Shown in pieces: positions 1 through 64,000 of a stretch of DNA of 64,000 nt. Each line of letters opens with the position of its first letter. The first letter of the stretch is position 1. The stretch is from Synergistota bacterium. Its GTDB lineage: Bacteria; Synergistota; GBS-1. Both the position numbers and the translations under genes were made by a program. The notes below the pieces were generated by a model. It searched no databases and had not been told where the DNA came from. It saw only the letters and a program-made list of their open reading frames with translations. Where the stretch lies: assembly GCA_025060595.1 (NCBI GenBank), contig JANXBX010000009.1, positions 1 to 64,000 on the forward strand. The letters are read 5' to 3'.

Positions 1-63
1 GCTTTCTAAAAGGGAAAACACTTCTTCAATAGGAAGCTTGTAAAAGTCAGCCTGTTTTTTCAT
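1..63 (-). CDS. N-terminus of probable P-type cation-transporting ATPase (partial)
   Basis: Only the first 21 codons are in the window, and the gene continues past base 1. They open with an ATG and a strong GGAGG ribosome binding site about 9 bases upstream. The peptide (MKKQADFYKLPIEEVFSLL) resembles the start of the N-terminal domain of calcium- or cation-pumping P-type ATPases, where an aromatic residue is followed by a short helix of the type 'eEVfsLL'. No catalytic residues are visible, so the product name is inference from a very short stretch. The gene is divergent from the MFS transporter. Confidence 0.45.
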   Translation of the reverse strand, partial: MKKQADFYKLPIEEVFSLLES

Positions 64-91
64 ATGGCTTACCTCCTTGTTATGCTTAAGT

Positions 92-121
92 TTTACATTG
101 TGGCTACCCTTAAGGTATAAT
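92..121 (+). promoter_or_regulatory. Sigma70-type promoter placing the start codon almost at the +1
   Basis: A TTTACA -35 box (92-97) is followed by 18 bases and a perfect TATAAT -10 box (116-121). The only good start codon of the MFS gene, ATG at 132, lies 10 bases beyond the -10 box, and there is no Shine-Dalgarno sequence between. Transcription from this promoter would give an mRNA with only a few leader bases. Confidence 0.7.
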
Positions 122-131
122 CTTAAACGTT

Positions 132-1343
132 ATGAGAGTTATTTCTTACTCTGTAGGTTGGAAAAAACCTTTCTTAATATCTTTAATATCTACATTGATG
201 CTTAATTCCTATTTAGGCATGTTTTTAGTATATCCAATCTATCTTAAGATAGTAGGAATTGATTCCATTAAAATCGGATTTCTCATGGGGTTATTTTATG
301 TTGCTAACATGGCAATAAGACCTATAGGAAGTATGGTTCTTGAACGATTGAGTATGAAAAAGGCTTCTTTTTTAGCATTTTTCTTTTTATTCATAAGTGC
401 AATAGGTTTGATATTTTCATTAAGTCCGAAAATTATAGCTTTATGGCGTTTATTAGGGGGGTTGGGTTACGGTATAGGAACCGTTTCTTTAACTGCATAT
501 CAATCTATAATAGTACCGGAAAGGATTAGAGGTAGCTCCTTTGCTTGGATTTCTGTATGTTATGTTTCTCCTCAACTTCTTTTCGTCCCAATAGCAAGCC
601 ACTTTATAAAAATTGGTCATTATATGGCTTACCTTTCAATGTTCTTGATTTTCTCTGTTCTATTTATATTAGCGTCTCAATTCTTAAATGAAATCAAGGA
701 TATAAATTTAGAAGAATGTAATTCCTATAATAATAATGCACCATCTTGGGGAACATATAGAGAATTACTAAAAACAAAAGGTATCTTTACATATATTATT
801 TCTATCCTTACATTCTCAATAATTAATGGAACTATACTTATGTATGCGACAACTTTACTTTACGAAAAGGGACTTCATCCTTCTCTTTTCTTAAGTATAA
901 ACGCTTCTGTTGCTATGATCATAAGGATAGTGGGTAACAGGATGTTAAACCAGCTTAACAGATATAGATGGTTAGGATTGTCTCTACTAATAATGATCTT
1001 TTCCACATTTTTAATGGGACATTCTTCAAAAAGCGTTCACTTTATTTTACTTTCTATTACTTACGGAAGCGGTATGGCTATAAGCTTTCCATTCCTCTTA
1101 GCAATAGCCTCTGATATAACAGTTTTAAGTCTTCGTCCTAAGGCATCAGCTCTTGCTTGGTTAACAATGGACTTTGGTTATGTCTTATCTCCGATAATCA
1201 TAGGAATTACGTCTCATGTAAAAGATATAAGCTTTTCCTTCAAAATATTATCTATTTTTTGCCTCCCAACGGCTTTGTTGATAAGCTATTTGTGGAAACA
1301 GTTCTTAACAGAAAAGCGCTTAAATGAGACGATCAGACCATAA
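132..1343 (+). CDS. MFS-type transporter
   Basis: A 403-residue, strongly hydrophobic protein with about 12 predicted membrane helices and the usual hydrophilic middle loop (about residues 190-215). This fits the major facilitator superfamily, sugar or drug efflux type. Glycine-rich helices such as GGLGYGIGTVSLTAYQSI (about residues 109-126) are typical of the N-terminal half. The substrate cannot be told from sequence. The ATG at 132 has no ribosome binding site and sits about 10 bases after a TATAAT box, so translation may be leaderless; an internal start would remove part of the first helix. Its 3' end overlaps the convergent debranching-enzyme gene by 24 bases with no terminator between. 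Confidence 0.8.
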   Translation: MRVISYSVGWKKPFLISLISTLMLNSYLGMFLVYPIYLKIVGIDSIKIGFLMGLFYVANMAIRPIGSMVLERLSMKKASFLAFFFLFISAIGLIFSLSPKIIALWRLLGGLGYGIGTVSLTAYQSIIVPERIRGSSFAWISVCYVSPQLLFVPIASHFIKIGHYMAYLSMFLIFSVLFILASQFLNEIKDINLEECNSYNNNAPSWGTYRELLKTKGIFTYIISILTFSIINGTILMYATTLLYEKGLHPSLFLSINASVAMIIRIVGNRMLNQLNRYRWLGLSLLIMIFSTFLMGHSSKSVHFILLSITYGSGMAISFPFLLAIASDITVLSLRPKASALAWLTMDFGYVLSPIIIGITSHVKDISFSFKILSIFCLPTALLISYLWKQFLTEKRLNETIRP

Positions 1344-3191
1344 GCTTTCATATGGAGGTCTAACACCTTTAACATCTTCAATTAAGCTTCTTATTATTTC
1401 TCCCTGGCTTGGAGCATATATTATATCTCCATGAGGTTCATAAGGCATACTTCCGTCAAAAACTTCAGCTATCCCCCCTATGCATCCTTCTTCCAAATGA
1501 GCTATAAAGGGCATCCACATCAACTCTAAAAATTCCGTTTTTTCCGGAAAATACGTTCTTAAGGCAGTGAAAAAGTGCCCTAGAAGCCAAGGCCAAGCCA
1601 TTCCTCTAAAGCGAGCCTTAAATTTTTGGACTTCATGACCTTCTTCTTTTCCCTTATACTTCTTATCCAAAGGAGCCAGTGTTCTCAACCCATATGTAGT
1701 ATAGAGATGTCTCCATATATTATTAAGAGCCAATCTACCTAAGTCTTTCGGAACAACACTGAAGGGAAGGGACATACCAAAGATTTGATTAGGTCGAAGT
1801 TCTTTTTTCTCATCTGTATCTTTGAAATAGCCTTCCTCTTCAATCCAAAATGTTAAAATGAAATTCTTTCTGATCTTATCTAACAATGTTTCATATTGAT
1901 GTTTAATATTTAAAGCATCTGAAACTTTAGACATAAGAAAGAGCATATTATACCACAGAGCATTAAGTTCTATTAATTTTCCTTGCCTTTCTACAACATA
2001 TTCGTCATTTATCTTTAATCCCATCCAGTTATTTGAAGGATCCTCTTCTAGTAGTAATCCATCATTGTCAACTTTCTTGTTTTCTATTAGAAATTCGACA
2101 AAGTTTCTGAGCTTTGGCAGGATGCCTCTTATAAACTCGAGGTCATTTGTATAAGCCAAAAATTTAGTTAAAGCATATGCAAACCAGAGCGTGGATTCAT
2201 ACCCCTTGTAAATTGGTTTTTCCTTTTCTATTTCACATGGAAGACCCTCGTCAACAAAATAATCTATCCATCTTAGGAAACATAATTTTGCTTCATCTAC
2301 TCTTCCAGTAGAGAGTAGAAGTCCAGGTAAGGAAACAAATGTTTCTCTAGCTCTTTCCTTACGAGACGGATAACCAGAAAGAATGTTTTTCAGATCATTT
2401 CTGTCAGATAGAAGCGTATCCCCAACCTTGACTAAAAGGGATAAAGCTGGATCCTTATATGGTAAGTTATCTAATAAGTTTTTATGAAGTCTTTCCTTTA
2501 GTCCGCAAACTCTGTCAAAATTAAGATCAGTTATATTAGCTTGGGTTAAAATTTCTATAGTTACACTTTCGCCTTCATTAAGATGAACGAGAAAATACCC
2601 AGGACTCCAAAAGGTTTCCTTTGAACCGTCTTCTAAATATTCAACGTTTTCGTAGATACGGAGGCGTGACTTATACTCACCAGAACTTGCTCTTATCATC
2701 AGTTTATCCCTACCAACATCTACTATTGTTCCAAGTTCTACTAAGTGTTGAGGAGGTATTTCCTCTGAAATTTTCGGTAAAAGAGGAGATATCTCAAAAA
2801 TAATGGATTCTGTACAACATAGGATTTGATAATTTATAAGCAATTTTTTTTCCCAAAACAGAATCCGCTTCCTAAACAAAGCTTCATTTATGGAATAGAT
2901 ATAGGTAGGATAGGAGTCAAATTCAACCCCAGTTATATATCTATACCCATCTGGATATACAACTCCAGCATACCTATTTGTCGAAATAAAGCATTCTTTT
3001 TTCCCAATTTTAACTTTTTCTTCAAATTTAATTAGTATTGGATCTTTATCCTTCAAAAAGAGACCATGAAATTTCTTTGTAGGAACTTCGATTAAAGTAG
3101 TGGCGGCGAATCCCCCTTTTCCATCAGATAATATCCATTCTTTTGAAACTCCTTTTTCAAAGCTGTTTATTTTCGATTTTCCAAAAAACAA
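1320..3191 (-). CDS. Glycogen debranching enzyme family protein (amylo-alpha-1,6-glucosidase type)
   Basis: A 623-residue cytoplasmic protein with the two-part layout of the archaeal/bacterial GDE family. The N-terminal beta domain (about 1-230) has the family opening: W-I-L-S-D-G-K-G-G-F-A near residue 19, then TKKFHGLFLKD. The C-terminal part (about 250-615) is an (alpha/alpha)6-barrel GDE_C domain with ARETFVSLPGLLLSTG and YESTLWFAYAL. It would remove alpha-1,6 branch stubs from glycogen or limit dextrin. The start is TTG at 3191, chosen for a GGAGGGAG site 8 bases upstream. It overlaps whiA by 35 bases and is the last gene of the long minus-strand run, downstream of the YvcK/RapZ central-carbon regulators. 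Confidence 0.82.
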   Translation of the reverse strand: MFFGKSKINSFEKGVSKEWILSDGKGGFAATTLIEVPTKKFHGLFLKDKDPILIKFEEKVKIGKKECFISTNRYAGVVYPDGYRYITGVEFDSYPTYIYSINEALFRKRILFWEKKLLINYQILCCTESIIFEISPLLPKISEEIPPQHLVELGTIVDVGRDKLMIRASSGEYKSRLRIYENVEYLEDGSKETFWSPGYFLVHLNEGESVTIEILTQANITDLNFDRVCGLKERLHKNLLDNLPYKDPALSLLVKVGDTLLSDRNDLKNILSGYPSRKERARETFVSLPGLLLSTGRVDEAKLCFLRWIDYFVDEGLPCEIEKEKPIYKGYESTLWFAYALTKFLAYTNDLEFIRGILPKLRNFVEFLIENKKVDNDGLLLEEDPSNNWMGLKINDEYVVERQGKLIELNALWYNMLFLMSKVSDALNIKHQYETLLDKIRKNFILTFWIEEEGYFKDTDEKKELRPNQIFGMSLPFSVVPKDLGRLALNNIWRHLYTTYGLRTLAPLDKKYKGKEEGHEVQKFKARFRGMAWPWLLGHFFTALRTYFPEKTEFLELMWMPFIAHLEEGCIGGIAEVFDGSMPYEPHGDIIYAPSQGEIIRSLIEDVKGVRPPYESLWSDRLI

Positions 3192-4029
3192 AATTTTCTC
3201 CCTCCTTTCGGATTTCTAAAATTTTTCTTATTTTTCTTAAGGCTCTGTATACGCTCATTTTAGATAATGGGGGATCCATCAATGCACCAATTTCTTTTAG
3301 GCTCAAGGATGGATGCTTTATCCTTAACTCAGCTATCTCTCTTAATTTGGCGGGAAGTTTATTTATTCTATCTCCCAATTGATCTATAAGAATCCTATCT
3401 TTAAGAGAAGCGGAAGCAATTCTTTCTGCATTAGCAGCATCGCAGTTGGCTTCTCTGTTGGCTTTCTCTCGTATCCTTTTAACAGTACGTACGTCCTCAA
3501 GCTTTTTTAAAAACCTTTCAGCGCCTATAGTTTTAAGAACAGAGCCTACACTCGACATATTTCTAAACATTATGTAGTACCTATTATTCCTAATTCTAAG
3601 ACTAACACTTAATCCTTTTTCTCTCAAAAACCTTTCAATATAAAGAGCAAGATCTCTTTGAGGTATACCTATTTCAAGATGATAGCCTTTCCAGGGTTTA
3701 ACCATGCTTCCACATCCCCAAAAAAGTCCCCTCATAAAATCTCCCCAAAGACTATCATTTAAATATGCAAGAGGATCTTTTGCAAATTCTGGAAATTTTC
3801 TGAGAAGTATTTCATATCCATTTTTATATTTGGCTTTCAAAGAATACTTCTCCCCTATAATATCAAGGTATTTACAAAGTTTTCTCGTTTCAGATGGTGA
3901 ATCAAGTTTTATCTTAAAAGAGGGCTCCGCTTTTGCTGATAGGAAACCACTTATTTCTGCTTTTATAGCTTCCTCGCTTAAAGCAATTTTTTCTAATATT
4001 TCTTCTCTTAATGAGGTATAAAGAGACAT
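3157..4029 (-). CDS. whiA: WhiA family DNA-binding regulator
   Basis: A 290-residue protein matching WhiA: a degenerate LAGLIDADG homing-endonuclease-like core (about residues 80-170), with LWGDFMRGLFWGCGSM and YHLEIGIPQRDLA, followed by the family signature REANCDAANAERIASASLKD. A C-terminal helix-turn-helix (about 225-280) contains HPSLSLKEIGALMDPPLSKMS. WhiA controls sporulation in Streptomyces and influences cell division in Bacillus. Its role in non-sporing lineages is poorly known. The ATG follows the yvcK stop directly (TGAATG). The rapZ-yvcK-whiA order is the classic Firmicutes/Actinobacteria/Thermotogota arrangement, here with a debranching enzyme added downstream. Confidence 0.92.
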   Translation of the reverse strand: MSLYTSLREEILEKIALSEEAIKAEISGFLSAKAEPSFKIKLDSPSETRKLCKYLDIIGEKYSLKAKYKNGYEILLRKFPEFAKDPLAYLNDSLWGDFMRGLFWGCGSMVKPWKGYHLEIGIPQRDLALYIERFLREKGLSVSLRIRNNRYYIMFRNMSSVGSVLKTIGAERFLKKLEDVRTVKRIREKANREANCDAANAERIASASLKDRILIDQLGDRINKLPAKLREIAELRIKHPSLSLKEIGALMDPPLSKMSVYRALRKIRKILEIRKEGENFVFWKIENKQL

Positions 4030-5223
4030 TCAAACTCCTCTCTCTCTGAAAATTTTTAAAATAGCTTCAGCGAGTTTATAAGAATCATGTCTTATTACTC
4101 CATCTTTTTCGCAAACTAAGTCTAAGCATACGAAGATAGGTTTTTTATTATCTAAGGGAATATCAACCTTTACAGGTTCGGCTCCTTCAGCTTTATATTT
4201 TTCGAGCATTCTTGACGAAATAGAACCTATATTAACAATTACATAGTCTATAACATCCTCTCCCAGGTATTTCTTTATTTCCTTTAGATGATCAATAACG
4301 CTAAATCTTTCTGTTTCTCCTGGCTGGGTCATTATATTGCATATATAGAATTTTATAGCACATGCATTTCTAATTGCTTCAACAACGTCCTTAAATAGTA
4401 AACTAGGAATAAGACTTGTATAAAGACTCCCCGGTCCTATAACTATTATATCCGCTTTTTTGATAGCATCTAAAACTTTCGGAGATACAGATGCTGTGTA
4501 AGGAATTATTTCAATCTTTGTTATCTTTTTTCCAATCTTTGGAATTTCTGTCTCTCCTTCAATGAAACTTCCGTCTTCGAAAAAAGCTTTAAGCCTTACA
4601 TCACTTAATGTAACTGGAAGAACTTCAGCTTCTATTCCTAAGATTTTCCTTAATTTATTAACCCCTGCTAGAAAATCTCCTTCGCTTTCGGAAAGTGCTA
4701 AAAGGACAAGATTTCCTAGCGAATGCCCCTTTAGTTCCCCCCTCTCAAACCTATATTTAAGTATAGACACCCACGGATTGTTTGTCTCGGCAAGGGAAAG
4801 CAAACAATTCCTTATATCACCTATAGCTACACCTCCCCAATCTTTCCTTATTCTTCCGCTTGAACCTCCTTCATCACTTACAGTAACCACTGCTGTTATG
4901 TTAACTGTATACTTCCTGAGGCCCTTTAACAGAGTAGAGAGTCCTGTTCCTCCACCTATAGCAACTATTTTAGGACCTCTTCTTTGTTCTATCTCTTGAT
5001 AAATTTCATCTACAGAAAGCCCCCTTTTTCGGAGCTCTAAGTCAATAGAGAAAAATAGCTTAAAGAAGCTGATAACGACTAAAAATATACCTAATAGAAT
5101 AAATAGAACATCTATATAAAAACCATCAGGTTTACCTATGCTCAAACCGCATAGAAAACCACCTATAATTAGGATACCTATCCATCTTTTGAGCCCAAGG
5201 CCAGGTAAAAACCAACTTTTCAT
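4030..5223 (-). CDS. yvcK: YvcK/CofD-like gluconeogenesis and cell-shape factor, membrane-anchored
   Basis: A 397-residue protein. Residues about 85-390 form the UPF0052/CofD-like Rossmann domain: KIVAIGGGTGLSTLLKGLRK, SDEGGSSGRIRKD, and IGPGSLYTSLIPSLL. In Bacillus YvcK is needed for growth on gluconeogenic carbon, binds UDP-GlcNAc and is linked to peptidoglycan synthesis. Two hydrophobic segments precede the domain (about 14-31 and 35-58), so this version is probably tied to the inner membrane, as in several Clostridia. The ATG overlaps the rapZ stop (ATGA), indicating translational coupling. Confidence 0.9.
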   Translation of the reverse strand: MKSWFLPGLGLKRWIGILIIGGFLCGLSIGKPDGFYIDVLFILLGIFLVVISFFKLFFSIDLELRKRGLSVDEIYQEIEQRRGPKIVAIGGGTGLSTLLKGLRKYTVNITAVVTVSDEGGSSGRIRKDWGGVAIGDIRNCLLSLAETNNPWVSILKYRFERGELKGHSLGNLVLLALSESEGDFLAGVNKLRKILGIEAEVLPVTLSDVRLKAFFEDGSFIEGETEIPKIGKKITKIEIIPYTASVSPKVLDAIKKADIIVIGPGSLYTSLIPSLLFKDVVEAIRNACAIKFYICNIMTQPGETERFSVIDHLKEIKKYLGEDVIDYVIVNIGSISSRMLEKYKAEGAEPVKVDIPLDNKKPIFVCLDLVCEKDGVIRHDSYKLAEAILKIFRERGV

Positions 5224-6083
5224 TCTTTATTTATGTCTCTATGCACCACCTTGAGGTTAGGATACCCTTCCCTACGTAAGTATCCTGCTACTTCTTCTGC
5301 AACAACAACTGAACGATGTTTTCCGCCTGTACAACCAAACGCTATATTTACATAGCTTTTTCCTTCCTCAAAATATTTTGGCATTAGGAAATTAAGTAAA
5401 TCATAAAGTTTATTAAGGAATGCTTGGGTTACTTCGCTTGAAAGAATGAAAGATTGTACTTTTTTATCTAAACCACTTAAGTTTCTAAGTTCTTCAGAGT
5501 AATAAGGATTAGGTAAAAACCTTAGGTCAAAGACAAGATCTGCTTCTAGCGGAATTCCATACTTGAATCCAAAAGAATATATAGATATTAGTAATACAAA
5601 TGGTCCTAGTTTTTCTTTAACCACTATTCCCTTAATTGTATTTTTAAGAGCCGCAGGAGGCATATTTGAGGTATCAATAATTAAGTCAGCTACATCTCTT
5701 AGTGGTTTCAGTATGGTTTTTTCTTCTTCTATCGCTTCTCTTAAGCTTATTAGCCCATTTTGCAAAGGGTGAGGCCTTCGAGTTTCCTCAAACCGTCTTA
5801 TAATGACTTCGTCACTAGCCTCAAGAAATATTACTTTGAAAGCTATGCCTCTTTCTCTGAGAAAAGATAAGCTTGCTTTTAAATCAGGAAGTAAATCCCT
5901 TCCCCTTATATCTATAACTAAGGCTATTTTCTCAAGACCACGGGAGAGAAGTGAAAGTTCCACAAGCTTTGGTATTAAAAGGGGTGGAAGATTATCTATA
6001 CAGAAATAACCTATATCTTCCAGACTCCTTAATGCTAATGATTTTCCAGCTCCTGAAAAACCAGTTATTACAATAAGTTGCAT
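5220..6083 (-). CDS. rapZ: RapZ/YvcJ nucleotide-binding RNase adapter protein
   Basis: A 287-residue P-loop protein with Walker A GFSGAGKS near the N-terminus, then LEDIGYFCIDNLPPLLIPKL. Its C-terminal domain has the invariant AFGCTGGKHRSVVVAEEVA. In E. coli RapZ delivers the small RNA GlmZ to RNase E and so sets glucosamine-6-phosphate synthesis. In Gram-positives (YvcJ) it binds and hydrolyses GTP. Linkage to yvcK and whiA suggests a shared role in sensing the cell-wall precursor or carbon state. The ATG has a GAGGTGAG ribosome binding site just upstream. Confidence 0.93.
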   Translation of the reverse strand: MQLIVITGFSGAGKSLALRSLEDIGYFCIDNLPPLLIPKLVELSLLSRGLEKIALVIDIRGRDLLPDLKASLSFLRERGIAFKVIFLEASDEVIIRRFEETRRPHPLQNGLISLREAIEEEKTILKPLRDVADLIIDTSNMPPAALKNTIKGIVVKEKLGPFVLLISIYSFGFKYGIPLEADLVFDLRFLPNPYYSEELRNLSGLDKKVQSFILSSEVTQAFLNKLYDLLNFLMPKYFEEGKSYVNIAFGCTGGKHRSVVVAEEVAGYLRREGYPNLKVVHRDINKE

Positions 6084-6086
6084 TTC

Positions 6087-6896
6087 TCACCTCAAGAAAA
6101 ACCTTAATGCCTCAACAACACCGTCTCCAAGAGGAGCTTTTGTGATATAGTGAGCATATTTTTTTAGGTTGGGGTCCGCATTTGAAACAGCTATAGCCAA
6201 TCCAACTCTCTTAAAGACTTCGATATCGTTTTCACTATCGCCAAAAGCCATAACTTCACTTAAATCATACTCAAGTCTTTCAAGAAGTTTTTCCAAAGCT
6301 ACTCCTTTATTGGCTTTGGGGTTAACTACTTCTATATAGGTTGGGAAAGATCTTGCTACATAAGCTTTTCCATTCAAATAATTTTTAAAGAATGCTAGAT
6401 ATCTATCTACTAATTTTGAAGTTTCAGCAAGCAGCAATATCTTAAGAATTAGTTTTTCTTTGAAAATCTCACTTAAGTTTTTTGCTACCATAACTTCTTC
6501 TTTTACATAGTTCATATAAAACTTTAAAACTTCAGACATTCTAAGAGCTAGCATTCTGTGAGGGGTAAAAAAATGTGGAGAAAATCCAGGGATAAGATGT
6601 AATAACCTTAGCACTTCTAATATAGCTTTCTTATCAAGAGGTATTGTAAAAATTATATCTCCGTTCAGGCTTTCTATTAGTGCTCCGTTGCAAGATATAA
6701 TAGGAAGGTCGCTCCCGATCTTTTTTGCAAAATCTCGAGCAGCCATTGTCAGTCTTCCTGTAGCAACAACAATTCTTATACCAAGATTTCTTACTCTCCT
6801 AAATTCCTCTACAACATGTGGTTCTATGTCACCTTCTCTAGAAAGAAGGGTACCATCTAAGTCCACAACTATAAGTTTTATTTTATTTTTCCACAT
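6087..6896 (-). CDS. Cof-type HAD phosphatase
   Basis: A 269-residue protein of the Cof (IIB) branch of HAD hydrolases. Motif I is VVDLDGTLL (residues about 10-18), where the first Asp is the nucleophile. Motif II is VVATGR, and motifs III/IV are in VMAFGDSENDIEVFKRVG. The alpha/beta cap lies between motifs II and III. Such enzymes dephosphorylate sugar phosphates, pyridoxal phosphate or flavin precursors; the substrate cannot be predicted. It overlaps the upstream MOSC-MogA gene by 19 bases and ends 3 bases before the rapZ start, so it is part of the same transcript. Confidence 0.88.
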   Translation of the reverse strand: MWKNKIKLIVVDLDGTLLSREGDIEPHVVEEFRRVRNLGIRIVVATGRLTMAARDFAKKIGSDLPIISCNGALIESLNGDIIFTIPLDKKAILEVLRLLHLIPGFSPHFFTPHRMLALRMSEVLKFYMNYVKEEVMVAKNLSEIFKEKLILKILLLAETSKLVDRYLAFFKNYLNGKAYVARSFPTYIEVVNPKANKGVALEKLLERLEYDLSEVMAFGDSENDIEVFKRVGLAIAVSNADPNLKKYAHYITKAPLGDGVVEALRFFLR

Positions 6897-7747
6897 TCCT
6901 TATCCCTTCCTTTTAATACTCTAATGCCATGTAAAAGAAGAGGCATTATAATATCTAAACTTTCAGCAACTCCTTTCGGACTGCCAGGTAAATTAATGAT
7001 TAGGGTTTCTCCAACTATACCGGCAATAGCTCTGGACAACGCTGCAAAAGGTGTAGATTTATAACCTTCTATCCTCATAATCTCTGGTATACCCGGAACT
7101 TCTCTCTCTATCACTCTACGTGTAGCTTCAGGCGTTACATCTCTCTTGCTCCATCCGGTTCCCCCACTTGTTAAAATTAGGTCACATTTAGCTTCCACAA
7201 ACTCCTTTATTTTTTCAGTTATAGTCTCGAGCTCATCTGGAACTATAGCATAGTGAGTAACTTCTCCTCCAATTTCTAGTATTTTCTCTTCTAAAATTTT
7301 TCCACTTACATCTTTTCTTTCCCCTCTTGAACCCTTGTCACTCGCAACAATAACTCCCACATTAAGGCGCTCTAATATAAACACTTCATCTCCTATTTTT
7401 ACCCTTCCCTCTTTCAGAACCTCAGCCCATAAGCCATACTTTTTAACAATACCGTAGCGTCCTCGGGTATTAATAATACTTTCACTACCAATAGATCTAA
7501 TTTTAACCACAAGCTCACCGATTTTGAGAAAGTCACCTACGTTGGGAAACAAATCTCCTTTGATTGTTATATCTTCAACGAAACCCTTGAGGTCAGCAGG
7601 ATGCAAGTTTTCTTCTTTTAGATAATTTATAGAAAAAATAACTATTTTTTCTCCTTTGAAAAATCCAAGCTCGAAAGTTGGTAGCTTTTTCCCAGAAACA
7701 GAACTTACATTGAGAGATAAAACTTTACCTTTCTCTAAAGAAGTCAC
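6878..7747 (-). CDS. MOSC domain fused to MogA/MoaB-type molybdopterin adenylyltransferase
   Basis: A 289-residue two-domain protein. Residues about 1-125 are MOSC-like (VEDITIKGDLFPNVGDFLKIGE). Residues about 130-285 are a MoCF_biosynth domain: VIVASDKGSRGERKD, LTSGGTGWSKRDVTPEATR and INLPGSPKGVAESL. The second part should adenylylate molybdopterin before metal insertion. MOSC domains normally carry a conserved cysteine for sulfur or ligand handling, but this one has no cysteine at all. The start is GTG at 7747; the gene overlaps moaC by 23 bases and the HAD gene by 19. This fusion type is known in anaerobic bacteria. Confidence 0.88.
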   Translation of the reverse strand: MTSLEKGKVLSLNVSSVSGKKLPTFELGFFKGEKIVIFSINYLKEENLHPADLKGFVEDITIKGDLFPNVGDFLKIGELVVKIRSIGSESIINTRGRYGIVKKYGLWAEVLKEGRVKIGDEVFILERLNVGVIVASDKGSRGERKDVSGKILEEKILEIGGEVTHYAIVPDELETITEKIKEFVEAKCDLILTSGGTGWSKRDVTPEATRRVIEREVPGIPEIMRIEGYKSTPFAALSRAIAGIVGETLIINLPGSPKGVAESLDIIMPLLLHGIRVLKGRDKECGKIK

Positions 7748-8171
7748 CGCTTTTTCCTCCTCTTTTGCTTACAAGATGTACATCCTTTATAACTATTCCC
7801 TTATCTAAACTTTTACACATATCATAAATGGTTAAAGCAGCTAAAGTCACAGCTGTTAAAGCCTCCATTTCAACACCAGTTCTTTCCCTAGCTTTTACCT
7901 TTGCTATTATTTCTATAGAAAATTCTTCTGGAAGAAGCTCAAAATCAATGGAAATATGATCCAAAATTATAGGGTGACATAAAGGTATAAGTTCGTGCGC
8001 TTTTTTGGCTCCTATTATTCCAGCTATGCGGGCAGCTTCTCTGGGATCTCCTTTAGGTAAATTTCCTTCTAATAAAGAGGTATAGACCTTTTCTCCCAAA
8101 ACAATTTTTCCACAAGCTACAGCTTCTCTTTCTGTAAGATCTTTATCAGAAACATCTATCATTTTGGCCAA
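7725..8171 (-). CDS. moaC: Cyclic pyranopterin monophosphate synthase MoaC
   Basis: A 148-residue protein with the full MoaC signature: KMIDVSDKDLTEREAVACG at the N-terminus, KAHELIPLCHPIILDHIS in the middle (active-site loop), and VEMEALTAVTLAALTIYDMCK. It converts the MoaA product 3',8-cyclo-GTP to cyclic pyranopterin monophosphate. The start is set at TTG 8171, which lies 9 bases from an AGGAGG site; a GTG at 8180 would sit directly on that site. It overlaps the MOSC-MogA gene, and the moaA stop lies just upstream. Confidence 0.93.
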   Translation of the reverse strand: MAKMIDVSDKDLTEREAVACGKIVLGEKVYTSLLEGNLPKGDPREAARIAGIIGAKKAHELIPLCHPIILDHISIDFELLPEEFSIEIIAKVKARERTGVEMEALTAVTLAALTIYDMCKSLDKGIVIKDVHLVSKRGGKSGDFFRER

Positions 8172-8176
8172 AAGCA

Positions 8177-9154
8177 TCACCCTCCTATTTTTGACATTGG
8201 ACCTAATTTTCTGTCTTTCAAATCAAACCATCCTCTTGGTTTAAGTTCGATCGCCCTTTTTATTAGTAAAAGAATGTTTTCCTCATCAGATCCCTCTCTT
8301 ATTGCTTTTTTAAGATCGACTTCAGGTCCTCCAAACAAACATGTTTTAATTCTTCCATCGGCTGTTAATCTTATTCTATTACAGCTTCCACAAAAATGAT
8401 GGCTGATAGAACCGATAAAACCTATTACTCCTCCCCAAGGTAATTTAAAATACTTAGCTGGTCCAGACCCACTCTCAAAATCAAATTTCTCAAGGGAATA
8501 TTTTTTTTCTATAATTTCTTTTATCTCATCTATGGAGATAAAGTTCTCTTTCTTCCAAATAGAACTGCTTACTGGCATAAACTCAATAAATCTAACCACA
8601 AGATTAGTATGTTTTGTTATGTTTACAAATTCCATAATTTCATCATCATTAAAGCCTCTTATAGTTACCACGTTAAGTTTCACTTTAAAGCTGTTTTCAA
8701 GAAAGATCTCTATACCACTCCAAACATCTCTTATGTCTCCAAAGCGCGTAATATACTGATACTTACTAGGGTCAAGAGTGTCCAAACTAACGTTCAAAGA
8801 ATCTAAGTTTACATTTAAAAGGTCTTTACAGAAGTTTTTAAGGAGAATACCGTTGGTAGTTAAAGAGACTCTAACTGATGGAAACGTTTCTTTCACTTTT
8901 TTAAGGAAAGGTACAAAATCTTCTCTTACTAAAGGTTCTCCTCCTGTGAATCTCACCCTTCTAAGGCCAAGCAGGACGAAACAATTAATAATTTTTAATA
9001 ACTCCTCATATCTTAATATTTCTGAATTAGGAATTAATTCAACCCCACTAGAAGGCATACAGTATCTACATCTTAGATTACACCTGTCTGTTACAGAAAT
9101 TCTAAGGTAACTTATAGTTCTACCAAAGCTGTCGACCAAATCTATCTTGCCCAT
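8177..9154 (-). CDS. moaA: GTP 3',8-cyclase MoaA (radical SAM)
   Basis: A 325-residue radical SAM enzyme. The N-terminal cluster motif is CNLRCRYC (residues about 26-33). The C-terminal 4Fe-4S site is seen in HHFCGSCNRIRLTADGRIKT followed by CLFG. The protein ends in the conserved Gly-Gly tail (SKIGG) that activates the enzyme. It catalyses the first step of molybdopterin synthesis, GTP to 3',8-cyclo-7,8-dihydro-GTP. The ATG has a GGAGG ribosome binding site 6 bases upstream. It overlaps the upstream MoeA-PBP gene by 13 bases. Confidence 0.95.
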   Translation of the reverse strand: MGKIDLVDSFGRTISYLRISVTDRCNLRCRYCMPSSGVELIPNSEILRYEELLKIINCFVLLGLRRVRFTGGEPLVREDFVPFLKKVKETFPSVRVSLTTNGILLKNFCKDLLNVNLDSLNVSLDTLDPSKYQYITRFGDIRDVWSGIEIFLENSFKVKLNVVTIRGFNDDEIMEFVNITKHTNLVVRFIEFMPVSSSIWKKENFISIDEIKEIIEKKYSLEKFDFESGSGPAKYFKLPWGGVIGFIGSISHHFCGSCNRIRLTADGRIKTCLFGGPEVDLKKAIREGSDEENILLLIKRAIELKPRGWFDLKDRKLGPMSKIGG

Positions 9155-11010
9155 CTATATCCTCCTAAAGATAAGACCCTATTTTTAAAAGATGGGCTGT
9201 CTAAGATATCAAGAAGGATCCTAACTTGCGGCAGAACTAAGTGCTCTTTAAGCGTTATTAAATCGTATTCCTCCTCGAATAAAGGTATGAAATCTAACCC
9301 CAGAATTTTGGCTGCGGAGTATATTCCTATTCCCACATCGGCATTTCCCGAAGCTACTCTAATAGCTACGCCAAGGTGGGTAAATTCTTCATCATCATAT
9401 CCTTTTATAGATGATGAGGATATGCCTTCTTTCTTAAGTAAATAATCAAATAGAATTCTTGTGCCTGAACCTCTCTGTCTATTAACAAAAACTATATCCT
9501 CTCTCGTAAGATCTAATAGACTTTTTATTCTTTTAGGATTACCAGGTTTAACCATTAATCCCTGTTCTCGGTAGAGAAATTTAATTATTTCCACAGCTTC
9601 TCCAGTTAAATGCTTTTCTATATAAGGAATATTATACTTTTCGGCTTTATCATCAAAAAGGTGAATTCCAGAAATATGAGCCTCTCTGTTTTTAAGAGCA
9701 AACAATCCTCCTAAACTACCTATATGCACAGAAACAAAGCGAAAGCCTGGATAGAGCTTGCTAATTTCGTCAGAGATTATATCAAGACTAAGGTCATGAC
9801 TACCTATAAAAAGAATGGTTCCTTCTAATTCTTCCCTTTTTCTTAGAAGATTAACCTCAATCTTAGAGCCTCTTTCCAATTCAATGACATTTCTTGGGAT
9901 TAAAGCATAACCATCCGCTTTTCCTAGAGATGAAATATTACCAGCTCCTCTAGGCAAAGTAACAGCTACCCATCTACCTGAAACTTTACCTAACCTTACT
10001 CTTATAACTTCCTCTATTCCTTCTGTGGAAACCAATCCTTTAGAAAGATAGGCTTCTATTTTATCTGGACGAAAAGGAGGTACCCCTAAATAAGCCGAGA
10101 TTAAAGGGTTAACAAAGAAGTTTAACCCCACCCACGCAGAAACAGGATACCCTGGTAGACCAACAACTGGTTTTTCTTTCACCTTTCCAAGAATGAGGGG
10201 TTTGCCAGGTTTACAAGCGATTCCCTCAACTACGATCTCTCCCAAAGCAGCTATAACTTCAGCTGTAAAATCCTTCTCTCCCTTAGATGAACCAGCTCCT
10301 ATTATAACTATATCGTAGCTATCTATCTCCCTCCGTAAAGAGTTAAGGATTTCTTCATAATCATCATGCAATATATCTTTAACTACTACATCTCCTCCCC
10401 ATTCTTTAATAAGAGCTTCTAACATTAAGGAGTTACTTTCATAAGCTAGTCTATTTTTAAGTTCTTCTCCTATTGGAGCAAGTTCATTTCCTACAGGAAT
10501 GAAACAAACTTTAGGTTTTTTCCAAACCCAAAGTTCATTTATACCAGAAGCAGCAATCAATTGAAGTTCTTGAAAACCTATACGTCTACAGGACTCTAAG
10601 AGTAGCTCCCCCTGAGAAAAGCTTTCACCAGGAAATCTTATATTTTCACCTGTTCTAAGACTTCTTAAAATCTTCAAGCTGGTGCCTTCAAAAAGTGCTT
10701 CTTCTTTGGGAAGAACTGCATCGTATTCCTGAGTTATTGGAAAACCTGTATTTACGGGAATATAATCATCTATAATTACAGGGTTGTTTTCAGTAGCTTT
10801 TACCGTTTGACAGGACCTTAGAGCAAACCCATCCATTCCAGAAAGCTTAAGAGGGGGAGAGGATATAGTTGCAAATACAGCTCTTGAGGTTACACGACCT
10901 AGCGCTTCTTTTAGTGATATTTTTTCTTCACCTATAGGAGATGGATTTAAACTTGATAACCAGCACTTTAAAGCTTCTTCTCTTGGTAAAACTCTTTTCA
11001 GATATTCCAA
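9142..11010 (-). CDS. MoeA-like molybdenum insertase fused to a periplasmic-binding-protein-like domain
   Basis: A 622-residue protein. Residues about 1-385 are MoeA-like, with SGMDGFALRS, IGAGSSKGEKDFT and VGLPGYPVSAWVG. Residues about 395-622 are a PBP-like (MoeA/LysR-substrate-binding) domain with NRQRGSGTRILFDYLL and SGNADVGIGIYSAAK. The first part should take part in inserting metal into adenylylated molybdopterin. The second part may bind an oxyanion or ligand and may sense molybdate or tungstate, although the family's role is unproven. The TTG start at 11010 has a GGAGAGG site upstream. It is paired with a second, plain MoeA gene just upstream, a pairing seen in tungsten- and molybdenum-using anaerobes. 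Confidence 0.9.
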   Translation of the reverse strand: MEYLKRVLPREEALKCWLSSLNPSPIGEEKISLKEALGRVTSRAVFATISSPPLKLSGMDGFALRSCQTVKATENNPVIIDDYIPVNTGFPITQEYDAVLPKEEALFEGTSLKILRSLRTGENIRFPGESFSQGELLLESCRRIGFQELQLIAASGINELWVWKKPKVCFIPVGNELAPIGEELKNRLAYESNSLMLEALIKEWGGDVVVKDILHDDYEEILNSLRREIDSYDIVIIGAGSSKGEKDFTAEVIAALGEIVVEGIACKPGKPLILGKVKEKPVVGLPGYPVSAWVGLNFFVNPLISAYLGVPPFRPDKIEAYLSKGLVSTEGIEEVIRVRLGKVSGRWVAVTLPRGAGNISSLGKADGYALIPRNVIELERGSKIEVNLLRKREELEGTILFIGSHDLSLDIISDEISKLYPGFRFVSVHIGSLGGLFALKNREAHISGIHLFDDKAEKYNIPYIEKHLTGEAVEIIKFLYREQGLMVKPGNPKRIKSLLDLTREDIVFVNRQRGSGTRILFDYLLKKEGISSSSIKGYDDEEFTHLGVAIRVASGNADVGIGIYSAAKILGLDFIPLFEEEYDLITLKEHLVLPQVRILLDILDSPSFKNRVLSLGGYRWAR

Positions 11011-12191
11011 ACTTCTACCACCTCTCCTTTATTATATCCCTCGACATGCTCAGGTATTCTTATTAGAAAACCTCCTTTTGCTATTCTACCTATTGCCCCA
11101 GATTTCCCTAAAACTGGTACAACTCCATTACTACTTAAGGAAGCTATTACAAATTCCTCAACACCAAGTTTAGAAGGGAGATTTGTAAGAAGTGGCAAAA
11201 ATAAAGGCTTATCCTCTTCTATTCCTAACATTCTTTCAATTATCGGAATTAAGAAAACTCTTGCTGCAACTATGCTGGAAACAGGATGACCAGGTAAACC
11301 AAAAACAGGTTTGTTTCTTATCCATCCTGCGATTGTGGGTTTTCCTGGCGATATATTTATACCTTCTATTACTAAATTTCCGTTAAACTTCTTAAATAAC
11401 TCTTTGGTGTAATCTCTAGCTCCTATAGAACTACCACCTGAAAATACAACTACATCACTTTTTTCTAATGTTTCCTCAAGTGCTTGAAGAAGCATATTTA
11501 AATCATCAGGAACCACACCATATATCCATGGATCAGCGCCCCAGCTTCTAAGAAGAGCATATAAAGTAAATGAGTTTATATCATAGATTTTTCCCAGAGA
11601 AGGTTTAGCTCCAGGAGAAACAATTTCGTCTCCTGTAGAAACAATGCCCACTTTAAGCTCAAGGATTTCAACTTTATTAAAACCATAAGCAGCTAATAAA
11701 CCCACTTTGCCAATGCTTATTCTTTCACCAAAATCTAATATAGTGGTTCCCCCTAACCAGTCCTCACCCTTTCTAAAGATATTTTCCCCAGGTGCTACCG
11801 ATTTATAAACTTGGACTGTTCCTTGAGACTCCTCTACGAATTCATTCATTACTACTGCATCAGCACCTTCAGGAAGATAAGAACCAGTAAAGACTCTCAC
11901 TGCTTCTCCCGGAGAAATAAAAATGTTAGGAACTTCTCCGACCTTAATCTCTCCTATAAGAGTTAGGTAAGCAGGCATTGACTCGGAAACACCTTTCAAG
12001 TCTAAATGATTTACAGCATATCCATCACGAGTGGAACGAGACAACTCTGGAAGATCAAAAGGAGCCGTGATTCGAAGAGCAGACCTCCTGCCTATTGTAT
12101 CAACTAAAGATACACTCTTAGATCTAAAACCTATACTTCCTTCCTTACTTAAGAGATCTATCGCTTCCTCACGAGATATGACCCTGCGCAT
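10998..12191 (-). CDS. moeA: Molybdopterin molybdenumtransferase MoeA
   Basis: A 397-residue MoeA of normal length. It carries STRDGYAVN near the N-terminus, FTGSYLPEGADAVV, VVFSGGSSIGARDYTKEL in the molybdopterin-binding domain and VFGLPGHPVSSIVAARV. It inserts molybdate (or tungstate) into molybdopterin-AMP. The ATG lies 6 bases after GGAGGAAC. It overlaps the sirtuin gene by 23 bases and the MoeA-PBP gene by 13. Two MoeA paralogues in tandem suggest separate metals or cofactor forms. Confidence 0.93.
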   Translation of the reverse strand: MRRVISREEAIDLLSKEGSIGFRSKSVSLVDTIGRRSALRITAPFDLPELSRSTRDGYAVNHLDLKGVSESMPAYLTLIGEIKVGEVPNIFISPGEAVRVFTGSYLPEGADAVVMNEFVEESQGTVQVYKSVAPGENIFRKGEDWLGGTTILDFGERISIGKVGLLAAYGFNKVEILELKVGIVSTGDEIVSPGAKPSLGKIYDINSFTLYALLRSWGADPWIYGVVPDDLNMLLQALEETLEKSDVVVFSGGSSIGARDYTKELFKKFNGNLVIEGINISPGKPTIAGWIRNKPVFGLPGHPVSSIVAARVFLIPIIERMLGIEEDKPLFLPLLTNLPSKLGVEEFVIASLSSNGVVPVLGKSGAIGRIAKGGFLIRIPEHVEGYNKGEVVEVWNI

Positions 12192-12936
12192 GAAGTTCCT
12201 CCTCTAATGCTATTAAAACATCAACTATGTTGTCGTGAAACAGAATGGTCGCATATTCATCAAGATAAGTGGGCTCTTTATTAACTATAACAAGTTGGCT
12301 GCCATGAAGTAATGCTTGACGTGGAAAATCTGCAGCCGGCATAACTACCAGCGAAGATCCAAGAACTATCCAGGGATAACCACCATAGGTAAGTTTTGTA
12401 GCTTCTAAAATAGCTTTTTCCGGAAGAATTTCACCAAATAAAACTACATCTACTTTGTAAACACCACCACAGTTACAGTAGGGGACCTCACTTTCTTCTA
12501 GCAAAGCTAAAAGTTCTGTTGAGGAAATTCCATGTCCACATTTCATACAATGTGCTTCTTTTATGTTACCATGAAGCTCTATTACTTTTAGAGAACCTCC
12601 CTTTTGATGAAGTCCATCAATATTCTGGGTTATAACTGCTTGAATAAATCCAAATTTTTCAAGTTTGCCTAATATTCTGTGTCCTTCATTTGGTTGAGCT
12701 TTTAGGAGAGTAGAAAGTCTTTCTTTGTAAAATTTATAGAAAACTTTTGGATTTTCTCTTAAAGCATCTATAGAGGCTACCTTAAAGGGATCAACTTTAC
12801 TCCAAAGACCATTAGGACTTCTGAAGTCAGGAATACCTGAGGCTGTTGACATACCGGCTCCTGTAAATATAACAGCAGGCTTTTTTTCAACTAACAATTT
12901 AGCTAAGCGCTTTATTTTCTGCCTAAACTCTTGCAT
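12169..12936 (-). CDS. NAD-dependent protein deacylase, sirtuin family
   Basis: A 255-residue Sir2 protein with the NAD motif GAGMSTASGIPDFRS (residues about 26-40), TQNIDGLHQKGG, and the catalytic His in ELHGNI. The zinc site is a CMKC pair followed by a C-N-C pair about 25 residues later. It removes acetyl or acyl groups from lysines using NAD. The ATG start has only a weak GAGG site, and the gene overlaps the upstream MTA phosphorylase by 14 bases, so it is probably translated by coupling. Placement between MTA salvage and molybdopterin genes gives no clear functional link. Confidence 0.92.
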   Translation of the reverse strand: MQEFRQKIKRLAKLLVEKKPAVIFTGAGMSTASGIPDFRSPNGLWSKVDPFKVASIDALRENPKVFYKFYKERLSTLLKAQPNEGHRILGKLEKFGFIQAVITQNIDGLHQKGGSLKVIELHGNIKEAHCMKCGHGISSTELLALLEESEVPYCNCGGVYKVDVVLFGEILPEKAILEATKLTYGGYPWIVLGSSLVVMPAADFPRQALLHGSQLVIVNKEPTYLDEYATILFHDNIVDVLIALEEELHAQGHIS

Positions 12937-13717
12937 ATTTTAAGGCCTCACCACATTTACAATTTCTCTCAATAGGAATACGTTCTATCATTTTTAAAAC
13001 TACTTTTCTAGCTTTATCTATATTTTCTTTAAATATCTTTATAACATCTTCAGCAGTAACAGGGCCAGCCTCTCCCTCAATGCCTACATCGTAATCAGTT
13101 ATAAGAGATATGTTTACATAGCACATCTCAAGCTCTCTCGCTAATACAGCCTCGGGATACTGTGTCATATTTATAACTTCCCAACCCATCTGAGAATACC
13201 ATTTACTCTCAGCTCTGGTTGAAAATCTTGGCCCTTCTATTACAACAACAGTTCCTTTCTCGTGAAGATAAATACCTATTTCTTTTATAACTTCAATAGC
13301 TATCCTTCTAAGTTCGGGACAATAGGGATCTGCAAAACTTACATGCGTTACAATAGGTCCATCATAAAAAGTATCTATTCTTCTAAAAGTTCTATTAACA
13401 AGTTGATCACAAACAACAAAATCACCAGGCTTAACATGCCTTTGAAGGCTTCCTGCAGCACATGGGGCTATAATTCTCTTTACACCAAGTTTTTTAAATG
13501 CATAAAGGTTAGCTCTATAGGGAATCATGTGAGGAGGATAACGGTGATCTTTACCATGCCTTGGGAGAAAAGCAACTTTCTTTCCAGCTACTTCTCCAAT
13601 CGCAATTTTGTCGCTTGGTGCGCCATAAGGAGTTTCAATTTTTATTTCTTCGTAATCTTTCATTAGTTCGTAAAATCCTGTCCCCCCAAAAACTCCTATT
13701 TCTACTTTAGTACTCAC
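12923..13717 (-). CDS. S-methyl-5'-thioadenosine phosphorylase
   Basis: A 264-residue MTAP-type purine phosphorylase with IGVFGGTGFYELM, PRHGKDHRYPPHMIPYRANL, IEGPRFSTRAES and the catalytic TDYD. The C-terminus has a Cys-X-Cys pair (NCKCGEALKY), a stabilising disulfide motif known from thermophilic archaeal MTAPs. It splits methylthioadenosine into adenine and methylthioribose-1-phosphate, which is the substrate of MtnA found about 22 kb away (35449-36462). The start is the GTG at 13717 because AAGGAGGTG lies 8 bases before it. Longer in-frame starts up to 13771 would overlap the archease gene. Confidence 0.92.
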   Translation of the reverse strand: MSTKVEIGVFGGTGFYELMKDYEEIKIETPYGAPSDKIAIGEVAGKKVAFLPRHGKDHRYPPHMIPYRANLYAFKKLGVKRIIAPCAAGSLQRHVKPGDFVVCDQLVNRTFRRIDTFYDGPIVTHVSFADPYCPELRRIAIEVIKEIGIYLHEKGTVVVIEGPRFSTRAESKWYSQMGWEVINMTQYPEAVLARELEMCYVNISLITDYDVGIEGEAGPVTAEDVIKIFKENIDKARKVVLKMIERIPIERNCKCGEALKYARV

Positions 13718-13730
13718 ATTCAACACCTCC

Positions 13731-14144
13731 TTATATGTCAAATATAATGGTAGCTTCATAAGAGCCATCATTAGATCTATGTAAGCTTAGATTATAATAG
13801 GTAGCTGCTTTTACATAACAAACCACTTCTTCCTTTAGCACTTTAAAGCATTCGATCTTGGCTTTTAAACTCGATCCTTTTAGTTCAACAATTTCCACAT
13901 TTCTAAAAGCATATTCCCTACTTTCAAAAAGATATATAAGTTCGTTAAGCCACATCACAATAAGCTCTTCTACATCTCCAGCTTCCAGTTCTATTAAAAA
14001 CTCCTCTTCAAGGGGAAAATTATTTCTTTTAAAGGAAAACATTATATTTAATAGCCCAAAAGCTGCTTCTTTAAACAATCCTTCTAAAGATTCCGATCTA
14101 ACCTTTATGCCTACGTCTGCTGTGTGTTCAATAAACTCTATCAT
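13731..14144 (-). CDS. Archease
   Basis: A 137-residue archease-family protein. It opens with the typical IEFIEHTADVGIKV (the metal-binding Asp lies in HTADVG) and ends with ATIIFDI, whose Asp completes the calcium site in the family. Archease activates the RtcB RNA ligase and in archaea also modulates a tRNA methyltransferase. The start is ATG 14144, which overlaps the surE stop (ATGA) and has GGAGTGG upstream; the longer reading frame to 14174 is not needed. No rtcB lies in the window, but a Clp1-like polynucleotide kinase lies at 57740-58714. Confidence 0.9.
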   Translation of the reverse strand: MIEFIEHTADVGIKVRSESLEGLFKEAAFGLLNIMFSFKRNNFPLEEEFLIELEAGDVEELIVMWLNELIYLFESREYAFRNVEIVELKGSSLKAKIECFKVLKEEVVCYVKAATYYNLSLHRSNDGSYEATIIFDI

Positions 14145-14893
14145 ACAAACCACTCCTTGAGGGATCGTAAACAATCATGATTAGTTAATTCTATGTGAAG
14201 AGGTGTTATAGAAATGTATCCATTAGATACAGCCCATATATCACTTTCATACTCAAGTTTTTCTATAACATCCCCACTTATCCAATAACAATGCTTTCCC
14301 CAAGGATCATTATACTTTAATACTTTACCAGAATAAATTCGATAACCCTGTTTTGTAAATCTCACACCTCTTGGATTTCGAGGATAATTTATGCTTAAAA
14401 AAGTATGCTCCGGAAGTCCTTTTTCTATAATTCGAGGGAGAAACTCTTTGACAAAAAGTGCAGCTTCAATAAAAACATTGGGATCTGTTGAATCAGCAGA
14501 AACTGCTATCGACGTTATACCAAGCAAAGCTCCTTCCATTGCAGCACCTACAGTTCCAGAATAAATTATATCTATACCTAAGTTTAAACCTCTGTTTATT
14601 CCAGAGATAATAGCATTTATCTTTTTCCCCTTAAGAACCTCACTCACTCCTAGTATAACACAATCAACAGGAGTACCATCACAAGCATAAACTTCTTCAC
14701 AACCATCTATGGATATTAAATCGCTAACACGCTGGATCCTTAAGGGCCTACGCAAAGTTATAGCGTGAGCTATAGAACTTCTTTCAGAATCAGGAGCAAC
14801 TATTACAAGTTCATCAAGATCTTTAAGAGATTTTGCTAAAGCAATAAGCCCTTCTGAATATATACCATCGTCATTTGTTAAAAGAATGGCCAT
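14141..14893 (-). CDS. surE: 5'/3'-nucleotidase SurE
   Basis: A 250-residue SurE with the metal-binding start ILLTNDDGIYSEG (the Asp-Asp pair ligates the divalent metal), VAPDSERSSIAHAIT, and ISGINRGLNLGIDIIYSGTV. It dephosphorylates nucleoside 5'- and 3'-monophosphates and short polyphosphate. The ATG follows a GGGAGG site. It sits with the nucleoside phosphorylases and MTA phosphorylase, consistent with nucleotide salvage. Confidence 0.94.
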   Translation of the reverse strand: MAILLTNDDGIYSEGLIALAKSLKDLDELVIVAPDSERSSIAHAITLRRPLRIQRVSDLISIDGCEEVYACDGTPVDCVILGVSEVLKGKKINAIISGINRGLNLGIDIIYSGTVGAAMEGALLGITSIAVSADSTDPNVFIEAALFVKEFLPRIIEKGLPEHTFLSINYPRNPRGVRFTKQGYRIYSGKVLKYNDPWGKHCYWISGDVIEKLEYESDIWAVSNGYISITPLHIELTNHDCLRSLKEWFV

Positions 14894-14917
14894 ATTTTTA
14901 CCTCCCTACTTTAATAA

Positions 14918-15196
14918 TTAATAAGTTATCTCAAAATCAAAAAACTCTCCCTTAAATTCTTCCCAAGTATAGTCAACTCTTTTAACGCTTGCAAAAGCTG
15001 GACCTCTATAAAGGTAAGAAAGAAGTTCCTCTAAAGCCTTTTTTTCTCCCTCTGCAAGAACTTCAACGCTTCCATCAGCATTATTTTTAACCCAACCTTT
15101 AAGTCCAAGCCTTTTTGCTTCCCGCTTAACAAAATATCTAAATCCAACTCCCTGAACAATTCCATATACTCTTGCCTTCAAGCGAGCTTTACTCAA
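14918..15196 (-). CDS. acyP: Acylphosphatase
   Basis: A 92-residue protein, the normal family size. It has the phosphate-binding loop VQGVGFRYF (catalytic Arg) and the catalytic Asn in [11 protein letters not shown]. It hydrolyses acyl phosphates such as acetyl phosphate or carbamoyl phosphate. The TTG start at 15196 is supported by GAGAGGTG upstream. Confidence 0.93.
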
Positions 15197-15212
15197 CTTT
15201 ATTAAACACCTC

Positions 15213-15803
15213 TCAGATTAGAAAATATAATATAGAAAAAATAATAGGCAACATGATTTTTCTCATTATTCCAAGACCTATAAGAAGCAAAAGTATAATC
15301 ATACCATACTTTTCTACCTCCCTGTAATATCTCTCAAGTTTGTATGGTAAGAAGTAACTTATGATTCTTGAACCGTCAAGAGGAGGAAGGGGTATTAAAT
15401 TAAAGACCATAAGAGACAAATTTATAATAAGCGCATTAAAGAAAAACCTCTCTGTAGCCCAACCTAAATGGAATCCAAACTTAAAGGGAAGAGCAAAAAA
15501 CAAAGCGAGGATGAAATTTATACCCGGACCAGATAAAGCTACTAAGGCCATGTCTCTTCGTGGCTTTTTAAAATTAGCAGGATTTATCATTACAGGCTTA
15601 GCCCATCCAAACCTAAAAAACAGTAACATTATCGTTCCTAAAACATCAAGATGAGCAAGAGGATTTATAGTTAATCTCCCGGTAAATCTTGGAGTAGGAT
15701 CTCCAAGCTTATCAGCTAGCCATGCATGGGCATATTCATGAAAGCTTAAGGCTATAACAACTGCCGGAAAACTTAATATCAAATCAGAAAAAGACGTTAA
15801 CAC
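15213..15803 (-). CDS. Site-2 protease family (M50) membrane metalloprotease
   Basis: A 196-residue integral membrane protein with the zinc motif HEYAHAW (residues about 23-29) in the first helix and the third ligand in [12 protein letters not shown] (residues about 138-149). This is the compact M50B type without PDZ or CBS domains. It would cleave within membranes; the substrate is unknown. The GTG start at 15803 lies 9 bases after GGAGAG. It ends 16 bases before the acylphosphatase start. Confidence 0.9.
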
Positions 15804-15805
15804 AC

Positions 15806-17158
15806 CTACGCACTCTCCTTCCTTAATCTTTCTAATATATCTTTTTGGGATCTTAGACCTTCCTCAATTTGAAGTTTTAGAATCTCCATTTTTATCCTAT
15901 CATATGTACTTCCCATATTGGAAGCTATTTCTTTTATTTCCTCTTCGGAAAAAATAGGCTTAGCTTCTATAAATTTTTCCCATAGGGGGACCACATTCTC
16001 ATCAAAACATAAAGACCAAAATTTAACAACACCTTTTCTTACCTTTTTCATAAGCTTATATTTTTCAGTAAAACTCAGGTACTTCAACGACTTCCAAGAT
16101 GGGATAAGTGAGAGAGATTCTCTAATATCTTTAGAGAGTTGGAATCTGAGACCCCATTCTTTAGACTTATTTATATCCTGCAAACCAAAGATGGTGTATA
16201 ATAGAAACTCTTTTTGCTCCTCAGATGAGAGACACTCCCGGGCTATTTTATTTAGGACCTTCCTTTCCAAATCTCCTAGACTGATATCAACGCTTTGCCA
16301 AATACCAAACTCATCCATAAGAAATATAATATCTACTGCCTTTTCCTCTTTAAAAACTTCTTCAATCTCTTTCCAAAATCTTACCCACCCTATGGAAAAG
16401 AGCGCTCCCTTATTTATGGCTAATGTAATTAATTTTCGAGTTTCTTCATCAAAATCAAAGGAAAATCTTACCTTTAGTCTTATTCCTCGAATTATACGGG
16501 TCGGATCCTCTATAAAAGAATAAGGCTTTATAACGCGAATAAAACCCCTTTCTAGATCTTCTAAACCATAAAACGGATCATAAAGTAGTCCAGCCTCTTC
16601 GCAAGACAAACCAAAAGCCATAGCATTTATAGTGAAATCTCTCCTATATAAGTCCTCAATCAAAAAAGCTGGCAAAACCTTTGGTAACGAACCAGGTTTT
16701 TCATATAACTCTTTTCTACAAAGAGTTATATCAAAAGTGTGATAACCCATTTGAAGCTTCATTGTTAAGAAAGGAGTTTGCTCCTTTATAGAAAATCCCT
16801 CTTTTTCTACTTCTTTCATAAAAGAAACAAGGTCTCCTTCTACTAGAAGATCTGGCTCCTTATAAATAAAATTCTTTAATATTAAATCTCTTACAGCACC
16901 TCCAACAATATAAAGTTTCATATTCAATTTAGAAGCTATCTCGGCAAGTTTTACTAAATAAGGATAAGAAGGAATTTTTTTTAATCTTTCAAGAAGTTCT
17001 TTTCTATAAAGAGCATAACACCTTTTTCTTGTGGGTAGGGAATAAATGTAATCTGATATTTCTCTCACTAAACCATATTTTCTATATATATCTGTATCGC
17101 TTTCTCTAAACCAGCCTACTTTCTCTTTTTTCAGAAAAATTCTAAAGTACTTTTTCAT
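15806..17158 (-). CDS. tRNA nucleotidyltransferase / poly(A) polymerase family (CCA- or A-adding)
   Basis: A class II nucleotidyltransferase of 450 residues. The catalytic head has IVGGAVRDLIL (about 84-94), the metal site EPDLLVEGD (101-109), RRDFTINAMA, and DPTRIIRGIRLKVRF. An extra segment of about 80 residues precedes the head. It should complete or repair tRNA 3' CCA ends. The first metal-binding Asp of the usual DxD is Glu here (E101-P-D103). The start is uncertain: ATG 17158 overlaps the pdp end by 17 bases, while TTG 17194 would add 12 residues. Whether it adds CCA, only CC or only A cannot be read from sequence. Confidence 0.87.
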   Translation of the reverse strand: MKKYFRIFLKKEKVGWFRESDTDIYRKYGLVREISDYIYSLPTRKRCYALYRKELLERLKKIPSYPYLVKLAEIASKLNMKLYIVGGAVRDLILKNFIYKEPDLLVEGDLVSFMKEVEKEGFSIKEQTPFLTMKLQMGYHTFDITLCRKELYEKPGSLPKVLPAFLIEDLYRRDFTINAMAFGLSCEEAGLLYDPFYGLEDLERGFIRVIKPYSFIEDPTRIIRGIRLKVRFSFDFDEETRKLITLAINKGALFSIGWVRFWKEIEEVFKEEKAVDIIFLMDEFGIWQSVDISLGDLERKVLNKIARECLSSEEQKEFLLYTIFGLQDINKSKEWGLRFQLSKDIRESLSLIPSWKSLKYLSFTEKYKLMKKVRKGVVKFWSLCFDENVVPLWEKFIEAKPIFSEEEIKEIASNMGSTYDRIKMEILKLQIEEGLRSQKDILERLRKESA

Positions 17159-18437
17159 ATATAAGCTTTCTTCCACTAATGGGCTTATCTTCAATATTAT
17201 AAGCCTCTTTAACTAATTTAATAGCAGTTTCTAAAGAGGCTGCTGACCGATAAAAAATTTCTGCCAAAGGTTCCTCTTTGCTAACCATATCCCCCTCTTT
17301 TTTCAATAATTTTATCCCTACTCCTCTATCTATGTCATCTTCCATTCTTAATCTTCCTCCACCTAAAACAAGAATTGCTAAACCTATTTTTTCAGCATCA
17401 AGAGAAGTAATAAAACCCTCTCTGTTTGATTCGACTACAAAACTATAAGGAGCAAAGGGCATGACTTTCGGATTTTCTATTACCTGAGAGTTTCCACCTT
17501 GGGCTTCTATCATTTCTAAAAATTTTACAAGAGCCTCTCCCTGTTTTAATTTCTTACACAGAAATTCTCGGCTTAATGGTCTTCCTGCGAGTTCGCTTAG
17601 CGCTACTCCCAAAGATAAAACAACTTCCTCGAGATCAGGAGGACCATTCCCTTTTAAAGTAGCTATTGCTTCTTCAACTTCGAGAGAGTTGCCAACCATA
17701 TAACCAAGAGGTTGATTCATATCAGTTATAATAGCACAGGATTTCTTACCAAATTCCTTCGAAATAGAAACCAAGAGCTCAGCGAGTTCTTTAGCTTTAT
17801 CAAAGTTTTTTAGGAAAGCTCCTTTTCCCAGTTTTACGTCAAACACCCAGATATCCGTTCCTGAAGCAAGTTTCTTTCCAAGAATACTGGAAACTATAAA
17901 GGGGATTGACTCTGCTGTGGCTGTGACGTCTCTCAAAGCATATATTCTCTTATCAGCAGGGGCAAGCTCTTCAGTTTGCCCAGCTATTACTAGACCTATA
18001 CTTCCTAAAATATTTTTTATTTCCCTTAAGGAAAGATTCGTTTTAAAACCCGGAATAGACTCTATCTTATCAAGAGTACCCCCAGTGAAGCCTAGTCCTC
18101 TACCAGATAGCTTAGGGAATAAAAAACCACATGAAGCCATTAGAGGAATTAAGACTAGGCTAACTTTGTCTCCGACTCCACCAGTACTGTGTTTATCAAG
18201 CTTAGGTCCATAAAAATCACTTAGATCTAAAAGCTTTCCAGAGTATGCTATAGCTTCAGTTAAGGCTTTGGTTTCCTCCTTAGACATACCTTTAAAGTAT
18301 ACTGCCATACAAAACGCAGAAACTTGATAGTCAGTTACCTTTCCTTCCATATATCCTCTTATAAAATTCTCTATATCTTTTTTGCTAAGTTCAAAACCAT
18401 CTCTCTTTTTCTTTATTATTTCAGAAAAAATAATCAT
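17142..18437 (-). CDS. Pyrimidine-nucleoside / thymidine phosphorylase
   Basis: A 431-residue enzyme with the family signature KLDKHSTGGVGDKVSLVL (residues about 79-96) and LSGRGLGFTGGTLDKIES. It splits thymidine, deoxyuridine or uridine with phosphate. The C-terminal beta domain has GVGIKLLKKEGDMVSKEEPL. The ATG overlaps the purine phosphorylase stop (ATGA), so the two are translated together as a nucleoside salvage pair. Confidence 0.94.
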   Translation of the reverse strand: MIIFSEIIKKKRDGFELSKKDIENFIRGYMEGKVTDYQVSAFCMAVYFKGMSKEETKALTEAIAYSGKLLDLSDFYGPKLDKHSTGGVGDKVSLVLIPLMASCGFLFPKLSGRGLGFTGGTLDKIESIPGFKTNLSLREIKNILGSIGLVIAGQTEELAPADKRIYALRDVTATAESIPFIVSSILGKKLASGTDIWVFDVKLGKGAFLKNFDKAKELAELLVSISKEFGKKSCAIITDMNQPLGYMVGNSLEVEEAIATLKGNGPPDLEEVVLSLGVALSELAGRPLSREFLCKKLKQGEALVKFLEMIEAQGGNSQVIENPKVMPFAPYSFVVESNREGFITSLDAEKIGLAILVLGGGRLRMEDDIDRGVGIKLLKKEGDMVSKEEPLAEIFYRSAASLETAIKLVKEAYNIEDKPISGRKLIYEKVL

Positions 18438-19246
18438 AGTTCTTCAAGACAAAAAGAAAGGATTTCTTTTAAACGGTTTTTACAAGTTTTCATAGTTTCA
18501 AGGACTTTCTCATGAGTAATAGGAGATACACCTTCAGTGCCTATAGCTTTATTTGCTACCCCTACTATACCTAAAACTTTGAGTTTCATTTGTTTTGCTA
18601 CAATGACCTCTGGAACAACGGACATTCCAACTACATCTGCTCCTAAAAATTTCAAAGCTTTAACTTCTGCTGGAGTTTCATAGGATGGACCACTGAGACC
18701 AGCATAAACAGCTTCTTTTAAATTAAACCTGGATTTAAGAAGTTCCCTAATCTCAGAATCATAAGCTTCGGACATATCAACGAATCTTTCTCCGAATCTG
18801 GTGTCGTTAATCCCTATTAACGGATTTGTGCCTATAAAATTTACATGATCTTTTATGAGTAATAAGTCTCCCGGATTTAAATCTTCAGATATTCCTCCTA
18901 CAGAAGCCGTAACTATAAGAATTTTGACTCCCCATAAAGCTAAAACTCTTATAGGGAAGGTGACTTCCTCCATCTTATATCCTTCATAGAAATGCACCCT
19001 CCCTTGAAGAACAACGAAAGATTTGTCTTTCTTCTCCCCCCACCATAATTTTCCGTCATGTCCGGGAACTGTTGGGATAGGAAAGTAAGGTATATCTTTA
19101 TAAAAAATAAACCCTAAAGCTTCTAATTCTTCTGCTAAGCTGCCAAAACCAGATCCTAATAATATTGCTATATGTGGAATTTTATTTTTAAACCTTTTTT
19201 TAAGGAAAATACAACTTTCTTCAACTTTTTCAAACAGTGATTTCAA
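18434..19246 (-). CDS. Purine-nucleoside phosphorylase (trimeric PNP type)
   Basis: A 270-residue protein of the PunA/human PNP branch, with ILLGSGFGSLAEELE near the N-terminus, GRVHFYEGY, SVGGISEDLNPGD and GLSGPSYETPAEV. It splits inosine or guanosine with phosphate to base and ribose-1-phosphate. The TTG start follows a strong AGGAGGGGAGGGG site. It is the first gene of a coupled pair with pyrimidine phosphorylase, directly downstream of the Xer recombinase gene. Confidence 0.94.
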   Translation of the reverse strand: MKSLFEKVEESCIFLKKRFKNKIPHIAILLGSGFGSLAEELEALGFIFYKDIPYFPIPTVPGHDGKLWWGEKKDKSFVVLQGRVHFYEGYKMEEVTFPIRVLALWGVKILIVTASVGGISEDLNPGDLLLIKDHVNFIGTNPLIGINDTRFGERFVDMSEAYDSEIRELLKSRFNLKEAVYAGLSGPSYETPAEVKALKFLGADVVGMSVVPEVIVAKQMKLKVLGIVGVANKAIGTEGVSPITHEKVLETMKTCKNRLKEILSFCLEEL

Positions 19247-19264
19247 TCCCCTCCCCTCCTTTCA

Positions 19265-20143
19265 TCATGCTCTAGGATGGGATTTTTTATAAACCTCCTT
19301 TAAATGTTTTATATTTACATGAGTATATATCTGAGTAGTAGTAAGGCTTGCATGTCCGAGTATTTCTTGTAAAGTCCTTAAGTCAACCCCGCCTTCAAGT
19401 AGATGAGTAGCAAATGCATGTCTTAAAGAATGCAGAGTATATTTTTCACTCAATCCAGCCTTTAAAAGGTAATTTTTAAAACGGTACCATAATGCTTCTC
19501 TTGAAATTTTTGCTCCATAGGAGTTTAAAAACAAAAAACCAAAATCCTTCCTTTCACCAAGAAGTTTTGGTCTAACTTCTTTTAAATATTTTTTAATCCA
19601 ATCAAGAGCCTTTCTACCTATAGGAATTAATCTTTCCTTATTACCCTTACCTTTGCATTTTAAAAACTTTTCTTCAAAATTAATATCATCAAGTTTTAAA
19701 TCAACAAGCTCAGAAACTCTTAAACCAGAAGCATAAAGTAGCTCTAGTGCAGCCCTATCCCTAATTCCTAAAGGGCTTTCTATATCTATAACGTTAAAAA
19801 GGTGTTCCACTTCTTCCCTGGAAGGGAAAAGCGGAAGGCGTTTCTTTAAAGGTAAAGAGGGTATCCTGGATCCTCCTAGATCAAACTGAGGATCCAGGAT
19901 ACTCAAGAACTCAAAAAAAGCTTTTAAAGAAGATAATTTTCGACCTAGTGTAGAATTTTTAAAACCACAAGCTCGAAGATACTCTATGTAACTCTTTATT
20001 TTTTCTTCCCAAGCTTCTATATAGGTTGTTTCAACGTATTCAAGAAAACCAACCACATCCCTTAAGTAAGCGTTCAGTGTCCTTTGAGATACCCCTCTTT
20101 CAGTTTTAAGAAACCCTTTAAACTTATCAAGAAGTTCTCTCAT
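19265..20143 (-). CDS. Tyrosine recombinase XerC/XerD
   Basis: A 292-residue recombinase of Xer length. The N-terminal SAM-like core-binding domain spans about 1-85 and the catalytic domain about 108-285. The full set of active residues is visible: R142 (ASGLRVSEL), a Lys in GKGNKERLIPIG, H238-x-x-R241 (HSLRHAFATHLL), H264 (LGHASL) and Y273 (IYTHV). It should resolve chromosome dimers at a dif site. The ATG has no clear ribosome binding site and overlaps the Nudix gene by 17 bases. The linker codons 81-95 form a 15-bp perfect inverted repeat (see the separate entry). Whether it is XerC, XerD or a lone XerH-like enzyme cannot be settled. Confidence 0.9.
   Translation of the reverse strand: MRELLDKFKGFLKTERGVSQRTLNAYLRDVVGFLEYVETTYIEAWEEKIKSYIEYLRACGFKNSTLGRKLSSLKAFFEFLSILDPQFDLGGSRIPSLPLKKRLPLFPSREEVEHLFNVIDIESPLGIRDRAALELLYASGLRVSELVDLKLDDINFEEKFLKCKGKGNKERLIPIGRKALDWIKKYLKEVRPKLLGERKDFGFLFLNSYGAKISREALWYRFKNYLLKAGLSEKYTLHSLRHAFATHLLEGGVDLRTLQEILGHASLTTTQIYTHVNIKHLKEVYKKSHPRA
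19861..19902. repeat. 15-bp perfect inverted repeat inside the Xer recombinase gene
   Basis: The left arm GTATCCTGGATCCTC (19861-19875) and right arm GAGGATCCAGGATAC (19888-19902) are exact complements around a 12-base spacer. Each arm also contains a GGATCC core. It falls in codons 81-95, the linker between core-binding and catalytic domains, without changing the usual linker length. It could be an RNA hairpin that attenuates expression or a protein-binding site. Confidence 0.85.
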
Positions 20144-20666
20144 TACTACAAAAGAGGATATAGTAAAGAATACCAGCTACGCTTTTCGCATCTCTTAAGT
20201 TCCCTGTTTTTATTTTCTCTTTCAGATCTTCAACGGAGTGTATTTCTACTTTAATTCGTTCATCACTATCGAGCTTTTGCTCCTTTTTTTCAAGTCCTGT
20301 TGCTAAAAATAAATAGATCTTCTCTGTACAAAAGCCAGGGCTAGAATAAAAGCTTGTGAGTTCTTCTACCTTTTGAGCTCTGTATCCTGTCTCTTCAAGA
20401 AGCTCCCTTTTAGCACATTCAATAGGAGTTTCTCCTTTTTCCAGGGTTCCAGCAGGGAGTTCTAATAACTCCTCCCCCACAGCGTATCTGTACTGTTTAA
20501 CCATAACTATCTTTTTGTCATCTAATACAGGTACCACTACTATGGCTTCATTATGTTCAATTATTTCTCTTGTAGCAGTCCTATCATCATCAAATATTAC
20601 TTCATCTACTCTAAGATTTAATATCTTTCCCTTATACAAAATTTTTTTGTTAAGCGCTTTTTCCAT
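20127..20666 (-). CDS. Nudix hydrolase, ADP-ribose pyrophosphatase type
   Basis: A 179-residue protein with the complete Nudix box: G-x5-E-x7-REL-x-EE-x-G within GTLEKGETPIECAKRELLEE and TG. The N-terminus (EIIEHNEAIVVVPVLDDKKI and VMVKQYR) and the ELPAG turn match ADP-ribose pyrophosphatases of the NudF/YqkG type. It would hydrolyse ADP-ribose to AMP and ribose-5-phosphate. An ATG start overlaps the korC gene end by 17 bases. Confidence 0.91.
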   Translation of the reverse strand: MEKALNKKILYKGKILNLRVDEVIFDDDRTATREIIEHNEAIVVVPVLDDKKIVMVKQYRYAVGEELLELPAGTLEKGETPIECAKRELLEETGYRAQKVEELTSFYSSPGFCTEKIYLFLATGLEKKEQKLDSDERIKVEIHSVEDLKEKIKTGNLRDAKSVAGILYYILFCSNERTS

Positions 20667-21192
20667 ACTCTAGCCCCTTCCTAAAGGCTTTTTCATTAAT
20701 TTCAAACATAGATGCTTTTCTATCTCCCAAAACCTCTTTCAAAGCAGACAAAAAGGCGCCTTCACTCGGAAAACCTCTTTTAGAAATATACGCTCCAAGC
20801 ATTATGAGGTTAGCAACTCTTTGATCTCCTAGTTCAACTGAAAGTTGAGTGGCAGGAATAGCTATAACATCTATATCTTTCCTCCTATCGTCATAATAAA
20901 CTAAAGAATTATCATAAATTAAAAGCCCTTTTGACAGAAGTTTTGGAAGAAATTTTTCTAAAGAAGGCTGATTAAATACGAAAAGCACATTGGGAAAACT
21001 TATGATTGGGGAACCTATCAAGTCATCTGATATGGTTACAGCGCAGTTTGCCGTTCCCCCTCTCATTTCAGGGCCGTAAGAAGGAATCCAAGTAACATAT
21101 TTTCCCTCCTTCATAGCAGCTAAAGCAAGTAGCCTTCCCGCTAGAAGAATTCCCTGGCCGCCAAACCCCGCTAAGATTATTTTTTCGTTCAT
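20650..21192 (-). CDS. korC: 2-oxoacid:ferredoxin oxidoreductase, gamma subunit
   Basis: A 180-residue gamma subunit with IILAGFGGQGILLAGRLLA at the N-terminus and WIPSYGPEMRGGTANCAV. It is the fourth part of the four-subunit ferredoxin-linked oxidoreductase encoded with korD, korA and korB. The start is set at ATG 21192 because GGGGAG lies about 10 bases before it; a GTG at 21201 would overlap the korB stop but lacks spacing to a ribosome binding site. The complex acts in the cytoplasm of anaerobes, most likely on 2-oxoglutarate or branched-chain 2-oxoacids. Confidence 0.92.
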   Translation of the reverse strand: MNEKIILAGFGGQGILLAGRLLALAAMKEGKYVTWIPSYGPEMRGGTANCAVTISDDLIGSPIISFPNVLFVFNQPSLEKFLPKLLSKGLLIYDNSLVYYDDRRKDIDVIAIPATQLSVELGDQRVANLIMLGAYISKRGFPSEGAFLSALKEVLGDRKASMFEINEKAFRKGLEYGKSA

Positions 21193-21197
21193 TTTTG

Positions 21198-21941
21198 TCA
21201 CTCTCCCCTAGGAAGTTTGAACTCTCCTAAAGGATACAAATTTTCCATCATTTCTGCAACCCATTCTTGAGCCTTAGTTGGTGACATCCCCCAATTAGTC
21301 GGACACATAGATAGAATCTCAACTAGAGAGAAACCCAGACCTTTCATCTGCGTTTCAAATGCTTTCTTGATGTATTTTTTAACTTGTATTATTTTTTGAG
21401 GAGATGAAAGAGAACCTCTAACTATATATGCAGAACCGTCGAGAACAGAAAGAAGTTCACATACTTTTATAGGATGCCCTTCTCTCTCGGGAGCCCTTCC
21501 AAAAGGGGAAGTTGTTGTTTTCTGACCTAAAAGAGTTGTAGGAGCCATTTGTCCACCCGTCATGCCATAAATGGCATTGTTCACAAATATGGTTGTAATT
21601 TTTTCTCCTCTATTAGCAGCATGAATTATCTCAGACATGCCAATGGAAGCCAGATCTCCATCTCCTTGATAAGTGAAAACTATCAAATCGGGATGAACTC
21701 TTTTACAACCTGTAGCCACAGCTGGGGCTCTCCCGTGAGCAGCTTCATACATATCACAATTTATATAGTCGTATATCAGCACAGAACATCCTACAGGAGC
21801 AACTCCAACTACCCTCTCTCTTATATTAAGCTCATCTATAACTTCAGCAAGAATACGGTGGATTATACCATGGCCGCATCCTGGACAGTAATGCATTTGC
21901 TTATCAAACATACTCTCTGGACGGGAAAATACTAGTTTCAC
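21198..21941 (-). CDS. korB: 2-oxoacid:ferredoxin oxidoreductase, beta subunit (TPP-binding)
   Basis: A 247-residue subunit with the cluster/TPP start [32 protein letters not shown], and the TPP-metal motif GDGDLASIG followed by [16 protein letters not shown]. It carries the thiamine diphosphate that decarboxylates the 2-oxoacid. The start chosen is GTG 21941, 8 bases after GGGGG and one base past the korA stop. A TTG seven codons upstream is less likely. The extra cysteines of pyruvate synthase beta are not evident, which favours a KGOR/VOR-type enzyme. Confidence 0.92.
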
Positions 21942-21942
21942 T

Positions 21943-23010
21943 TTAATTTCCCCCTTTCCCAAATTTCTCCATTATGCAAGAAACTATTTCTTCATAGGTT
22001 GGAGCTATACCCCCTGCATGAGACAAAAGATCCACTGGTACCTTTCTTTTAAGCCCGTAATCTACATCATAAACAAATTGTCCCATACTCATTTCAACTA
22101 CAAGAACGTATTTAAGTTTGTCGGAAAAACTTTCATAAACATTATAGGGAAAGGGGAAGAGAGTAATAGGTCTTATAATTCCAATTTTGATACCTTTCTC
22201 TCTCAGTATTTTCACTGCCGTTTTAGATATCCTTGCACTTATTCCATATGCAGAGATGGCTATTTCTGCATCTTCCATCATATAGAGCTCATATCTAACT
22301 TCATTTTGGGCTATTTCCTCATATTTCTTTTTAAGTTTAAAATTATGAGCTTCTAACATTTCTCCCTCTAAGTATAAAGTTTTTATAAGGTTTCTTTTTC
22401 TACCTTTTGCTCCAGTTATAGCCCAAGGCTTTGGAGGAATATTAGATAGATCCACAGGATCTCTTATTTCTACAGGTTCCATCATCTGTCCTAAAAAACC
22501 ATCAACGTATATCATAACAGGATTTCTATATTTATCAGCAAGCTCGAAAGCAAGTACTGTTAAATCAAAAGCTTCTTGAAGATCATGAGGTGCTAGAACA
22601 ATAAGATGATAATCCCCATGTCCTCCACCTTTGGTTGCCTGAAAATAATCCGATTGAGCTGGTAAAATTCCTCCTAGTCCAGGACCTCCCCTAGCTACAT
22701 TAATAATTACGCAAGGAAGTTCTGCTGCAGCTATATAGGATATTCCTTCTTGCATCAAGCTTATTCCGGGACCTGAGGAAGAAGTTAAAACCCTTGCTCC
22801 TGCTCCAGCAGCACCAAATACCATGTTAATCGCTGCAACTTCGCTTTCCGCTTGAAGATAAACCCCGCCTACCTCTGGTAGACGCCAAGACATGTACTCT
22901 GGTATTTCATTTTGTGGTGTTATTGGATACCCAAAAAAGAATCTACAACCTGCCCTTACAGCAGCTTCTGCTAAGACTTCATTGCCTTTCATAAGAAGCT
23001 TTTCTGCCAT
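21943..23010 (-). CDS. korA: 2-oxoacid:ferredoxin oxidoreductase, alpha subunit
   Basis: A 355-residue alpha subunit with [34 protein letters not shown], and [20 protein letters not shown]. The C-terminal transketolase-like domain includes [13 protein letters not shown]. With korB it forms the catalytic core. The ATG lies after AAGGGAGGG. The D-A-B-C gene order and the lack of a fused gamma domain match 2-oxoglutarate:ferredoxin oxidoreductases, but 2-oxoisovalerate as substrate cannot be excluded. Confidence 0.92.
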
Positions 23011-23025
23011 AGCAAATTCCCTCCC

Positions 23026-23235
23026 TTATCTGTAAACCTCTATGGCCACATCAGGACATGAAACAGCACAAAAAGCACATCCTATACATTTACCACTTGC
23101 ATCTATGAAGATAGCATACCTATAACCTTTACTATTAAGCTTATCTGATATAGCAATTAACTGCCGCGGACAGGCTTTAACGCATAAACCACAACTCTTA
23201 CATCTCTCCCCATTGATTATAATACTTGCCACCAC
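23026..23235 (-). CDS. korD: 4Fe-4S ferredoxin subunit of 2-oxoacid:ferredoxin oxidoreductase
   Basis: A 69-residue bacterial-type ferredoxin with two cluster motifs, CKSCGLCVKACPRQ (residues about 12-25) and CIGCAFCAVSCPDVAI. It is the first gene of the four-gene kor unit and would pass electrons to free ferredoxin. The exact start is uncertain: two adjacent GTG codons (23235 and 23232) lie right at a GAGAGG site. An inverted repeat lies just upstream at 23247-23284. Confidence 0.9.
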   Translation of the reverse strand: MVASIIINGERCKSCGLCVKACPRQLIAISDKLNSKGYRYAIFIDASGKCIGCAFCAVSCPDVAIEVYR

Positions 23236-23246
23236 CTCTCACCCCC

Positions 23247-23284
23247 GTAAACTTAAAGCGAAAATAATTAACTCTTAAGTTTAC
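23247..23284. promoter_or_regulatory. Operator-like inverted repeat upstream of the kor genes
   Basis: GTAAACTTAA (23247-23256) and TTAAGTTTAC (23275-23284) are exact complements around 18 bases. They fill most of the 62-base gap between cheX and korD, the only real gap in this part of the run. No T-run follows on either strand, so a terminator is unlikely; a repressor or activator site is more plausible. No convincing -10/-35 pair is visible around it. Confidence 0.5.
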
Positions 23285-23297
23285 CTTGTAATAAAAG

Positions 23298-23762
23298 CTA
23301 GGTTTTTTCTCTAATGGCCACATCTATTTCCATATCCCCAAGGGGGGTTGAAATCGGTATGCTAAGCATAGGAATCTCGAAAGTGATTTCTATATCTCTA
23401 CCTTTAACTAGTGTAGGAGGAGAAATATTAATCTTCAAACCTTTAGATCCAAGAAGAATAACAGCATTCCCCGTAACCATATTAGCAAATTCACTTATTG
23501 CACTTCTAGCTAAATCATTTAACTCTTCAACCGGAAAACCCATCATCATAGCTGAGGCCAGATTTTTAGCCACTTCTTCCTTCATTGTATATACTATTTG
23601 TCCTTCTAAATCCCCAATAAGACTTACAAAAACTGCAATCTCATAAGAAGAAAGCATATCAGTTCTTAGACTAAGTTGACCTCTTTTCCCGTCAACTTGT
23701 GTCGTTTGTTTTAAAACATTAAAAAAAGCGCTTACAAATGGATTTATGTACTCTGCTTTCAT
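23298..23762 (-). CDS. CheX-like chemotaxis phosphatase
   Basis: A 154-residue protein of the CheC/CheX/FliY phosphatase family, CheX subtype. It has GDLEGQIVYTM, ASAMMMGFPVEEL and the catalytic E-x2-N in AISEFANMVTGNAV, followed by SPPTLVKG. CheX dephosphorylates CheY-P or related response regulators. No other chemotaxis or flagellar gene lies in the window, so it may act on a pilus-linked or other two-component system. The ATG overlaps the fmt stop (ATGA). Confidence 0.87.
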   Translation of the reverse strand: MKAEYINPFVSAFFNVLKQTTQVDGKRGQLSLRTDMLSSYEIAVFVSLIGDLEGQIVYTMKEEVAKNLASAMMMGFPVEELNDLARSAISEFANMVTGNAVILLGSKGLKINISPPTLVKGRDIEITFEIPMLSIPISTPLGDMEIDVAIREKT

Positions 23763-24676
23763 TTCCCCAATATCTCACCCCTTAAAGGATTATATCCACA
23801 ACAGAACTCGATAGCACTCATTTCTCTTTTCCCCTCTAGTTGAAGTCTTTTAATTAATAAAGAATTTTCTCCTGTGCAAACTAAAATTCCTTCTCTACTC
23901 ACACTCAAAACTTCACCAGGATAGCATTTATAATGTTCTTTTATAAATTCTACTTCTAAAATCTTAAGAAGTTTTCCCCTAAAGTTTGTTATAGCGCCTG
24001 GCTCAGGGCTTAAAGCTCTAACAAGCTTATCAATATACTCCGCAGATAAAGACCAGTTTATAATCCGTTCTTCCTTGCTGAATTTAGGAGCATAAGTAGC
24101 TTCCTCCTCGGATTGGGGTGTCCTAGGTGCTTTGCCTAAACCTATTAAAGTTATAGTCTCTTCAACTAAATTAGCTCCCTCTTCTGCAAGTTTCCTAAAG
24201 AGCTCACCATAATAAGTTTTCTCACCTATAATAATTCTTTTTTGCAAAATTATATCCCCTGCATCGACTCTTTCGTTAACAAAAAATGTTGTTAAACCAG
24301 TTTCTTTCTCTCCTGCTAATAAAGCTCGTCTTATAGGTTCCGGACCTCGGTACTTTGGAAGCAAAGATGGGTGAAGGGCTATAACTCCCAGTGGGTAACT
24401 CTCTATGATGTTACGAGGAATTATAAAACCACAGTCTATAATTACCATAAGGTCACCTAGCGGGGAAAAATCTTTAATAGAGGAAAGCTTCCAAACGTTT
24501 ATACCCTTATGTTCTGCCCAAATCGCAACAGGTGTGGGAGAAAGCTTATATCCTCTCCCCTTAGGTTTATCTATCTGCGTTATTACTCCTATAACATCAA
24601 ATTTTTCAGAAATTCTCTCAAAAGATGGGATTCCAAATATTCCACTTCCAGCTAAGACTATCCTCACTTTTCCCAC
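23759..24676 (-). CDS. fmt: Methionyl-tRNA formyltransferase (catalytic Asn replaced)
   Basis: A 305-residue protein of normal Fmt length with an N-terminal formyltransferase domain (LHPSLLPKYRGPEPIRRAL, VNERVDAGDIIL) and a C-terminal OB-like domain (SPEPGAITNFRGKLLKILE). It should formylate initiator Met-tRNA. The adjacent def gene supports this. The residue before L-H in the active loop is Ala (A100, codon 24377-24379), where the family has the catalytic Asn (N106 in E. coli numbering). The His and the Asp are kept. The start is GTG 24676 with GAGG upstream. Confidence 0.85.
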   Translation of the reverse strand: MGKVRIVLAGSGIFGIPSFERISEKFDVIGVITQIDKPKGRGYKLSPTPVAIWAEHKGINVWKLSSIKDFSPLGDLMVIIDCGFIIPRNIIESYPLGVIALHPSLLPKYRGPEPIRRALLAGEKETGLTTFFVNERVDAGDIILQKRIIIGEKTYYGELFRKLAEEGANLVEETITLIGLGKAPRTPQSEEEATYAPKFSKEERIINWSLSAEYIDKLVRALSPEPGAITNFRGKLLKILEVEFIKEHYKCYPGEVLSVSREGILVCTGENSLLIKRLQLEGKREMSAIEFCCGYNPLRGEILGK

Positions 24677-25155
24677 AACTTCCTCATTTTAGATTTTATA
24701 ATAGCTCTCCGAGCGGGTGAAAGATAATCTATAAGAAGTTTTCCGTCTAAATGATCTATTTCATGTAAAATTGCCCTTGCTAAAAGTCCATCTCCTTCTA
24801 CTATATAATCTTTCCCCTCAGTATTAAAAGCTTTAATCCTAACCCATTTAGGCCTTTTAATAACTTCATAGATATTAGGAAAACTCAAACATCCTTCCTT
24901 TTCGTCAACCAATTCAGTACTGGTCTCTAATATCGTTGGATTTACCATAACAAGTGGTTCATTTTCTTTTAATACCACAGCTACTCTTTTGGAAATTCCT
25001 ATTTGAGGAGCAGCTAAACCTAAACCATCATTTTCAAACATAATTTTCACCATTTCTTCAACAAGTGAAATTAAAGCAGCATCGTAGATATTTACTTCTT
25101 CACTTCTTTTTCGAAGTATGGGATCACCATATATCCTTATTTTACTTCTATCCAT
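24664..25155 (-). CDS. def: Peptide deformylase
   Basis: A 163-residue deformylase with all three motifs: GLGLAAPQIG (residues about 45-54), EGCLSFP with the metal-ligand Cys, and HEIDHLDG with the two His ligands and catalytic Glu. It removes the formyl group from new proteins and pairs with fmt, overlapping it by 13 bases. The ribosome binding site (GAGAAG) is weak. Confidence 0.95.
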   Translation of the reverse strand: MDRSKIRIYGDPILRKRSEEVNIYDAALISLVEEMVKIMFENDGLGLAAPQIGISKRVAVVLKENEPLVMVNPTILETSTELVDEKEGCLSFPNIYEVIKRPKWVRIKAFNTEGKDYIVEGDGLLARAILHEIDHLDGKLLIDYLSPARRAIIKSKMRKLWEK

Positions 25156-25170
25156 ATCCGCTTCTCTTAT

Positions 25171-26643
25171 TTATTTTTTAAAAAGCTTCTTCCAATTCAT
25201 AATATCTCCCATAGTAACACTGGGTTCCTCACCAAGGATTTCTTTCATACTTTCCTTAAGCTTTTCTTCTTGTTCTCTCTTTTCTTCTTCTTTTTTCCTT
25301 CTTTCTTCTCTTTCCCTTTCAAGAATAAGCTCCTTAACACTTAACCTTATTCTTCTTTCTTCCGGTTTAACCTCAAGAACCTTAACCTCTAACTCTTCTC
25401 CCTCTTTAACACACTCACTCGGATGTCTAATTCTGCCTTTGGTAAGATGAGAAACATGTATTAATCCTTCAACACCAGGTCTAAGTTCAACAAAAGCACC
25501 GAAGTCCGCAAGCTTTGTAACTTTAACTTTAAGAATATCCCCAACCTTAAACACATCAGCAATACCTTCCCAAGGATCTAAAAGCTGTTTCCTTCCTAAT
25601 CTCATTTTCTTCTCAGCTGCATTAATATTCAGGATTTTTACTTTAATTTTTTGCCCTTCCCTTACTATCTTTTTGGGATTTTCTACATCAACCCAATCTA
25701 AATCTCTTAAAAATATAAGCCCTTCTACACCTGGTTCAAGCTCAACAAAAACTCCAAAATTAGTAATTCTTGTAACTTTACCTTCACAAATATCTCCTAC
25801 TTTATATTTTTCCTCTATACTATCCCAAGGGTTAGGCTGAAGTTGCTTTAAACTTAAAGACACTTTTTCTTCATCTGGTTTAACTTCTATAACCTTAGCT
25901 TTGATTTTTTGTCCCTTTCTTACTACATCTCTTGGTTGAACATCCCTGCTCCAAGAAAGCTCACTTAAATGTATCAAACCTTCGACTGGTCCAAGATCAA
26001 CAAAAACGCCGAAATTAGTTATTCCGCTAACCTTACCTTCAACAATGTCACCTTCTTTAAGAGTTGAAAGCAACTTTTCTTTCTCCTTTTGAAATTCTTC
26101 CTCGAGAACTGCTCTTCTTGAAAGTATAATTCTCCTTTTTTTCTTATCAGCTTCAACAATTTTCACTTCTATGTCTTTACCTTTAAACTTCCAGGGAGAA
26201 ACAGGTTTTTCAGGAAGAGAAAGATGTGACTGAGGGATGAATCCTTCTAATCCAAAAACATCTACCATTAACCCCCCTTTAACCTTTTTAATTCCCTTCA
26301 CCTTTAACACTTTGTCCTCGCTCTGAAAACTCCTTATACGATCCCAAGCTTCTTCAAATACAGCACGCCATCTTGAAAGACGTATTAAGCCATCGTCTCC
26401 CTTACCAATATCTAAAACATAAACTTTAACTTTATCACCAATTTCTGGCTTTCTATCCTTTTCAACTATAAAGGGAGCCGCCCATTCTCCCTTTGGTATT
26501 ACCCCCTCTGTTTTAGTTCCTATATCTACTATTATCTCCTCAGGCTTAACCTGAACAATTCTCCCCTCTAAGATATCTCCTTTTTGAGGTTGACAAATTT
26601 CAACAGGATAAGTCGCATTTCCCTGGGCTTGAACTACGTTCAT
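25171..26643 (-). CDS. rpsA: Ribosomal protein S1
   Basis: A 490-residue protein with five S1 RNA-binding repeats, starting near residues 22, 108, 198, 284 and 370. Repeats 3-5 are the most canonical (GKVSGITNFGVFVDLGPVEG, GKVTRITNFGVFVELEPGVE, VTKLADFGAFVELRPGVEG). A charged helical tail rich in Glu, Arg and Lys follows (about 440-475). S1 helps mRNA binding to the 30S subunit. The start is ATG 26643 because GGGGGTGA lies just upstream; ATG 26661 is an alternative. It overlaps ispH by 44 bases in another frame. In many Clostridia IspH and S1 are one fused protein. Confidence 0.9.
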   Translation of the reverse strand: MNVVQAQGNATYPVEICQPQKGDILEGRIVQVKPEEIIVDIGTKTEGVIPKGEWAAPFIVEKDRKPEIGDKVKVYVLDIGKGDDGLIRLSRWRAVFEEAWDRIRSFQSEDKVLKVKGIKKVKGGLMVDVFGLEGFIPQSHLSLPEKPVSPWKFKGKDIEVKIVEADKKKRRIILSRRAVLEEEFQKEKEKLLSTLKEGDIVEGKVSGITNFGVFVDLGPVEGLIHLSELSWSRDVQPRDVVRKGQKIKAKVIEVKPDEEKVSLSLKQLQPNPWDSIEEKYKVGDICEGKVTRITNFGVFVELEPGVEGLIFLRDLDWVDVENPKKIVREGQKIKVKILNINAAEKKMRLGRKQLLDPWEGIADVFKVGDILKVKVTKLADFGAFVELRPGVEGLIHVSHLTKGRIRHPSECVKEGEELEVKVLEVKPEERRIRLSVKELILEREREERRKKEEEKREQEEKLKESMKEILGEEPSVTMGDIMNWKKLFKK

Positions 26644-27490
26644 TCCAAACTTCACCCCCATATTTTCTTAAAATCGCCAAAACTGCTTTTATTTGCCAAT
26701 CTGGGGTTGAAGCCCCGCTGGCCAATCCAATATTCTCTAACCCTTTAAACCACCCCCCAGAAATCTCCTTCGGAGATTCTATATGATAAACATTCTTTAA
26801 GTAACCTTGACACAATCCCACAAGTCTTTTCGTATTAGCACTGTTTTTACCTCCAACAACTAAGATCGCATCGCTTCTTAAAACTAAATCTTTCACAGCT
26901 TTTTCTCTTCTAATAGTAGCATCACATATTGTGTTAACCAATTTTAATTCTTTTACTCTTTGAGAGAGGTCTATAGCCAATTTTATAAAGACACTTAACT
27001 CTTGAGTAGTCTGAGAAACCAAACCTATTTTATCAGATATAGAAATAAAATCCAAGTCCCTTTCCTTTTCAATTACAAAAACTCTTTCCTTAATATAACT
27101 TATAACTCCCTGAACTTCAGGATGATTCAAGTCACCATAAAGTAAAATACTATAGCCCTTATCAACTAGCGATTGGACAACCTTTCTAATTCTTTTAACA
27201 AAAGGACATGTAGCATCTACTAACTTGCTATCTTTTTTTAAAAGAACTTCTATCTCTTCTTGTCTCAAGCCATGAGATCTTATAACAACATAAGATCCTA
27301 TAGGTATATCCTCCACACTTTCTACGCTTATTAAACCCTTCGTTTTTAATCGATTCATTTCTAAGGGGTTATGAATCAGGTTTCCAATCACATATACCCT
27401 ATTAACTTCAGTAAGAAGTTTTTCCACTATATTGACAGCTCTTTTAACTCCAAAACAAAAACCTATTTCAGAGGATAATAAAACTTTCAT
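26600..27490 (-). CDS. ispH: 4-hydroxy-3-methylbut-2-enyl diphosphate reductase
   Basis: A 296-residue IspH with the three cluster cysteines in GFCFGVKRAV, DATCPFVKRI and NTICDATIRR, plus YGDLNHPEVQG and SGASTPDWQI. It performs the last step of the MEP isoprenoid pathway. The start is ATG 27490 with AGGTG 8 bases upstream; the frame stays open to 27526 but lacks a better site. A TATAAT hexamer lies just upstream. Confidence 0.93.
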   Translation of the reverse strand: MKVLLSSEIGFCFGVKRAVNIVEKLLTEVNRVYVIGNLIHNPLEMNRLKTKGLISVESVEDIPIGSYVVIRSHGLRQEEIEVLLKKDSKLVDATCPFVKRIRKVVQSLVDKGYSILLYGDLNHPEVQGVISYIKERVFVIEKERDLDFISISDKIGLVSQTTQELSVFIKLAIDLSQRVKELKLVNTICDATIRREKAVKDLVLRSDAILVVGGKNSANTKRLVGLCQGYLKNVYHIESPKEISGGWFKGLENIGLASGASTPDWQIKAVLAILRKYGGEVWNERSSSPGKCDLSC

Positions 27491-27505
27491 AACAGAGACA
27501 CCTAT

Positions 27506-27511
27506 ATTATA
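27506..27511 (-). promoter_or_regulatory. Possible -10 box for ispH-rpsA
   Basis: A perfect TATAAT on the minus strand in the 51-base gap between miaA and ispH, about 16 bases before the ispH start. No clear -35 box is seen at 16-18 bases. This would be an internal promoter for ispH, rpsA and the genes beyond. Confidence 0.35.
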
Positions 27512-27541
27512 TTTTAATTTAAACAAAATTGGCTATTATTA

Positions 27542-28459
27542 TTAAAGGCTGGTATTTAGCCATCTTTCCACCCTTTCCAATATTTCCTTGAGGTTGTCAG
27601 GATGAAACCACTCTACGTCCTTCCATTTACCAAACCATGTCATCTGTCTTTTCGCATAGTGTCTTGTATCTTTTTTTATAGCATTTATTGCTTCCTTTAA
27701 TGAATACTTTCCCCTGAAATAATCACATATTTCTCTATATCCATGTCCTTTCATTGCTGGAAGATCAGGAGAGTACCCTGCCTCAAGCAAACTTTTAACT
27801 TCTTCTACAAGTCCTTGAGAAATCATCTTTTCTACTCTTTTATCTATACGATCATAAAGTTCGCTTCTCTCTCTATTCAAACCTATCCAAAGTATTTTAT
27901 AATCATTTTTGTCCTTTCTCTTGCAAGAATGCCAATAACTTAAAGGTTTACCTGTAATATAGTAAACTTCCAAAGCCCGCACCATTCTGTGAAGGTCGTT
28001 AGAGTGAATTCTTTTAGCACTTATAGGATCAACCTTTGATAACTCTTCATAAAGTCTATCTTTCCCGAGTTGAGTAAGACTCTTACGTAAATTTTCATCA
28101 GCCTTAGGCAAGTAAGATATGGGGTTTCTAAGAAAAAGCCAGTAGTAAAGAGCGCTTCCTCCAACCATAAGAGGAATCTTTCCGCGTTCAAGAATACCAT
28201 TAATTATTTTACTAGCATCAATACAGAAGTCTCCTGCTGTGTAAACCTCATTTGGGAAAACTATATCTATAAGGTAGTGAGGGATTTTATTCCTTATCTC
28301 CAAGGGAGGCTTAGCTGTACCAATATCCATAAGTTTGTATATCTGCTTAGAATCTACTGAAACTATTTCACAATTAAACCTTTTAGCGATTTCGATCGAG
28401 GTTTCTGTTTTCCCCACAGCTGTAGGTCCGAGTAAAACTATTACTATTTTCTTAACCAT
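27542..28459 (-). CDS. miaA: tRNA dimethylallyltransferase MiaA
   Basis: A 305-residue MiaA with the P-loop LLGPTAVGKTETSIEIAKRF, VSVDSKQIYKLMDIGTAKP, and VGGSALYYWLF. It adds a dimethylallyl group to A37 of tRNAs reading UNN codons. The substrate comes from the MEP pathway, whose last enzyme, IspH, is encoded next. It overlaps mutL by 16 bases; the ribosome binding site is poor, so coupling is likely. Confidence 0.94.
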   Translation of the reverse strand: MVKKIVIVLLGPTAVGKTETSIEIAKRFNCEIVSVDSKQIYKLMDIGTAKPPLEIRNKIPHYLIDIVFPNEVYTAGDFCIDASKIINGILERGKIPLMVGGSALYYWLFLRNPISYLPKADENLRKSLTQLGKDRLYEELSKVDPISAKRIHSNDLHRMVRALEVYYITGKPLSYWHSCKRKDKNDYKILWIGLNRERSELYDRIDKRVEKMISQGLVEEVKSLLEAGYSPDLPAMKGHGYREICDYFRGKYSLKEAINAIKKDTRHYAKRQMTWFGKWKDVEWFHPDNLKEILERVERWLNTSL

Positions 28460-30078
28460 TTTTCTATTTCTTCATAAGTCAAAAGATATTTTATCGGCCT
28501 ACCATGCGGGCAGAGATCAAAGTTTCCACACTGAGCAAGCTCATCCAATAGAAGTTGCAATTCTTCTAAAGTTTTAATATCACCAAGTTTAGGAGCCGCA
28601 TGACAAGCAAGATCAGCCCATGCTTTTATTAGATCTATACTTCCCTCATTAAGTAGCGACTTTATCGCCTCTCCCCAATTTATTTTCAAATCTGACAAGG
28701 GGGAAGGCACACCTCGCAATAAAAAAGCATTTTTACCAAATTCTTCTATTTCAAAGCCCAGTTCTTTAAATAAAGCAATTCTATCACGTAAAGTAGAGGA
28801 GGTATAAGAATCGAACTGTAAAACAAAAGGAACAAGAAGTTGAACCGTAACTTTAGAACTTTTAAGTCTTTCAAAAATGAGCCTTTCTAATAAGGCATGA
28901 GGATCTATTATTGCTATCCCTATAGGCGTTTCAGCTATAAAATACCCCCTTTCAGTACGAGCGATGACTTTTATTGAACTTGAGAACTCTTTTTCCTTAC
29001 ATTCATATTCAAATAAGCTCTCTCTCAAGGTCATAGAATTTTCTGTTTTTTCTTCTACATAAAGAGGGGTTCTAGGAATAGAGGCTCTAAAATCCATTGC
29101 AGAAAGCTTTTTTATGGAAAAGGCTTTTCTAATGGCATTGTACACAAACGTATAAACCTCACTTGCTTCTAAAAACCTTATTTCAAGTTTGGTGGGATGA
29201 ACGTTTGGGTCAATAAGAAAGGGTTTTGCACCAAGTTTAATAAATCCCATAACCGGAAATTTCCCTGGAGGAAAGGATAGAGAATCTGTAATAGCCCTCC
29301 TAATTAAATCGTTTTTAACAGGTCTGTTATTTATAAAAATAAACAACTCTCCGCTGCTCTTGCCAGAAAATGATAAAAAACCTTCAAGTTCGTATTTGTT
29401 ATTGCTGAATTTTAATTCTTTCATCTCTTTTAAAAATTCAATTCCAAATATATTTTTTATATTATCCTCTAAGGTGTTACCACTGCTTAAAAACAAGTCT
29501 TCATTCTTATATAAATAAAACTTAACATTAGAAAAAGCTAGAATATAAGATAATACTATTTTAAGTATTTTATTCCATTCTATCGATGAGCTTCTTAAAA
29601 GTTTTCTTCTTAAAGGTAAGTTATAAAACAGAGAACGAACTATTACAGTTGTCCCTTCGCCAAAAAACCCTAACTCTTTGTGAACTTTTTTACCCCCATT
29701 TATAATTATCCTTGTTCCTAAGTTTTCACCTTTAGCATGAGTTATAAGTTCTACTATTGCAACTTCGGCGATGCTCGGTAAAGCTTCTCCTCGAAAGCCT
29801 AATGTATTAAGATTATATAGATCATCCAAGGAAGAAATTTTACTTGTAGCGTATCTCTCAAAAGCAAGCTCCACATCATCCATTGGTATTCCAATTCCAT
29901 CGTCAGATACTTTTATTAATTCTCTTCCTCCATCCTCAATATAAATTCTTATTTCCTTAGAAAAAGCGTCTAAAGAGTTTTCAATAAGCTCTTTAACTAC
30001 AGAAGCAGGTCTTTCAACAACCTCTCCTGCTGCTATTTTCGAAACGATTTCTTGAGGAAGTCTTTTTATTTTTCCCAA
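28444..30078 (-). CDS. mutL: DNA mismatch repair protein MutL
   Basis: A 544-residue MutL. The GHKL ATPase head has KIAAGEVVERPASVVKELIE and DDGIGIP, with GFRGEALPSI. The C-terminal dimer domain has the endonuclease-type motif as DPHALLERLIFE (usually DQHA-x2-E-x4-E) and the zinc-site CPHGRP near the end. So this is the nicking MutL of bacteria lacking MutH, with Gln replaced by Pro in the motif. The TTG start lies 7 bases after AAGGAGG. It follows mutS by 12 bases. Confidence 0.93.
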   Translation of the reverse strand: MGKIKRLPQEIVSKIAAGEVVERPASVVKELIENSLDAFSKEIRIYIEDGGRELIKVSDDGIGIPMDDVELAFERYATSKISSLDDLYNLNTLGFRGEALPSIAEVAIVELITHAKGENLGTRIIINGGKKVHKELGFFGEGTTVIVRSLFYNLPLRRKLLRSSSIEWNKILKIVLSYILAFSNVKFYLYKNEDLFLSSGNTLEDNIKNIFGIEFLKEMKELKFSNNKYELEGFLSFSGKSSGELFIFINNRPVKNDLIRRAITDSLSFPPGKFPVMGFIKLGAKPFLIDPNVHPTKLEIRFLEASEVYTFVYNAIRKAFSIKKLSAMDFRASIPRTPLYVEEKTENSMTLRESLFEYECKEKEFSSSIKVIARTERGYFIAETPIGIAIIDPHALLERLIFERLKSSKVTVQLLVPFVLQFDSYTSSTLRDRIALFKELGFEIEEFGKNAFLLRGVPSPLSDLKINWGEAIKSLLNEGSIDLIKAWADLACHAAPKLGDIKTLEELQLLLDELAQCGNFDLCPHGRPIKYLLTYEEIEKWLRK

Positions 30079-30090
30079 AAAACCGCCTCC

Positions 30091-32508
30091 TTAACTAACA
30101 AATAAACTCAGCTGTTTAGGAGGATAAAAAGTCTCTTCTTTCTTTTCTAGCTTTCTTAAAATTTCGTTAGCCCTTCTTACGACCTCTGAAGGAAGACCTG
30201 CTATTTTTGCAACTTCTATACCGTAGCTTTTGTTCATCTTGCCACTTCTAACTTTATATAAGAAGGTAAGCCCTTCACCCTTGTCATCAACTGCCATATG
30301 GTAATTCTTAAGAGCAGGTAAGTACCTCTCGAGTTCTGTTAGTTCATGATAATGAGTTGCAAAAAGAACCTTTGCTCCTACAAAGTTATATAAATACTCT
30401 ATAACAGCCCAAGCAATACTCAATCCATCATAAGTACTCGTTCCTCTCCCTACCTCATCCAAAATAACCAGGCTTTTAGGGGTAGCATTTCTAAGAATAT
30501 TTGCAGTTTCTGACATTTCTATCATAAAAGTACTTTCTCCTCTAGAAATATCATCCATAGCACCTATGCGAGTAAATATCCTATCTACCAAGCCTATTTT
30601 AGCTAGTTTAGCCGGGACAAAGCTTCCCATTTGAGCCATTATAACTATATGAGCTACTTGTCTCAAATAAGTTGATTTTCCAGCCATATTAGGCCCAGTT
30701 AAAATTATAATTCTACATTTGGACTGATCCAAATAAACATCGTTCGGGATAAACCTTTCTCTACCTACAAAGCACTCTACAACAGGATGTCTACCATCTT
30801 TTATAGTAATTACATTAGAGTCTATAATTTCCGGTTTAACATAACCATTTTTAAGAGCTACAAAGGCCAAGGATGAAAGAACATCTATTTCTGCAATAGC
30901 ATCAGAAAGTTTTTTTAAAGAATCAGCTCTTCTCAAAATCTTCTCCCTTAACTCTTCTTTTATCTTTGAAGTTATCTCCATTATTCTTTCTTCTGCCGTT
31001 AATATTCTCTCCTCATATTCCTTTAATTCTCTGGTTATAAATCTTTCCGCCTGAACTAGAGTTTGCTTTCTTTCATAGTCAGAAGGAACCATGTTTACGT
31101 TTGCTTTAGTAACTTCTATGTAATAGCCAAAAACCTTGTTATAACCAACTTTTAGAGATTTTATACCCGTTCTTTTTCTCTCTCTCTCCTCAAATGAAAC
31201 TATCCATTGTCTTCCTTCCATTAAGAGATTTTTAAGCTCATCGAGTTCTTCGTCATAACCTATCCTGATAAAATCTTCATCATTTATAGAATGAGGAGGA
31301 AGATCAACTAAAACTTCGTCCAAAATTTCAAACACATCCAGGCTCTCAAAGATTGGTTCTAGTAGTTTTTCAAAAAGAGGAATGTTTTCTAGCAGCTTTA
31401 ATATCTCAGGAAGCCTACTTAAGGAATCTCTAAGCATAGCTAAATCTTTAGCACTGAAAGTCTTTAAACCTAACCTTCCTAAGATTCTATCTATATCGTA
31501 TATACCGCTTAAGTTTTCCCTGATCTTACGAAGAGAATTAAAATCATTATAAAAATATTCCACTCTATTAAGGCGCTCTTTTATTTTCTCTTTAGATCTA
31601 AGAGGCCTTAAAATCCACAATTTGAGCATCCTTCGACCCATTGGAGTTACCGTTTTATTGAGGACACCAAAAAGAGTAGCTTCCTCATCTCCATGAAGTC
31701 CTTGAATAAGTTCAAGGTTCTTCTGTGTTGTATAATCTAATACCACAAAGTCCTTAGGATGCTGAACCTTTATTTGCGTTATATGTTTAAGATCTACAAG
31801 TTGAGTCCGTTGAAGATAAGAAAGCAAAGCACCCGCTGCTGCTATACCACTATGTTTATCTTTACAACCAAAAACTTCAAGACTCTTTACTCCAAAGTGC
31901 TTTTTTAAAACATTTTCAGCACTTCTCCAATCAAAGTCCGACTTAGGTAAAAAAGTCCTAGGAATATTTCCAGAAACAGCCTCAATATCAAAATTCTCTG
32001 GCAAAAGAAGTTCGCTGGGAGATAATCGTTCTATCTCTGAAAGAAAGTCTTTTTCATCAACTTCCATTAGATAAAAGTCTCCATCAATTAGATCAGCGTA
32101 ACTTAAACCAAATATATTACTACAAGGAAACACAGCAGCTATATAATTAGCCTCTCCCTCCTCACTTTCTATTGTTCCAGGTGTAACTATACGAACTACT
32201 TCTCGCTTTACTATTTTTTTATTCTCCGATTCTCCTACCTGCTCACATATAACAACCTTATAGCCTTTTTTGACAAGCTTTCGAAGATAGATACTAGCTG
32301 AGTGATAAGGAACCCCAGCAAGCGGAACCTTCTTTTCTCTATCTCTCGAAGTCAAAGTAAGACCAAGCTCTCGAGCTGCTATGTAAGCATCTTCATAAAA
32401 CATTTCATAAAAATCCCCCATCCTAAAAAAAACAATAGCATCGCGATATTTTTCTTTAATTTCCATATATTGTTTTAAAGCTGGAGTTAGTTCTTCTTTA
32501 TCAATCAT
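30091..32508 (-). CDS. mutS: DNA mismatch repair protein MutS
   Basis: An 805-residue MutS1. The mismatch-binding wedge is kept (FFRMGDFYEMFYEDA, residues about 28-42). The clamp/lever region follows, then the ABC ATPase with TGPNMAGKSTYLRQ and LVILDEVGRGTSTYDGLSIA. The ATG overlaps the ruvX stop (ATGA). The mutS-mutL-miaA order is a common bacterial arrangement. Confidence 0.96.
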   Translation of the reverse strand: MIDKEELTPALKQYMEIKEKYRDAIVFFRMGDFYEMFYEDAYIAARELGLTLTSRDREKKVPLAGVPYHSASIYLRKLVKKGYKVVICEQVGESENKKIVKREVVRIVTPGTIESEEGEANYIAAVFPCSNIFGLSYADLIDGDFYLMEVDEKDFLSEIERLSPSELLLPENFDIEAVSGNIPRTFLPKSDFDWRSAENVLKKHFGVKSLEVFGCKDKHSGIAAAGALLSYLQRTQLVDLKHITQIKVQHPKDFVVLDYTTQKNLELIQGLHGDEEATLFGVLNKTVTPMGRRMLKLWILRPLRSKEKIKERLNRVEYFYNDFNSLRKIRENLSGIYDIDRILGRLGLKTFSAKDLAMLRDSLSRLPEILKLLENIPLFEKLLEPIFESLDVFEILDEVLVDLPPHSINDEDFIRIGYDEELDELKNLLMEGRQWIVSFEERERKRTGIKSLKVGYNKVFGYYIEVTKANVNMVPSDYERKQTLVQAERFITRELKEYEERILTAEERIMEITSKIKEELREKILRRADSLKKLSDAIAEIDVLSSLAFVALKNGYVKPEIIDSNVITIKDGRHPVVECFVGRERFIPNDVYLDQSKCRIIILTGPNMAGKSTYLRQVAHIVIMAQMGSFVPAKLAKIGLVDRIFTRIGAMDDISRGESTFMIEMSETANILRNATPKSLVILDEVGRGTSTYDGLSIAWAVIEYLYNFVGAKVLFATHYHELTELERYLPALKNYHMAVDDKGEGLTFLYKVRSGKMNKSYGIEVAKIAGLPSEVVRRANEILRKLEKKEETFYPPKQLSLFVS

Positions 32509-32909
32509 TTATTTCTGGTGCTCCTTAAAAAAGCTTCGAGTACTAAAGATGCTGCAATCTTATCCACAAGATTTTTCTTTTTCCTAAGTTTTATTTTGTG
32601 AAACTTCATAGTTTTCTCCGCCTCTGTTGAAGAAAACCACTCCTTCCAAAGATTAACCTTAAATCCAAGATTCTCCAATTCAAGTTTAAATTTCAAAACC
32701 TCTTCTTCCGAAGATCCCGAAACTCCATCGGTTCTTGCAGGAAAACCAAGAACAATTTCAAATTCTCCTAGCATTTGCTTTAGGTTAGCAAGTTCACCAC
32801 CTAAAGCTTCCTTTTTAACGATCTTAAATGGAATAGAAATTTTACCATCTGGATCACTAATAGCTATACCTATTCTTTTACTTCCCCAATCTAAACCTAC
32901 ATACCTCAT
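32505..32909 (-). CDS. ruvX: Putative Holliday junction resolvase / pre-16S rRNA nuclease (YqgF)
   Basis: A 134-residue RNase H-fold protein with VGLDWGSKRIGIAISDPDG at the N-terminus and LGFPARTDG. YqgF/RuvX is essential in E. coli for 16S rRNA 5' end maturation and has been called a resolvase. It is coupled to alaS by an overlap at its start and to mutS by ATGA at its stop; the alaS-yqgF pairing is widely conserved. Confidence 0.92.
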   Translation of the reverse strand: MRYVGLDWGSKRIGIAISDPDGKISIPFKIVKKEALGGELANLKQMLGEFEIVLGFPARTDGVSGSSEEEVLKFKLELENLGFKVNLWKEWFSSTEAEKTMKFHKIKLRKKKNLVDKIAASLVLEAFLRSTRNK

Positions 32910-35452
32910 AAATAGGCCTCAATATTAGCTAAGATTTCTTTTAATTTATTTAAATTCTTGCCACCGGCTTGAGCGTATCCTGGCTTACCACCGCCTCCCC
33001 CTCCAATTAAAACTCCTATGTTCCTAACAATTTTAGAGGCATCCCAACCGAGTTCCACTAAATCTGGTGTAACCATAACTATTAAAATAGTCCTATCCTC
33101 ATTCCCACTACCTAGAACAATTACACAGCTTTTAAATCGAGACTTAATCTCATCTCCAAGAATCCTAAGCTCAGAGACTTCTAAATCGTCAACAAAAGAG
33201 GAAAATACATTAACACCCTTTATTAATTTAGGAGAAATATTATCGATATAGAGTCTTCCTAATTCTATTCTCTTTTCTTTCAGAACCTTACTAAGCTCCT
33301 CTAATTCTTTTTCAAGAGAAATCACTTTGGATTTTTGCTCTTTTTCAAGAGATTTGATATATTCGAAAGCAGCTTTTCCGCAAACAGCTTCTATCCTACG
33401 CAAATTAGCTCCTATACCTGTTTCAGAAATTATTTTAAAAATCCCTATTATACCTGTTCTGTCAAGATGGGTTCCTCCACAAAGCTCAAGACTATAATTC
33501 CCTATCTTTAAAACCCTGACCTTTTCTCCATATTTGCCTTCAAAAAGAGCCTTAGCACCCATTCTTTTAGCTTCCTCAAGGTCCAGCCTGAGAACTTCTA
33601 CCTTAATGTCTTCCCATATCTTTTCATTAACTATTCTTTCCACTTTCTCTAGCTCTTCATCTGTAAGGGGAGAAAAGTGAGAAAAATCGAAACGAAGTTT
33701 ATCTGGAGCAACTAAAGATCCTGATTGTTTCACATGAGGACCTAAGACATCATGTAAAGCTTGATGAAGAAGATGAGTTGCTGTATGATGTTTCGCAGTT
33801 TCCCTTCTTAAGAGAGCATCCACTTCCACATTAATAATATCTCCTTCCCTTATGCTCCCTTTGATCGGAAAGACCTTATGTACTATTAATCCTTCTATAG
33901 GAGAATAAGTATCCTCTATTTTCCCCTCAAAGTTTAAAGAGAAAATTCGTCCTTTATCCCCAACTTGTCCACCCTTTTCAGGATAACATGGGGTTCTATC
34001 TAATATAATTTCAAAAAACTCTTTCGATTCAATTACTCTTAAGACTTTTGCTTGGGATTCAAGCTTATCATATCCAAGGAAAAAGGTTTCTCCAATTTCA
34101 TCTTTAAACCCTCTATATACTTCTTCAGCCATCTTTTTCTTAATACTGCGTCTTGCTCTCTCCTTTTGCTCTTCCATAGCCTTCAGGAACCCTTCTTCAT
34201 CTACATCAAGTTCATATTCACGAGCCATTTCTTTTGTGAGCTCATAAGGGAAGCCGTAAGTGTCATAAAGCTTAAAAACATCTTCACCTGCTAATATACC
34301 AGTATTATTAGACTTAGCTTTTGAGACCATCTCTTCAAACAAGCTAAGCCCATAAGATAGCGTGTTTCTAAATCTTTCCTCTTCTAACAAAATAACTTCT
34401 GAGACCAAGCGATGGTTTTCAGTTATTTCTGGATAATCCTTACCCATCATTTCTACAACTTTAGAAACAAGTTCGTGAAGAAAAGGTTTTTCAAAGCCAA
34501 GTTTCAAACCACTTACAACAGCTCTGCGTAGTATTCTTCTTAACACATAACCTCTTCCTTCATTAGAAGGCATTATTCCATCAGATATCATAAAGGTAAG
34601 TGCCCTAATATGATCGGCTATGATTTTCATGGCTCTATCAGTTTCGATACTATCTCCATATTTAATTCCACATAGGCTTTCTGTCCTCTTTATGATAGGA
34701 AAAAGAAGATCTGTTTCAAAATCATTTTTAACACCCTGCATTACAGAAGCAAGCCTTTCTAATCCCATACCTGTATCTATATTTTTTTTAGGTAATGGTT
34801 CTAAAGTACCATCTTCCCTCCTGTTATACTGCATAAAGACAAGATTCCAGAGCTCAAGATATCTATCACAATTACACCCAACACCGCAAGTATCTTTACC
34901 ACAACCAAATTCTTCTCCCTGATCTATTATGATTTCAGAACACGGTCCACACGGCCCCACAGGCCCAACTTTCCAAAAGTTATCTTCCTCTCCCATTCTT
35001 ATTATTCTTTCTTCTGAAAGACCTACATGCCTATGCCAGATGTCGAAGGCTTCTTCGTCATCTTTATAAATAGTAACCCAAAGTCTTTCTTTAGGTAATT
35101 CCAAAACCTCTGTGACGAATTTCCATGCCCAATCTATAGCTTCTTTTTTAAAATAATCTCCAAAAGAGAAATTCCCCAACATTTCAAAAAAAGTGTGATG
35201 TCTTGCTGTATATCCTACATTCTCTATATCGTTTGTCCTAACACACTTCTGACATGTAACAGCTCTATTAACAGGAGGAGCCTTTTCTCCAAGAAAGTAA
35301 GGCTTAAAGGGAACCATCCCAGCTATTGTAAGGAGTATTGTTGGATCATCAGGAATTAAAGAAAAACTAGGATAAACTTTATGCCCCCGTTCTTCAAAAA
35401 AACTAAGAAATATCTTTCTTAGTTCTTGCCCACTATACTTCTTATTTCTCAA
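32906..35452 (-). CDS. alaS: Alanyl-tRNA synthetase
   Basis: An 848-residue enzyme. The class II catalytic core is N-terminal (LRKIFLSFFEERGHKVYPS, TARHHTFFEMLGNFSFGDYF). The editing domain has HHTATHLLHQAL and CGGTHLDRTG as zinc ligands. The C-Ala domain ends with the glycine-rich GGGGGGKPGYAQAGG. The start is TTG 35452, overlapping the mtnA stop (TTGA) with GGGAGGGAG upstream. Confidence 0.96.
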   Translation of the reverse strand: MRNKKYSGQELRKIFLSFFEERGHKVYPSFSLIPDDPTILLTIAGMVPFKPYFLGEKAPPVNRAVTCQKCVRTNDIENVGYTARHHTFFEMLGNFSFGDYFKKEAIDWAWKFVTEVLELPKERLWVTIYKDDEEAFDIWHRHVGLSEERIIRMGEEDNFWKVGPVGPCGPCSEIIIDQGEEFGCGKDTCGVGCNCDRYLELWNLVFMQYNRREDGTLEPLPKKNIDTGMGLERLASVMQGVKNDFETDLLFPIIKRTESLCGIKYGDSIETDRAMKIIADHIRALTFMISDGIMPSNEGRGYVLRRILRRAVVSGLKLGFEKPFLHELVSKVVEMMGKDYPEITENHRLVSEVILLEEERFRNTLSYGLSLFEEMVSKAKSNNTGILAGEDVFKLYDTYGFPYELTKEMAREYELDVDEEGFLKAMEEQKERARRSIKKKMAEEVYRGFKDEIGETFFLGYDKLESQAKVLRVIESKEFFEIILDRTPCYPEKGGQVGDKGRIFSLNFEGKIEDTYSPIEGLIVHKVFPIKGSIREGDIINVEVDALLRRETAKHHTATHLLHQALHDVLGPHVKQSGSLVAPDKLRFDFSHFSPLTDEELEKVERIVNEKIWEDIKVEVLRLDLEEAKRMGAKALFEGKYGEKVRVLKIGNYSLELCGGTHLDRTGIIGIFKIISETGIGANLRRIEAVCGKAAFEYIKSLEKEQKSKVISLEKELEELSKVLKEKRIELGRLYIDNISPKLIKGVNVFSSFVDDLEVSELRILGDEIKSRFKSCVIVLGSGNEDRTILIVMVTPDLVELGWDASKIVRNIGVLIGGGGGGKPGYAQAGGKNLNKLKEILANIEAYL

Positions 35453-36462
35453 AAAATTCTCCCTCCCTTAACAACTTCATAAAGTTTTCCTTCAAATGGA
35501 GGTTTTATAATTCCTTTTTCAGTTATTATAGCGCTTATGAGATTTGCTGGTGTGATATCAAAAGCAGGATTATAAGCTTTGATCTCAACAGGAGCAATTT
35601 TAACGCCATTTATTTCTTTAACTTCCCTTGGATCTCTTTCTTCTATAGGAATATACTTTCCACAACAAACCTTCATATCTATTGTGGAAGTAGGAGCAGC
35701 AACGTAAAAAGGAATACCATGAAATTTTGCTAAAACTGCTAAGGAATATGTACCTATTTTATTAGCTACATCCCCATTAGAAGCTATTCTATCAGCTCCA
35801 ACTATGATTAAGTCTATCTCTTCTCTAGACATAAGGTATCCAGCCATATTGTCAGTTATAAGAGTCACATCTATACCATCCATCATTAGTTCCCAAGTAG
35901 TCAGTCTAGCTCCTTGAAGAACTGGTCTTGTTTCGCTAACAAAGACTTTAACCTTTTTCCCTTGACGATAGGCCATTCTTATAACTCCAAGCGCTGTTCC
36001 TAATCCCCCTGTAGCAAGAGCACCGGCATTACAATGTGTTAAAATTCTCGCACTGTCTGGTACAAGCGTAGCTCCATGATTTCCCATAATTTCATTAGCT
36101 TTTACATCTTCGTCGTGAATGGCTTTTGCTTCTTCAAGAATTTCCTCCCAGGAAGAAGCTTGTAACGCTTTTCTCTTAATTCTTTCAAGAGCCCAGAAAA
36201 GATTGACAGCAGTTGGTCGAGTTTCAGAAAGAACTCTCACTATGTTATCCAAATCTTTGAGGGAATGCTTTTTCAACCCTAAAGCAACACCATAAGCTGC
36301 AGCTATACCTATTGCAGGAGCTCCTCTTACTACCATCTCTTTTATAGCTTTAGCAACATCTTCATAATCCTCACACTTTATATATTCTATTACATGAGGA
36401 AGCAACTTTTGATTAAGTATATATAAGGAATTATTCTCCCACTTTAAAGCAGGTGGAACCAA
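35449..36462 (-). CDS. mtnA: S-methyl-5-thioribose-1-phosphate isomerase
   Basis: A 337-residue MtnA (eIF2B-alpha-like fold) with MVVRGAPAIGIAAAYGVALG, THCNAGALATGGLGTALGVI and the catalytic Asp in VGADRIASNGDVANKIGTY. It converts the product of MTA phosphorylase (12923-13717) to the ribulose form in methionine salvage or the MTA-isoprenoid shunt. No other mtn genes are present here. The TTG start lies 8-9 bases after AAGGAGGTG. Confidence 0.93.
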   Translation of the reverse strand: MVPPALKWENNSLYILNQKLLPHVIEYIKCEDYEDVAKAIKEMVVRGAPAIGIAAAYGVALGLKKHSLKDLDNIVRVLSETRPTAVNLFWALERIKRKALQASSWEEILEEAKAIHDEDVKANEIMGNHGATLVPDSARILTHCNAGALATGGLGTALGVIRMAYRQGKKVKVFVSETRPVLQGARLTTWELMMDGIDVTLITDNMAGYLMSREEIDLIIVGADRIASNGDVANKIGTYSLAVLAKFHGIPFYVAAPTSTIDMKVCCGKYIPIEERDPREVKEINGVKIAPVEIKAYNPAFDITPANLISAIITEKGIIKPPFEGKLYEVVKGGRIF

Positions 36463-36467
36463 AGTTT

Positions 36468-37418
36468 TTACACCTCCTTTAGTGCGTCAACCACATGAAA
36501 TGTTAAAAGCCTCCTATTACCAGAAAGAAGCCAATCCACATTAATTTCGCAAGAAATTTCCTTTTTAAATTTACCTTGTTCTAAATCTCTTTTTGAGCTA
36601 TCAACAAGATAAATAGACGGATTAGCCTTTACCCTTAAAATATATTTACCTTCTAAGAAGATAACTTCATCTATTTCCTTTATAGACAATAATTCTTTCC
36701 TTAAAGCTTCCTTAGCTTCCTTCGGCAAAGAAGGACTTACATTAACAAGTGCTATGTTTTTACTTAAAGGTCCTATTATTTTAACATTAGCAAAATCAAA
36801 TTGGATATTCCTATCTCTTAAAAAGCTTAGAAGGAGATCATTGGTTAAGCAAACTGCTACTCCGTGGTAATTTGGAACAACAAGAGGCTTCCATAAGTGT
36901 TTCACTTTACACCCTTCTCTTAAAACTCCTTCTCCTATTCTATAATACCTTACACCAAGCTCTTCTGCAAAGCCTTTTATTTCAGATTTGCTTAAGTTCA
37001 AAAGCGGTGCGTATATATCCTTAAAGCGTTTAACTCCTATTCTACTCCAGCTATCTGTCAGATTCGCTCCAGTAACTATTATACTGCCAGGAAACCTTTC
37101 TCTTATTATAGCGAGCTTTGTCCTAACACACCGATTGCAAGCTTGTCCTCTTTTATGAACACTTTCGAAGATCTCTTTAGCATTTATAAAAAAATGTTTA
37201 ACTCCTGTATCATCTGCCACCATTTTTGCAGATACTTTTGAAATATCATAAGTATAGATGCCGTAATCTAAAGTAACAGCCTTTATCTTATCTTTAGGAA
37301 GAGCTTTTGAAACTAAATGGAGAGCTAATGAACTGTCCATCCCTCCAGAAAGAGCAACAACAACTTCACATCCATTTAAGGTTTCCTTTACCTCATGAAT
37401 TAACCTCTCTACGCTCAA
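36468..37418 (-). CDS. PP-loop ATPase, possible tRNA- or cofactor-thiolation enzyme (LarE/ThiI-like)
   Basis: A 316-residue adenine nucleotide alpha-hydrolase. The N-terminal PP-loop is VVALSGGMDSSLALHLV (about residues 19-35). Next come a CNRC pair (about 94-97) and VTGANLTDSWSR; GEGVLREGCKVKHLWKP adds another cysteine. About 110 C-terminal residues have no obvious match. The layout suggests adenylation of a substrate followed by sulfur transfer, but the target is unknown. It overlaps the TtcA-like gene by 26 bases. The TTG start at 37418 lacks a strong ribosome binding site, so an internal start is possible. Confidence 0.72.
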   Translation of the reverse strand: MSVERLIHEVKETLNGCEVVVALSGGMDSSLALHLVSKALPKDKIKAVTLDYGIYTYDISKVSAKMVADDTGVKHFFINAKEIFESVHKRGQACNRCVRTKLAIIRERFPGSIIVTGANLTDSWSRIGVKRFKDIYAPLLNLSKSEIKGFAEELGVRYYRIGEGVLREGCKVKHLWKPLVVPNYHGVAVCLTNDLLLSFLRDRNIQFDFANVKIIGPLSKNIALVNVSPSLPKEAKEALRKELLSIKEIDEVIFLEGKYILRVKANPSIYLVDSSKRDLEQGKFKKEISCEINVDWLLSGNRRLLTFHVVDALKEV

Positions 37419-38160
37419 GCGGCTCTAACAATCCTCCCTTCCTCAAAGCATTGAGTATACAACTCTTAACATTAGGATTTAGTTTTTCAAGCTCTTCGAG
37501 AACCTTTTTCATTTTAACTCTATAGTTTAAGTTAGCATAAGGACACCCACTTTCAACTAAGGGGAGTTTCATTTCTTTGTGGTACAAAGCTATTACATCC
37601 TCTCTTATATAAGAAAGAGGCCTTATTATAATGAACTTTCCGCATTCAGATCTGACCCACGGTCTACTGGTTTCAAGAGAACCTGCAAAAAATAAGCTTA
37701 ACATAAAAGCTGTAACAAGGTCATCAAGATGGTGCCCCAAAGCTATCTTATTACAACCTGCTTTTTCAGCAAGTTCATATAGGATCTTCCTGCGCATAGA
37801 ACTACACAAAGAGCAAGGATCTTTTTCCTTTTTAATTTCAAGAATTTTTGCTATCTCCGTTTCTACATAGAAAAAAGGTATCTCCCTTTCTTTACAAAAT
37901 TTTTCTATTAGTTCTGGATTAAACCCCTCCCAACCTATGTTCACTGTAAGACAACAAAGTTCAAATTTTATCGGAGCAAATTTAAGAAGTTTCCAAAGAA
38001 GATCTAAAAGAACAAAGCTATCTTTTCCGCCAGAAACAGCAACTCCCACTCTTTCACCATCAAGAATCATTTTATAATCATCCATAGCTTGTCCTAACGG
38101 TCTCCAAAGATCATACCTATATCTTAGTCTACCTAAGCATTCTTTTTTATATCTGTTCAT
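37393..38160 (-). CDS. TtcA/TtuA-family tRNA thiolation PP-loop ATPase
   Basis: A 255-residue protein with [19 protein letters not shown] (PP-loop), [17 protein letters not shown] (cluster-binding CxxC), [19 protein letters not shown] and a further Cys in [10 protein letters not shown]. The layout matches TtcA, which makes 2-thiocytidine-32 in tRNA, and related Fe-S thiolases. The ATG overlaps the nusB stop (ATGA). It is paired with a second PP-loop ATPase downstream. Confidence 0.87.
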
Positions 38161-38567
38161 TCTAAACCCTCTTCACGAACTATTTTAGCCAAAACTCCAT
38201 TTATAAACTTACCTGATTCTTCGGTTCCATATTTTTTAGCAAGCTCTACAGCTTCATTTATAGCAACAGAAAGTGGAACATCCTCCCTTCGTCTAAGAAT
38301 TTCATAAATGGCTATCCTCAATATGTTTCTATCAACGGAAGCCATCCTATCTATTTTCCATCCAACAGTATGCTTTTCTATAAGCTGATCTATCTCCGCT
38401 TTCAAATCAAGGACTCCTTTAACTATCTCTTCTGTAAAAGTTTTTACCTCTGGAAGCTCCAAATCTAAAGGAAGTCCTTTTAGCGCCTTATCATAGGTTA
38501 AATTAGACCTAAAGTCGAACTGAAAGAGTATTTGTAGGGCCAATTCTCTCCCTCTTCTTCTTTTCAA
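38157..38567 (-). CDS. nusB: Transcription antitermination factor NusB
   Basis: A 136-residue all-helical NusB with [16 protein letters not shown] at the N-terminus, [19 protein letters not shown] and [20 protein letters not shown] near the C-terminus. It joins NusE in rRNA antitermination complexes. A TTG start at 38567 fits the family N-terminus; the GGGGAGG site is rather distant (about 14 bases). It lies downstream of an Asp23-like gene, as in Clostridia and Bacilli. Confidence 0.92.
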
Positions 38568-38576
38568 TGTTCTTTT

Positions 38577-38975
38577 TTATACCTCCCCTTCTCTTTCCTC
38601 CTCTTTCTTACCAAGGTGAATACCCTGAACAGTAACATTCACTTCCCTAACCTTATAACCTGTCATTTCCTCAATGGTATTTTTGATTTTTTCCTGAACT
38701 TCTAAAACTAGATTAGGTATTCTCATACCATATTCAACAGTTAATGATAAATCAACACTCACCTCTCCTTCTTCCACTTCCACTTTAACGCCACGTGGCG
38801 CTGGTCTTTTGCCAAACTTCTCAGCAAGCTCTTCTATAAAGCTACCACCCGTAGCCGGTTTTATCCCTCTTACTTCTGCTAATGCCATAGCAACGATAGT
38901 AGCTATAACATCCTCATTTATCTTAATCTCTCCTCTGATCTCATGGGGTTTGTTTTCCATTTCCACTTTCTTCAC
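38577..38975 (-). CDS. Asp23/Gls24 family envelope-stress protein
   Basis: A 132-residue Asp23 domain protein with GEIKINEDVIATIVAMAL, EVRGIKPATG and VKVEVEEGEVSVDLSLTVEY, followed by the charged end REVNVTVQGIHL. Family members are small, abundant cytoplasmic or membrane-linked proteins of unclear function, induced by alkaline or cell-wall stress. The gene next to nusB is the usual place of the yqhY homologue. The start is uncertain (GTG 38975 or ATG 38960). Confidence 0.87.
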   Translation of the reverse strand: MKKVEMENKPHEIRGEIKINEDVIATIVAMALAEVRGIKPATGGSFIEELAEKFGKRPAPRGVKVEVEEGEVSVDLSLTVEYGMRIPNLVLEVQEKIKNTIEEMTGYKVREVNVTVQGIHLGKKEEEREGEV

Positions 38976-39333
38976 CCTCTCTAAAAATTACCACCTTACC
39001 GCAAACAGGACATCTTACTTCTTCTTCGGAGTAAAGCTCCTCTGCAGGAACAAAAAACATCTCTCCACAATTAGAACACTCTAACTCCTCAAATTCCTCC
39101 TCTAAAGTTTCTTCTTTTCCTAAAACTTCCCTCTCTAAATTTGCTAAATCATCATCAATAGATTCCACATACTCCTCAAGATCAAGTTGGTTTTTCTCAA
39201 GTTCCTCAACTGTGAAAGCCATCTCATCCAAGGCATCTACTATCAATTCTATAACTTCTGCAAAATTTTTCTCATTTACTCCTCCTCCTTTAATAAAACC
39301 CTTAATATAAGCTACCTTTTCTTTTAAAGACAT
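38941..39333 (-). CDS. CD1247-like zinc-ribbon protein
   Basis: A 130-residue acidic protein. The N-terminal helical part (SLKEKVAYIKGFIKGGGVNE, then NFAEVIELIVDALDEMA) matches the CD1247 N-terminal domain found in Clostridia. A Glu/Asp-rich coiled segment (residues about 44-80) follows, and then a zinc ribbon with CSNCGEMFFVPAEEL and CPVCGKVV. The function is unknown. It overlaps the Asp23-like gene by 35 bases and the M24 peptidase end by 10 bases, and is well placed behind GGAGGGAG. Confidence 0.75.
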   Translation of the reverse strand: MSLKEKVAYIKGFIKGGGVNEKNFAEVIELIVDALDEMAFTVEELEKNQLDLEEYVESIDDDLANLEREVLGKEETLEEEFEELECSNCGEMFFVPAEELYSEEEVRCPVCGKVVIFREGEESGNGKQTP

Positions 39334-40385
39334 AAAACTCCCTCCTTTGATATTGGCGTTAAAATTTCTACTGCTCCTTTTCTAATCACTATAGTATCTT
39401 CTATACGGATCCCAAACTCACCTCTCAAGTATACACCAGGTTCTATAGTTATTACCATTCCTTCCTCTAAAACTTCTTCACTATTTAATGAAAGTTTCGG
39501 CATTTCATGAATCTCAAGCCCAACCCCATGCCCCAAAGAATGTTTGAAAAACTCCTTCCAGCTTCCAAGTAGTTTCAGAGAAAGCTCATATAATTTCTTA
39601 GCCTCCATGCCAACTTTAATACTTCTAAGAACCTCTTCCTGAACTTCTTTAACAAGTTTATAGATTTCCATAAGTTTAGTAGGGACTTTTCCTAACAAAA
39701 GCGTCCTTGTTACATCTACATTATAGCCATCGTATGTAACACCGTAGTCGCAAATAATACAATCTCCCACATTTAAGGTTTTTAGTGAAGGACGAGAATG
39801 AGGCTTAGCGGCATTTTCATTAGCAGCTATGATAAATGGAAAAGCTCTATCTTCACCACCTATACTTTTAAGGAAAGCTTCTAGTTGAATCTCTATCTCT
39901 CTTTCTGAAATACCTGGTTTTAACTTCTCCAATAGCCATTCATATCCTCTTGAAACTATTTCTCCAGCCTTGCGAATTTTTTCTATCTCCTCATCACTTT
40001 TAATTTTTCTTAATTCTTCTATTCCGCTTGGAATAGGACAAACCCCGAAACTTGAACTAATTTTTTCAAAGAATTCATAACTAACAAATCTTGACTCGAT
40101 TGCAACTTTTTTGACAGCCCTTTTCTTAAGCCTATCTATAACGAAATCTAAAAGGGAAAAGCTGTTAGGGACTTCATAAACTTTACAATCTCTTATAGAT
40201 TCTTTTTCTGCATCTTCTAAACATCTAAAGTCTGTAAAAAGTTCTATAGAATCCTCCATCAATAGTACTAAAGCTGCTTCTCCTCTATAACCAGTTAGAT
40301 ACCTTATATTTACCGGTTTAGATATAATATATGCCTCGCAACCTTTTAAGGCAGCTATATTAAAAGCCTTTTGCCATCTCTTCAC
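39324..40385 (-). CDS. M24 family Xaa-Pro aminopeptidase
   Basis: A 353-residue creatinase-fold peptidase. The metal ligands are visible: the Asp pair in CDYGVTYDGYNVDVTRTLLL, His in HSLGHGVGLEIHEMPKLS, and the two Glu in EEGMVITIEPGVYL and RIEDTI. It removes N-terminal residues before proline. The GTG start overlaps the pilC stop (GTGA), with GGGGGA 8 bases upstream. Its place between pilus and nusB blocks suggests operon hitch-hiking rather than a shared role. Confidence 0.92.
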   Translation of the reverse strand: MKRWQKAFNIAALKGCEAYIISKPVNIRYLTGYRGEAALVLLMEDSIELFTDFRCLEDAEKESIRDCKVYEVPNSFSLLDFVIDRLKKRAVKKVAIESRFVSYEFFEKISSSFGVCPIPSGIEELRKIKSDEEIEKIRKAGEIVSRGYEWLLEKLKPGISEREIEIQLEAFLKSIGGEDRAFPFIIAANENAAKPHSRPSLKTLNVGDCIICDYGVTYDGYNVDVTRTLLLGKVPTKLMEIYKLVKEVQEEVLRSIKVGMEAKKLYELSLKLLGSWKEFFKHSLGHGVGLEIHEMPKLSLNSEEVLEEGMVITIEPGVYLRGEFGIRIEDTIVIRKGAVEILTPISKEGVLCL

Positions 40386-41602
40386 CTTGAGAGTCCCCCA
40401 ATAAGCTGAAATAATGGCATAAATACAGAAATAGCTATAAAACCAACAACTAAACCAATAAAAACTACGAGAACCGGTTCTATCAAAGAGGATATTCCCT
40501 TTATATCGTTGTCTATTTCCTCATCATAGAAGTCAGCTACTTTATGGAGCATTTCGTCGAGGTTACCTGTTTCCTCCCCCACTGCCATCATATGAGTTAG
40601 CATTGGAGGGAAAATACCAGTTACTAATATAGATTCGGCCAAGCTCTGTCCCTCTTGGACTCTATCTTTAGCTGAAGCCACAGCTTTACTTATAACTTTA
40701 TTTCCAACAACCTTAGAAACCATTTCAATAGAATCAAGCACTGGAACCGCTGCTGCACTTAAAACAGCTAGGGTTCTTGAAAACCTAACCATTGCAACTT
40801 TGTAAGTTAATTTACCAATTATGGGTAACTTAAGTTTAATATTATCAATAAAAAAAGAGGTTTTTTCATGTCTCTTAAGAAGTTTTACCAATATCCACAA
40901 AAAAAGCGGAATAAGTAAAAGCTTATAGTAATTGAACTCTAACCAATGAGTAAAAGACATAAGAATTCTAGTAGGAGCAGGAAGTGGAACACCAATGCTT
41001 TCGAGTATAGATACAAACCTAGGTACTATAAAAGTTACAAGCATAAAGATTATGATTATAGCTAATGACAGAACAAAAACAGGATATCGCATTGCAGTTT
41101 TAATACGCATGGTTAAAGCACTTTCTCTTTCCAAGTGAGAAGCTAATCTTTCTAAAACTTCATCTAGCACACCACCCGCTTCTCCAGCTTTAATTAAATT
41201 AACATAAAGTTCATCAAAAAGCTCTTCGTGTTTAGACATCGCTTCAGCAAGAAAGCTGCCTTCTTCCACATCTCTTTTTATGAACCGCAAAGCCATTCTT
41301 AGATTTCGATTAGCTGTTTGTTGAGATAATATATCCAACGCTGCTACCACGGTCATGCCAGCTTTTATCATCGTTGAAAGTTGTCTACTTAAGATAGCAA
41401 TGTCTCTTATAGATACACGCCTTGAAACAAAAGTCTTTCTCTTCGTAACATCAGAAGAAGCCCTCTTTTCTTCTTTTATATATATTGGAAATAAACCTTC
41501 TTCCCTTAACTTATAATAAAGAGTTTTTTCATCTTCTGTTTCTCTTCTTCCCTCAACTATTTCTCCTTTAAAACTTTTAGCTCTATAAAAATAAAGAGGC
41601 AC
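40382..41602 (-). CDS. pilC: Type IV pilus inner-membrane platform protein PilC
   Basis: A 406-residue GspF-family protein with two repeated cytoplasmic helical domains and three membrane segments (about 170-200, 220-240 and 370-400). Typical stretches are ILSRQLSTMIKAGMTVVAAL and MRYPVFVLSLAIIIIFMLVT. It forms the rotor-like platform on which PilB and PilT act. It is the last gene of the pilus block; the GTG start lies 12 bases after the pilT stop. Confidence 0.93.
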   Translation of the reverse strand: MPLYFYRAKSFKGEIVEGRRETEDEKTLYYKLREEGLFPIYIKEEKRASSDVTKRKTFVSRRVSIRDIAILSRQLSTMIKAGMTVVAALDILSQQTANRNLRMALRFIKRDVEEGSFLAEAMSKHEELFDELYVNLIKAGEAGGVLDEVLERLASHLERESALTMRIKTAMRYPVFVLSLAIIIIFMLVTFIVPRFVSILESIGVPLPAPTRILMSFTHWLEFNYYKLLLIPLFLWILVKLLKRHEKTSFFIDNIKLKLPIIGKLTYKVAMVRFSRTLAVLSAAAVPVLDSIEMVSKVVGNKVISKAVASAKDRVQEGQSLAESILVTGIFPPMLTHMMAVGEETGNLDEMLHKVADFYDEEIDNDIKGISSLIEPVLVVFIGLVVGFIAISVFMPLFQLIGGLSR

Positions 41603-41614
41603 TTTTAATCACCT

Positions 41615-42673
41615 TTATATGCTTATTAATTTTTCAAGGATATCTGGATTATGAGCAAATTCCATAGCTATCTCTTTTTCTATTAAACCGCTTTTATAGA
41701 GCTTTGCTATAGCTTGATCCATAGTTTGCATTCCAAACTTAGCTCCTGTTTGAATAACAGAATATATCTGAGCAATTTTCCCTTCTCTTATTAGATTTCT
41801 TACAGCTGGAGTTGCTATCATAACTTCGGCAGCTACTATCCGACCTCCTCCTTTTTTAGGAAGAAGTTGTTGTGAGATGATTCCTTGAATGACATTAGCA
41901 AGTTGCACTCTTACCTGATTCTGCTGATGAGCCGGAAAAACATCTATTATCCTATCTATAGTTTGAGGAGTATCAGGAGTATGAAGAGTAGTCATAACAA
42001 GATGACCCGTTTCCGCAGCTGTTATAGCTATGGAAATCGTCTCAAGATCTCTCATTTCGCCAATTAGTATAACATCAGGATCTTGTCTCAAAGCATGTCT
42101 AAGAGCAGAAGCAAAACTTTGACTATCTACTCCTACCTCTCTTTGAACTATAAGGCTTTTTTTGTGCTTATGAACATATTCTATAGGGTCTTCTATGGTT
42201 ATTATTTTACGAGAAGTATTCTCGTTTATATAATCTATCATAGCAGCTAAAGTGGTGTTTTTCCCACTACCAGTAGGACCGGTCACGAGTACTAATCCCC
42301 TAAGCTTCATAGCTAAATCTTTAAGTATTAGAGGAAGCTTTAACTCTTCTATGGTTCTTATTCTATTAGGAATCAACCTTATAGATGCGCCTGGTGCTCC
42401 TCTATGGTAAAATAAGTTTACACGGTAACGAGCCTTATCCTTTATTTCATAAGCAAAATCAAGTTCTTTGTTTTCTTCAAATAGTTTCCTTTTAAAAGGA
42501 TCTAATATTTCAGTTATAAGTCTTTCGATTTCCTCTGAGGAAAGCTTATTCCATTCCCTAACCGGCTGAAGTCTACCATGTATTCTATAAACAGGCTCTA
42601 TACCTAAAGCTAGATGCAGATCAGAAGCATCAAGTTCTATCATCTTCAACATGAGATCTACAAGACTACTCAT
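41615..42673 (-). CDS. pilT: Type IV pilus retraction ATPase PilT with altered Walker A
   Basis: A 352-residue PilT. It keeps the Asp box (IITIEDPIEYVH), Walker B (QDPDVILIGEMRDLET), His box (GHLVMTTLHTPDT) and the PilT-specific VRNLIREGKIAQI. Walker A reads GPTGSGKNTTLAAM: the Ser/Thr that binds magnesium after the Lys is Asn139 (codon AAC at 42257-42259). The gene is otherwise intact. It may be slow or inactive as an ATPase, which would affect retraction. The ATG overlaps the pilB stop by one base (TGATG). Confidence 0.92.
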   Translation of the reverse strand: MSSLVDLMLKMIELDASDLHLALGIEPVYRIHGRLQPVREWNKLSSEEIERLITEILDPFKRKLFEENKELDFAYEIKDKARYRVNLFYHRGAPGASIRLIPNRIRTIEELKLPLILKDLAMKLRGLVLVTGPTGSGKNTTLAAMIDYINENTSRKIITIEDPIEYVHKHKKSLIVQREVGVDSQSFASALRHALRQDPDVILIGEMRDLETISIAITAAETGHLVMTTLHTPDTPQTIDRIIDVFPAHQQNQVRVQLANVIQGIISQQLLPKKGGGRIVAAEVMIATPAVRNLIREGKIAQIYSVIQTGAKFGMQTMDQAIAKLYKSGLIEKEIAMEFAHNPDILEKLISI

Positions 42674-44334
42674 CAGGACGTCACCCTCAAAACTTCCTCA
42701 GGAGTAGTGATACCAGCCTTTACCTTTCTTATACCATCTTCTCTAATAGTTATCATTCCCTCCTTAATAGCCTGAATCCTTATCTTAGAAGCAGGAGCTC
42801 TTTCTATAGTCAAACGTTGAGTTTCTTCGCTTACTAACATTATTTCAAATATTCCAGTTCTACCTTTATAACCGGTATTTCCACATTCTTCGCATCCCTT
42901 ACCTAAATAATAGGATACCAAAGATTCAAACTTCTCAGCTATTATAATATTTTTTTCTCCAACTGCATGAATCTCTTTGCAGCTAGGGCATATTTTTCTA
43001 ACAAGACGTTGAGCTATAACACCAATTAAGGAAGAAGCAACAAGGTATGGCTCAATTCCCATATCTACAAGTCTTGTAATGCTACTTGGAGCATCATTAG
43101 TATGGAGTGTAGAAAGAACAAGATGACCAGTCAATGCAGATCTTATAGCTATCTCTGCTGTTTCTTTATCCCTTATCTCTCCTATCATTATTACATCTGG
43201 GTCTTGCCTCAAAACATGCCTAAGTATATTGGAAAAAGTCAATCCTATCTTTTCATTAACTTGAACCTGATTTATACCCTCAAGCTGATACTCTACGGGT
43301 TCTTCTACAGTAATGATGTTCTTTTCCACAGTGTTCAGTTCCTTTAGCATAGAATACAATGTAGTAGTCTTACCACTCCCTGTAGGACCAGTTACAAGTA
43401 TCATTCCATAAGGTTTAGAAAGCAAACTTTTCACCTTTTCAAGCGCATCTTCCCAAAAACCCAGTTTTTCCAAACCAATTAAAACATCATCTCGATTAAG
43501 GATTCTCATTACTATCTTTTCACCAAAAATGGTGGGAAGGCTTGAAACCCTTAAATCTATATCTCTTCCATTATTTGATATGAGCACCCTACCGTCTTGA
43601 GGTAACCTTTTTTCAGCTATATTCATGCCAGCCATAACTTTTATTCTAGTAGTTATTAAAGGATGAATACCTTTATGAAGGACCATGACTTTCCGCAAAA
43701 CACCATCAATTCTAAACCTAATAACTATATTATCTTCTTGAGGTTCTATATGAATATCACTTGCTCTTTCAAGCAAAGCTTGGGATATAATTCCATTAAC
43801 TACCTGAATTATAGGAGCAAGCTCATCTTCAGTAACTGTTATATCTGTAGAGGGTTCTTCTTTAGTTTCTATTTTTTCACGTATCAAAGCATCAACTTTA
43901 CCCTTCATTCCGTAAAGCTCTTCTATAAGCTGTTTAATCTCACTCCCTGATGCTACAGCTACTTCTATATCATATCCAGTTAAAAGGGATAACTCATCTT
44001 TAGCTACTACATTCAAAGGATCAGACATAGCGACAAAGAGTTTATTGTTTTTTATCTCAATAGGGATTAAAACATGTCTTCTTGCAAAGCTTTCAGGAAC
44101 TAAACTCAAAACTTTAGGGTCTATCTTCTCTTTCCTAATGGAAACAAATGGTATATTAAGTTGCTTAGCAATAACAGAAGCAATTTCCTTTTCAGTTAAA
44201 ATACCCTGCTTCGCTAAAACAACACCAAGCCTCTCTCCTGTCTTTTTCTGCTCTTCAAGAGCTTTATCTAATTGAGAACGCGTTATAGCTCCTGCTTCTA
44301 AAAGCAACTCTCCTAGTCTTTTTCTTTCCTTCAA
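42673..44334 (-). CDS. pilB: Type IV pilus extension ATPase PilB
   Basis: A 553-residue GspE/PilB ATPase. The N-terminal MshEN domain (about 1-150) has the repeated RLGELLLEAGAITRSQLDKA pattern, which in relatives binds cyclic-di-GMP. The motor domain has GPTGSGKTTTLYSMLKEL, RQDPDVIMIGEIRDKETAE and TGHLVLSTLHTNDAP. A tetracysteine zinc site follows (CPSC and CEECGNTGYKGR). The TTG start at 44334 is supported by AGGTG 7 bases upstream. Confidence 0.95.
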   Translation of the reverse strand: MKERKRLGELLLEAGAITRSQLDKALEEQKKTGERLGVVLAKQGILTEKEIASVIAKQLNIPFVSIRKEKIDPKVLSLVPESFARRHVLIPIEIKNNKLFVAMSDPLNVVAKDELSLLTGYDIEVAVASGSEIKQLIEELYGMKGKVDALIREKIETKEEPSTDITVTEDELAPIIQVVNGIISQALLERASDIHIEPQEDNIVIRFRIDGVLRKVMVLHKGIHPLITTRIKVMAGMNIAEKRLPQDGRVLISNNGRDIDLRVSSLPTIFGEKIVMRILNRDDVLIGLEKLGFWEDALEKVKSLLSKPYGMILVTGPTGSGKTTTLYSMLKELNTVEKNIITVEEPVEYQLEGINQVQVNEKIGLTFSNILRHVLRQDPDVIMIGEIRDKETAEIAIRSALTGHLVLSTLHTNDAPSSITRLVDMGIEPYLVASSLIGVIAQRLVRKICPSCKEIHAVGEKNIIIAEKFESLVSYYLGKGCEECGNTGYKGRTGIFEIMLVSEETQRLTIERAPASKIRIQAIKEGMITIREDGIRKVKAGITTPEEVLRVTS

Positions 44335-44344
44335 GGATAAACAC

Positions 44345-46297
44345 CTAATCCTTTAATATTCTCGGGGTTACAATAAGAACAACTTCCTCTCTTGTGCGAG
44401 AATGTGTTTCGCTTCTGAAGAACATACCTATAAATGGTATATCCCCAAGCAAGGGAACTTTAAAGAGATTCTTTATATCCTCTTCTGTTATTAAACCTCC
44501 AATTATGATAGGCTGTCCATCTTTGACCCTCAGTTTTGTCGTAACTTTCCTATGTCCGATTTCTGGGATTCTTTGACCAGCATATTCTACCCACCTTGTT
44601 ATTATACTCACATCTATATCTATATCAAGGGTTATTTTATCATCTTCACCAATGTAAGGCGTAATAATAAGCTGTGGTCCATAAGTTATTGTTTCCCACT
44701 TTTGAGTTATCGTTCTCTCTCCATTCTGTATCTCCTCCACTCTGCTATAGTATTTATAATCTCTCGTTAAGTTAATTACTGCCTTTAAACCACTTAAAGT
44801 GGCCACACTTGGGCTTGCTAAAACCTTCGCCTTACCAGAAGAAATCCAGGCATTTATAGTAGCATCAAAAGCAGCAGACGCTGCCATATCGCTACTGTAG
44901 CTTATAGTTATCTGAGAAGAAGGATCCACACTTATGTTATAAAACTTTCCTTTAGAAATATTAGACAGAACAACGCCAAGGCTTTTACCGCTTTCTAGGG
45001 AAACTCCCACAAGTTTTGCCTCAACCATTACCTGAGGGACTTCCCTGTCTAATAGCTTAATCGTATCCTCAACCTTTTTAATGTCTGCTTGGGATCCTTG
45101 AACTATAAGTGCGTTCATTCTTGAGTCAATTACAATATTTTCTACACCAGTTATAGAAGAAACAGTTTTTGCTATATCTGAAGCTATAGCGTTCGAGAGT
45201 AAAAAAACTTTTGTATCTTTTTTATCAAATAATTCTCGAAGTCTCTCTTCTTTTGCAACAATAAGCGTATTACCAAGATTTCTATAACTTAATCCTGAGA
45301 TTTTAAGCACCCAATCGAAAGCTTGCGCAAAAGGAATATCTTTAAAGCTAACCGTAATTTTTCCTGATACTTCCTGATCAAGAATTATATTTATTTCCAC
45401 AGCTTTAGCAAGCGCTCTAAAAATATCTCTTATATCTGCATCTCTAAACTCTAAACTTACCTTCCTTGAAGCCCATCCTTCGGTTGAATAAGATTCAGTT
45501 TTCCTTTCTTTAGGTACAACTTCTTCTTTAGCTTTCGGGAAAAAGTTAATTACAAGTTCCCTTCCTGAAAAGAAGTTTTCAAGTTTGTAGTTAACTTTCT
45601 CAGCTTCAAGACTGACTATTAGCCTAGCTATATGAGGAGTAAATTGCTCTAGGCTAAAACCTGAGACACCAAAAGCATTTAAAGTCTGACTAAAGCTAGC
45701 ATCTCTAAAGACAAAACCTTGAAAATCTAATATCATTCGATCTTCTCCTCTATCTCCTTTTATCCAGTTAATTCTTGGATTCAAGGGTGCCTCACCCTTA
45801 ACCACAATTTTCAAACCATTTTCCATTATGCTAGCTTTTACGTCTTCTATACTAAAAATCTTGGCATCTATGGACGTAATTCTTTCTCTGGGTGTGGAAG
45901 GATAAAAGTAATATACCAATACTTTTCCATTTTCACTTTCGCTAGCCCGATAAGGAAGCCTTGTTGAAGAAAACTCAACTACTATACGTGCTTCCCTTTT
46001 AGTGTATTGTCCACCTCTAACCTCCCAAACATCGCTTCTCCTTAACGGGAGCTTACGTAAGGTAGCCCTATAGTTAAAACTTTCGAAGGATATTACCATT
46101 CTCTCTCTATCGCCAGGAAGCCAAATTATATCTGGTTTGGCGGGGTGACTTAAATATATAACAAGCTTTACCCACTCTACTGTTGGGTATACTTCTACCT
46201 TTTCTATCCTTTTAGTAGCAGCGATAGCTTCTCTTGAGAAAATAAACAATAAAAATAAAGCCATACCCACACTACTCATAACTTTAAATAGTTTCAT
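44345..46297 (-). CDS. pilQ: Type IV pilus outer-membrane secretin PilQ
   Basis: A 650-residue secretin. A signal peptide (MKLFKVMSSVGMALFLLFIF, cut near REAIAA) precedes two AMIN domains (about 30-115 and 140-240). An STN domain (FRDADIRDIFRALAKAVEI) and an N1-type ring domain (MNALIVQGSQADIKKVEDTI) follow. The C-terminal secretin core has VLASPSVATLSGLKAVINL and VPLLGDIPFIGMFFRSET. It shows that the cell has an outer membrane. The ATG at 46297 has GAGGAG upstream and fits the signal peptide; GTG 46309 is an alternative. Confidence 0.94.
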   Translation of the reverse strand: MKLFKVMSSVGMALFLLFIFSREAIAATKRIEKVEVYPTVEWVKLVIYLSHPAKPDIIWLPGDRERMVISFESFNYRATLRKLPLRRSDVWEVRGGQYTKREARIVVEFSSTRLPYRASESENGKVLVYYFYPSTPRERITSIDAKIFSIEDVKASIMENGLKIVVKGEAPLNPRINWIKGDRGEDRMILDFQGFVFRDASFSQTLNAFGVSGFSLEQFTPHIARLIVSLEAEKVNYKLENFFSGRELVINFFPKAKEEVVPKERKTESYSTEGWASRKVSLEFRDADIRDIFRALAKAVEINIILDQEVSGKITVSFKDIPFAQAFDWVLKISGLSYRNLGNTLIVAKEERLRELFDKKDTKVFLLSNAIASDIAKTVSSITGVENIVIDSRMNALIVQGSQADIKKVEDTIKLLDREVPQVMVEAKLVGVSLESGKSLGVVLSNISKGKFYNISVDPSSQITISYSSDMAASAAFDATINAWISSGKAKVLASPSVATLSGLKAVINLTRDYKYYSRVEEIQNGERTITQKWETITYGPQLIITPYIGEDDKITLDIDIDVSIITRWVEYAGQRIPEIGHRKVTTKLRVKDGQPIIIGGLITEEDIKNLFKVPLLGDIPFIGMFFRSETHSRTREEVVLIVTPRILKD

Positions 46298-46305
46298 ATT
46301 ACTCC

Positions 46306-46833
46306 TCACCTCGATTCTTCAAACTCAAGAAACTTCAGCTGATTCTTCCAACTTATAACGACTTTACCCTTCTCTATTTTAATTACTTTAACATCACCCC
46401 TTTTCTCTCCTTGAGCGAGCACTACTCCTTTTTCGTCTCCTATTTGCAAGACAGCTATTTTTTTCGATCCTACATCTACTATTCCTTCGAGCCTAATAGG
46501 AGGAGGAATTTCAACAACTAATCCAGACTGAGGATTAACCTTAACTTCTAACTTATTTGTTGAAAAGTCCGTTACTAAAAGAAAAGGATCTTTAAGCTCC
46601 AAACTTTCAGGTTTGATACTCTTTAAATAATCTTCGCTTTTAGGAAACTCACGAAGCGTCTCAATCAAAGCATCTATATCCTTTTCAGCTAAAACAGTGA
46701 CTCTTTCCGCACTAATACTAGCATGAGGCATAGAAGAAGGAGAAAATATATCCTCTAAGAATCCAGAATAGTAAAGATATGCACTTCCAAAAGCAAGGGA
46801 TGCAATAAAAGCCCACAAAAACCCTTTTCTCAT
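46306..46833 (-). CDS. pilP: PilP-like pilus assembly protein
   Basis: A 175-residue protein with one N-terminal membrane segment (about 4-22) instead of a lipoprotein signal. The C-terminal beta domain (about 105-170) contains IRLEGIVDVGSKKIAVLQIG and GDVKVIKIEKGKVVI, like the homology region of PilP. PilP links the PilN/PilO frame to PilQ. The call rests strongly on position in the M-N-O-P-Q order. The ATG follows GGAGAG. Confidence 0.78.
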   Translation of the reverse strand: MRKGFLWAFIASLAFGSAYLYYSGFLEDIFSPSSMPHASISAERVTVLAEKDIDALIETLREFPKSEDYLKSIKPESLELKDPFLLVTDFSTNKLEVKVNPQSGLVVEIPPPIRLEGIVDVGSKKIAVLQIGDEKGVVLAQGEKRGDVKVIKIEKGKVVISWKNQLKFLEFEESR

Positions 46834-46837
46834 ACTT

Positions 46838-47380
46838 TTATCTCTCCAATACTAGAAAATCTATGTCCATTTTTAAGGTAAGACTATCCTGAGCAACGCT
46901 AAGATTAAAGCCCTTGACTCCTATTAGAAAAGGAGAAACCAAAACTTTATTAAGAAAATCCATTATTGATAAAAAATTTCCACTAAGTTTAATATTAAAA
47001 GCAGATATCTTTTCCTTTTCTCTTCTAAAAGTTAACTTTTCCAATTCTAAACCGCTGTTTCTTGCTGAACTTCCCAAAAGTATAGCTACATTATTTACAT
47101 CTTCAGATTTTGGCAGGAAAGCTTTATAGGTTTCTACAATTCCTATCAACTGATAGAGCTTTTCCTTAACATCCTTGGATTTTATAACCTGGCTCTCGAG
47201 AATACTTATTTCCTTTGAAAGTTTTTGATCCTTTTCCATCAAATCTGTTAACATACTATTGAATTTTACAGTTACAGTTAAATGAAAAATAATAAGGAGA
47301 ATAAGACCTAATCCCCAAAAAAACCAAAAGTCTTTTTTCTTAAATCTCTCACTTAGAACATTTCTTAAGTAGACAAACAT
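46838..47380 (-). CDS. pilO: PilO-like pilus alignment protein
   Basis: A 180-residue protein with a short cytoplasmic start, one membrane helix (about 22-42), a coiled coil (about 50-85) and a ferredoxin-like fold at the C-terminus (about 95-178). This is the PilO plan; sequence identity in this family is always low, and the order between pilN and pilP supports the call. Confidence 0.82.
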   Translation of the reverse strand: MFVYLRNVLSERFKKKDFWFFWGLGLILLIIFHLTVTVKFNSMLTDLMEKDQKLSKEISILESQVIKSKDVKEKLYQLIGIVETYKAFLPKSEDVNNVAILLGSSARNSGLELEKLTFRREKEKISAFNIKLSGNFLSIMDFLNKVLVSPFLIGVKGFNLSVAQDSLTLKMDIDFLVLER

Positions 47381-47381
47381 C

Positions 47382-47930
47382 CTACCACCAGCTCTTTAAT
47401 TTGCATATAAAATTAAAGGGCAACTCACCGCCCTTTTCCCCCTCAAAGCTAGGAAGAGAAACCTCTTGAATTATTTTCATATTTTTAATAACATTTAAAA
47501 GCTCAGCTATAGCCTTTGGAGATGTTGCAAGACCATAGATCCTTAACTCCCTCTCCTTAAAACTTTCGATCTTATCCAATTTAACCCCATCAGGAAAGTT
47601 AGAAGAAAGAGATAATAAAAATTCATAAATAGGTAAAAGTTCAGAAGTAAATGATTTTAATTGCTTAACAAAACTTTCAGCCTCTTTATATGCGTTGAGG
47701 GGATTTTCTCGTTGAAGTTGACTAACTAAGGCATTAAATGTCTTTTCTTTATCTTTAACAAGCTCACTAAAATAATTATATTGGTAGTAAAGCCATAAAG
47801 CAAAAAAAACAGACATAACCCACGCAAGAACAAGGGATATACGCATTAGCGAAAAAAATAGCTTCTTTCGTCTAAGATTCTTAACCTCTTTGGGCAATAG
47901 ATTAGGTTTAAATTTTAAAAACTCTTTCAT
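47382..47930 (-). CDS. pilN: PilN-like pilus alignment protein
   Basis: A 182-residue protein with the short N-terminal motif that binds PilM (FKPNLLPKEV, residues about 7-16), one membrane helix (about 30-50), a coiled coil and a C-terminal PilN domain (VKLDKIESFKERELRIYGLA). It pairs with PilO in the inner membrane. The gene ends one base before the pilO start. Confidence 0.87.
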   Translation of the reverse strand: MKEFLKFKPNLLPKEVKNLRRKKLFFSLMRISLVLAWVMSVFFALWLYYQYNYFSELVKDKEKTFNALVSQLQRENPLNAYKEAESFVKQLKSFTSELLPIYEFLLSLSSNFPDGVKLDKIESFKERELRIYGLATSPKAIAELLNVIKNMKIIQEVSLPSFEGEKGGELPFNFICKLKSWW

Positions 47931-47933
47931 TAA

Positions 47934-48932
47934 TTAATATACCCCCCTTAAAGCTAAACCTATAGCAAGTCCAAGCCTGTTCCTGAAAACATGAATTTCT
48001 TCTGTTTCTTTTTTTAAGTGAATACCCTTTAAAGGATTAATTTTTTTAACTGGAATACCTAATTGGTCTTCTAAAAAAGTTTCCAACCCTTTTAGGGAGC
48101 TAACACCTCCAGTTATATAAACACTGCGTACCACATTCTCCTTAAATTGTCCTATTATATAGTCGAAGCAATGCATAATTTCACCAATAAGATCGGCTAA
48201 TATATCTTCAATATAAGGCTTAAGATCTATAATACTCTTGCCTTTCTTTAACTCCTCGGCTTTATTAAAATCAAGGTTGAGCGAAGCTGAAAGCGCAGAT
48301 GTAATAGCATTACCCCCTGTTGGTAAAGATCTAAATAGAATAGGACGCATTTCATGTAATACAGCAATATCTACTGTGCCAGCACCAATATCAATCAACA
48401 TAAAGCTTTCTTTCTCTTCAACAAGTTCATCAACTCTGAGGATAGGCAAAAGGCTCGCTTCAATAGCCTCAATTTCAATCCCTATATTCTTGAAAACATT
48501 GTATATTCCCTCTACAATAGACTGCTTTGTAGCAACTACTAATATTTCTAACTTTTCTCCTTCTTCATCAAAAACACTACGCAAAACATAAGAATCATAA
48601 ACTGCTTCATCTAGGCTAAAGGGTAAATTTCTCCCTATTTCCCAGTCCAAAAATTTTTTAAGTTCCCTATTTTCAACTTTGGGTATATTTATTAACCTTA
48701 TTATAACATCCCTGCCACCTATACAAGTCACTACTTTTCCTCTCTTAAAATCAAGTCTTTCAAACATACTACTTAAAGCCTTTGAAACTGCACCATAGTC
48801 CTTTATAAGACCAGCAGCAATAACCCCTAATGGAATAGATTTAAAACCCCATTCCTCCAGGACCCTCCCCTTCAACTTAACAAATTTGATTCCACTCGTT
48901 CCTATATCGATACCTATCCAGGCTCTACTCAT
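47934..48932 (-). CDS. pilM: Actin-like pilus assembly ATPase PilM
   Basis: A 332-residue FtsA/actin-fold protein. It carries WIGIDIGTSGIKFVKL (phosphate 1 loop), MLIDIGAGTVDIAVLH (phosphate 2) and VYITGGVSSLKGLE (adenosine loop). It sits on the cytoplasmic side bound to PilN. The start is set at ATG 48932, because it fits the family N-terminus; TTG 48956 would overlap the ComFB-like gene by 7 bases. Confidence 0.93.
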   Translation of the reverse strand: MSRAWIGIDIGTSGIKFVKLKGRVLEEWGFKSIPLGVIAAGLIKDYGAVSKALSSMFERLDFKRGKVVTCIGGRDVIIRLINIPKVENRELKKFLDWEIGRNLPFSLDEAVYDSYVLRSVFDEEGEKLEILVVATKQSIVEGIYNVFKNIGIEIEAIEASLLPILRVDELVEEKESFMLIDIGAGTVDIAVLHEMRPILFRSLPTGGNAITSALSASLNLDFNKAEELKKGKSIIDLKPYIEDILADLIGEIMHCFDYIIGQFKENVVRSVYITGGVSSLKGLETFLEDQLGIPVKKINPLKGIHLKKETEEIHVFRNRLGLAIGLALRGVY

Positions 48933-48949
48933 TAACTTATATGCCCCCA

Positions 48950-49234
48950 CTAACAAGAGTGATCCGGTCTCCTTGAAACAACTTGAATAGCATCCAAAAC
49001 GGCTTCTAAAACATCAACCTGGAACTGAGCCTCTATTTCCCTGAGCTTCAAAAAGATATAGCCTCTGTCTGTAACCATATACTTGGGAGGAAGTCTATTT
49101 AAAGCATAGGCCATCATATCTGCGATACATTTATCACACTTACACACATCTTCTCTATCCTTTAAAAGTTTAACTAGCGTTTCTCTAACAACTTTCTCCA
49201 TATAATTTCTTGGCATTTTTTCTTCTGGTATCAT
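48950..49234 (-). CDS. ComFB-like late competence protein
   Basis: A 94-residue protein with the ComFB pattern: N-Y-M-E-K-V-V-R-E-T, the paired cysteines CKCDKC, then ADMMAYALNRLPPKYMVTD and a helical end. In Bacillus comFB lies in the comF competence operon. In cyanobacteria ComFB-like proteins bind cyclic dinucleotides and affect pili and competence. Its place between pilM and the pilin genes suggests pilus regulation or DNA uptake. Confidence 0.82.
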   Translation of the reverse strand: MIPEEKMPRNYMEKVVRETLVKLLKDREDVCKCDKCIADMMAYALNRLPPKYMVTDRGYIFLKLREIEAQFQVDVLEAVLDAIQVVSRRPDHSC

Positions 49235-49247
49235 TTAAAAATCACCC

Positions 49248-52200
49248 CTACCTTGGGCTAATTGGGAGATTAGCCCAGTCTATGCCTCTATAAGAACCAG
49301 TATTAGCATTTCCCACGTTATTCCACCAATAACAAGGCGAATCATGAGGAAAGCAAACCCAGCCATGATTATTACCAGGATTGGAGCTTATATTGCTCGA
49401 ATCTACATTACTAGGATCGTAATTTAAGCTACCTGAAAGATAAGAGTTACATCCGTAGAGTCGCCCTGCCCATTTTATACCTGTAATCCTATGCCTTAAG
49501 CTACTAACATGGTCAATCACAGTCCCCCCTGCAGGTATATAAAGACCGAAATTTCCCTTAGCCAACCAATTACTTCCCTCTAAATAGCTACCATTAATAT
49601 GGATATTTTTTACAAGTCCGCTTCCAGAACTTACATAAACACCATATTCCCAAGAACTGTTATTACTCTTCAACCTTAAAAACAAGTCTTTAAAGACAAA
49701 ATCTCCTTTAGATAGGGAAATTACAGCCTTTTCGGAAAAGATTCCGCTAACCTCAAGACCTAAACCATATAAGAGAAAGCCTCTTTCTGATATAGAGATC
49801 TGAAAAGGTATATCAACTTTTGTATAGTAAGGTCCCCACATTCCTAAAATTCCTAATCCAATTTTCGATACCGATAAATTGGAACTAAGAGAGTAAGAAC
49901 CCTTTCCTAAAATCAGTGTCTCCCCTTCAAGAAGGTTAATCAAGACAAAATTCAAATCACTTCCACTAATTCTTTCAATTTGGTTCTCAAGCCTTAACGA
50001 GATATTGTTTTCTCCATAAAATACCCTAATATAAGGATATAAATCCATCCTTAAACCCATATCACCCCCATCAAAGTTTCCCTCAAGGTAGCTATTAGAA
50101 CCAGAGAAGACAAGTCTATAAGAAAGAGGGTTAAATAAAGCCTTTATAACCTTTCCGTTTCCATCGGGGAAAAAGTTTTCCTCTTCGTAAGAGGAAACAC
50201 TATCATTATGAGCACCAGAGAAATTTTCTCCCCAAAAGAGGTTCCCTTTTATGTTAATATTTCCACTATATTGAAGCCCAGATGTATTAAGAAAGCTTCT
50301 ATCGTAAAAATTGGGAACACCAGAAAGGTCAGCTACTACTCTCCTGTACTCATGATCAAATACATTATTGCAAATATTAACAGCTAAACAGTTTTCGATC
50401 TTTATATCTATAAGTCTTCCCATACCTCCGTAAATCCTCTTAAAAATACAATCTGCTATATCTAAAGATGAAACACCAGATAATTTCATAAATACTTTCT
50501 CTCCTTGGTCACTTTTACCTCCGCTTAAACCAAAGTAAAAACCATATATGCTAATTTCGGAAGCGTTATTAAAACTTAAGACTCCCTTTGTTGAAGAAAC
50601 TGCTTGCCAAACTTCAGGTAAAAAGGTAAATAAAGGTGTAAAAAGCGGTCCCCATGCAGAAATCATTATGAAACTACCTATGTTATTAAACTCATACCCC
50701 TGAGTTATATACCAGAAACCTCTGCCAAAAAGGAGAAGAGCAGAACCAAAGGATGTAGAGGAATAGTAACTTTTGAGAGCCATAAAGGCACTATCAGCAC
50801 TGTAAAATTTTTCATACCTATAGGTGTCTCCCATCTTATAAACCAAGATTATCTCTCCTCCTTTAGGAACAGGCAACATCCTTTTCCAGTAGTATGATGT
50901 TAGGCCTATGTTTCTACTTTCAAGTACAGAATCTTTTTGAGGAATATAACCATCCCAATGCCTGAACCACTCTATATTTTTATAGAAACCTGCGGAAAAA
51001 CTATAAAACTCCTTAAACTTGGGATCTTCCTCTACCGTATTCACTAATGTAACAAGTCCTGAAGTTTTATGCATATTTCTCCAAAAAAGTGAATTTTCAA
51101 CAATAAGAAAACCGTTGGAAACTCCGTTAACTATAGCAGTATTATGATTAAGAAAAACACTACTGTTGATCCTCCCATTAAAGGCAGCATCTTTATCAGA
51201 AACTTTCAAGATACTTACAGCATAACTTGTAGAACCGGTTTTATAATCAAGAAAATTCCCAGCATCAAATATTGAATTTGAAATCTCAAGTTCTGATAAC
51301 CCCTTGCTTCTTAGGATAACCTTAACGCTAGAAAGAGAGCTTCCCATATAAGCTACAAGATCCCTATTTTTAACGATACAATTTTGCAAAACTAAGCGCG
51401 TATTGATATCATCAACTAAAACTGCAGAAATATCCTTATTCCGATGAACTTCCTTTTCAAGGTTTATTCTTTCTAAAGGAGGAGAAAGCCATATATCTCT
51501 GATAGTAAGCTCTGCACCGTTTCTGATTCGTATAGTAGACCAATAGTTAGCATCGGTAATTTGCGAAGAAGCTTTGTAAGGAATTATCCCTACCACTTTA
51601 ACCCATTGAGGTCCCCATCCTTTAGCAGACCTTAAAATTATGCTTTTATTTCCTTCAACGTCAATACCATAACAATAATCCCCAGCCCTCTTCATTGGGA
51701 CCACATAGACGCCAGGACCAAGAACTATTTCATAATCCTTTCCTCCTCCAACAAGTGTAAAAGCACGTTCTAAAGCTTGTCCACCACGATATCCATCATC
51801 AGAAAGCCTTTTCCAGATTTCTCCCCTCTTTATTATTAAAACCTCTCCAATACCTACGCTAGCCTCTACACCAATTCCCTCGCCCTGAGGGATAGATGTT
51901 TTAGTAAGCTTCAGAGCAAGTGGAAAACGAGAAGCAACTTTCTCCCCTTCCTTTAATACCCCCTCTACGTAAAAATAAACTTCGTTTCCTTGCTCACAAA
52001 TTTTAAAGTTTTCTACACGGAATGCCAACAATCCATCTAAAAAAAGATTATGATCTGGAAGATATGGCTGAGTCCATGAAACAAGGAGAGATCTCGCTTC
52101 ACTCCCGTAAAACCACTTCGGGTTAGAAAGGGAAAAAGAAGGATTTTCTAACCTATATTTAGAGACGGCCTCATTTATACCTGCCTCAGCAGCAAAAAAA

Positions 52201-52334
52201 CTCTGACTTCCTCTTACCTCAGCTCTCGAAACAGCTTGCTGAGAGGAATACAAAAAAGCAAACCCTCCACCTATAACAGCTAAAACAGTTAGTATAACTA
52301 ACGACAAAGCTATAGAACTAACCCCTTTTCTCAT
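49248..52334 (-). CDS. Giant pilin-like protein with three beta-helix modules
   Basis: A 1028-residue protein. The N-terminus (MRKGVSSIALSLVILTVLAV) is a PilX-type hydrophobic stalk with SFFAAEAGINEAVSKY just after it, but the usual Glu at position 5 is absent. The rest is rich in Gly, Ser and Asn with right-handed beta-helix character. Three modules share a turn ending in W-G-P: KGWGPQWVKVVGI (about residue 239), SAWGPLFTPLFTF (about 556) and LGMWGPYYTKVDI (about 832). It may sit at the pilus tip as an adhesin in place of a PilY1. The ATG overlaps the stop of the previous pilin gene (ATGA). Confidence 0.72.
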   Translation of the reverse strand: MRKGVSSIALSLVILTVLAVIGGGFAFLYSSQQAVSRAEVRGSQSFFAAEAGINEAVSKYRLENPSFSLSNPKWFYGSEARSLLVSWTQPYLPDHNLFLDGLLAFRVENFKICEQGNEVYFYVEGVLKEGEKVASRFPLALKLTKTSIPQGEGIGVEASVGIGEVLIIKRGEIWKRLSDDGYRGGQALERAFTLVGGGKDYEIVLGPGVYVVPMKRAGDYCYGIDVEGNKSIILRSAKGWGPQWVKVVGIIPYKASSQITDANYWSTIRIRNGAELTIRDIWLSPPLERINLEKEVHRNKDISAVLVDDINTRLVLQNCIVKNRDLVAYMGSSLSSVKVILRSKGLSELEISNSIFDAGNFLDYKTGSTSYAVSILKVSDKDAAFNGRINSSVFLNHNTAIVNGVSNGFLIVENSLFWRNMHKTSGLVTLVNTVEEDPKFKEFYSFSAGFYKNIEWFRHWDGYIPQKDSVLESRNIGLTSYYWKRMLPVPKGGEIILVYKMGDTYRYEKFYSADSAFMALKSYYSSTSFGSALLLFGRGFWYITQGYEFNNIGSFIMISAWGPLFTPLFTFLPEVWQAVSSTKGVLSFNNASEISIYGFYFGLSGGKSDQGEKVFMKLSGVSSLDIADCIFKRIYGGMGRLIDIKIENCLAVNICNNVFDHEYRRVVADLSGVPNFYDRSFLNTSGLQYSGNINIKGNLFWGENFSGAHNDSVSSYEEENFFPDGNGKVIKALFNPLSYRLVFSGSNSYLEGNFDGGDMGLRMDLYPYIRVFYGENNISLRLENQIERISGSDLNFVLINLLEGETLILGKGSYSLSSNLSVSKIGLGILGMWGPYYTKVDIPFQISISERGFLLYGLGLEVSGIFSEKAVISLSKGDFVFKDLFLRLKSNNSSWEYGVYVSSGSGLVKNIHINGSYLEGSNWLAKGNFGLYIPAGGTVIDHVSSLRHRITGIKWAGRLYGCNSYLSGSLNYDPSNVDSSNISSNPGNNHGWVCFPHDSPCYWWNNVGNANTGSYRGIDWANLPISPR

Positions 52335-52936
52335 CTTCTTAAATAAACTATCGTTGAAACTTCCAGGTACTTGCTTTTTTTAAATTTTCTAGTTTCTAGT
52401 CCTCCTGGACCAGCTACTTTAATATAAATAAAAGCCCCATTATTAATAAAAGAATTAGATCCATAAATAAAAGTATTTTTTCCAGGAAGCAATTCTACTT
52501 TAAACTCCTCTACGCTTATCCAATAGCTATCTTTCCCTCCATCATAACCATCTGTTAAAGGTTGAAGAGTACTTACACCTCTAAGCATGCCTAATATATA
52601 AGTACTCTCTCCATTTGGTAAATTGCGTCCCCTGTAACAACCTATTAGCATTGGATCCACATCTTCAAAGTAAATTTTAAGCACTTTATGATTATCATCA
52701 ATTACGAAACGAGGATCGTTCGTTATCAATTCTAATCCTATAGCCCCCTTCACTATTTCAAGCCTTATTCTATCCAGAGCGTTACGAACATTCTGAAGCA
52801 TATCTTCACGAACTACGCCATGTCTATAGACTCTCAAGCTACCCAATAAAGATTCCATAAGAACCAGGAAAACAATGGCTAATATTGCTATAACAACAAG
52901 AGCTTCTACTAAAGTTAATCCTCTTCTAAGATTCAT
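52331..52936 (-). CDS. Minor prepilin, PilW-like
   Basis: A 201-residue class III prepilin. The leader peptide MNLRRG is followed by LTLVEALVVIAILAIVFLVL, with cleavage after Gly6 and Glu at mature position 5. The globular part is beta-rich (about 60-200). Length and gene place between PilV-like and PilX-like genes suggest PilW. The ATG overlaps the previous stop (ATGA). Confidence 0.85.
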   Translation of the reverse strand: MNLRRGLTLVEALVVIAILAIVFLVLMESLLGSLRVYRHGVVREDMLQNVRNALDRIRLEIVKGAIGLELITNDPRFVIDDNHKVLKIYFEDVDPMLIGCYRGRNLPNGESTYILGMLRGVSTLQPLTDGYDGGKDSYWISVEEFKVELLPGKNTFIYGSNSFINNGAFIYIKVAGPGGLETRKFKKSKYLEVSTIVYLRR

Positions 52937-53361
52937 TTTTGTCTTGCTCCAACAATTTCAACAAATCTAGAAGGACGGTCACGCTCCCAAACTTTAACCT
53001 TTATAAGAACAGTATTATTCACAGAGGATGTAATGAATTCTATTAGACAACAATAGAAAATTCCATTATAGACACTATCCTCTTTAATAGAGTTTGGATA
53101 ATAAGAAGGAAGTCGGGCAAAATTATTTTCTGTCCCGGTGAAAGTAAATCGAGTTGGTAAAGATCCAGGAATATCAGTATCAGCTAAACCGTACATTACT
53201 TCTTCAAGTTTACCTTCAGCCAATTTTAACATTACGAATCTTGATTTCTCTTTTTGTCCACTAAACTCAATAGCATAAAAAAGTGAATAAAGAGCAAGAA
53301 TACCAATTACAACCATTGCAACAGCTATTAAAGCTTCAACTAAAGAAAACCCCCTTTTCAA
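52933..53361 (-). CDS. Minor prepilin, PilV-like
   Basis: A 142-residue class III prepilin. With the TTG start at 53361 the leader is just MKRG, followed by FSLVEALIAVAMVVIGILAL (Glu at mature position 5). That start is supported by GGAGGG 7 bases upstream and by overlap with the prepilin peptidase stop (TTGA). Two adjacent cysteines (CC) lie near residue 103. It probably primes pilus assembly with the other minor pilins. Confidence 0.86.
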   Translation of the reverse strand: MKRGFSLVEALIAVAMVVIGILALYSLFYAIEFSGQKEKSRFVMLKLAEGKLEEVMYGLADTDIPGSLPTRFTFTGTENNFARLPSYYPNSIKEDSVYNGIFYCCLIEFITSSVNNTVLIKVKVWERDRPSRFVEIVGARQK

Positions 53362-54116
53362 CTTATAACCCTCCAATATAATTCTATCAAAAGTTCCCCT
53401 TTAAAAAAAGCTATTGTACTACCTATAGCTAAAAACGGACCAAATGGGACTTTTTCTCCCATTTTCTTAAAACCAAGAGCAAGTAAAAGAACAGCAAAAA
53501 TCCCACCTATAATGAAAGCAACTACTAATGCAACTATAGTATTAACACTTCCAAGCCAAGCACCAACAAAAGCAGCTATACCTATATCCCCCTCTCCCAT
53601 ACCTCCATTAGCAACAAAAAATATTAAAGCCATTATCCCAGCACCATATATGATCCCTTTAAGAGAAAAGAAAAAACCCTCTGCACCAGACTTAAGTGTA
53701 AAAAAAATGATTCCCATAATAATACCCAGGTAAATCGTTGAATCCATGACCTCATAGCTTCTTAAATCAACAATGGCAACAAACTCGAGTAGAGATAGAA
53801 AAAAGCTTGAAAAAATAAAATCATAAGAAAGACCAAACTTATAATAGGATACAAGAAAAAGAAAGCCTGTTAATAATTCAATAAGAGGGTAACGCAAGGG
53901 AATCTTAACACCACAATACCTGCATTTTCCTTTCAAAGCTAAATAACTAAATATCGGAACAAGATCGCTCCAGCAAAGTTTATGTCCGCAAGAAGGGCAA
54001 AAAGAAGGGGGGTAAATAATAGATACCCCCCGTGGCAATCTGTAGATACAAGAGTTCAAAAAACTACCAATAATCAAACCTAAGAGGAAAACTATAGCTT
54101 CCATAGAATTTTTCAA
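53358..54116 (-). CDS. pilD: Prepilin peptidase PilD
   Basis: A 252-residue membrane protease and methylase with about eight helices. The zinc-type tetracysteine loop is present (CPSC near residue 38, CRYC near 67). The catalytic Asps lie in AIVDLRSYEV and NGGMGEGDIGIAAFVG. It cuts the prepilin leaders and methylates the new N-terminus. The start is TTG 54116, overlapping the ackA stop, or ATG 54104. Confidence 0.94.
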   Translation of the reverse strand: MKNSMEAIVFLLGLIIGSFLNSCIYRLPRGVSIIYPPSFCPSCGHKLCWSDLVPIFSYLALKGKCRYCGVKIPLRYPLIELLTGFLFLVSYYKFGLSYDFIFSSFFLSLLEFVAIVDLRSYEVMDSTIYLGIIMGIIFFTLKSGAEGFFFSLKGIIYGAGIMALIFFVANGGMGEGDIGIAAFVGAWLGSVNTIVALVVAFIIGGIFAVLLLALGFKKMGEKVPFGPFLAIGSTIAFFKGELLIELYWRVIS

Positions 54117-55474
54117 ATCCCGACAATGGACTTTCCTCCAGGTGGAATAGCGATAATTCCTCTAAGTTCCGGCTTTTTCTGAAGTTCTTTCTTGAACTCT
54201 TCTGCTCTTAACGGATTAACAAAATTGGGATCCTCAAAAGAGTACTTAAAATTAGTATGAATGTCATACCTTCCCTCAAGAATAGCAACTACATCTTCAA
54301 CGAAAACAAGTTCTTCATCAGTAGGAATAACAAATATTTTTACCCTTGAAGTATCCTCATGAATAAAGGTTTCAGCATTTCTGGTTTTAGCTATAGCATT
54401 TCTTTTACAGTCTAACTTTATTCCCCAAAAATCAAGATTCTCTAAAACTTTTTCTCTCACCTCAGGAGACATTTCCCCAACACCAGCTGTAAACACTATA
54501 GCATCAATATTTCCAAGAGCAAAAGAGTATGCTCCTACATATTTTCTTAATCTATAACACTCTATTTCGAAAGCTAGCTTTGCTCTTTCATCACCAGCTT
54601 CCAAAGCAGTCATTACATCTCTTCTATCTATATATTTGCCAGTTATTCCCAAAATACCACTCTTTTTATTTAATATATCGTTCATAACCTTAGGTGATAT
54701 TCCCTCTTTCTCCATAACATATAAGTCTATAGCTGCATCGTGATCTCCTGCTCTTGTTCCCATCACCAACCCTTCAAGCGGAGTGAACCCCATGCTTGTA
54801 TCGAAAGAAAGGCCTTTTTTAACAGCATTAGCACTTACTCCATTACCTATATGCAACGAAACAAGATTGACATCAAAGGGATCTTTTCCTAAGAGAACTG
54901 CAGCCCTTTTAGCTACATAAAGAAGCGACGTTCCATGAAAGCCATATCTTCTTATTTTATATTTCTGATACCACTCATACGGCAGAGCATATATATAAGA
55001 GCTTGGCGGCATAGTTTGATGCCACGCAGTATCCATAACTGCAACATGAGGAACATTAGGTAAAAGCTCTTTTGCCGCTTCAATCCCCATTACATTAGGA
55101 GGATTATGAAGAGGAGCAAGATCAGAAAGCTTTCTAAAAGTTTCTAAAGCTTTATCATCAATTAAAACAGACTTCGCAAACTCTTCTCCTCCATGAACTA
55201 CTCTGTGACCAACTGCATTTATTTCCTTAACGTTATTAATAACACCATATTGGGGGTGAACAAGCAATTCGATAATGAGCTTAATAGCTTCTTTATGGGT
55301 AGGACAATCATGCTCAACTCTGGTACTCTCTTTACCATGGGGAGAGTGAATACAAAAAGAACCCCCTACCGTTACTCGCTCAACCGTACCCTTCACTAAA
55401 GGCAGTTTTTTTTCCCAATCATAAAGCATATATTTAACGGAAGAACTACCACAGTTTAAAGTTAATATATACAT
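54113..55474 (-). CDS. ackA: Acetate kinase with C-terminal extension
   Basis: A 453-residue acetate kinase. It has LTLNCGSSSVKYMLYD at the N-terminus, GHRVVHGGEEF, YGFHGTSLLYVAKRAA (catalytic region), and the ATP-binding FTAGVGEMSPEVREKVL. It makes ATP from acetyl phosphate. After residue about 400, roughly 50 residues go beyond the usual end, closing with IIAIPPGGKSIVGI; this extra tail is of unknown role. The start is ATG 55474, 9 bases after GGGAGGTG. No pta gene is adjacent. It leads the pilus block, 107 bases after ppx. Confidence 0.94.
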   Translation of the reverse strand: MYILTLNCGSSSVKYMLYDWEKKLPLVKGTVERVTVGGSFCIHSPHGKESTRVEHDCPTHKEAIKLIIELLVHPQYGVINNVKEINAVGHRVVHGGEEFAKSVLIDDKALETFRKLSDLAPLHNPPNVMGIEAAKELLPNVPHVAVMDTAWHQTMPPSSYIYALPYEWYQKYKIRRYGFHGTSLLYVAKRAAVLLGKDPFDVNLVSLHIGNGVSANAVKKGLSFDTSMGFTPLEGLVMGTRAGDHDAAIDLYVMEKEGISPKVMNDILNKKSGILGITGKYIDRRDVMTALEAGDERAKLAFEIECYRLRKYVGAYSFALGNIDAIVFTAGVGEMSPEVREKVLENLDFWGIKLDCKRNAIAKTRNAETFIHEDTSRVKIFVIPTDEELVFVEDVVAILEGRYDIHTNFKYSFEDPNFVNPLRAEEFKKELQKKPELRGIIAIPPGGKSIVGI

Positions 55475-55581
55475 TTTAAAATACACCTCCCATAAAACTT
55501 TCAACATTCTTTTTTAAGGTAATTTTAAACTCACCTTTAGGTCCTTTCCTATTTTAACACAATTAGATTAAAACTATTTGT

Positions 55582-56496
55582 TTAAAAAACGAAGCTTTTA
55601 ACCCCCCATTTCTTAACAAGTCCTCCCCAAAGAAGATTAGTTTCAGAAACTATTATTTCCGAAATAGCAAAAAAACTCATCAGGGAAAAAAGTATAAGGC
55701 TACCCTCAAGAATTATATAAGACCGTCCAGGGTCAAAGATAAAAAGAGAGTCTATTTCCCTTGATGGAAGTTTACTCAGAGAGACTAGAATACTATACAA
55801 CCAGTTCATATCTAGTTTCTTTCCATGAACAAGTTTCATATCATAGAAAGCGGCCTTTTCCTTAAGCAGAGCTAAAGCAGAAATAGTTCCTCCGACCCCC
55901 ACAAAAGTTTTTGCCCTACAAGAATTTAACTTAATAGAAAAAGCCTCTTCTTGCCAATAGTTTTCTAAAAAGGAAATTATCTCTCCTACAGAATTAAAAG
56001 AAATATCCTTTAATTTAAGGGCTCCTATAGGAAACGTCCTAAAGAGCTTATACCCACCTGCTTTTAAAACTATTTCAGTACTACCCCCACCTATATCAAA
56101 CAAAAGATAGTCATCTCTAATTCCAAGGCCCACCTCGACACCGAGGAGGTTTTGAAAAGCTTCTTCTTCACCTGTTAATATTTCAACACTTAAACCGACT
56201 CTTTCTTGAATCAAATCTAAAAAGTGGTCCCGGTCAGAAGCTTCCCTAACTGCACTTGTTGCAAAAGCATAAATTTCATTAATACTGTTATCTTTAAGCT
56301 CATTATAAATTTTTTTAAGACCAACCAAAGTTCTATCTATGGCTTCTTCTTTTAGTTTCTTGGAAAGATATATCCCTTCTCCTAATCGAGTTGTAATTAA
56401 CCTCTCTCCCATTTTCCTGAAAATCAGGTTTTCATCGATATCACCCCAAAGACCCCTTAAGCTATTACTACCTATATCCAAGACTCCAACTTTCAA
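55582..56496 (-). CDS. Exopolyphosphatase / GppA family phosphatase
   Basis: A 304-residue Ppx/GppA protein, actin-like fold, with GVLDIGSNSLRG at the N-terminus, FATSAVREASDRD, ILTGEEEAFQNLLGV and LLFDIGGGSTEIVLK. It lacks the C-terminal HD domain of the long Ppx forms. It would hydrolyse polyphosphate or pppGpp. The TTG start follows AGGAGG and is divergent from rlmN with only 35 bases between. It is the first gene of the long minus-strand run. Confidence 0.9.
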   Translation of the reverse strand: MKVGVLDIGSNSLRGLWGDIDENLIFRKMGERLITTRLGEGIYLSKKLKEEAIDRTLVGLKKIYNELKDNSINEIYAFATSAVREASDRDHFLDLIQERVGLSVEILTGEEEAFQNLLGVEVGLGIRDDYLLFDIGGGSTEIVLKAGGYKLFRTFPIGALKLKDISFNSVGEIISFLENYWQEEAFSIKLNSCRAKTFVGVGGTISALALLKEKAAFYDMKLVHGKKLDMNWLYSILVSLSKLPSREIDSLFIFDPGRSYIILEGSLILFSLMSFFAISEIIVSETNLLWGGLVKKWGVKSFVF

Positions 56497-56512
56497 TCTT
56501 CCCTACCTCCTG

Positions 56513-56521
56513 TGATATAAT
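56513..56521 (+). promoter_or_regulatory. Extended -10 promoter for rlmN
   Basis: TGATATAAT is a perfect extended -10 (TG-n-TATAAT). The rlmN ATG at 56532 is 10 bases beyond it, so the mRNA would be nearly leaderless, as at the MFS gene; both sites read TATAATCTTAA before the start codon. The -35 region (TTTCAA, 56491-56496) is weak, as expected for extended -10 promoters. Confidence 0.7.
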
Positions 56522-56531
56522 CTTAATTGCA

Positions 56532-57584
56532 ATGAAGGACATTTTAAACTTAACATATGTGGAACTATTAAAAATACTAACTGAAAATGGAGAAAAAAGC
56601 TATAGGGCTTCCCAAATTTTCTCATGGATATATAAAAAAGAAGTTTTCGATTTTGAAAGCATGACAAACTTGAGTAAAACTTTAAGAACGTACTTGAAAG
56701 AAAACTTCCTTTTACAACCTCTCGAGGTCTCAGAAAAAAGAATTTCAAAAGATGGAACAACAAAATATCTACTAAAGCTTAGAGATGGAATGTATATAGA
56801 AAGTGTAATAATTCCTCACCCTAATAGAACTACATACTGCATATCTACCCAGGTAGGCTGTCCTATAGGGTGTAAATTCTGCGCTACTGGTATGGTTGGA
56901 TTTCAAAGAAATCTTGAATCAGGAGAAATAGTAAATCAAATATTAACACTAAGGAAGGACTCTGGTATTAATCCAAACAGGATAGTTTACATGGGAATGG
57001 GAGAACCCTTCTTAAACTATGAAGAGGTAATTAAAAGCCTAAAGATTATCACTCATCCTGCAGGTTTGAATATGAGTACAAGAAATGTAACAATATCAAC
57101 AGTAGGTATAATACCTAAAATTTACGATTTCGTCAAAGTGTCTGGAGCTTTCAGACTGGCAATTTCTCTGCACTCCGCTCAGCAAAGTAAAAGAGAAAAA
57201 ATAATTCCTATAGCTAAAAGTTATAGACTAACAGATCTTAAAAAAGCATTGCTAGATTTTCAAGAAAAAAAGGGGAAAAGAATCACAATAGAGTATATCC
57301 TTCTTAAGGAATATAACACTTTTAAAGAAGACGCTCTTTCTTTGAGAAACTTCCTTGAGGGGCTTAAAACTTTTGTAAATCTTATACCTTATAACCCAAT
57401 TTCCAATGGAGTTTTTAAAAAACCAAGTGAAGATGAAGTTAAGAAGTTTCATGAGATGCTACTCAAATTAGGAATAAAGGCTGAGGTAAGAAAAGAAAAA
57501 GGAAGCGATATAGAAGCTGCCTGCGGCCAATTAAGAGGAATAAGACCTTCTTTGGAAAATTGTGGTGTCGGAGACGGGATTTGA
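56532..57584 (+). CDS. rlmN: 23S rRNA (A2503-C2) / tRNA (A37-C2) methyltransferase RlmN
   Basis: A 350-residue radical SAM methylase. The cluster motif is GCPIGCKFCATGMVG (C110, C114, C117); the catalytic Cys is in AACGQLRG (C331). GMGEPFLNYEEV and AISLHSAQQSKREKI are also typical. It methylates 23S rRNA A2503 and tRNA A37. The start has no ribosome binding site and follows an extended -10 box closely. The last eight codons (through NCGVGDGI) run into the 3' end of the convergent tRNA-Leu gene by 22 bases. Confidence 0.94.
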   Translation: MKDILNLTYVELLKILTENGEKSYRASQIFSWIYKKEVFDFESMTNLSKTLRTYLKENFLLQPLEVSEKRISKDGTTKYLLKLRDGMYIESVIIPHPNRTTYCISTQVGCPIGCKFCATGMVGFQRNLESGEIVNQILTLRKDSGINPNRIVYMGMGEPFLNYEEVIKSLKIITHPAGLNMSTRNVTISTVGIIPKIYDFVKVSGAFRLAISLHSAQQSKREKIIPIAKSYRLTDLKKALLDFQEKKGKRITIEYILLKEYNTFKEDALSLRNFLEGLKTFVNLIPYNPISNGVFKKPSEDEVKKFHEMLLKLGIKAEVRKEKGSDIEAACGQLRGIRPSLENCGVGDGI

Positions 57585-57650
57585 ACCCGTATGGGCAAAA
57601 ACCCACTGGATCCTGAGTCCAGCGCGTCTGCCAGATTCCGCCACTCCGAC
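57563..57650 (-). tRNA. tRNA-Leu (anticodon CAG)
   Basis: On the minus strand the acceptor stem GTCGGAG pairs with CTCCGAC, followed by A and an encoded CCA (57563-57565). The D arm has the class II start TGGCGGAATCTGGCAGACGC. The anticodon arm is CTGGA-CTCAGGA-TCCAG with CAG as the anticodon. A long variable arm (GGGTTTTTGCCC) and a T arm GGTTCAAAT complete it. It reads CUG leucine codons. It overlaps the end of rlmN by 22 bases on the opposite strand. Confidence 0.97.
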
Positions 57651-57660
57651 ACCTTATATA

Positions 57661-57688
57661 ATTATACAAAACCTCTTAAGAAGATCAA
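57661..57688 (-). promoter_or_regulatory. Promoter of tRNA-Leu
   Basis: On the minus strand TTGATC (57683-57688) and TATAAT (57661-57666) are 16 bases apart. The tRNA 5' end at 57650 is about 10 bases beyond the -10 box, so the primary transcript has only a few extra 5' bases. The remaining bases up to 57739 hold only a weak A/T hairpin (57699-57717). Confidence 0.7.
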
Positions 57689-57739
57689 TTACTCTCTCAA
57701 ACTTTTCTTAAAAGTTTTCATATAACACGTTAATGCTTT

Positions 57740-58714
57740 TTATTTAAATACTTCTTCATCAACTCTCAACTTAGATAGCAATATTTTATTAATATCACCT
57801 ATCTTTGTACAAGGAGTCTTAATCAAAAGTTTTCTCTCATCTATCTCTAAGACTAATCCAACATCTAAAAGTCCCTCGTTTCCCTCGAGCCCTAGAAGTG
57901 TATGTTTTAGACTCCCTATATGTATCCACTCTAATTCAGCGTCAATCCCACGTTCTGGATAAGAAACGGTAAGAATTTTTAACTTCCCATTGCACTTTTC
58001 AGCCCACAAGATCCCTGTACCAATCTTAAAGGAAAGTTCTTGAACAGCAGTTTTACTTAAAGGTATTCCTACACCAAAGTGAGGAAATCCTCCCACTTTA
58101 ACATCATTCCACGCAAGCTCAACTTCAATAGCGTTTTTAAAGTAAGCTTTCCACATTTTAATGCGATTAGAGCGTCTTTCCTCTAAAGTTTTTATCCTAA
58201 CCCCAGAAGGTGATGGTAAAACTACCACACGAGTGTACCTCGAAAACTCATCTATAAGATGAAGATAATCTCTCTCATTTCCCAAAAAAATAACAACATC
58301 TGGTTTAACAACGGAAATTTTACTTTTTACAAGGGTATACCCATCCTTTCCCATTATTAGACCAGAAGAGTCTATAATTACTATATCTCTATCCCTGCAA
58401 GCAAAACTAACAAGATCCCCTAATCCCCACAACGTAGGCCAAATAAAAGGCCCTCCTGGAGATGTAGAGCCTATAAAGGCAAGCTTAACTGGAGAAACTT
58501 CCGAAAGCTTTTCAACCTTACCATCCAGAAAGCCTAAACCCAATGTTCCGGGTGGACCTATATCTGATTGCCCCGGGTCAGCATCAACAACTGCAACTTT
58601 CTTTCCCTCAGAAATTAACTTGTTAGCTAAAAGGAGAGCAAGTGTAGTTTTCCCTGTATCCACCTTCCCAAGCAAAATAATTATTCTCTCTTGATCACTC
58701 AAATCTAGAACCAA
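57740..58714 (-). CDS. Clp1/Nol9-like P-loop polynucleotide kinase
   Basis: A 324-residue P-loop NTPase. Walker A is LLGKVDTGKTTLALLLAN (about 14-31); the Clp1-type motif is VVDADPGQSDIGPPGTLGLG (about 42-61); LAFIGSTSPGG and VIIDSSGLI follow. The C-terminal part (about 220-320) is a beta-rich domain. Relatives in archaea (PH0197-type) and eukaryotes (Clp1, Nol9/Grc3) phosphorylate 5'-OH ends of RNA. It might take part in RNA repair together with the archease at 13731-14144, though this is inference. The TTG start follows AAGGAGTG. Confidence 0.82.
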   Translation of the reverse strand: MVLDLSDQERIIILLGKVDTGKTTLALLLANKLISEGKKVAVVDADPGQSDIGPPGTLGLGFLDGKVEKLSEVSPVKLAFIGSTSPGGPFIWPTLWGLGDLVSFACRDRDIVIIDSSGLIMGKDGYTLVKSKISVVKPDVVIFLGNERDYLHLIDEFSRYTRVVVLPSPSGVRIKTLEERRSNRIKMWKAYFKNAIEVELAWNDVKVGGFPHFGVGIPLSKTAVQELSFKIGTGILWAEKCNGKLKILTVSYPERGIDAELEWIHIGSLKHTLLGLEGNEGLLDVGLVLEIDERKLLIKTPCTKIGDINKILLSKLRVDEEVFK

Positions 58715-58814
58715 GCCATCTTCACTCCTTTATTTCTTCATCTAAATCTTTTCTAATAACATCTACACAGGATCGGGTTTTTGTGCTATCCTTAGTTTCA
58801 AGAATACGTATAAA

Positions 58815-59138
58815 TTATTCTTTGCGAGGGTTAGGCTTCTTAAACAAACCAGCAAGGGGAATTTTATCCGGGTTTTCCATCAAAAAAGAAATATATTCTT
58901 CCATTTGTTGAGAACGTGTTTTATCTTTTCCCAAGAGAGAGGATATTTTCGTAGCGAAAGAAGATGTTCTAGAAACTCTGGCGCTCTTGGTATCCAACAA
59001 AAGCTCAAGGAGGGAGCGAATGCGTAGTTGTTCCTCTTCCATTTTTTCTATTTTCCTATTTATAGCAGAAAGTTCGGATACAAGAATCTCAAGAAGTTCT
59101 TTTATAATACTGAGTAATTCACTGTTTTCTACTGCCAT
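58815..59138 (-). CDS. Small coiled-coil protein of unknown function
   Basis: A 107-residue protein that I do not recognise. Residues about 5-50 form an amphipathic coiled coil (LLEILVSELSAINRKIEKM); the second half is Ser/Lys-rich with LAGLFKKPNPRKE at the end. It has no membrane segment or signal. The ATG follows GGAGGGG and an extended -10 box. After its TAA stop the same frame stays open for 30 more codons to 58722, ending 8 bases before the kinase start. Confidence 0.65.
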   Translation of the reverse strand: MAVENSELLSIIKELLEILVSELSAINRKIEKMEEEQLRIRSLLELLLDTKSARVSRTSSFATKISSLLGKDKTRSQQMEEYISFLMENPDKIPLAGLFKKPNPRKE

Positions 59139-59160
59139 TCATTTTATCCCCTCCTTGAAA

Positions 59161-59169
59161 ATTATACCA
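59161..59169 (-). promoter_or_regulatory. Extended -10 promoter for the coiled-coil/kinase unit
   Basis: On the minus strand TGGTATAAT is a perfect extended -10 about 22 bases before the ATG at 59138, leaving room for the GGAGGGG ribosome binding site. No good -35 is present. On the other strand TTGAAA (59155-59160) may be a weak -35 for the DUF4097 genes. Confidence 0.65.
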
Positions 59170-59198
59170 TCTTTATTTTTATGGAGGGAGAGCTAAAA

Positions 59199-60146
59199 AT
59201 GAAAGAACCTTTCAGACAAGTGGAAGAAAGAATAATACTTATAACAGAAGGAACTAAACTAATAATAAAAAACATCTATGGAAGTACTAAATTAAAAACA
59301 TGGGATCATCCAGAATTAAAGGTTAAGCTAACCAAAAGCATATTGGGGGAAATTGAAGAAAATGAGGCAGAGCAAAAGCTAAAACACATAGAACTAAAAG
59401 AGAAAAAAGGAAGTAAAGAAGTAACTATGGAAACGATGATCCCTAATTTCATTATAAGGCCAGGCCTTAAATTTACTATAGATTTAGACATTCTTGCTCC
59501 CCCACATATTAACTTAGAAATAGATACAGGTCTTCAAAAGCTAAATGGAAGTAAGAAAGAAGGAAATATAGAAATATCTTATAGGGAAAACTTTACTACG
59601 TTAATATCTAATATAAAAGGAAATATAGACATATCCTGTGGATCTGCAGACATAGAAATTAAAAACTCTGAAGGGAAAATAATAGTAAATAGTTTAAGCG
59701 GAACAGTTCAAATTAAAAATTGTTCGGGAGAGATGTATATTAATAACGAAAGCGGTAATAATTATTTAGATGGATGTAGTGGATCTATAACATTAAAAAC
59801 CAAAAGCGGAAATGTATTTCTGAAAAATGTAGAAAGCCTGTACTTAAACATTAAAACATCTAGTGGAAATATAAAAGCAGATATCAACATTTTAGCTGAT
59901 GGAACCTATCAACTCGAGACCCATTCTGGATGGATAAAGTTAAAAATACCGTATTATTCCTCTTGCCATATAGAATTTGACACAATATGTGGTAAAATCT
60001 TTAGTGAGTATTCCTTCGAAACAAAGGAAAATAAATTGAAACTTGGAGAAGCCAAAGGAAGCCTTATAGTAAAATCTTCAAGTGGCGACATATATTTAAT
60101 TCATGGCTTCATGGAGGAAGAAAAAGATGTTTATCTTAGCCAATGA
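59199..60146 (+). CDS. DUF4097-like beta-solenoid protein, first of tandem pair
   Basis: A 315-residue protein. Residues about 125-305 are short beta repeats built on S-G-N/D and N-x-x-G, for example GNIDISCGSADIEIKNSEGK and SGNVFLKNVES. This pattern fits the DUF4097 (putative adhesin/toast-rack) beta-solenoid. There is no signal peptide or membrane helix, so it is probably cytoplasmic. The start is ATG 59199 with GGAGGGAG 9 bases upstream; ATG 59181 overlaps that site. Its role is unknown; relatives often accompany anti-sigma or membrane-stress modules. Confidence 0.75.
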   Translation: MKEPFRQVEERIILITEGTKLIIKNIYGSTKLKTWDHPELKVKLTKSILGEIEENEAEQKLKHIELKEKKGSKEVTMETMIPNFIIRPGLKFTIDLDILAPPHINLEIDTGLQKLNGSKKEGNIEISYRENFTTLISNIKGNIDISCGSADIEIKNSEGKIIVNSLSGTVQIKNCSGEMYINNESGNNYLDGCSGSITLKTKSGNVFLKNVESLYLNIKTSSGNIKADINILADGTYQLETHSGWIKLKIPYYSSCHIEFDTICGKIFSEYSFETKENKLKLGEAKGSLIVKSSSGDIYLIHGFMEEEKDVYLSQ

Positions 60147-61368
60147 AATTTTTAGGTTTTTTAAACAAAAGCCAAAAACTCCCAATAAGGTTGCCCCCAC
60201 AGGCAACTTTATAGATAGATCTCTAAAGAGAGAAGAAACCACCTCTAAGGGAGGAATGCTTATGGTAGCAGAGAGTGTGGTAAAGGGTGAAGTATTTATA
60301 GAGTATACTGAACCTTTTGAAAAATTATTACTTGTTCCAGAAAATGCATTACTCTCTTGTACAAACAAAGCAGGAGATATAGTAATCAAATCATGGGACC
60401 AGATGCTTCTTAAAATCGCAGCAGTAAAGCACACGTGGGGGAAAAATAAAAAAGAAGCTCAAGAGTTATCTAAGGAAATAGAAGTTAGAATAATACAAAG
60501 AGATGAAAGCATATCTTTAGAAACTTTCCTTCCACAAAGCAACGGAAAAAAGACAAGTTACGTTAGCTATAAGATATTTATACCTAAAAACCTTAATGTA
60601 GCTATAGAAGCAGAAGAAAGTAACGTTTTCATTAGTGATCTTAATAAAAATTTAAGAGTTAAGACCACTTCTGGTAACGTCTTTATAAGAAATATTTCTG
60701 GAAACGTCCACGCTCAAACATCTTCAGGAAATATCTTGATAAATAACATTGGCGGAAACACGACAATAATAACGGAAAGAGGCGAGGTTCATACAGAAAA
60801 CATAGCAGGTAACCTTGATGTAGAAAGCTCTGAAGGAAATGTTAAAGTATTTCACTCCAGGCAAAATGTTGTAATAAGTATGAGTAAAGGAAACATATCT
60901 TTCTTTGATATAGAAGGAAGCATTGAAGTAAAAGCTACTAAAGCCAAAATAATAGGAGAGTATGTGCAAAAGAATCTAAACATAGTGTTAGAAGAGGGTG
61001 ACATGTTCCTTGATGACGTGGAAGGAAACATAACTATACATTTTAAACAAGGATCCTTAACTTTAGGAAATAAACATTCTTACCGCATAGAACTTTCCTC
61101 AAATAGTGGAGATATAAATTTAGATACAGTGGTAAAAGAAAATGGAAGGTATATAATTGAGACATCAGAAGGAACTATAAATTTGAAAATTCCATCTGAT
61201 GCATCTACAGCTATAGTAGCAAAGACCATAAAAGGAATTATCTCGTGCGAACTACCATTGATAATTACACAAAGTAGCAAAGATGAATTAACAGGGGTAC
61301 TTAATCAATATAAAGCTCTAATTAAGCTCACTACATCAGAAGGAGATATAAACATAAGGAAGAAGTAA
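60127..61368 (+). CDS. DUF4097-like beta-solenoid protein, second of tandem pair
   Basis: A 413-residue paralogue of the gene before it. The middle (about 165-320) has dense repeats of about 20 residues, such as TSGNVFIRNISGNVHAQTSS and GNILINNIGGNTTIITERGE. The N-terminus has an amphipathic start (MFILANEIFRFFKQKP) but no true signal peptide. ATG 60127 follows GGAGGAAG, and the gene overlaps the first by 20 bases, so both are translated together. Its stop codon lies inside a strong terminator stem. Confidence 0.75.
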   Translation: MFILANEIFRFFKQKPKTPNKVAPTGNFIDRSLKREETTSKGGMLMVAESVVKGEVFIEYTEPFEKLLLVPENALLSCTNKAGDIVIKSWDQMLLKIAAVKHTWGKNKKEAQELSKEIEVRIIQRDESISLETFLPQSNGKKTSYVSYKIFIPKNLNVAIEAEESNVFISDLNKNLRVKTTSGNVFIRNISGNVHAQTSSGNILINNIGGNTTIITERGEVHTENIAGNLDVESSEGNVKVFHSRQNVVISMSKGNISFFDIEGSIEVKATKAKIIGEYVQKNLNIVLEEGDMFLDDVEGNITIHFKQGSLTLGNKHSYRIELSSNSGDINLDTVVKENGRYIIETSEGTINLKIPSDASTAIVAKTIKGIISCELPLIITQSSKDELTGVLNQYKALIKLTTSEGDINIRKK

Positions 61369-61410
61369 GAATTAAGGGACCCCTGAAGTTTCAGGGGTCC
61401 CTTAATTCTT
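61367..61410. terminator. Bidirectional Rho-independent terminator
   Basis: A perfect 20-bp stem (61367-61386 with 61391-61410) and a four-base loop. The GC-rich core GGGACCCCTGA is flanked by AAGAATTAA / TTAATTCTT, giving a U-rich tail on both strands. The stem includes bases of the stop codons of both convergent genes, so it ends transcription of the DUF4097 pair and of the FBP gene. Confidence 0.92.
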
Positions 61411-62497
61411 ACTCTATAGGAGCAAAACGTGGACCCAATTTTTCTAGAACATGAGGGAGTGTAGTATACTCCATCTGCTCTTCAGAAAGTCTATGAGGTT
61501 GGAATGGACCATGCATTCTTATGTAATCAGCAATCTCATTAGCTAAAGCTCTTACTCTATCAAAAGCTACATCAGCAAATAAATCTACAGGTCCTAGAAG
61601 CTTACCATGCCTTAGTTGGAAACCAAGAGCAATAACACGAGGTGGACCATCAAACCTACTTGGATTAGCATCTTTTTCAGAAACAGGCATTAATGGCCCC
61701 CAGTGAGATCCCCTCATCCATCCTGCAACAAGTTGAGGAAAAGCAAAAGGCTCCAAGACCTCACCCACTGCTGGAAGCCCCCCCTGACACCTGACTAAAG
61801 CAACAGGATCATCTTTCCCTACATATTCTCCAGCTATAAGACTAAGCTTTTCGGTACTTACAACAGCAGCAAGTAAACCATCTTTCCTATAAATCCTTTT
61901 TATCGCATAACGATCCCTATTACCTATAAGCGCGAGAAGTTCATACATCTCCTCAGGAGTCTTTAAGGATATTTTCTTACCTGCCAAAAGATCGTGAACC
62001 TCAAAAACAAAACCTTGTGTGAGCTTTTTATCTATCACTAAGCCTGGAGTATTAAAGGGATCAGCAAAAGTTTTAAAAAGAGGAAGATTAAAAGCAGCAG
62101 GATCGGTCTTATCACACATGAAAGCAACTATTGACTCGGCCTCCCTCTCCTCAAATTCCATTTCAGCACAACCAGGTCCAAGTCCCCTTATATTTCCAGA
62201 AAAAGCATCGGCAAGCAAATCCTGTCCTGCACCATACAGTTTATCCTCTATAGCTATGTTAGCAACTCTCTCAAATACAGACCAAGCCAGGGCATGAATC
62301 TCCTCATTATCCACCCCTTTAGTATGAGTCATAAGAAGTTGAATATCATCACCGCATCTGGTAACATAATAATCTACTATTAATTGACCTTTTACTTCTT
62401 CCAGATACTCTTTACATTTGTCAATAAGCTTTTTAGGAGCCTGGGTATGACCAGGAAAGCTACCAATATCAGCTTTAATTAAGGAAACAGTAATCAT
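61409..62497 (-). CDS. fbp: Archaeal-type bifunctional fructose-1,6-bisphosphate aldolase/phosphatase
   Basis: A 362-residue protein of the class V FBPase family. It has LIKADIGSFPGHTQAPKKLI at the N-terminus, DDIQLLMTHTKG, YGAGQDLLADAFSGNIRG, MRGSHWGPLMPVSEKDANPS and RFDGPPRV. In archaea and deep-branching bacteria it condenses triose phosphates and dephosphorylates the product, driving one-way gluconeogenesis. It is most common in thermophiles. The ATG follows AAGGGGGTT. It is a single-gene unit with its own promoter and terminator. Confidence 0.95.
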   Translation of the reverse strand: MITVSLIKADIGSFPGHTQAPKKLIDKCKEYLEEVKGQLIVDYYVTRCGDDIQLLMTHTKGVDNEEIHALAWSVFERVANIAIEDKLYGAGQDLLADAFSGNIRGLGPGCAEMEFEEREAESIVAFMCDKTDPAAFNLPLFKTFADPFNTPGLVIDKKLTQGFVFEVHDLLAGKKISLKTPEEMYELLALIGNRDRYAIKRIYRKDGLLAAVVSTEKLSLIAGEYVGKDDPVALVRCQGGLPAVGEVLEPFAFPQLVAGWMRGSHWGPLMPVSEKDANPSRFDGPPRVIALGFQLRHGKLLGPVDLFADVAFDRVRALANEIADYIRMHGPFQPHRLSEEQMEYTTLPHVLEKLGPRFAPIE

Positions 62498-62516
62498 GTG
62501 TATTAACCCCCTTCCA

Positions 62517-62545
62517 TTTACTTTTTACCGTATCTATTTTACAAT
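62517..62545 (+). promoter_or_regulatory. Promoter of polA
   Basis: TTTACT (62517-62522), 17 bases, then TACAAT (62540-62545). The polA ATG is 44 bases further, with GAGAGGTG in front. The -10 box overlaps that of the divergent fbp promoter by two bases. Confidence 0.6.
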
Positions 62546-62564
62546 AAAGGAAAAGATGGAGCAA
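62536..62564 (-). promoter_or_regulatory. Promoter of the FBP aldolase/phosphatase gene
   Basis: On the minus strand TTGCTC (62559-62564), 17 bases, then TAAAAT (62536-62541), about 38 bases before the ATG at 62497. Its -10 box overlaps that of polA, so the two promoters probably compete. Confidence 0.55.
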
Positions 62565-62589
62565 CAAAAAATCAAGAGAGGTGTTCTTC

Positions 62590-64000
62590 ATGAAAAGGCT
62601 AATCTTAATAGATGGACACAGCTTGCTGTACCGTGCTTTCTATGCTTTACCTCCTTTAAGTACCAAAGATGGCTTTCCAACAAATGCTACTTATGGATTC
62701 ATAAGGATGTTAATAAAGTTAATTAAGCAATACAAACCTACACATTGTGGGGTAGCTTTTGACACTCCTAAGCCTACTTTCAGACATTTAGAGTTCAAAG
62801 AGTACAAGATAAAACGCCCTGAAATGCCAGATAAATTAAAACCCCAGGTAAAATTAACAAAGGATATAATAAATGCCATGGGAATAAAAACTATTGAATT
62901 TGAAGGTTATGAAGCCGATGATATAATCGGAACAATTTCAGCTAAAGCTGAAAGCGAAGGTTTCGAAACCTATATAGTTAGTGCAGATAAAGATTCCTTA
63001 CAACTTGTTAGTAATAAGACAAAACTTCTTAGAACAGTAAAAGGTATATCAAGCGTAGAGCTTTACGATTATAAAAGAGTAATTGAAGAATACGGAATAG
63101 AACCCGAAAAAATCCCTCATCTTATAGCATTAAAAGGGGACCAATCTGATAACATCCCGGGTATACCATCAATAGGACCACAAAAAGCTCTTGAGCTTCT
63201 TAGAAAATATGGAGATATAAACAATATCATCCTTAACTCTAACCTTAGAAGTATAAAGGAAAATGAGGAATCCTTAAAGACTTATCTGTGTTTAGCTACT
63301 ATAAAAAGGGATTTACCTATTAGTTTTGACATCGAAGAGCTTAAAATATCCGAACCAGACAAAAACAAACTCTTTAATATACTTAGAACATTTGAGTTTC
63401 AAACAATTATAAACGAGCTTAATTTACAAAGTGAGCATATCACAAATATAAAAACGAATATCGCTTGCATAATTGTCCAAACGATTTCAGAACTTAAGAA
63501 CGCTTTAAAAGAACTCACCGATGCTAAAGAAATTTACTTAAAAGTTATTACAAGCGAACATTTACCTATGTGGGCAAGCATAGAAGGAATTTGTCTTTCT
63601 ACTCCTCAAAAGGCTTTTCTTTTTCTGACCAAAAACATCTCTCTTTTCGAAATACTAAGCTACCTCCACCACATTTTATGTTCTAACATACCCAAAATAG
63701 GCTGCGATCTAAAAAGAAGTCTTGTTACTTTAAAAAGAGAAGGTTTTAATATAAATAAAATAAACTTTGATCTAGCAATTGCCTCTTACCTTCTTGATCC
63801 TAATAAGGGCTCCCATACTTTAGAAAACATTGCCTTGTCTTATTTAGGCGAGTCTCCACCACCTGAGGCAGAACAAATAAAGAGAACTATTAAAGAAGCT
63901 GAAATATGCTTTCAATTAAAAGAACAGTTTCTGAAAGAACTTAGAGATCAAGAACTATATGATCTATTTGAAAAGGTAGAGTTACCTATGATAGAAGTTC
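62590..64000 (+). CDS. polA: DNA polymerase I (partial, polymerase domain beyond window)
   Basis: The first 470 codons of PolA. Residues about 1-290 are the 5'-3' exonuclease: LILIDGHSLLYRAFYALPPL, FEGYEADDIIGTIS, VSADKDSLQLVSNKT, LKGDQSDNIPGIPSIGPQKA. Residues about 300-460 have the 3'-5' exonuclease fold (FDLAIASYLLDP, THLENIALSYLG-like region). The first catalytic motif (DxE) is not visible where expected (EIYLKVITSEH), so proofreading is probably lost, as in Taq and Bst enzymes. The polymerase fingers and palm lie past base 64000. The ATG follows GAGAGGTG. Confidence 0.95.
   Translation, partial: MKRLILIDGHSLLYRAFYALPPLSTKDGFPTNATYGFIRMLIKLIKQYKPTHCGVAFDTPKPTFRHLEFKEYKIKRPEMPDKLKPQVKLTKDIINAMGIKTIEFEGYEADDIIGTISAKAESEGFETYIVSADKDSLQLVSNKTKLLRTVKGISSVELYDYKRVIEEYGIEPEKIPHLIALKGDQSDNIPGIPSIGPQKALELLRKYGDINNIILNSNLRSIKENEESLKTYLCLATIKRDLPISFDIEELKISEPDKNKLFNILRTFEFQTIINELNLQSEHITNIKTNIACIIVQTISELKNALKELTDAKEIYLKVITSEHLPMWASIEGICLSTPQKAFLFLTKNISLFEILSYLHHILCSNIPKIGCDLKRSLVTLKREGFNINKINFDLAIASYLLDPNKGSHTLENIALSYLGESPPPEAEQIKRTIKEAEICFQLKEQFLKELRDQELYDLFEKVELPMIEV

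Follow-up and report, generated by a model that had tools for sequence, protein, structure and literature searches.

In P-loop NTPases, the Ser or Thr that directly follows the Walker A Lys (position K+1) is a ligand of Mg. It serves as such in ClpB, where it is Thr (PMC3940203), and in Ras, where it is Ser (PMC5618229), and section 4.2.5 of PMC9599734 describes it as strictly conserved, with activity lost on replacement. The same paper proposes the K+1 Ser/Thr and the Walker B Asp as the universal catalytic, proton-accepting pair of P-loop NTPases, and handles PilT-like enzymes separately, in its supplement. In PilT-like enzymes, Walker B carries Gly at the position of the Mg-binding acid and a Glu of the ASP box takes over Mg (PMC5424180); this Glu is E164 in Geobacter PilT (PMC6858323). 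With no Walker B Asp in the PilT family, Mg in an ordinary PilT has two protein side chains available, that of the ASP-box Glu and that of the Ser/Thr in Walker A. Since the ASP and HIS boxes also contribute residues to the subunit interfaces (PMC6858323), their conservation alone is no proof of hydrolysis.

Asn at K+1 is already known from the torsins, AAA+ ATPases in which it is naturally fixed (GXXXXGKN). Torsins have weak ATPase activity and depend on cofactors (PMC7175109). In yeast, however, a refolding assay showed no difference when the Asn of torsin A was changed to Thr (PMC5628414), and an enzyme's slowness is thus not necessarily due to Asn. The equivalent side-chain change has been engineered in ClpB, a hexameric motor (Nagy et al., 2009, as cited in PMC3352338 and PMC5628414), and the Thr-to-Asn mutant is described as forming intact hexamers that retain part of the ATPase activity and prefer ADP (PMC3352338). 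In Ras, mutation of Ser17, at the equivalent position after the P-loop Lys, weakens nucleotide binding, with GTP the most affected (PMC5618229).

The window analysed here is a stretch of 64,000 nucleotides from a Synergistota bacterium (contig JANXBX010000009.1, assembly GCA_025060595.1). It holds a type IV pilus cluster with PilM, PilO, a secretin, PilB, PilC, N-methyl minor pilins and a PilX_N protein, in which the gene of interest is pilT:

40382..41602, minus strand: pilC, platform protein (two T2SSF stretches)
41615..42673, minus strand: pilT, PilT/PilU family retraction ATPase of 352 aa carrying Asn139 (TIGR01420 and T2SSE, PF00437)
42673..44334, minus strand: pilB, extension ATPase with the canonical Walker A GPTGSGKTTT (T2SSE and MshEN domains)
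44345..46309, minus strand: pilQ-like secretin (PF00263, PF03958, PF07660)
46838-47380, minus strand: pilO (PilO, PF04350)
47382-47930, minus strand: probable pilN, judged by position alone
47934-48956, minus strand: pilM (PilM_2, PF11104)

In a whole-protein profile search the PilT scored 491.2 bits against TIGR01420, for which the curated cut-off is 319.1, and the Pfam search gave 164.6 bits for its T2SSE domain, with an AAA_30 match below the cut-off of that profile; the protein is thus no member of AAA+. Alignments to the solved PilTs 2gsz, 2ewv, 5zfq and 3jvu span nearly its full length. It resembles the described type IVa retraction ATPases of the PilT/PilU family (TIGR01420; 2gsz, 2ewv, 6ojx) in this full-length match, in the other boxes and in the gene order pilB-pilT-pilC, but differs from an ordinary PilT in having Asn instead of Ser/Thr at K+1 and Lys instead of His at residue 156. 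The torsins, on the other hand, share only the GKN of their Walker A with it; they have another P-loop class, lack an arginine finger, depend on cofactors and are no family-level relatives of PilT.

The Walker A motif and the remaining motifs lie as follows:

42251..42280, minus strand: Walker A, GPTGSGKNTT, residues 132-141, read from the sequence
42257..42259, minus strand: codon AAC for Asn139, at the K+1 position of Walker A usually held by Ser/Thr, read from the sequence
42206..42208, minus strand: Lys156, found only in the family at a site of conserved His; candidate co-change, from alignment with 103 other PilTs
42179..42193, minus strand: ASP box EDPIE, residues 161-165, from the alignment
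42047..42061, minus strand: end of Walker B and catalytic Glu, GEMRD, residues 205-209, intact in the alignment
41978..42022, minus strand: HIS box TAAETGHLVMTTLHT, residues 218-232, intact in the alignment

The codons of Walker A, GGT CCT ACT GGT AGT GGG AAA AAC ACC ACT, keep the Lys of the pattern GxxGxGK[ST] and replace the Ser/Thr after it (GPTGSGKN). That pattern is the usual one, not a curated requirement of the PilT/PilU family, and membership as a variant stands. By its score, its other motifs and its neighbourhood, the protein is assigned to the PilT family, and it departs from it just at the Walker A Ser/Thr. The PilT boxes are recognizable as GEMRD (catalytic Glu after an atypical Walker B), TIEDPIE (ASP box) and TAAETGH...TLHT (HIS box). 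By its place in the motif, Glu165, the last Glu of EDPIE, is taken to match the Mg-contacting E164 of Geobacter PilT. The preliminary description of this DNA, which reported Asn at the Walker A residue that coordinates Mg, next to a PilB with a normal Walker A, is borne out on each of these points.

Four genomes in the collection compared (G000, that of the window, to G003) make up the family, while the remaining relatives were graded as just the same phylum. An alignment of PilT from close relatives, proposed in the preliminary description as a check, gave Asn encoded by AAC in all three family members in which the codon can be read. One of these is of the same genus (G001, PilT 86% identical, C205:4026-4051) and one of another genus of the family (G003, 81% identical, C1:27132-27157). 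In the fourth genome, G002, two contigs (the ends of L122 and L123) stop inside pilT, such that approximately residues 27-208, including Walker A, are missing. It was therefore left out of the count, and three genomes inform on Asn139. Although AAC differs from AGC by one base, a sequencing or assembly error is practically refuted and has next to no probability, as independent genomes share the codon. Synonymous sites among the three pilT copies are saturated (pS 0.71-0.79, Nei-Gojobori, 350-352 codons), which rules out one shared error. Given these independent relatives, it is very unlikely that reads would show Ser or Thr at codon 139.

The rarity of Asn was assessed in a comparison set built from the single best PilT of each locus (119 rows, 106 of them distinct), which holds the best matches from one scan plus Synergistota and is no random sample. 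Column 139 of the 106 distinct PilTs is Ser in 92, Thr in 11 and Asn in three, all three from the family (G000, G001 and G003). Similarly, the 41 distinct PilT-type P-loops from loci L085 upwards, ten of which yielded none, being PilB or other loci, comprise 36 with Ser, two with Thr and three with Asn. PilT was found at E <= 1e-80 in 134/183 genomes of the phylum; most had one match, and G180 and G184 had three each. A GKN pattern search of 185 Synergistota genomes matched six, with PilT only in the same three; the others were a guanylate kinase (L130) and two matches outside recognizable P-loop genes (L129 and L131). Beyond the phylum no GKN-type PilT was found, with pattern matches in 0/299, 1/249, 0/60 and 0/10 (mixed) genomes, the sole match among the 249 being a LonB-like protease (L132). 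The patterns require a P-loop of the GP-x-G-x-GKN kind, and other kinds escape them; as a check of power, the Ser/Thr version matched 56/60 genomes of the group of 299. The guanylate kinase (L130 1423-2037, G146) reads GPSGAGKNT, with Asn at the equivalent P-loop position of a Mg-ATP enzyme, and the LonB-related protease (L132 3-2060, minus strand, G682) reads GPTGTGKNT. Searches within the openly licensed literature found no published report of GKN in a pilus motor, and it is Asn in the pilus motor PilT that is new here.

A quick tree built from the 106 PilTs, with column 139 retained, groups the Asn trio in one clade (SH-aLRT 100) surrounded by Ser/Thr, for which a single change on the family stem is the simplest account. 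The stem has a length of 0.39 and the next fork a support of 57. Acquisition of Asn with a transferred pilT was considered and rejected, as the tree offers no supported sister group and the neighbours are all Ser/Thr.

The preliminary description had also held that the other PilT boxes are intact and that the gene is not simply decaying, and both statements hold. Near-invariant columns were defined as those in which one residue (or Ser/Thr) accounts for at least 98% of the 103 non-family PilTs, giving 57 columns, among which column 139 is included through the Ser/Thr grouping. All three Asn-carrying PilTs retain 56/57, with column 139 as the sole break. Among the three copies, pilT dN is 0.099, 0.141 and 0.157 (Nei-Gojobori) against saturated dS, compared with 0.178-0.188 for pilB and 0.191-0.258 for pilC in the same genomes, so that PilT is better conserved than the other two. 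Purifying selection on the gene is strong, and decay can be rejected. Furthermore, the search of this 1.86-Mb, 34-contig genome found no PilT besides the Asn139 protein and hence no canonical second copy, the other matches being PilB, a GspE-like paralogue on contig C2 that keeps GKT (GPTGSGKTTT), and, on C17, a weak match (28%).

This protein is estimated to hydrolyse ATP, most likely more slowly or with tighter ADP binding, by analogy with the Asn enzymes described above. With Asn139, the ordinary protein pair contacting Mg would drop to one sure member. Asn139 may contact Mg either directly, by the oxygen of its side chain, or via a water molecule, with Glu165 of the ASP box bearing most of the protein's share in Mg binding. 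Such a rebuilt Mg-ATP site would have been fixed once, in the ancestor of the family, and its cost would be slower turnover and stronger retention of ADP, giving slow or paused retraction. That the protein is a genuine PilT which drives retraction by hydrolysis at a site rebuilt in this way, slower or biased to ADP, is given about an even chance, its activity, its Mg geometry and its slower cycle all being inferred. The small, deep-branching lineage's only pilus-retraction motor found is probably, judging from the gene and its relatives, working yet unusual. The slow or regulated retraction put forward in the preliminary description thus remains plausible, in that it fits the published effects of Asn in ClpB (PMC3352338) and torsins (PMC7175109) by analogy. 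The ClpB case differs from PilT as an engineered form of an AAA+ enzyme, and the effect described is that on ClpB. Counting against this reading are the loss of activity on replacement stated in PMC9599734, the poor nucleotide binding of Ras mutated at this Ser (PMC5618229) and the unchanged behaviour of torsin A with Thr (PMC5628414).

A motor of ordinary speed, in which Asn139 is fully compensated, neutral and epistatically locked, would be a less expected but still appreciable outcome. H156K accompanies Asn139 in all three genomes, whereas residue 156 in the 103 other PilTs is His in 94, Asn in nine and never Lys; among the 41 distinct P-loops from loci L085 upwards, His156 goes with Ser/Thr in 38/38, all from Synergistota. 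F83Y and A97S are also family-fixed at conserved sites and these, or other changes, might contribute, with less conserved family-fixed changes lying at residues 8, 26, 90, 124 and 176. The indifference of torsin A to Asn or Thr in one assay (PMC5628414) would agree with neutrality, as would GKN in the guanylate kinase and the LonB-like protease, which suggests that other P-loop enzymes tolerate Asn. However, residue 156 lies nine residues ahead of Glu165 and a structural link between 139 and 156 is hypothetical. On a stem 0.39 long, clade-specific changes are to be expected, and co-occurrence within a single clade counts as one evolutionary event, such that compensation is suggested and not proven.

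It is also conceivable that the ring binds ATP and does not hydrolyse it, acting as a structural or braking ring of the pilus machine, as would be in line with the poor GTP binding of the dominant-negative Ras Ser17 mutants (PMC5618229), albeit in a GTPase switch, and with the ADP bias of the ClpB mutant (PMC3352338). This is improbable, as three lineages with saturated synonymous divergence have kept the catalytic Glu and the ASP and HIS boxes without change, and pilT dN lies below that of pilB and pilC. Moreover, as just one PilT was found in the genome, an active PilT that it could assist is lacking, and the purely structural partner suggested in the preliminary description is the part of its interpretation that is not supported. 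Alternatively, the ring alone might be nearly inactive and be switched on by a partner in the pilus machine, as torsins, which share GKN, depend on LAP1 or LULL1 (PMC7175109). We consider this distinctly doubtful, since torsins are described as lacking an arginine finger (PMC5628414), while this PilT breaks, among the near-invariant columns, only column 139. The slowed but working retraction motor with a rebuilt Mg-ATP site is the reading preferred here.

If active, the protein would offer a natural case against the view that the K+1 Ser/Thr has to accept the proton of the attacking water. There is a slightly less than even chance that it represents a ring motor that produces force and hydrolyses Mg-ATP with neither the K+1 Ser/Thr (here Asn) nor the Walker B Asp (Gly in PilT-like enzymes). 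As Asn occurs across at least two genera, in the only PilT found and with the rest intact, the universal-pair proposal as worded in PMC9599734 becomes testable on a natural protein, in a family that offers many solved structures for testing how such enzymes split ATP. It is also a caution that one broken Walker A residue is poor ground for calling a protein a pseudo-enzyme.

With regard to a use for retraction, a ComEC-type Competence domain is present in all four family genomes (G000-G003), and DNA uptake would provide one. The pilin cluster also encodes a 1028-aa protein (49248-52334) whose N-terminus is of the PilX type and whose long remaining part has no Pfam match; it is possibly a tip protein. 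Further along the window, at 59181-61368, two adjoining, overlapping ORFs (321 and 421 aa) carry repeated 'SGN'-type segments that resemble each other.
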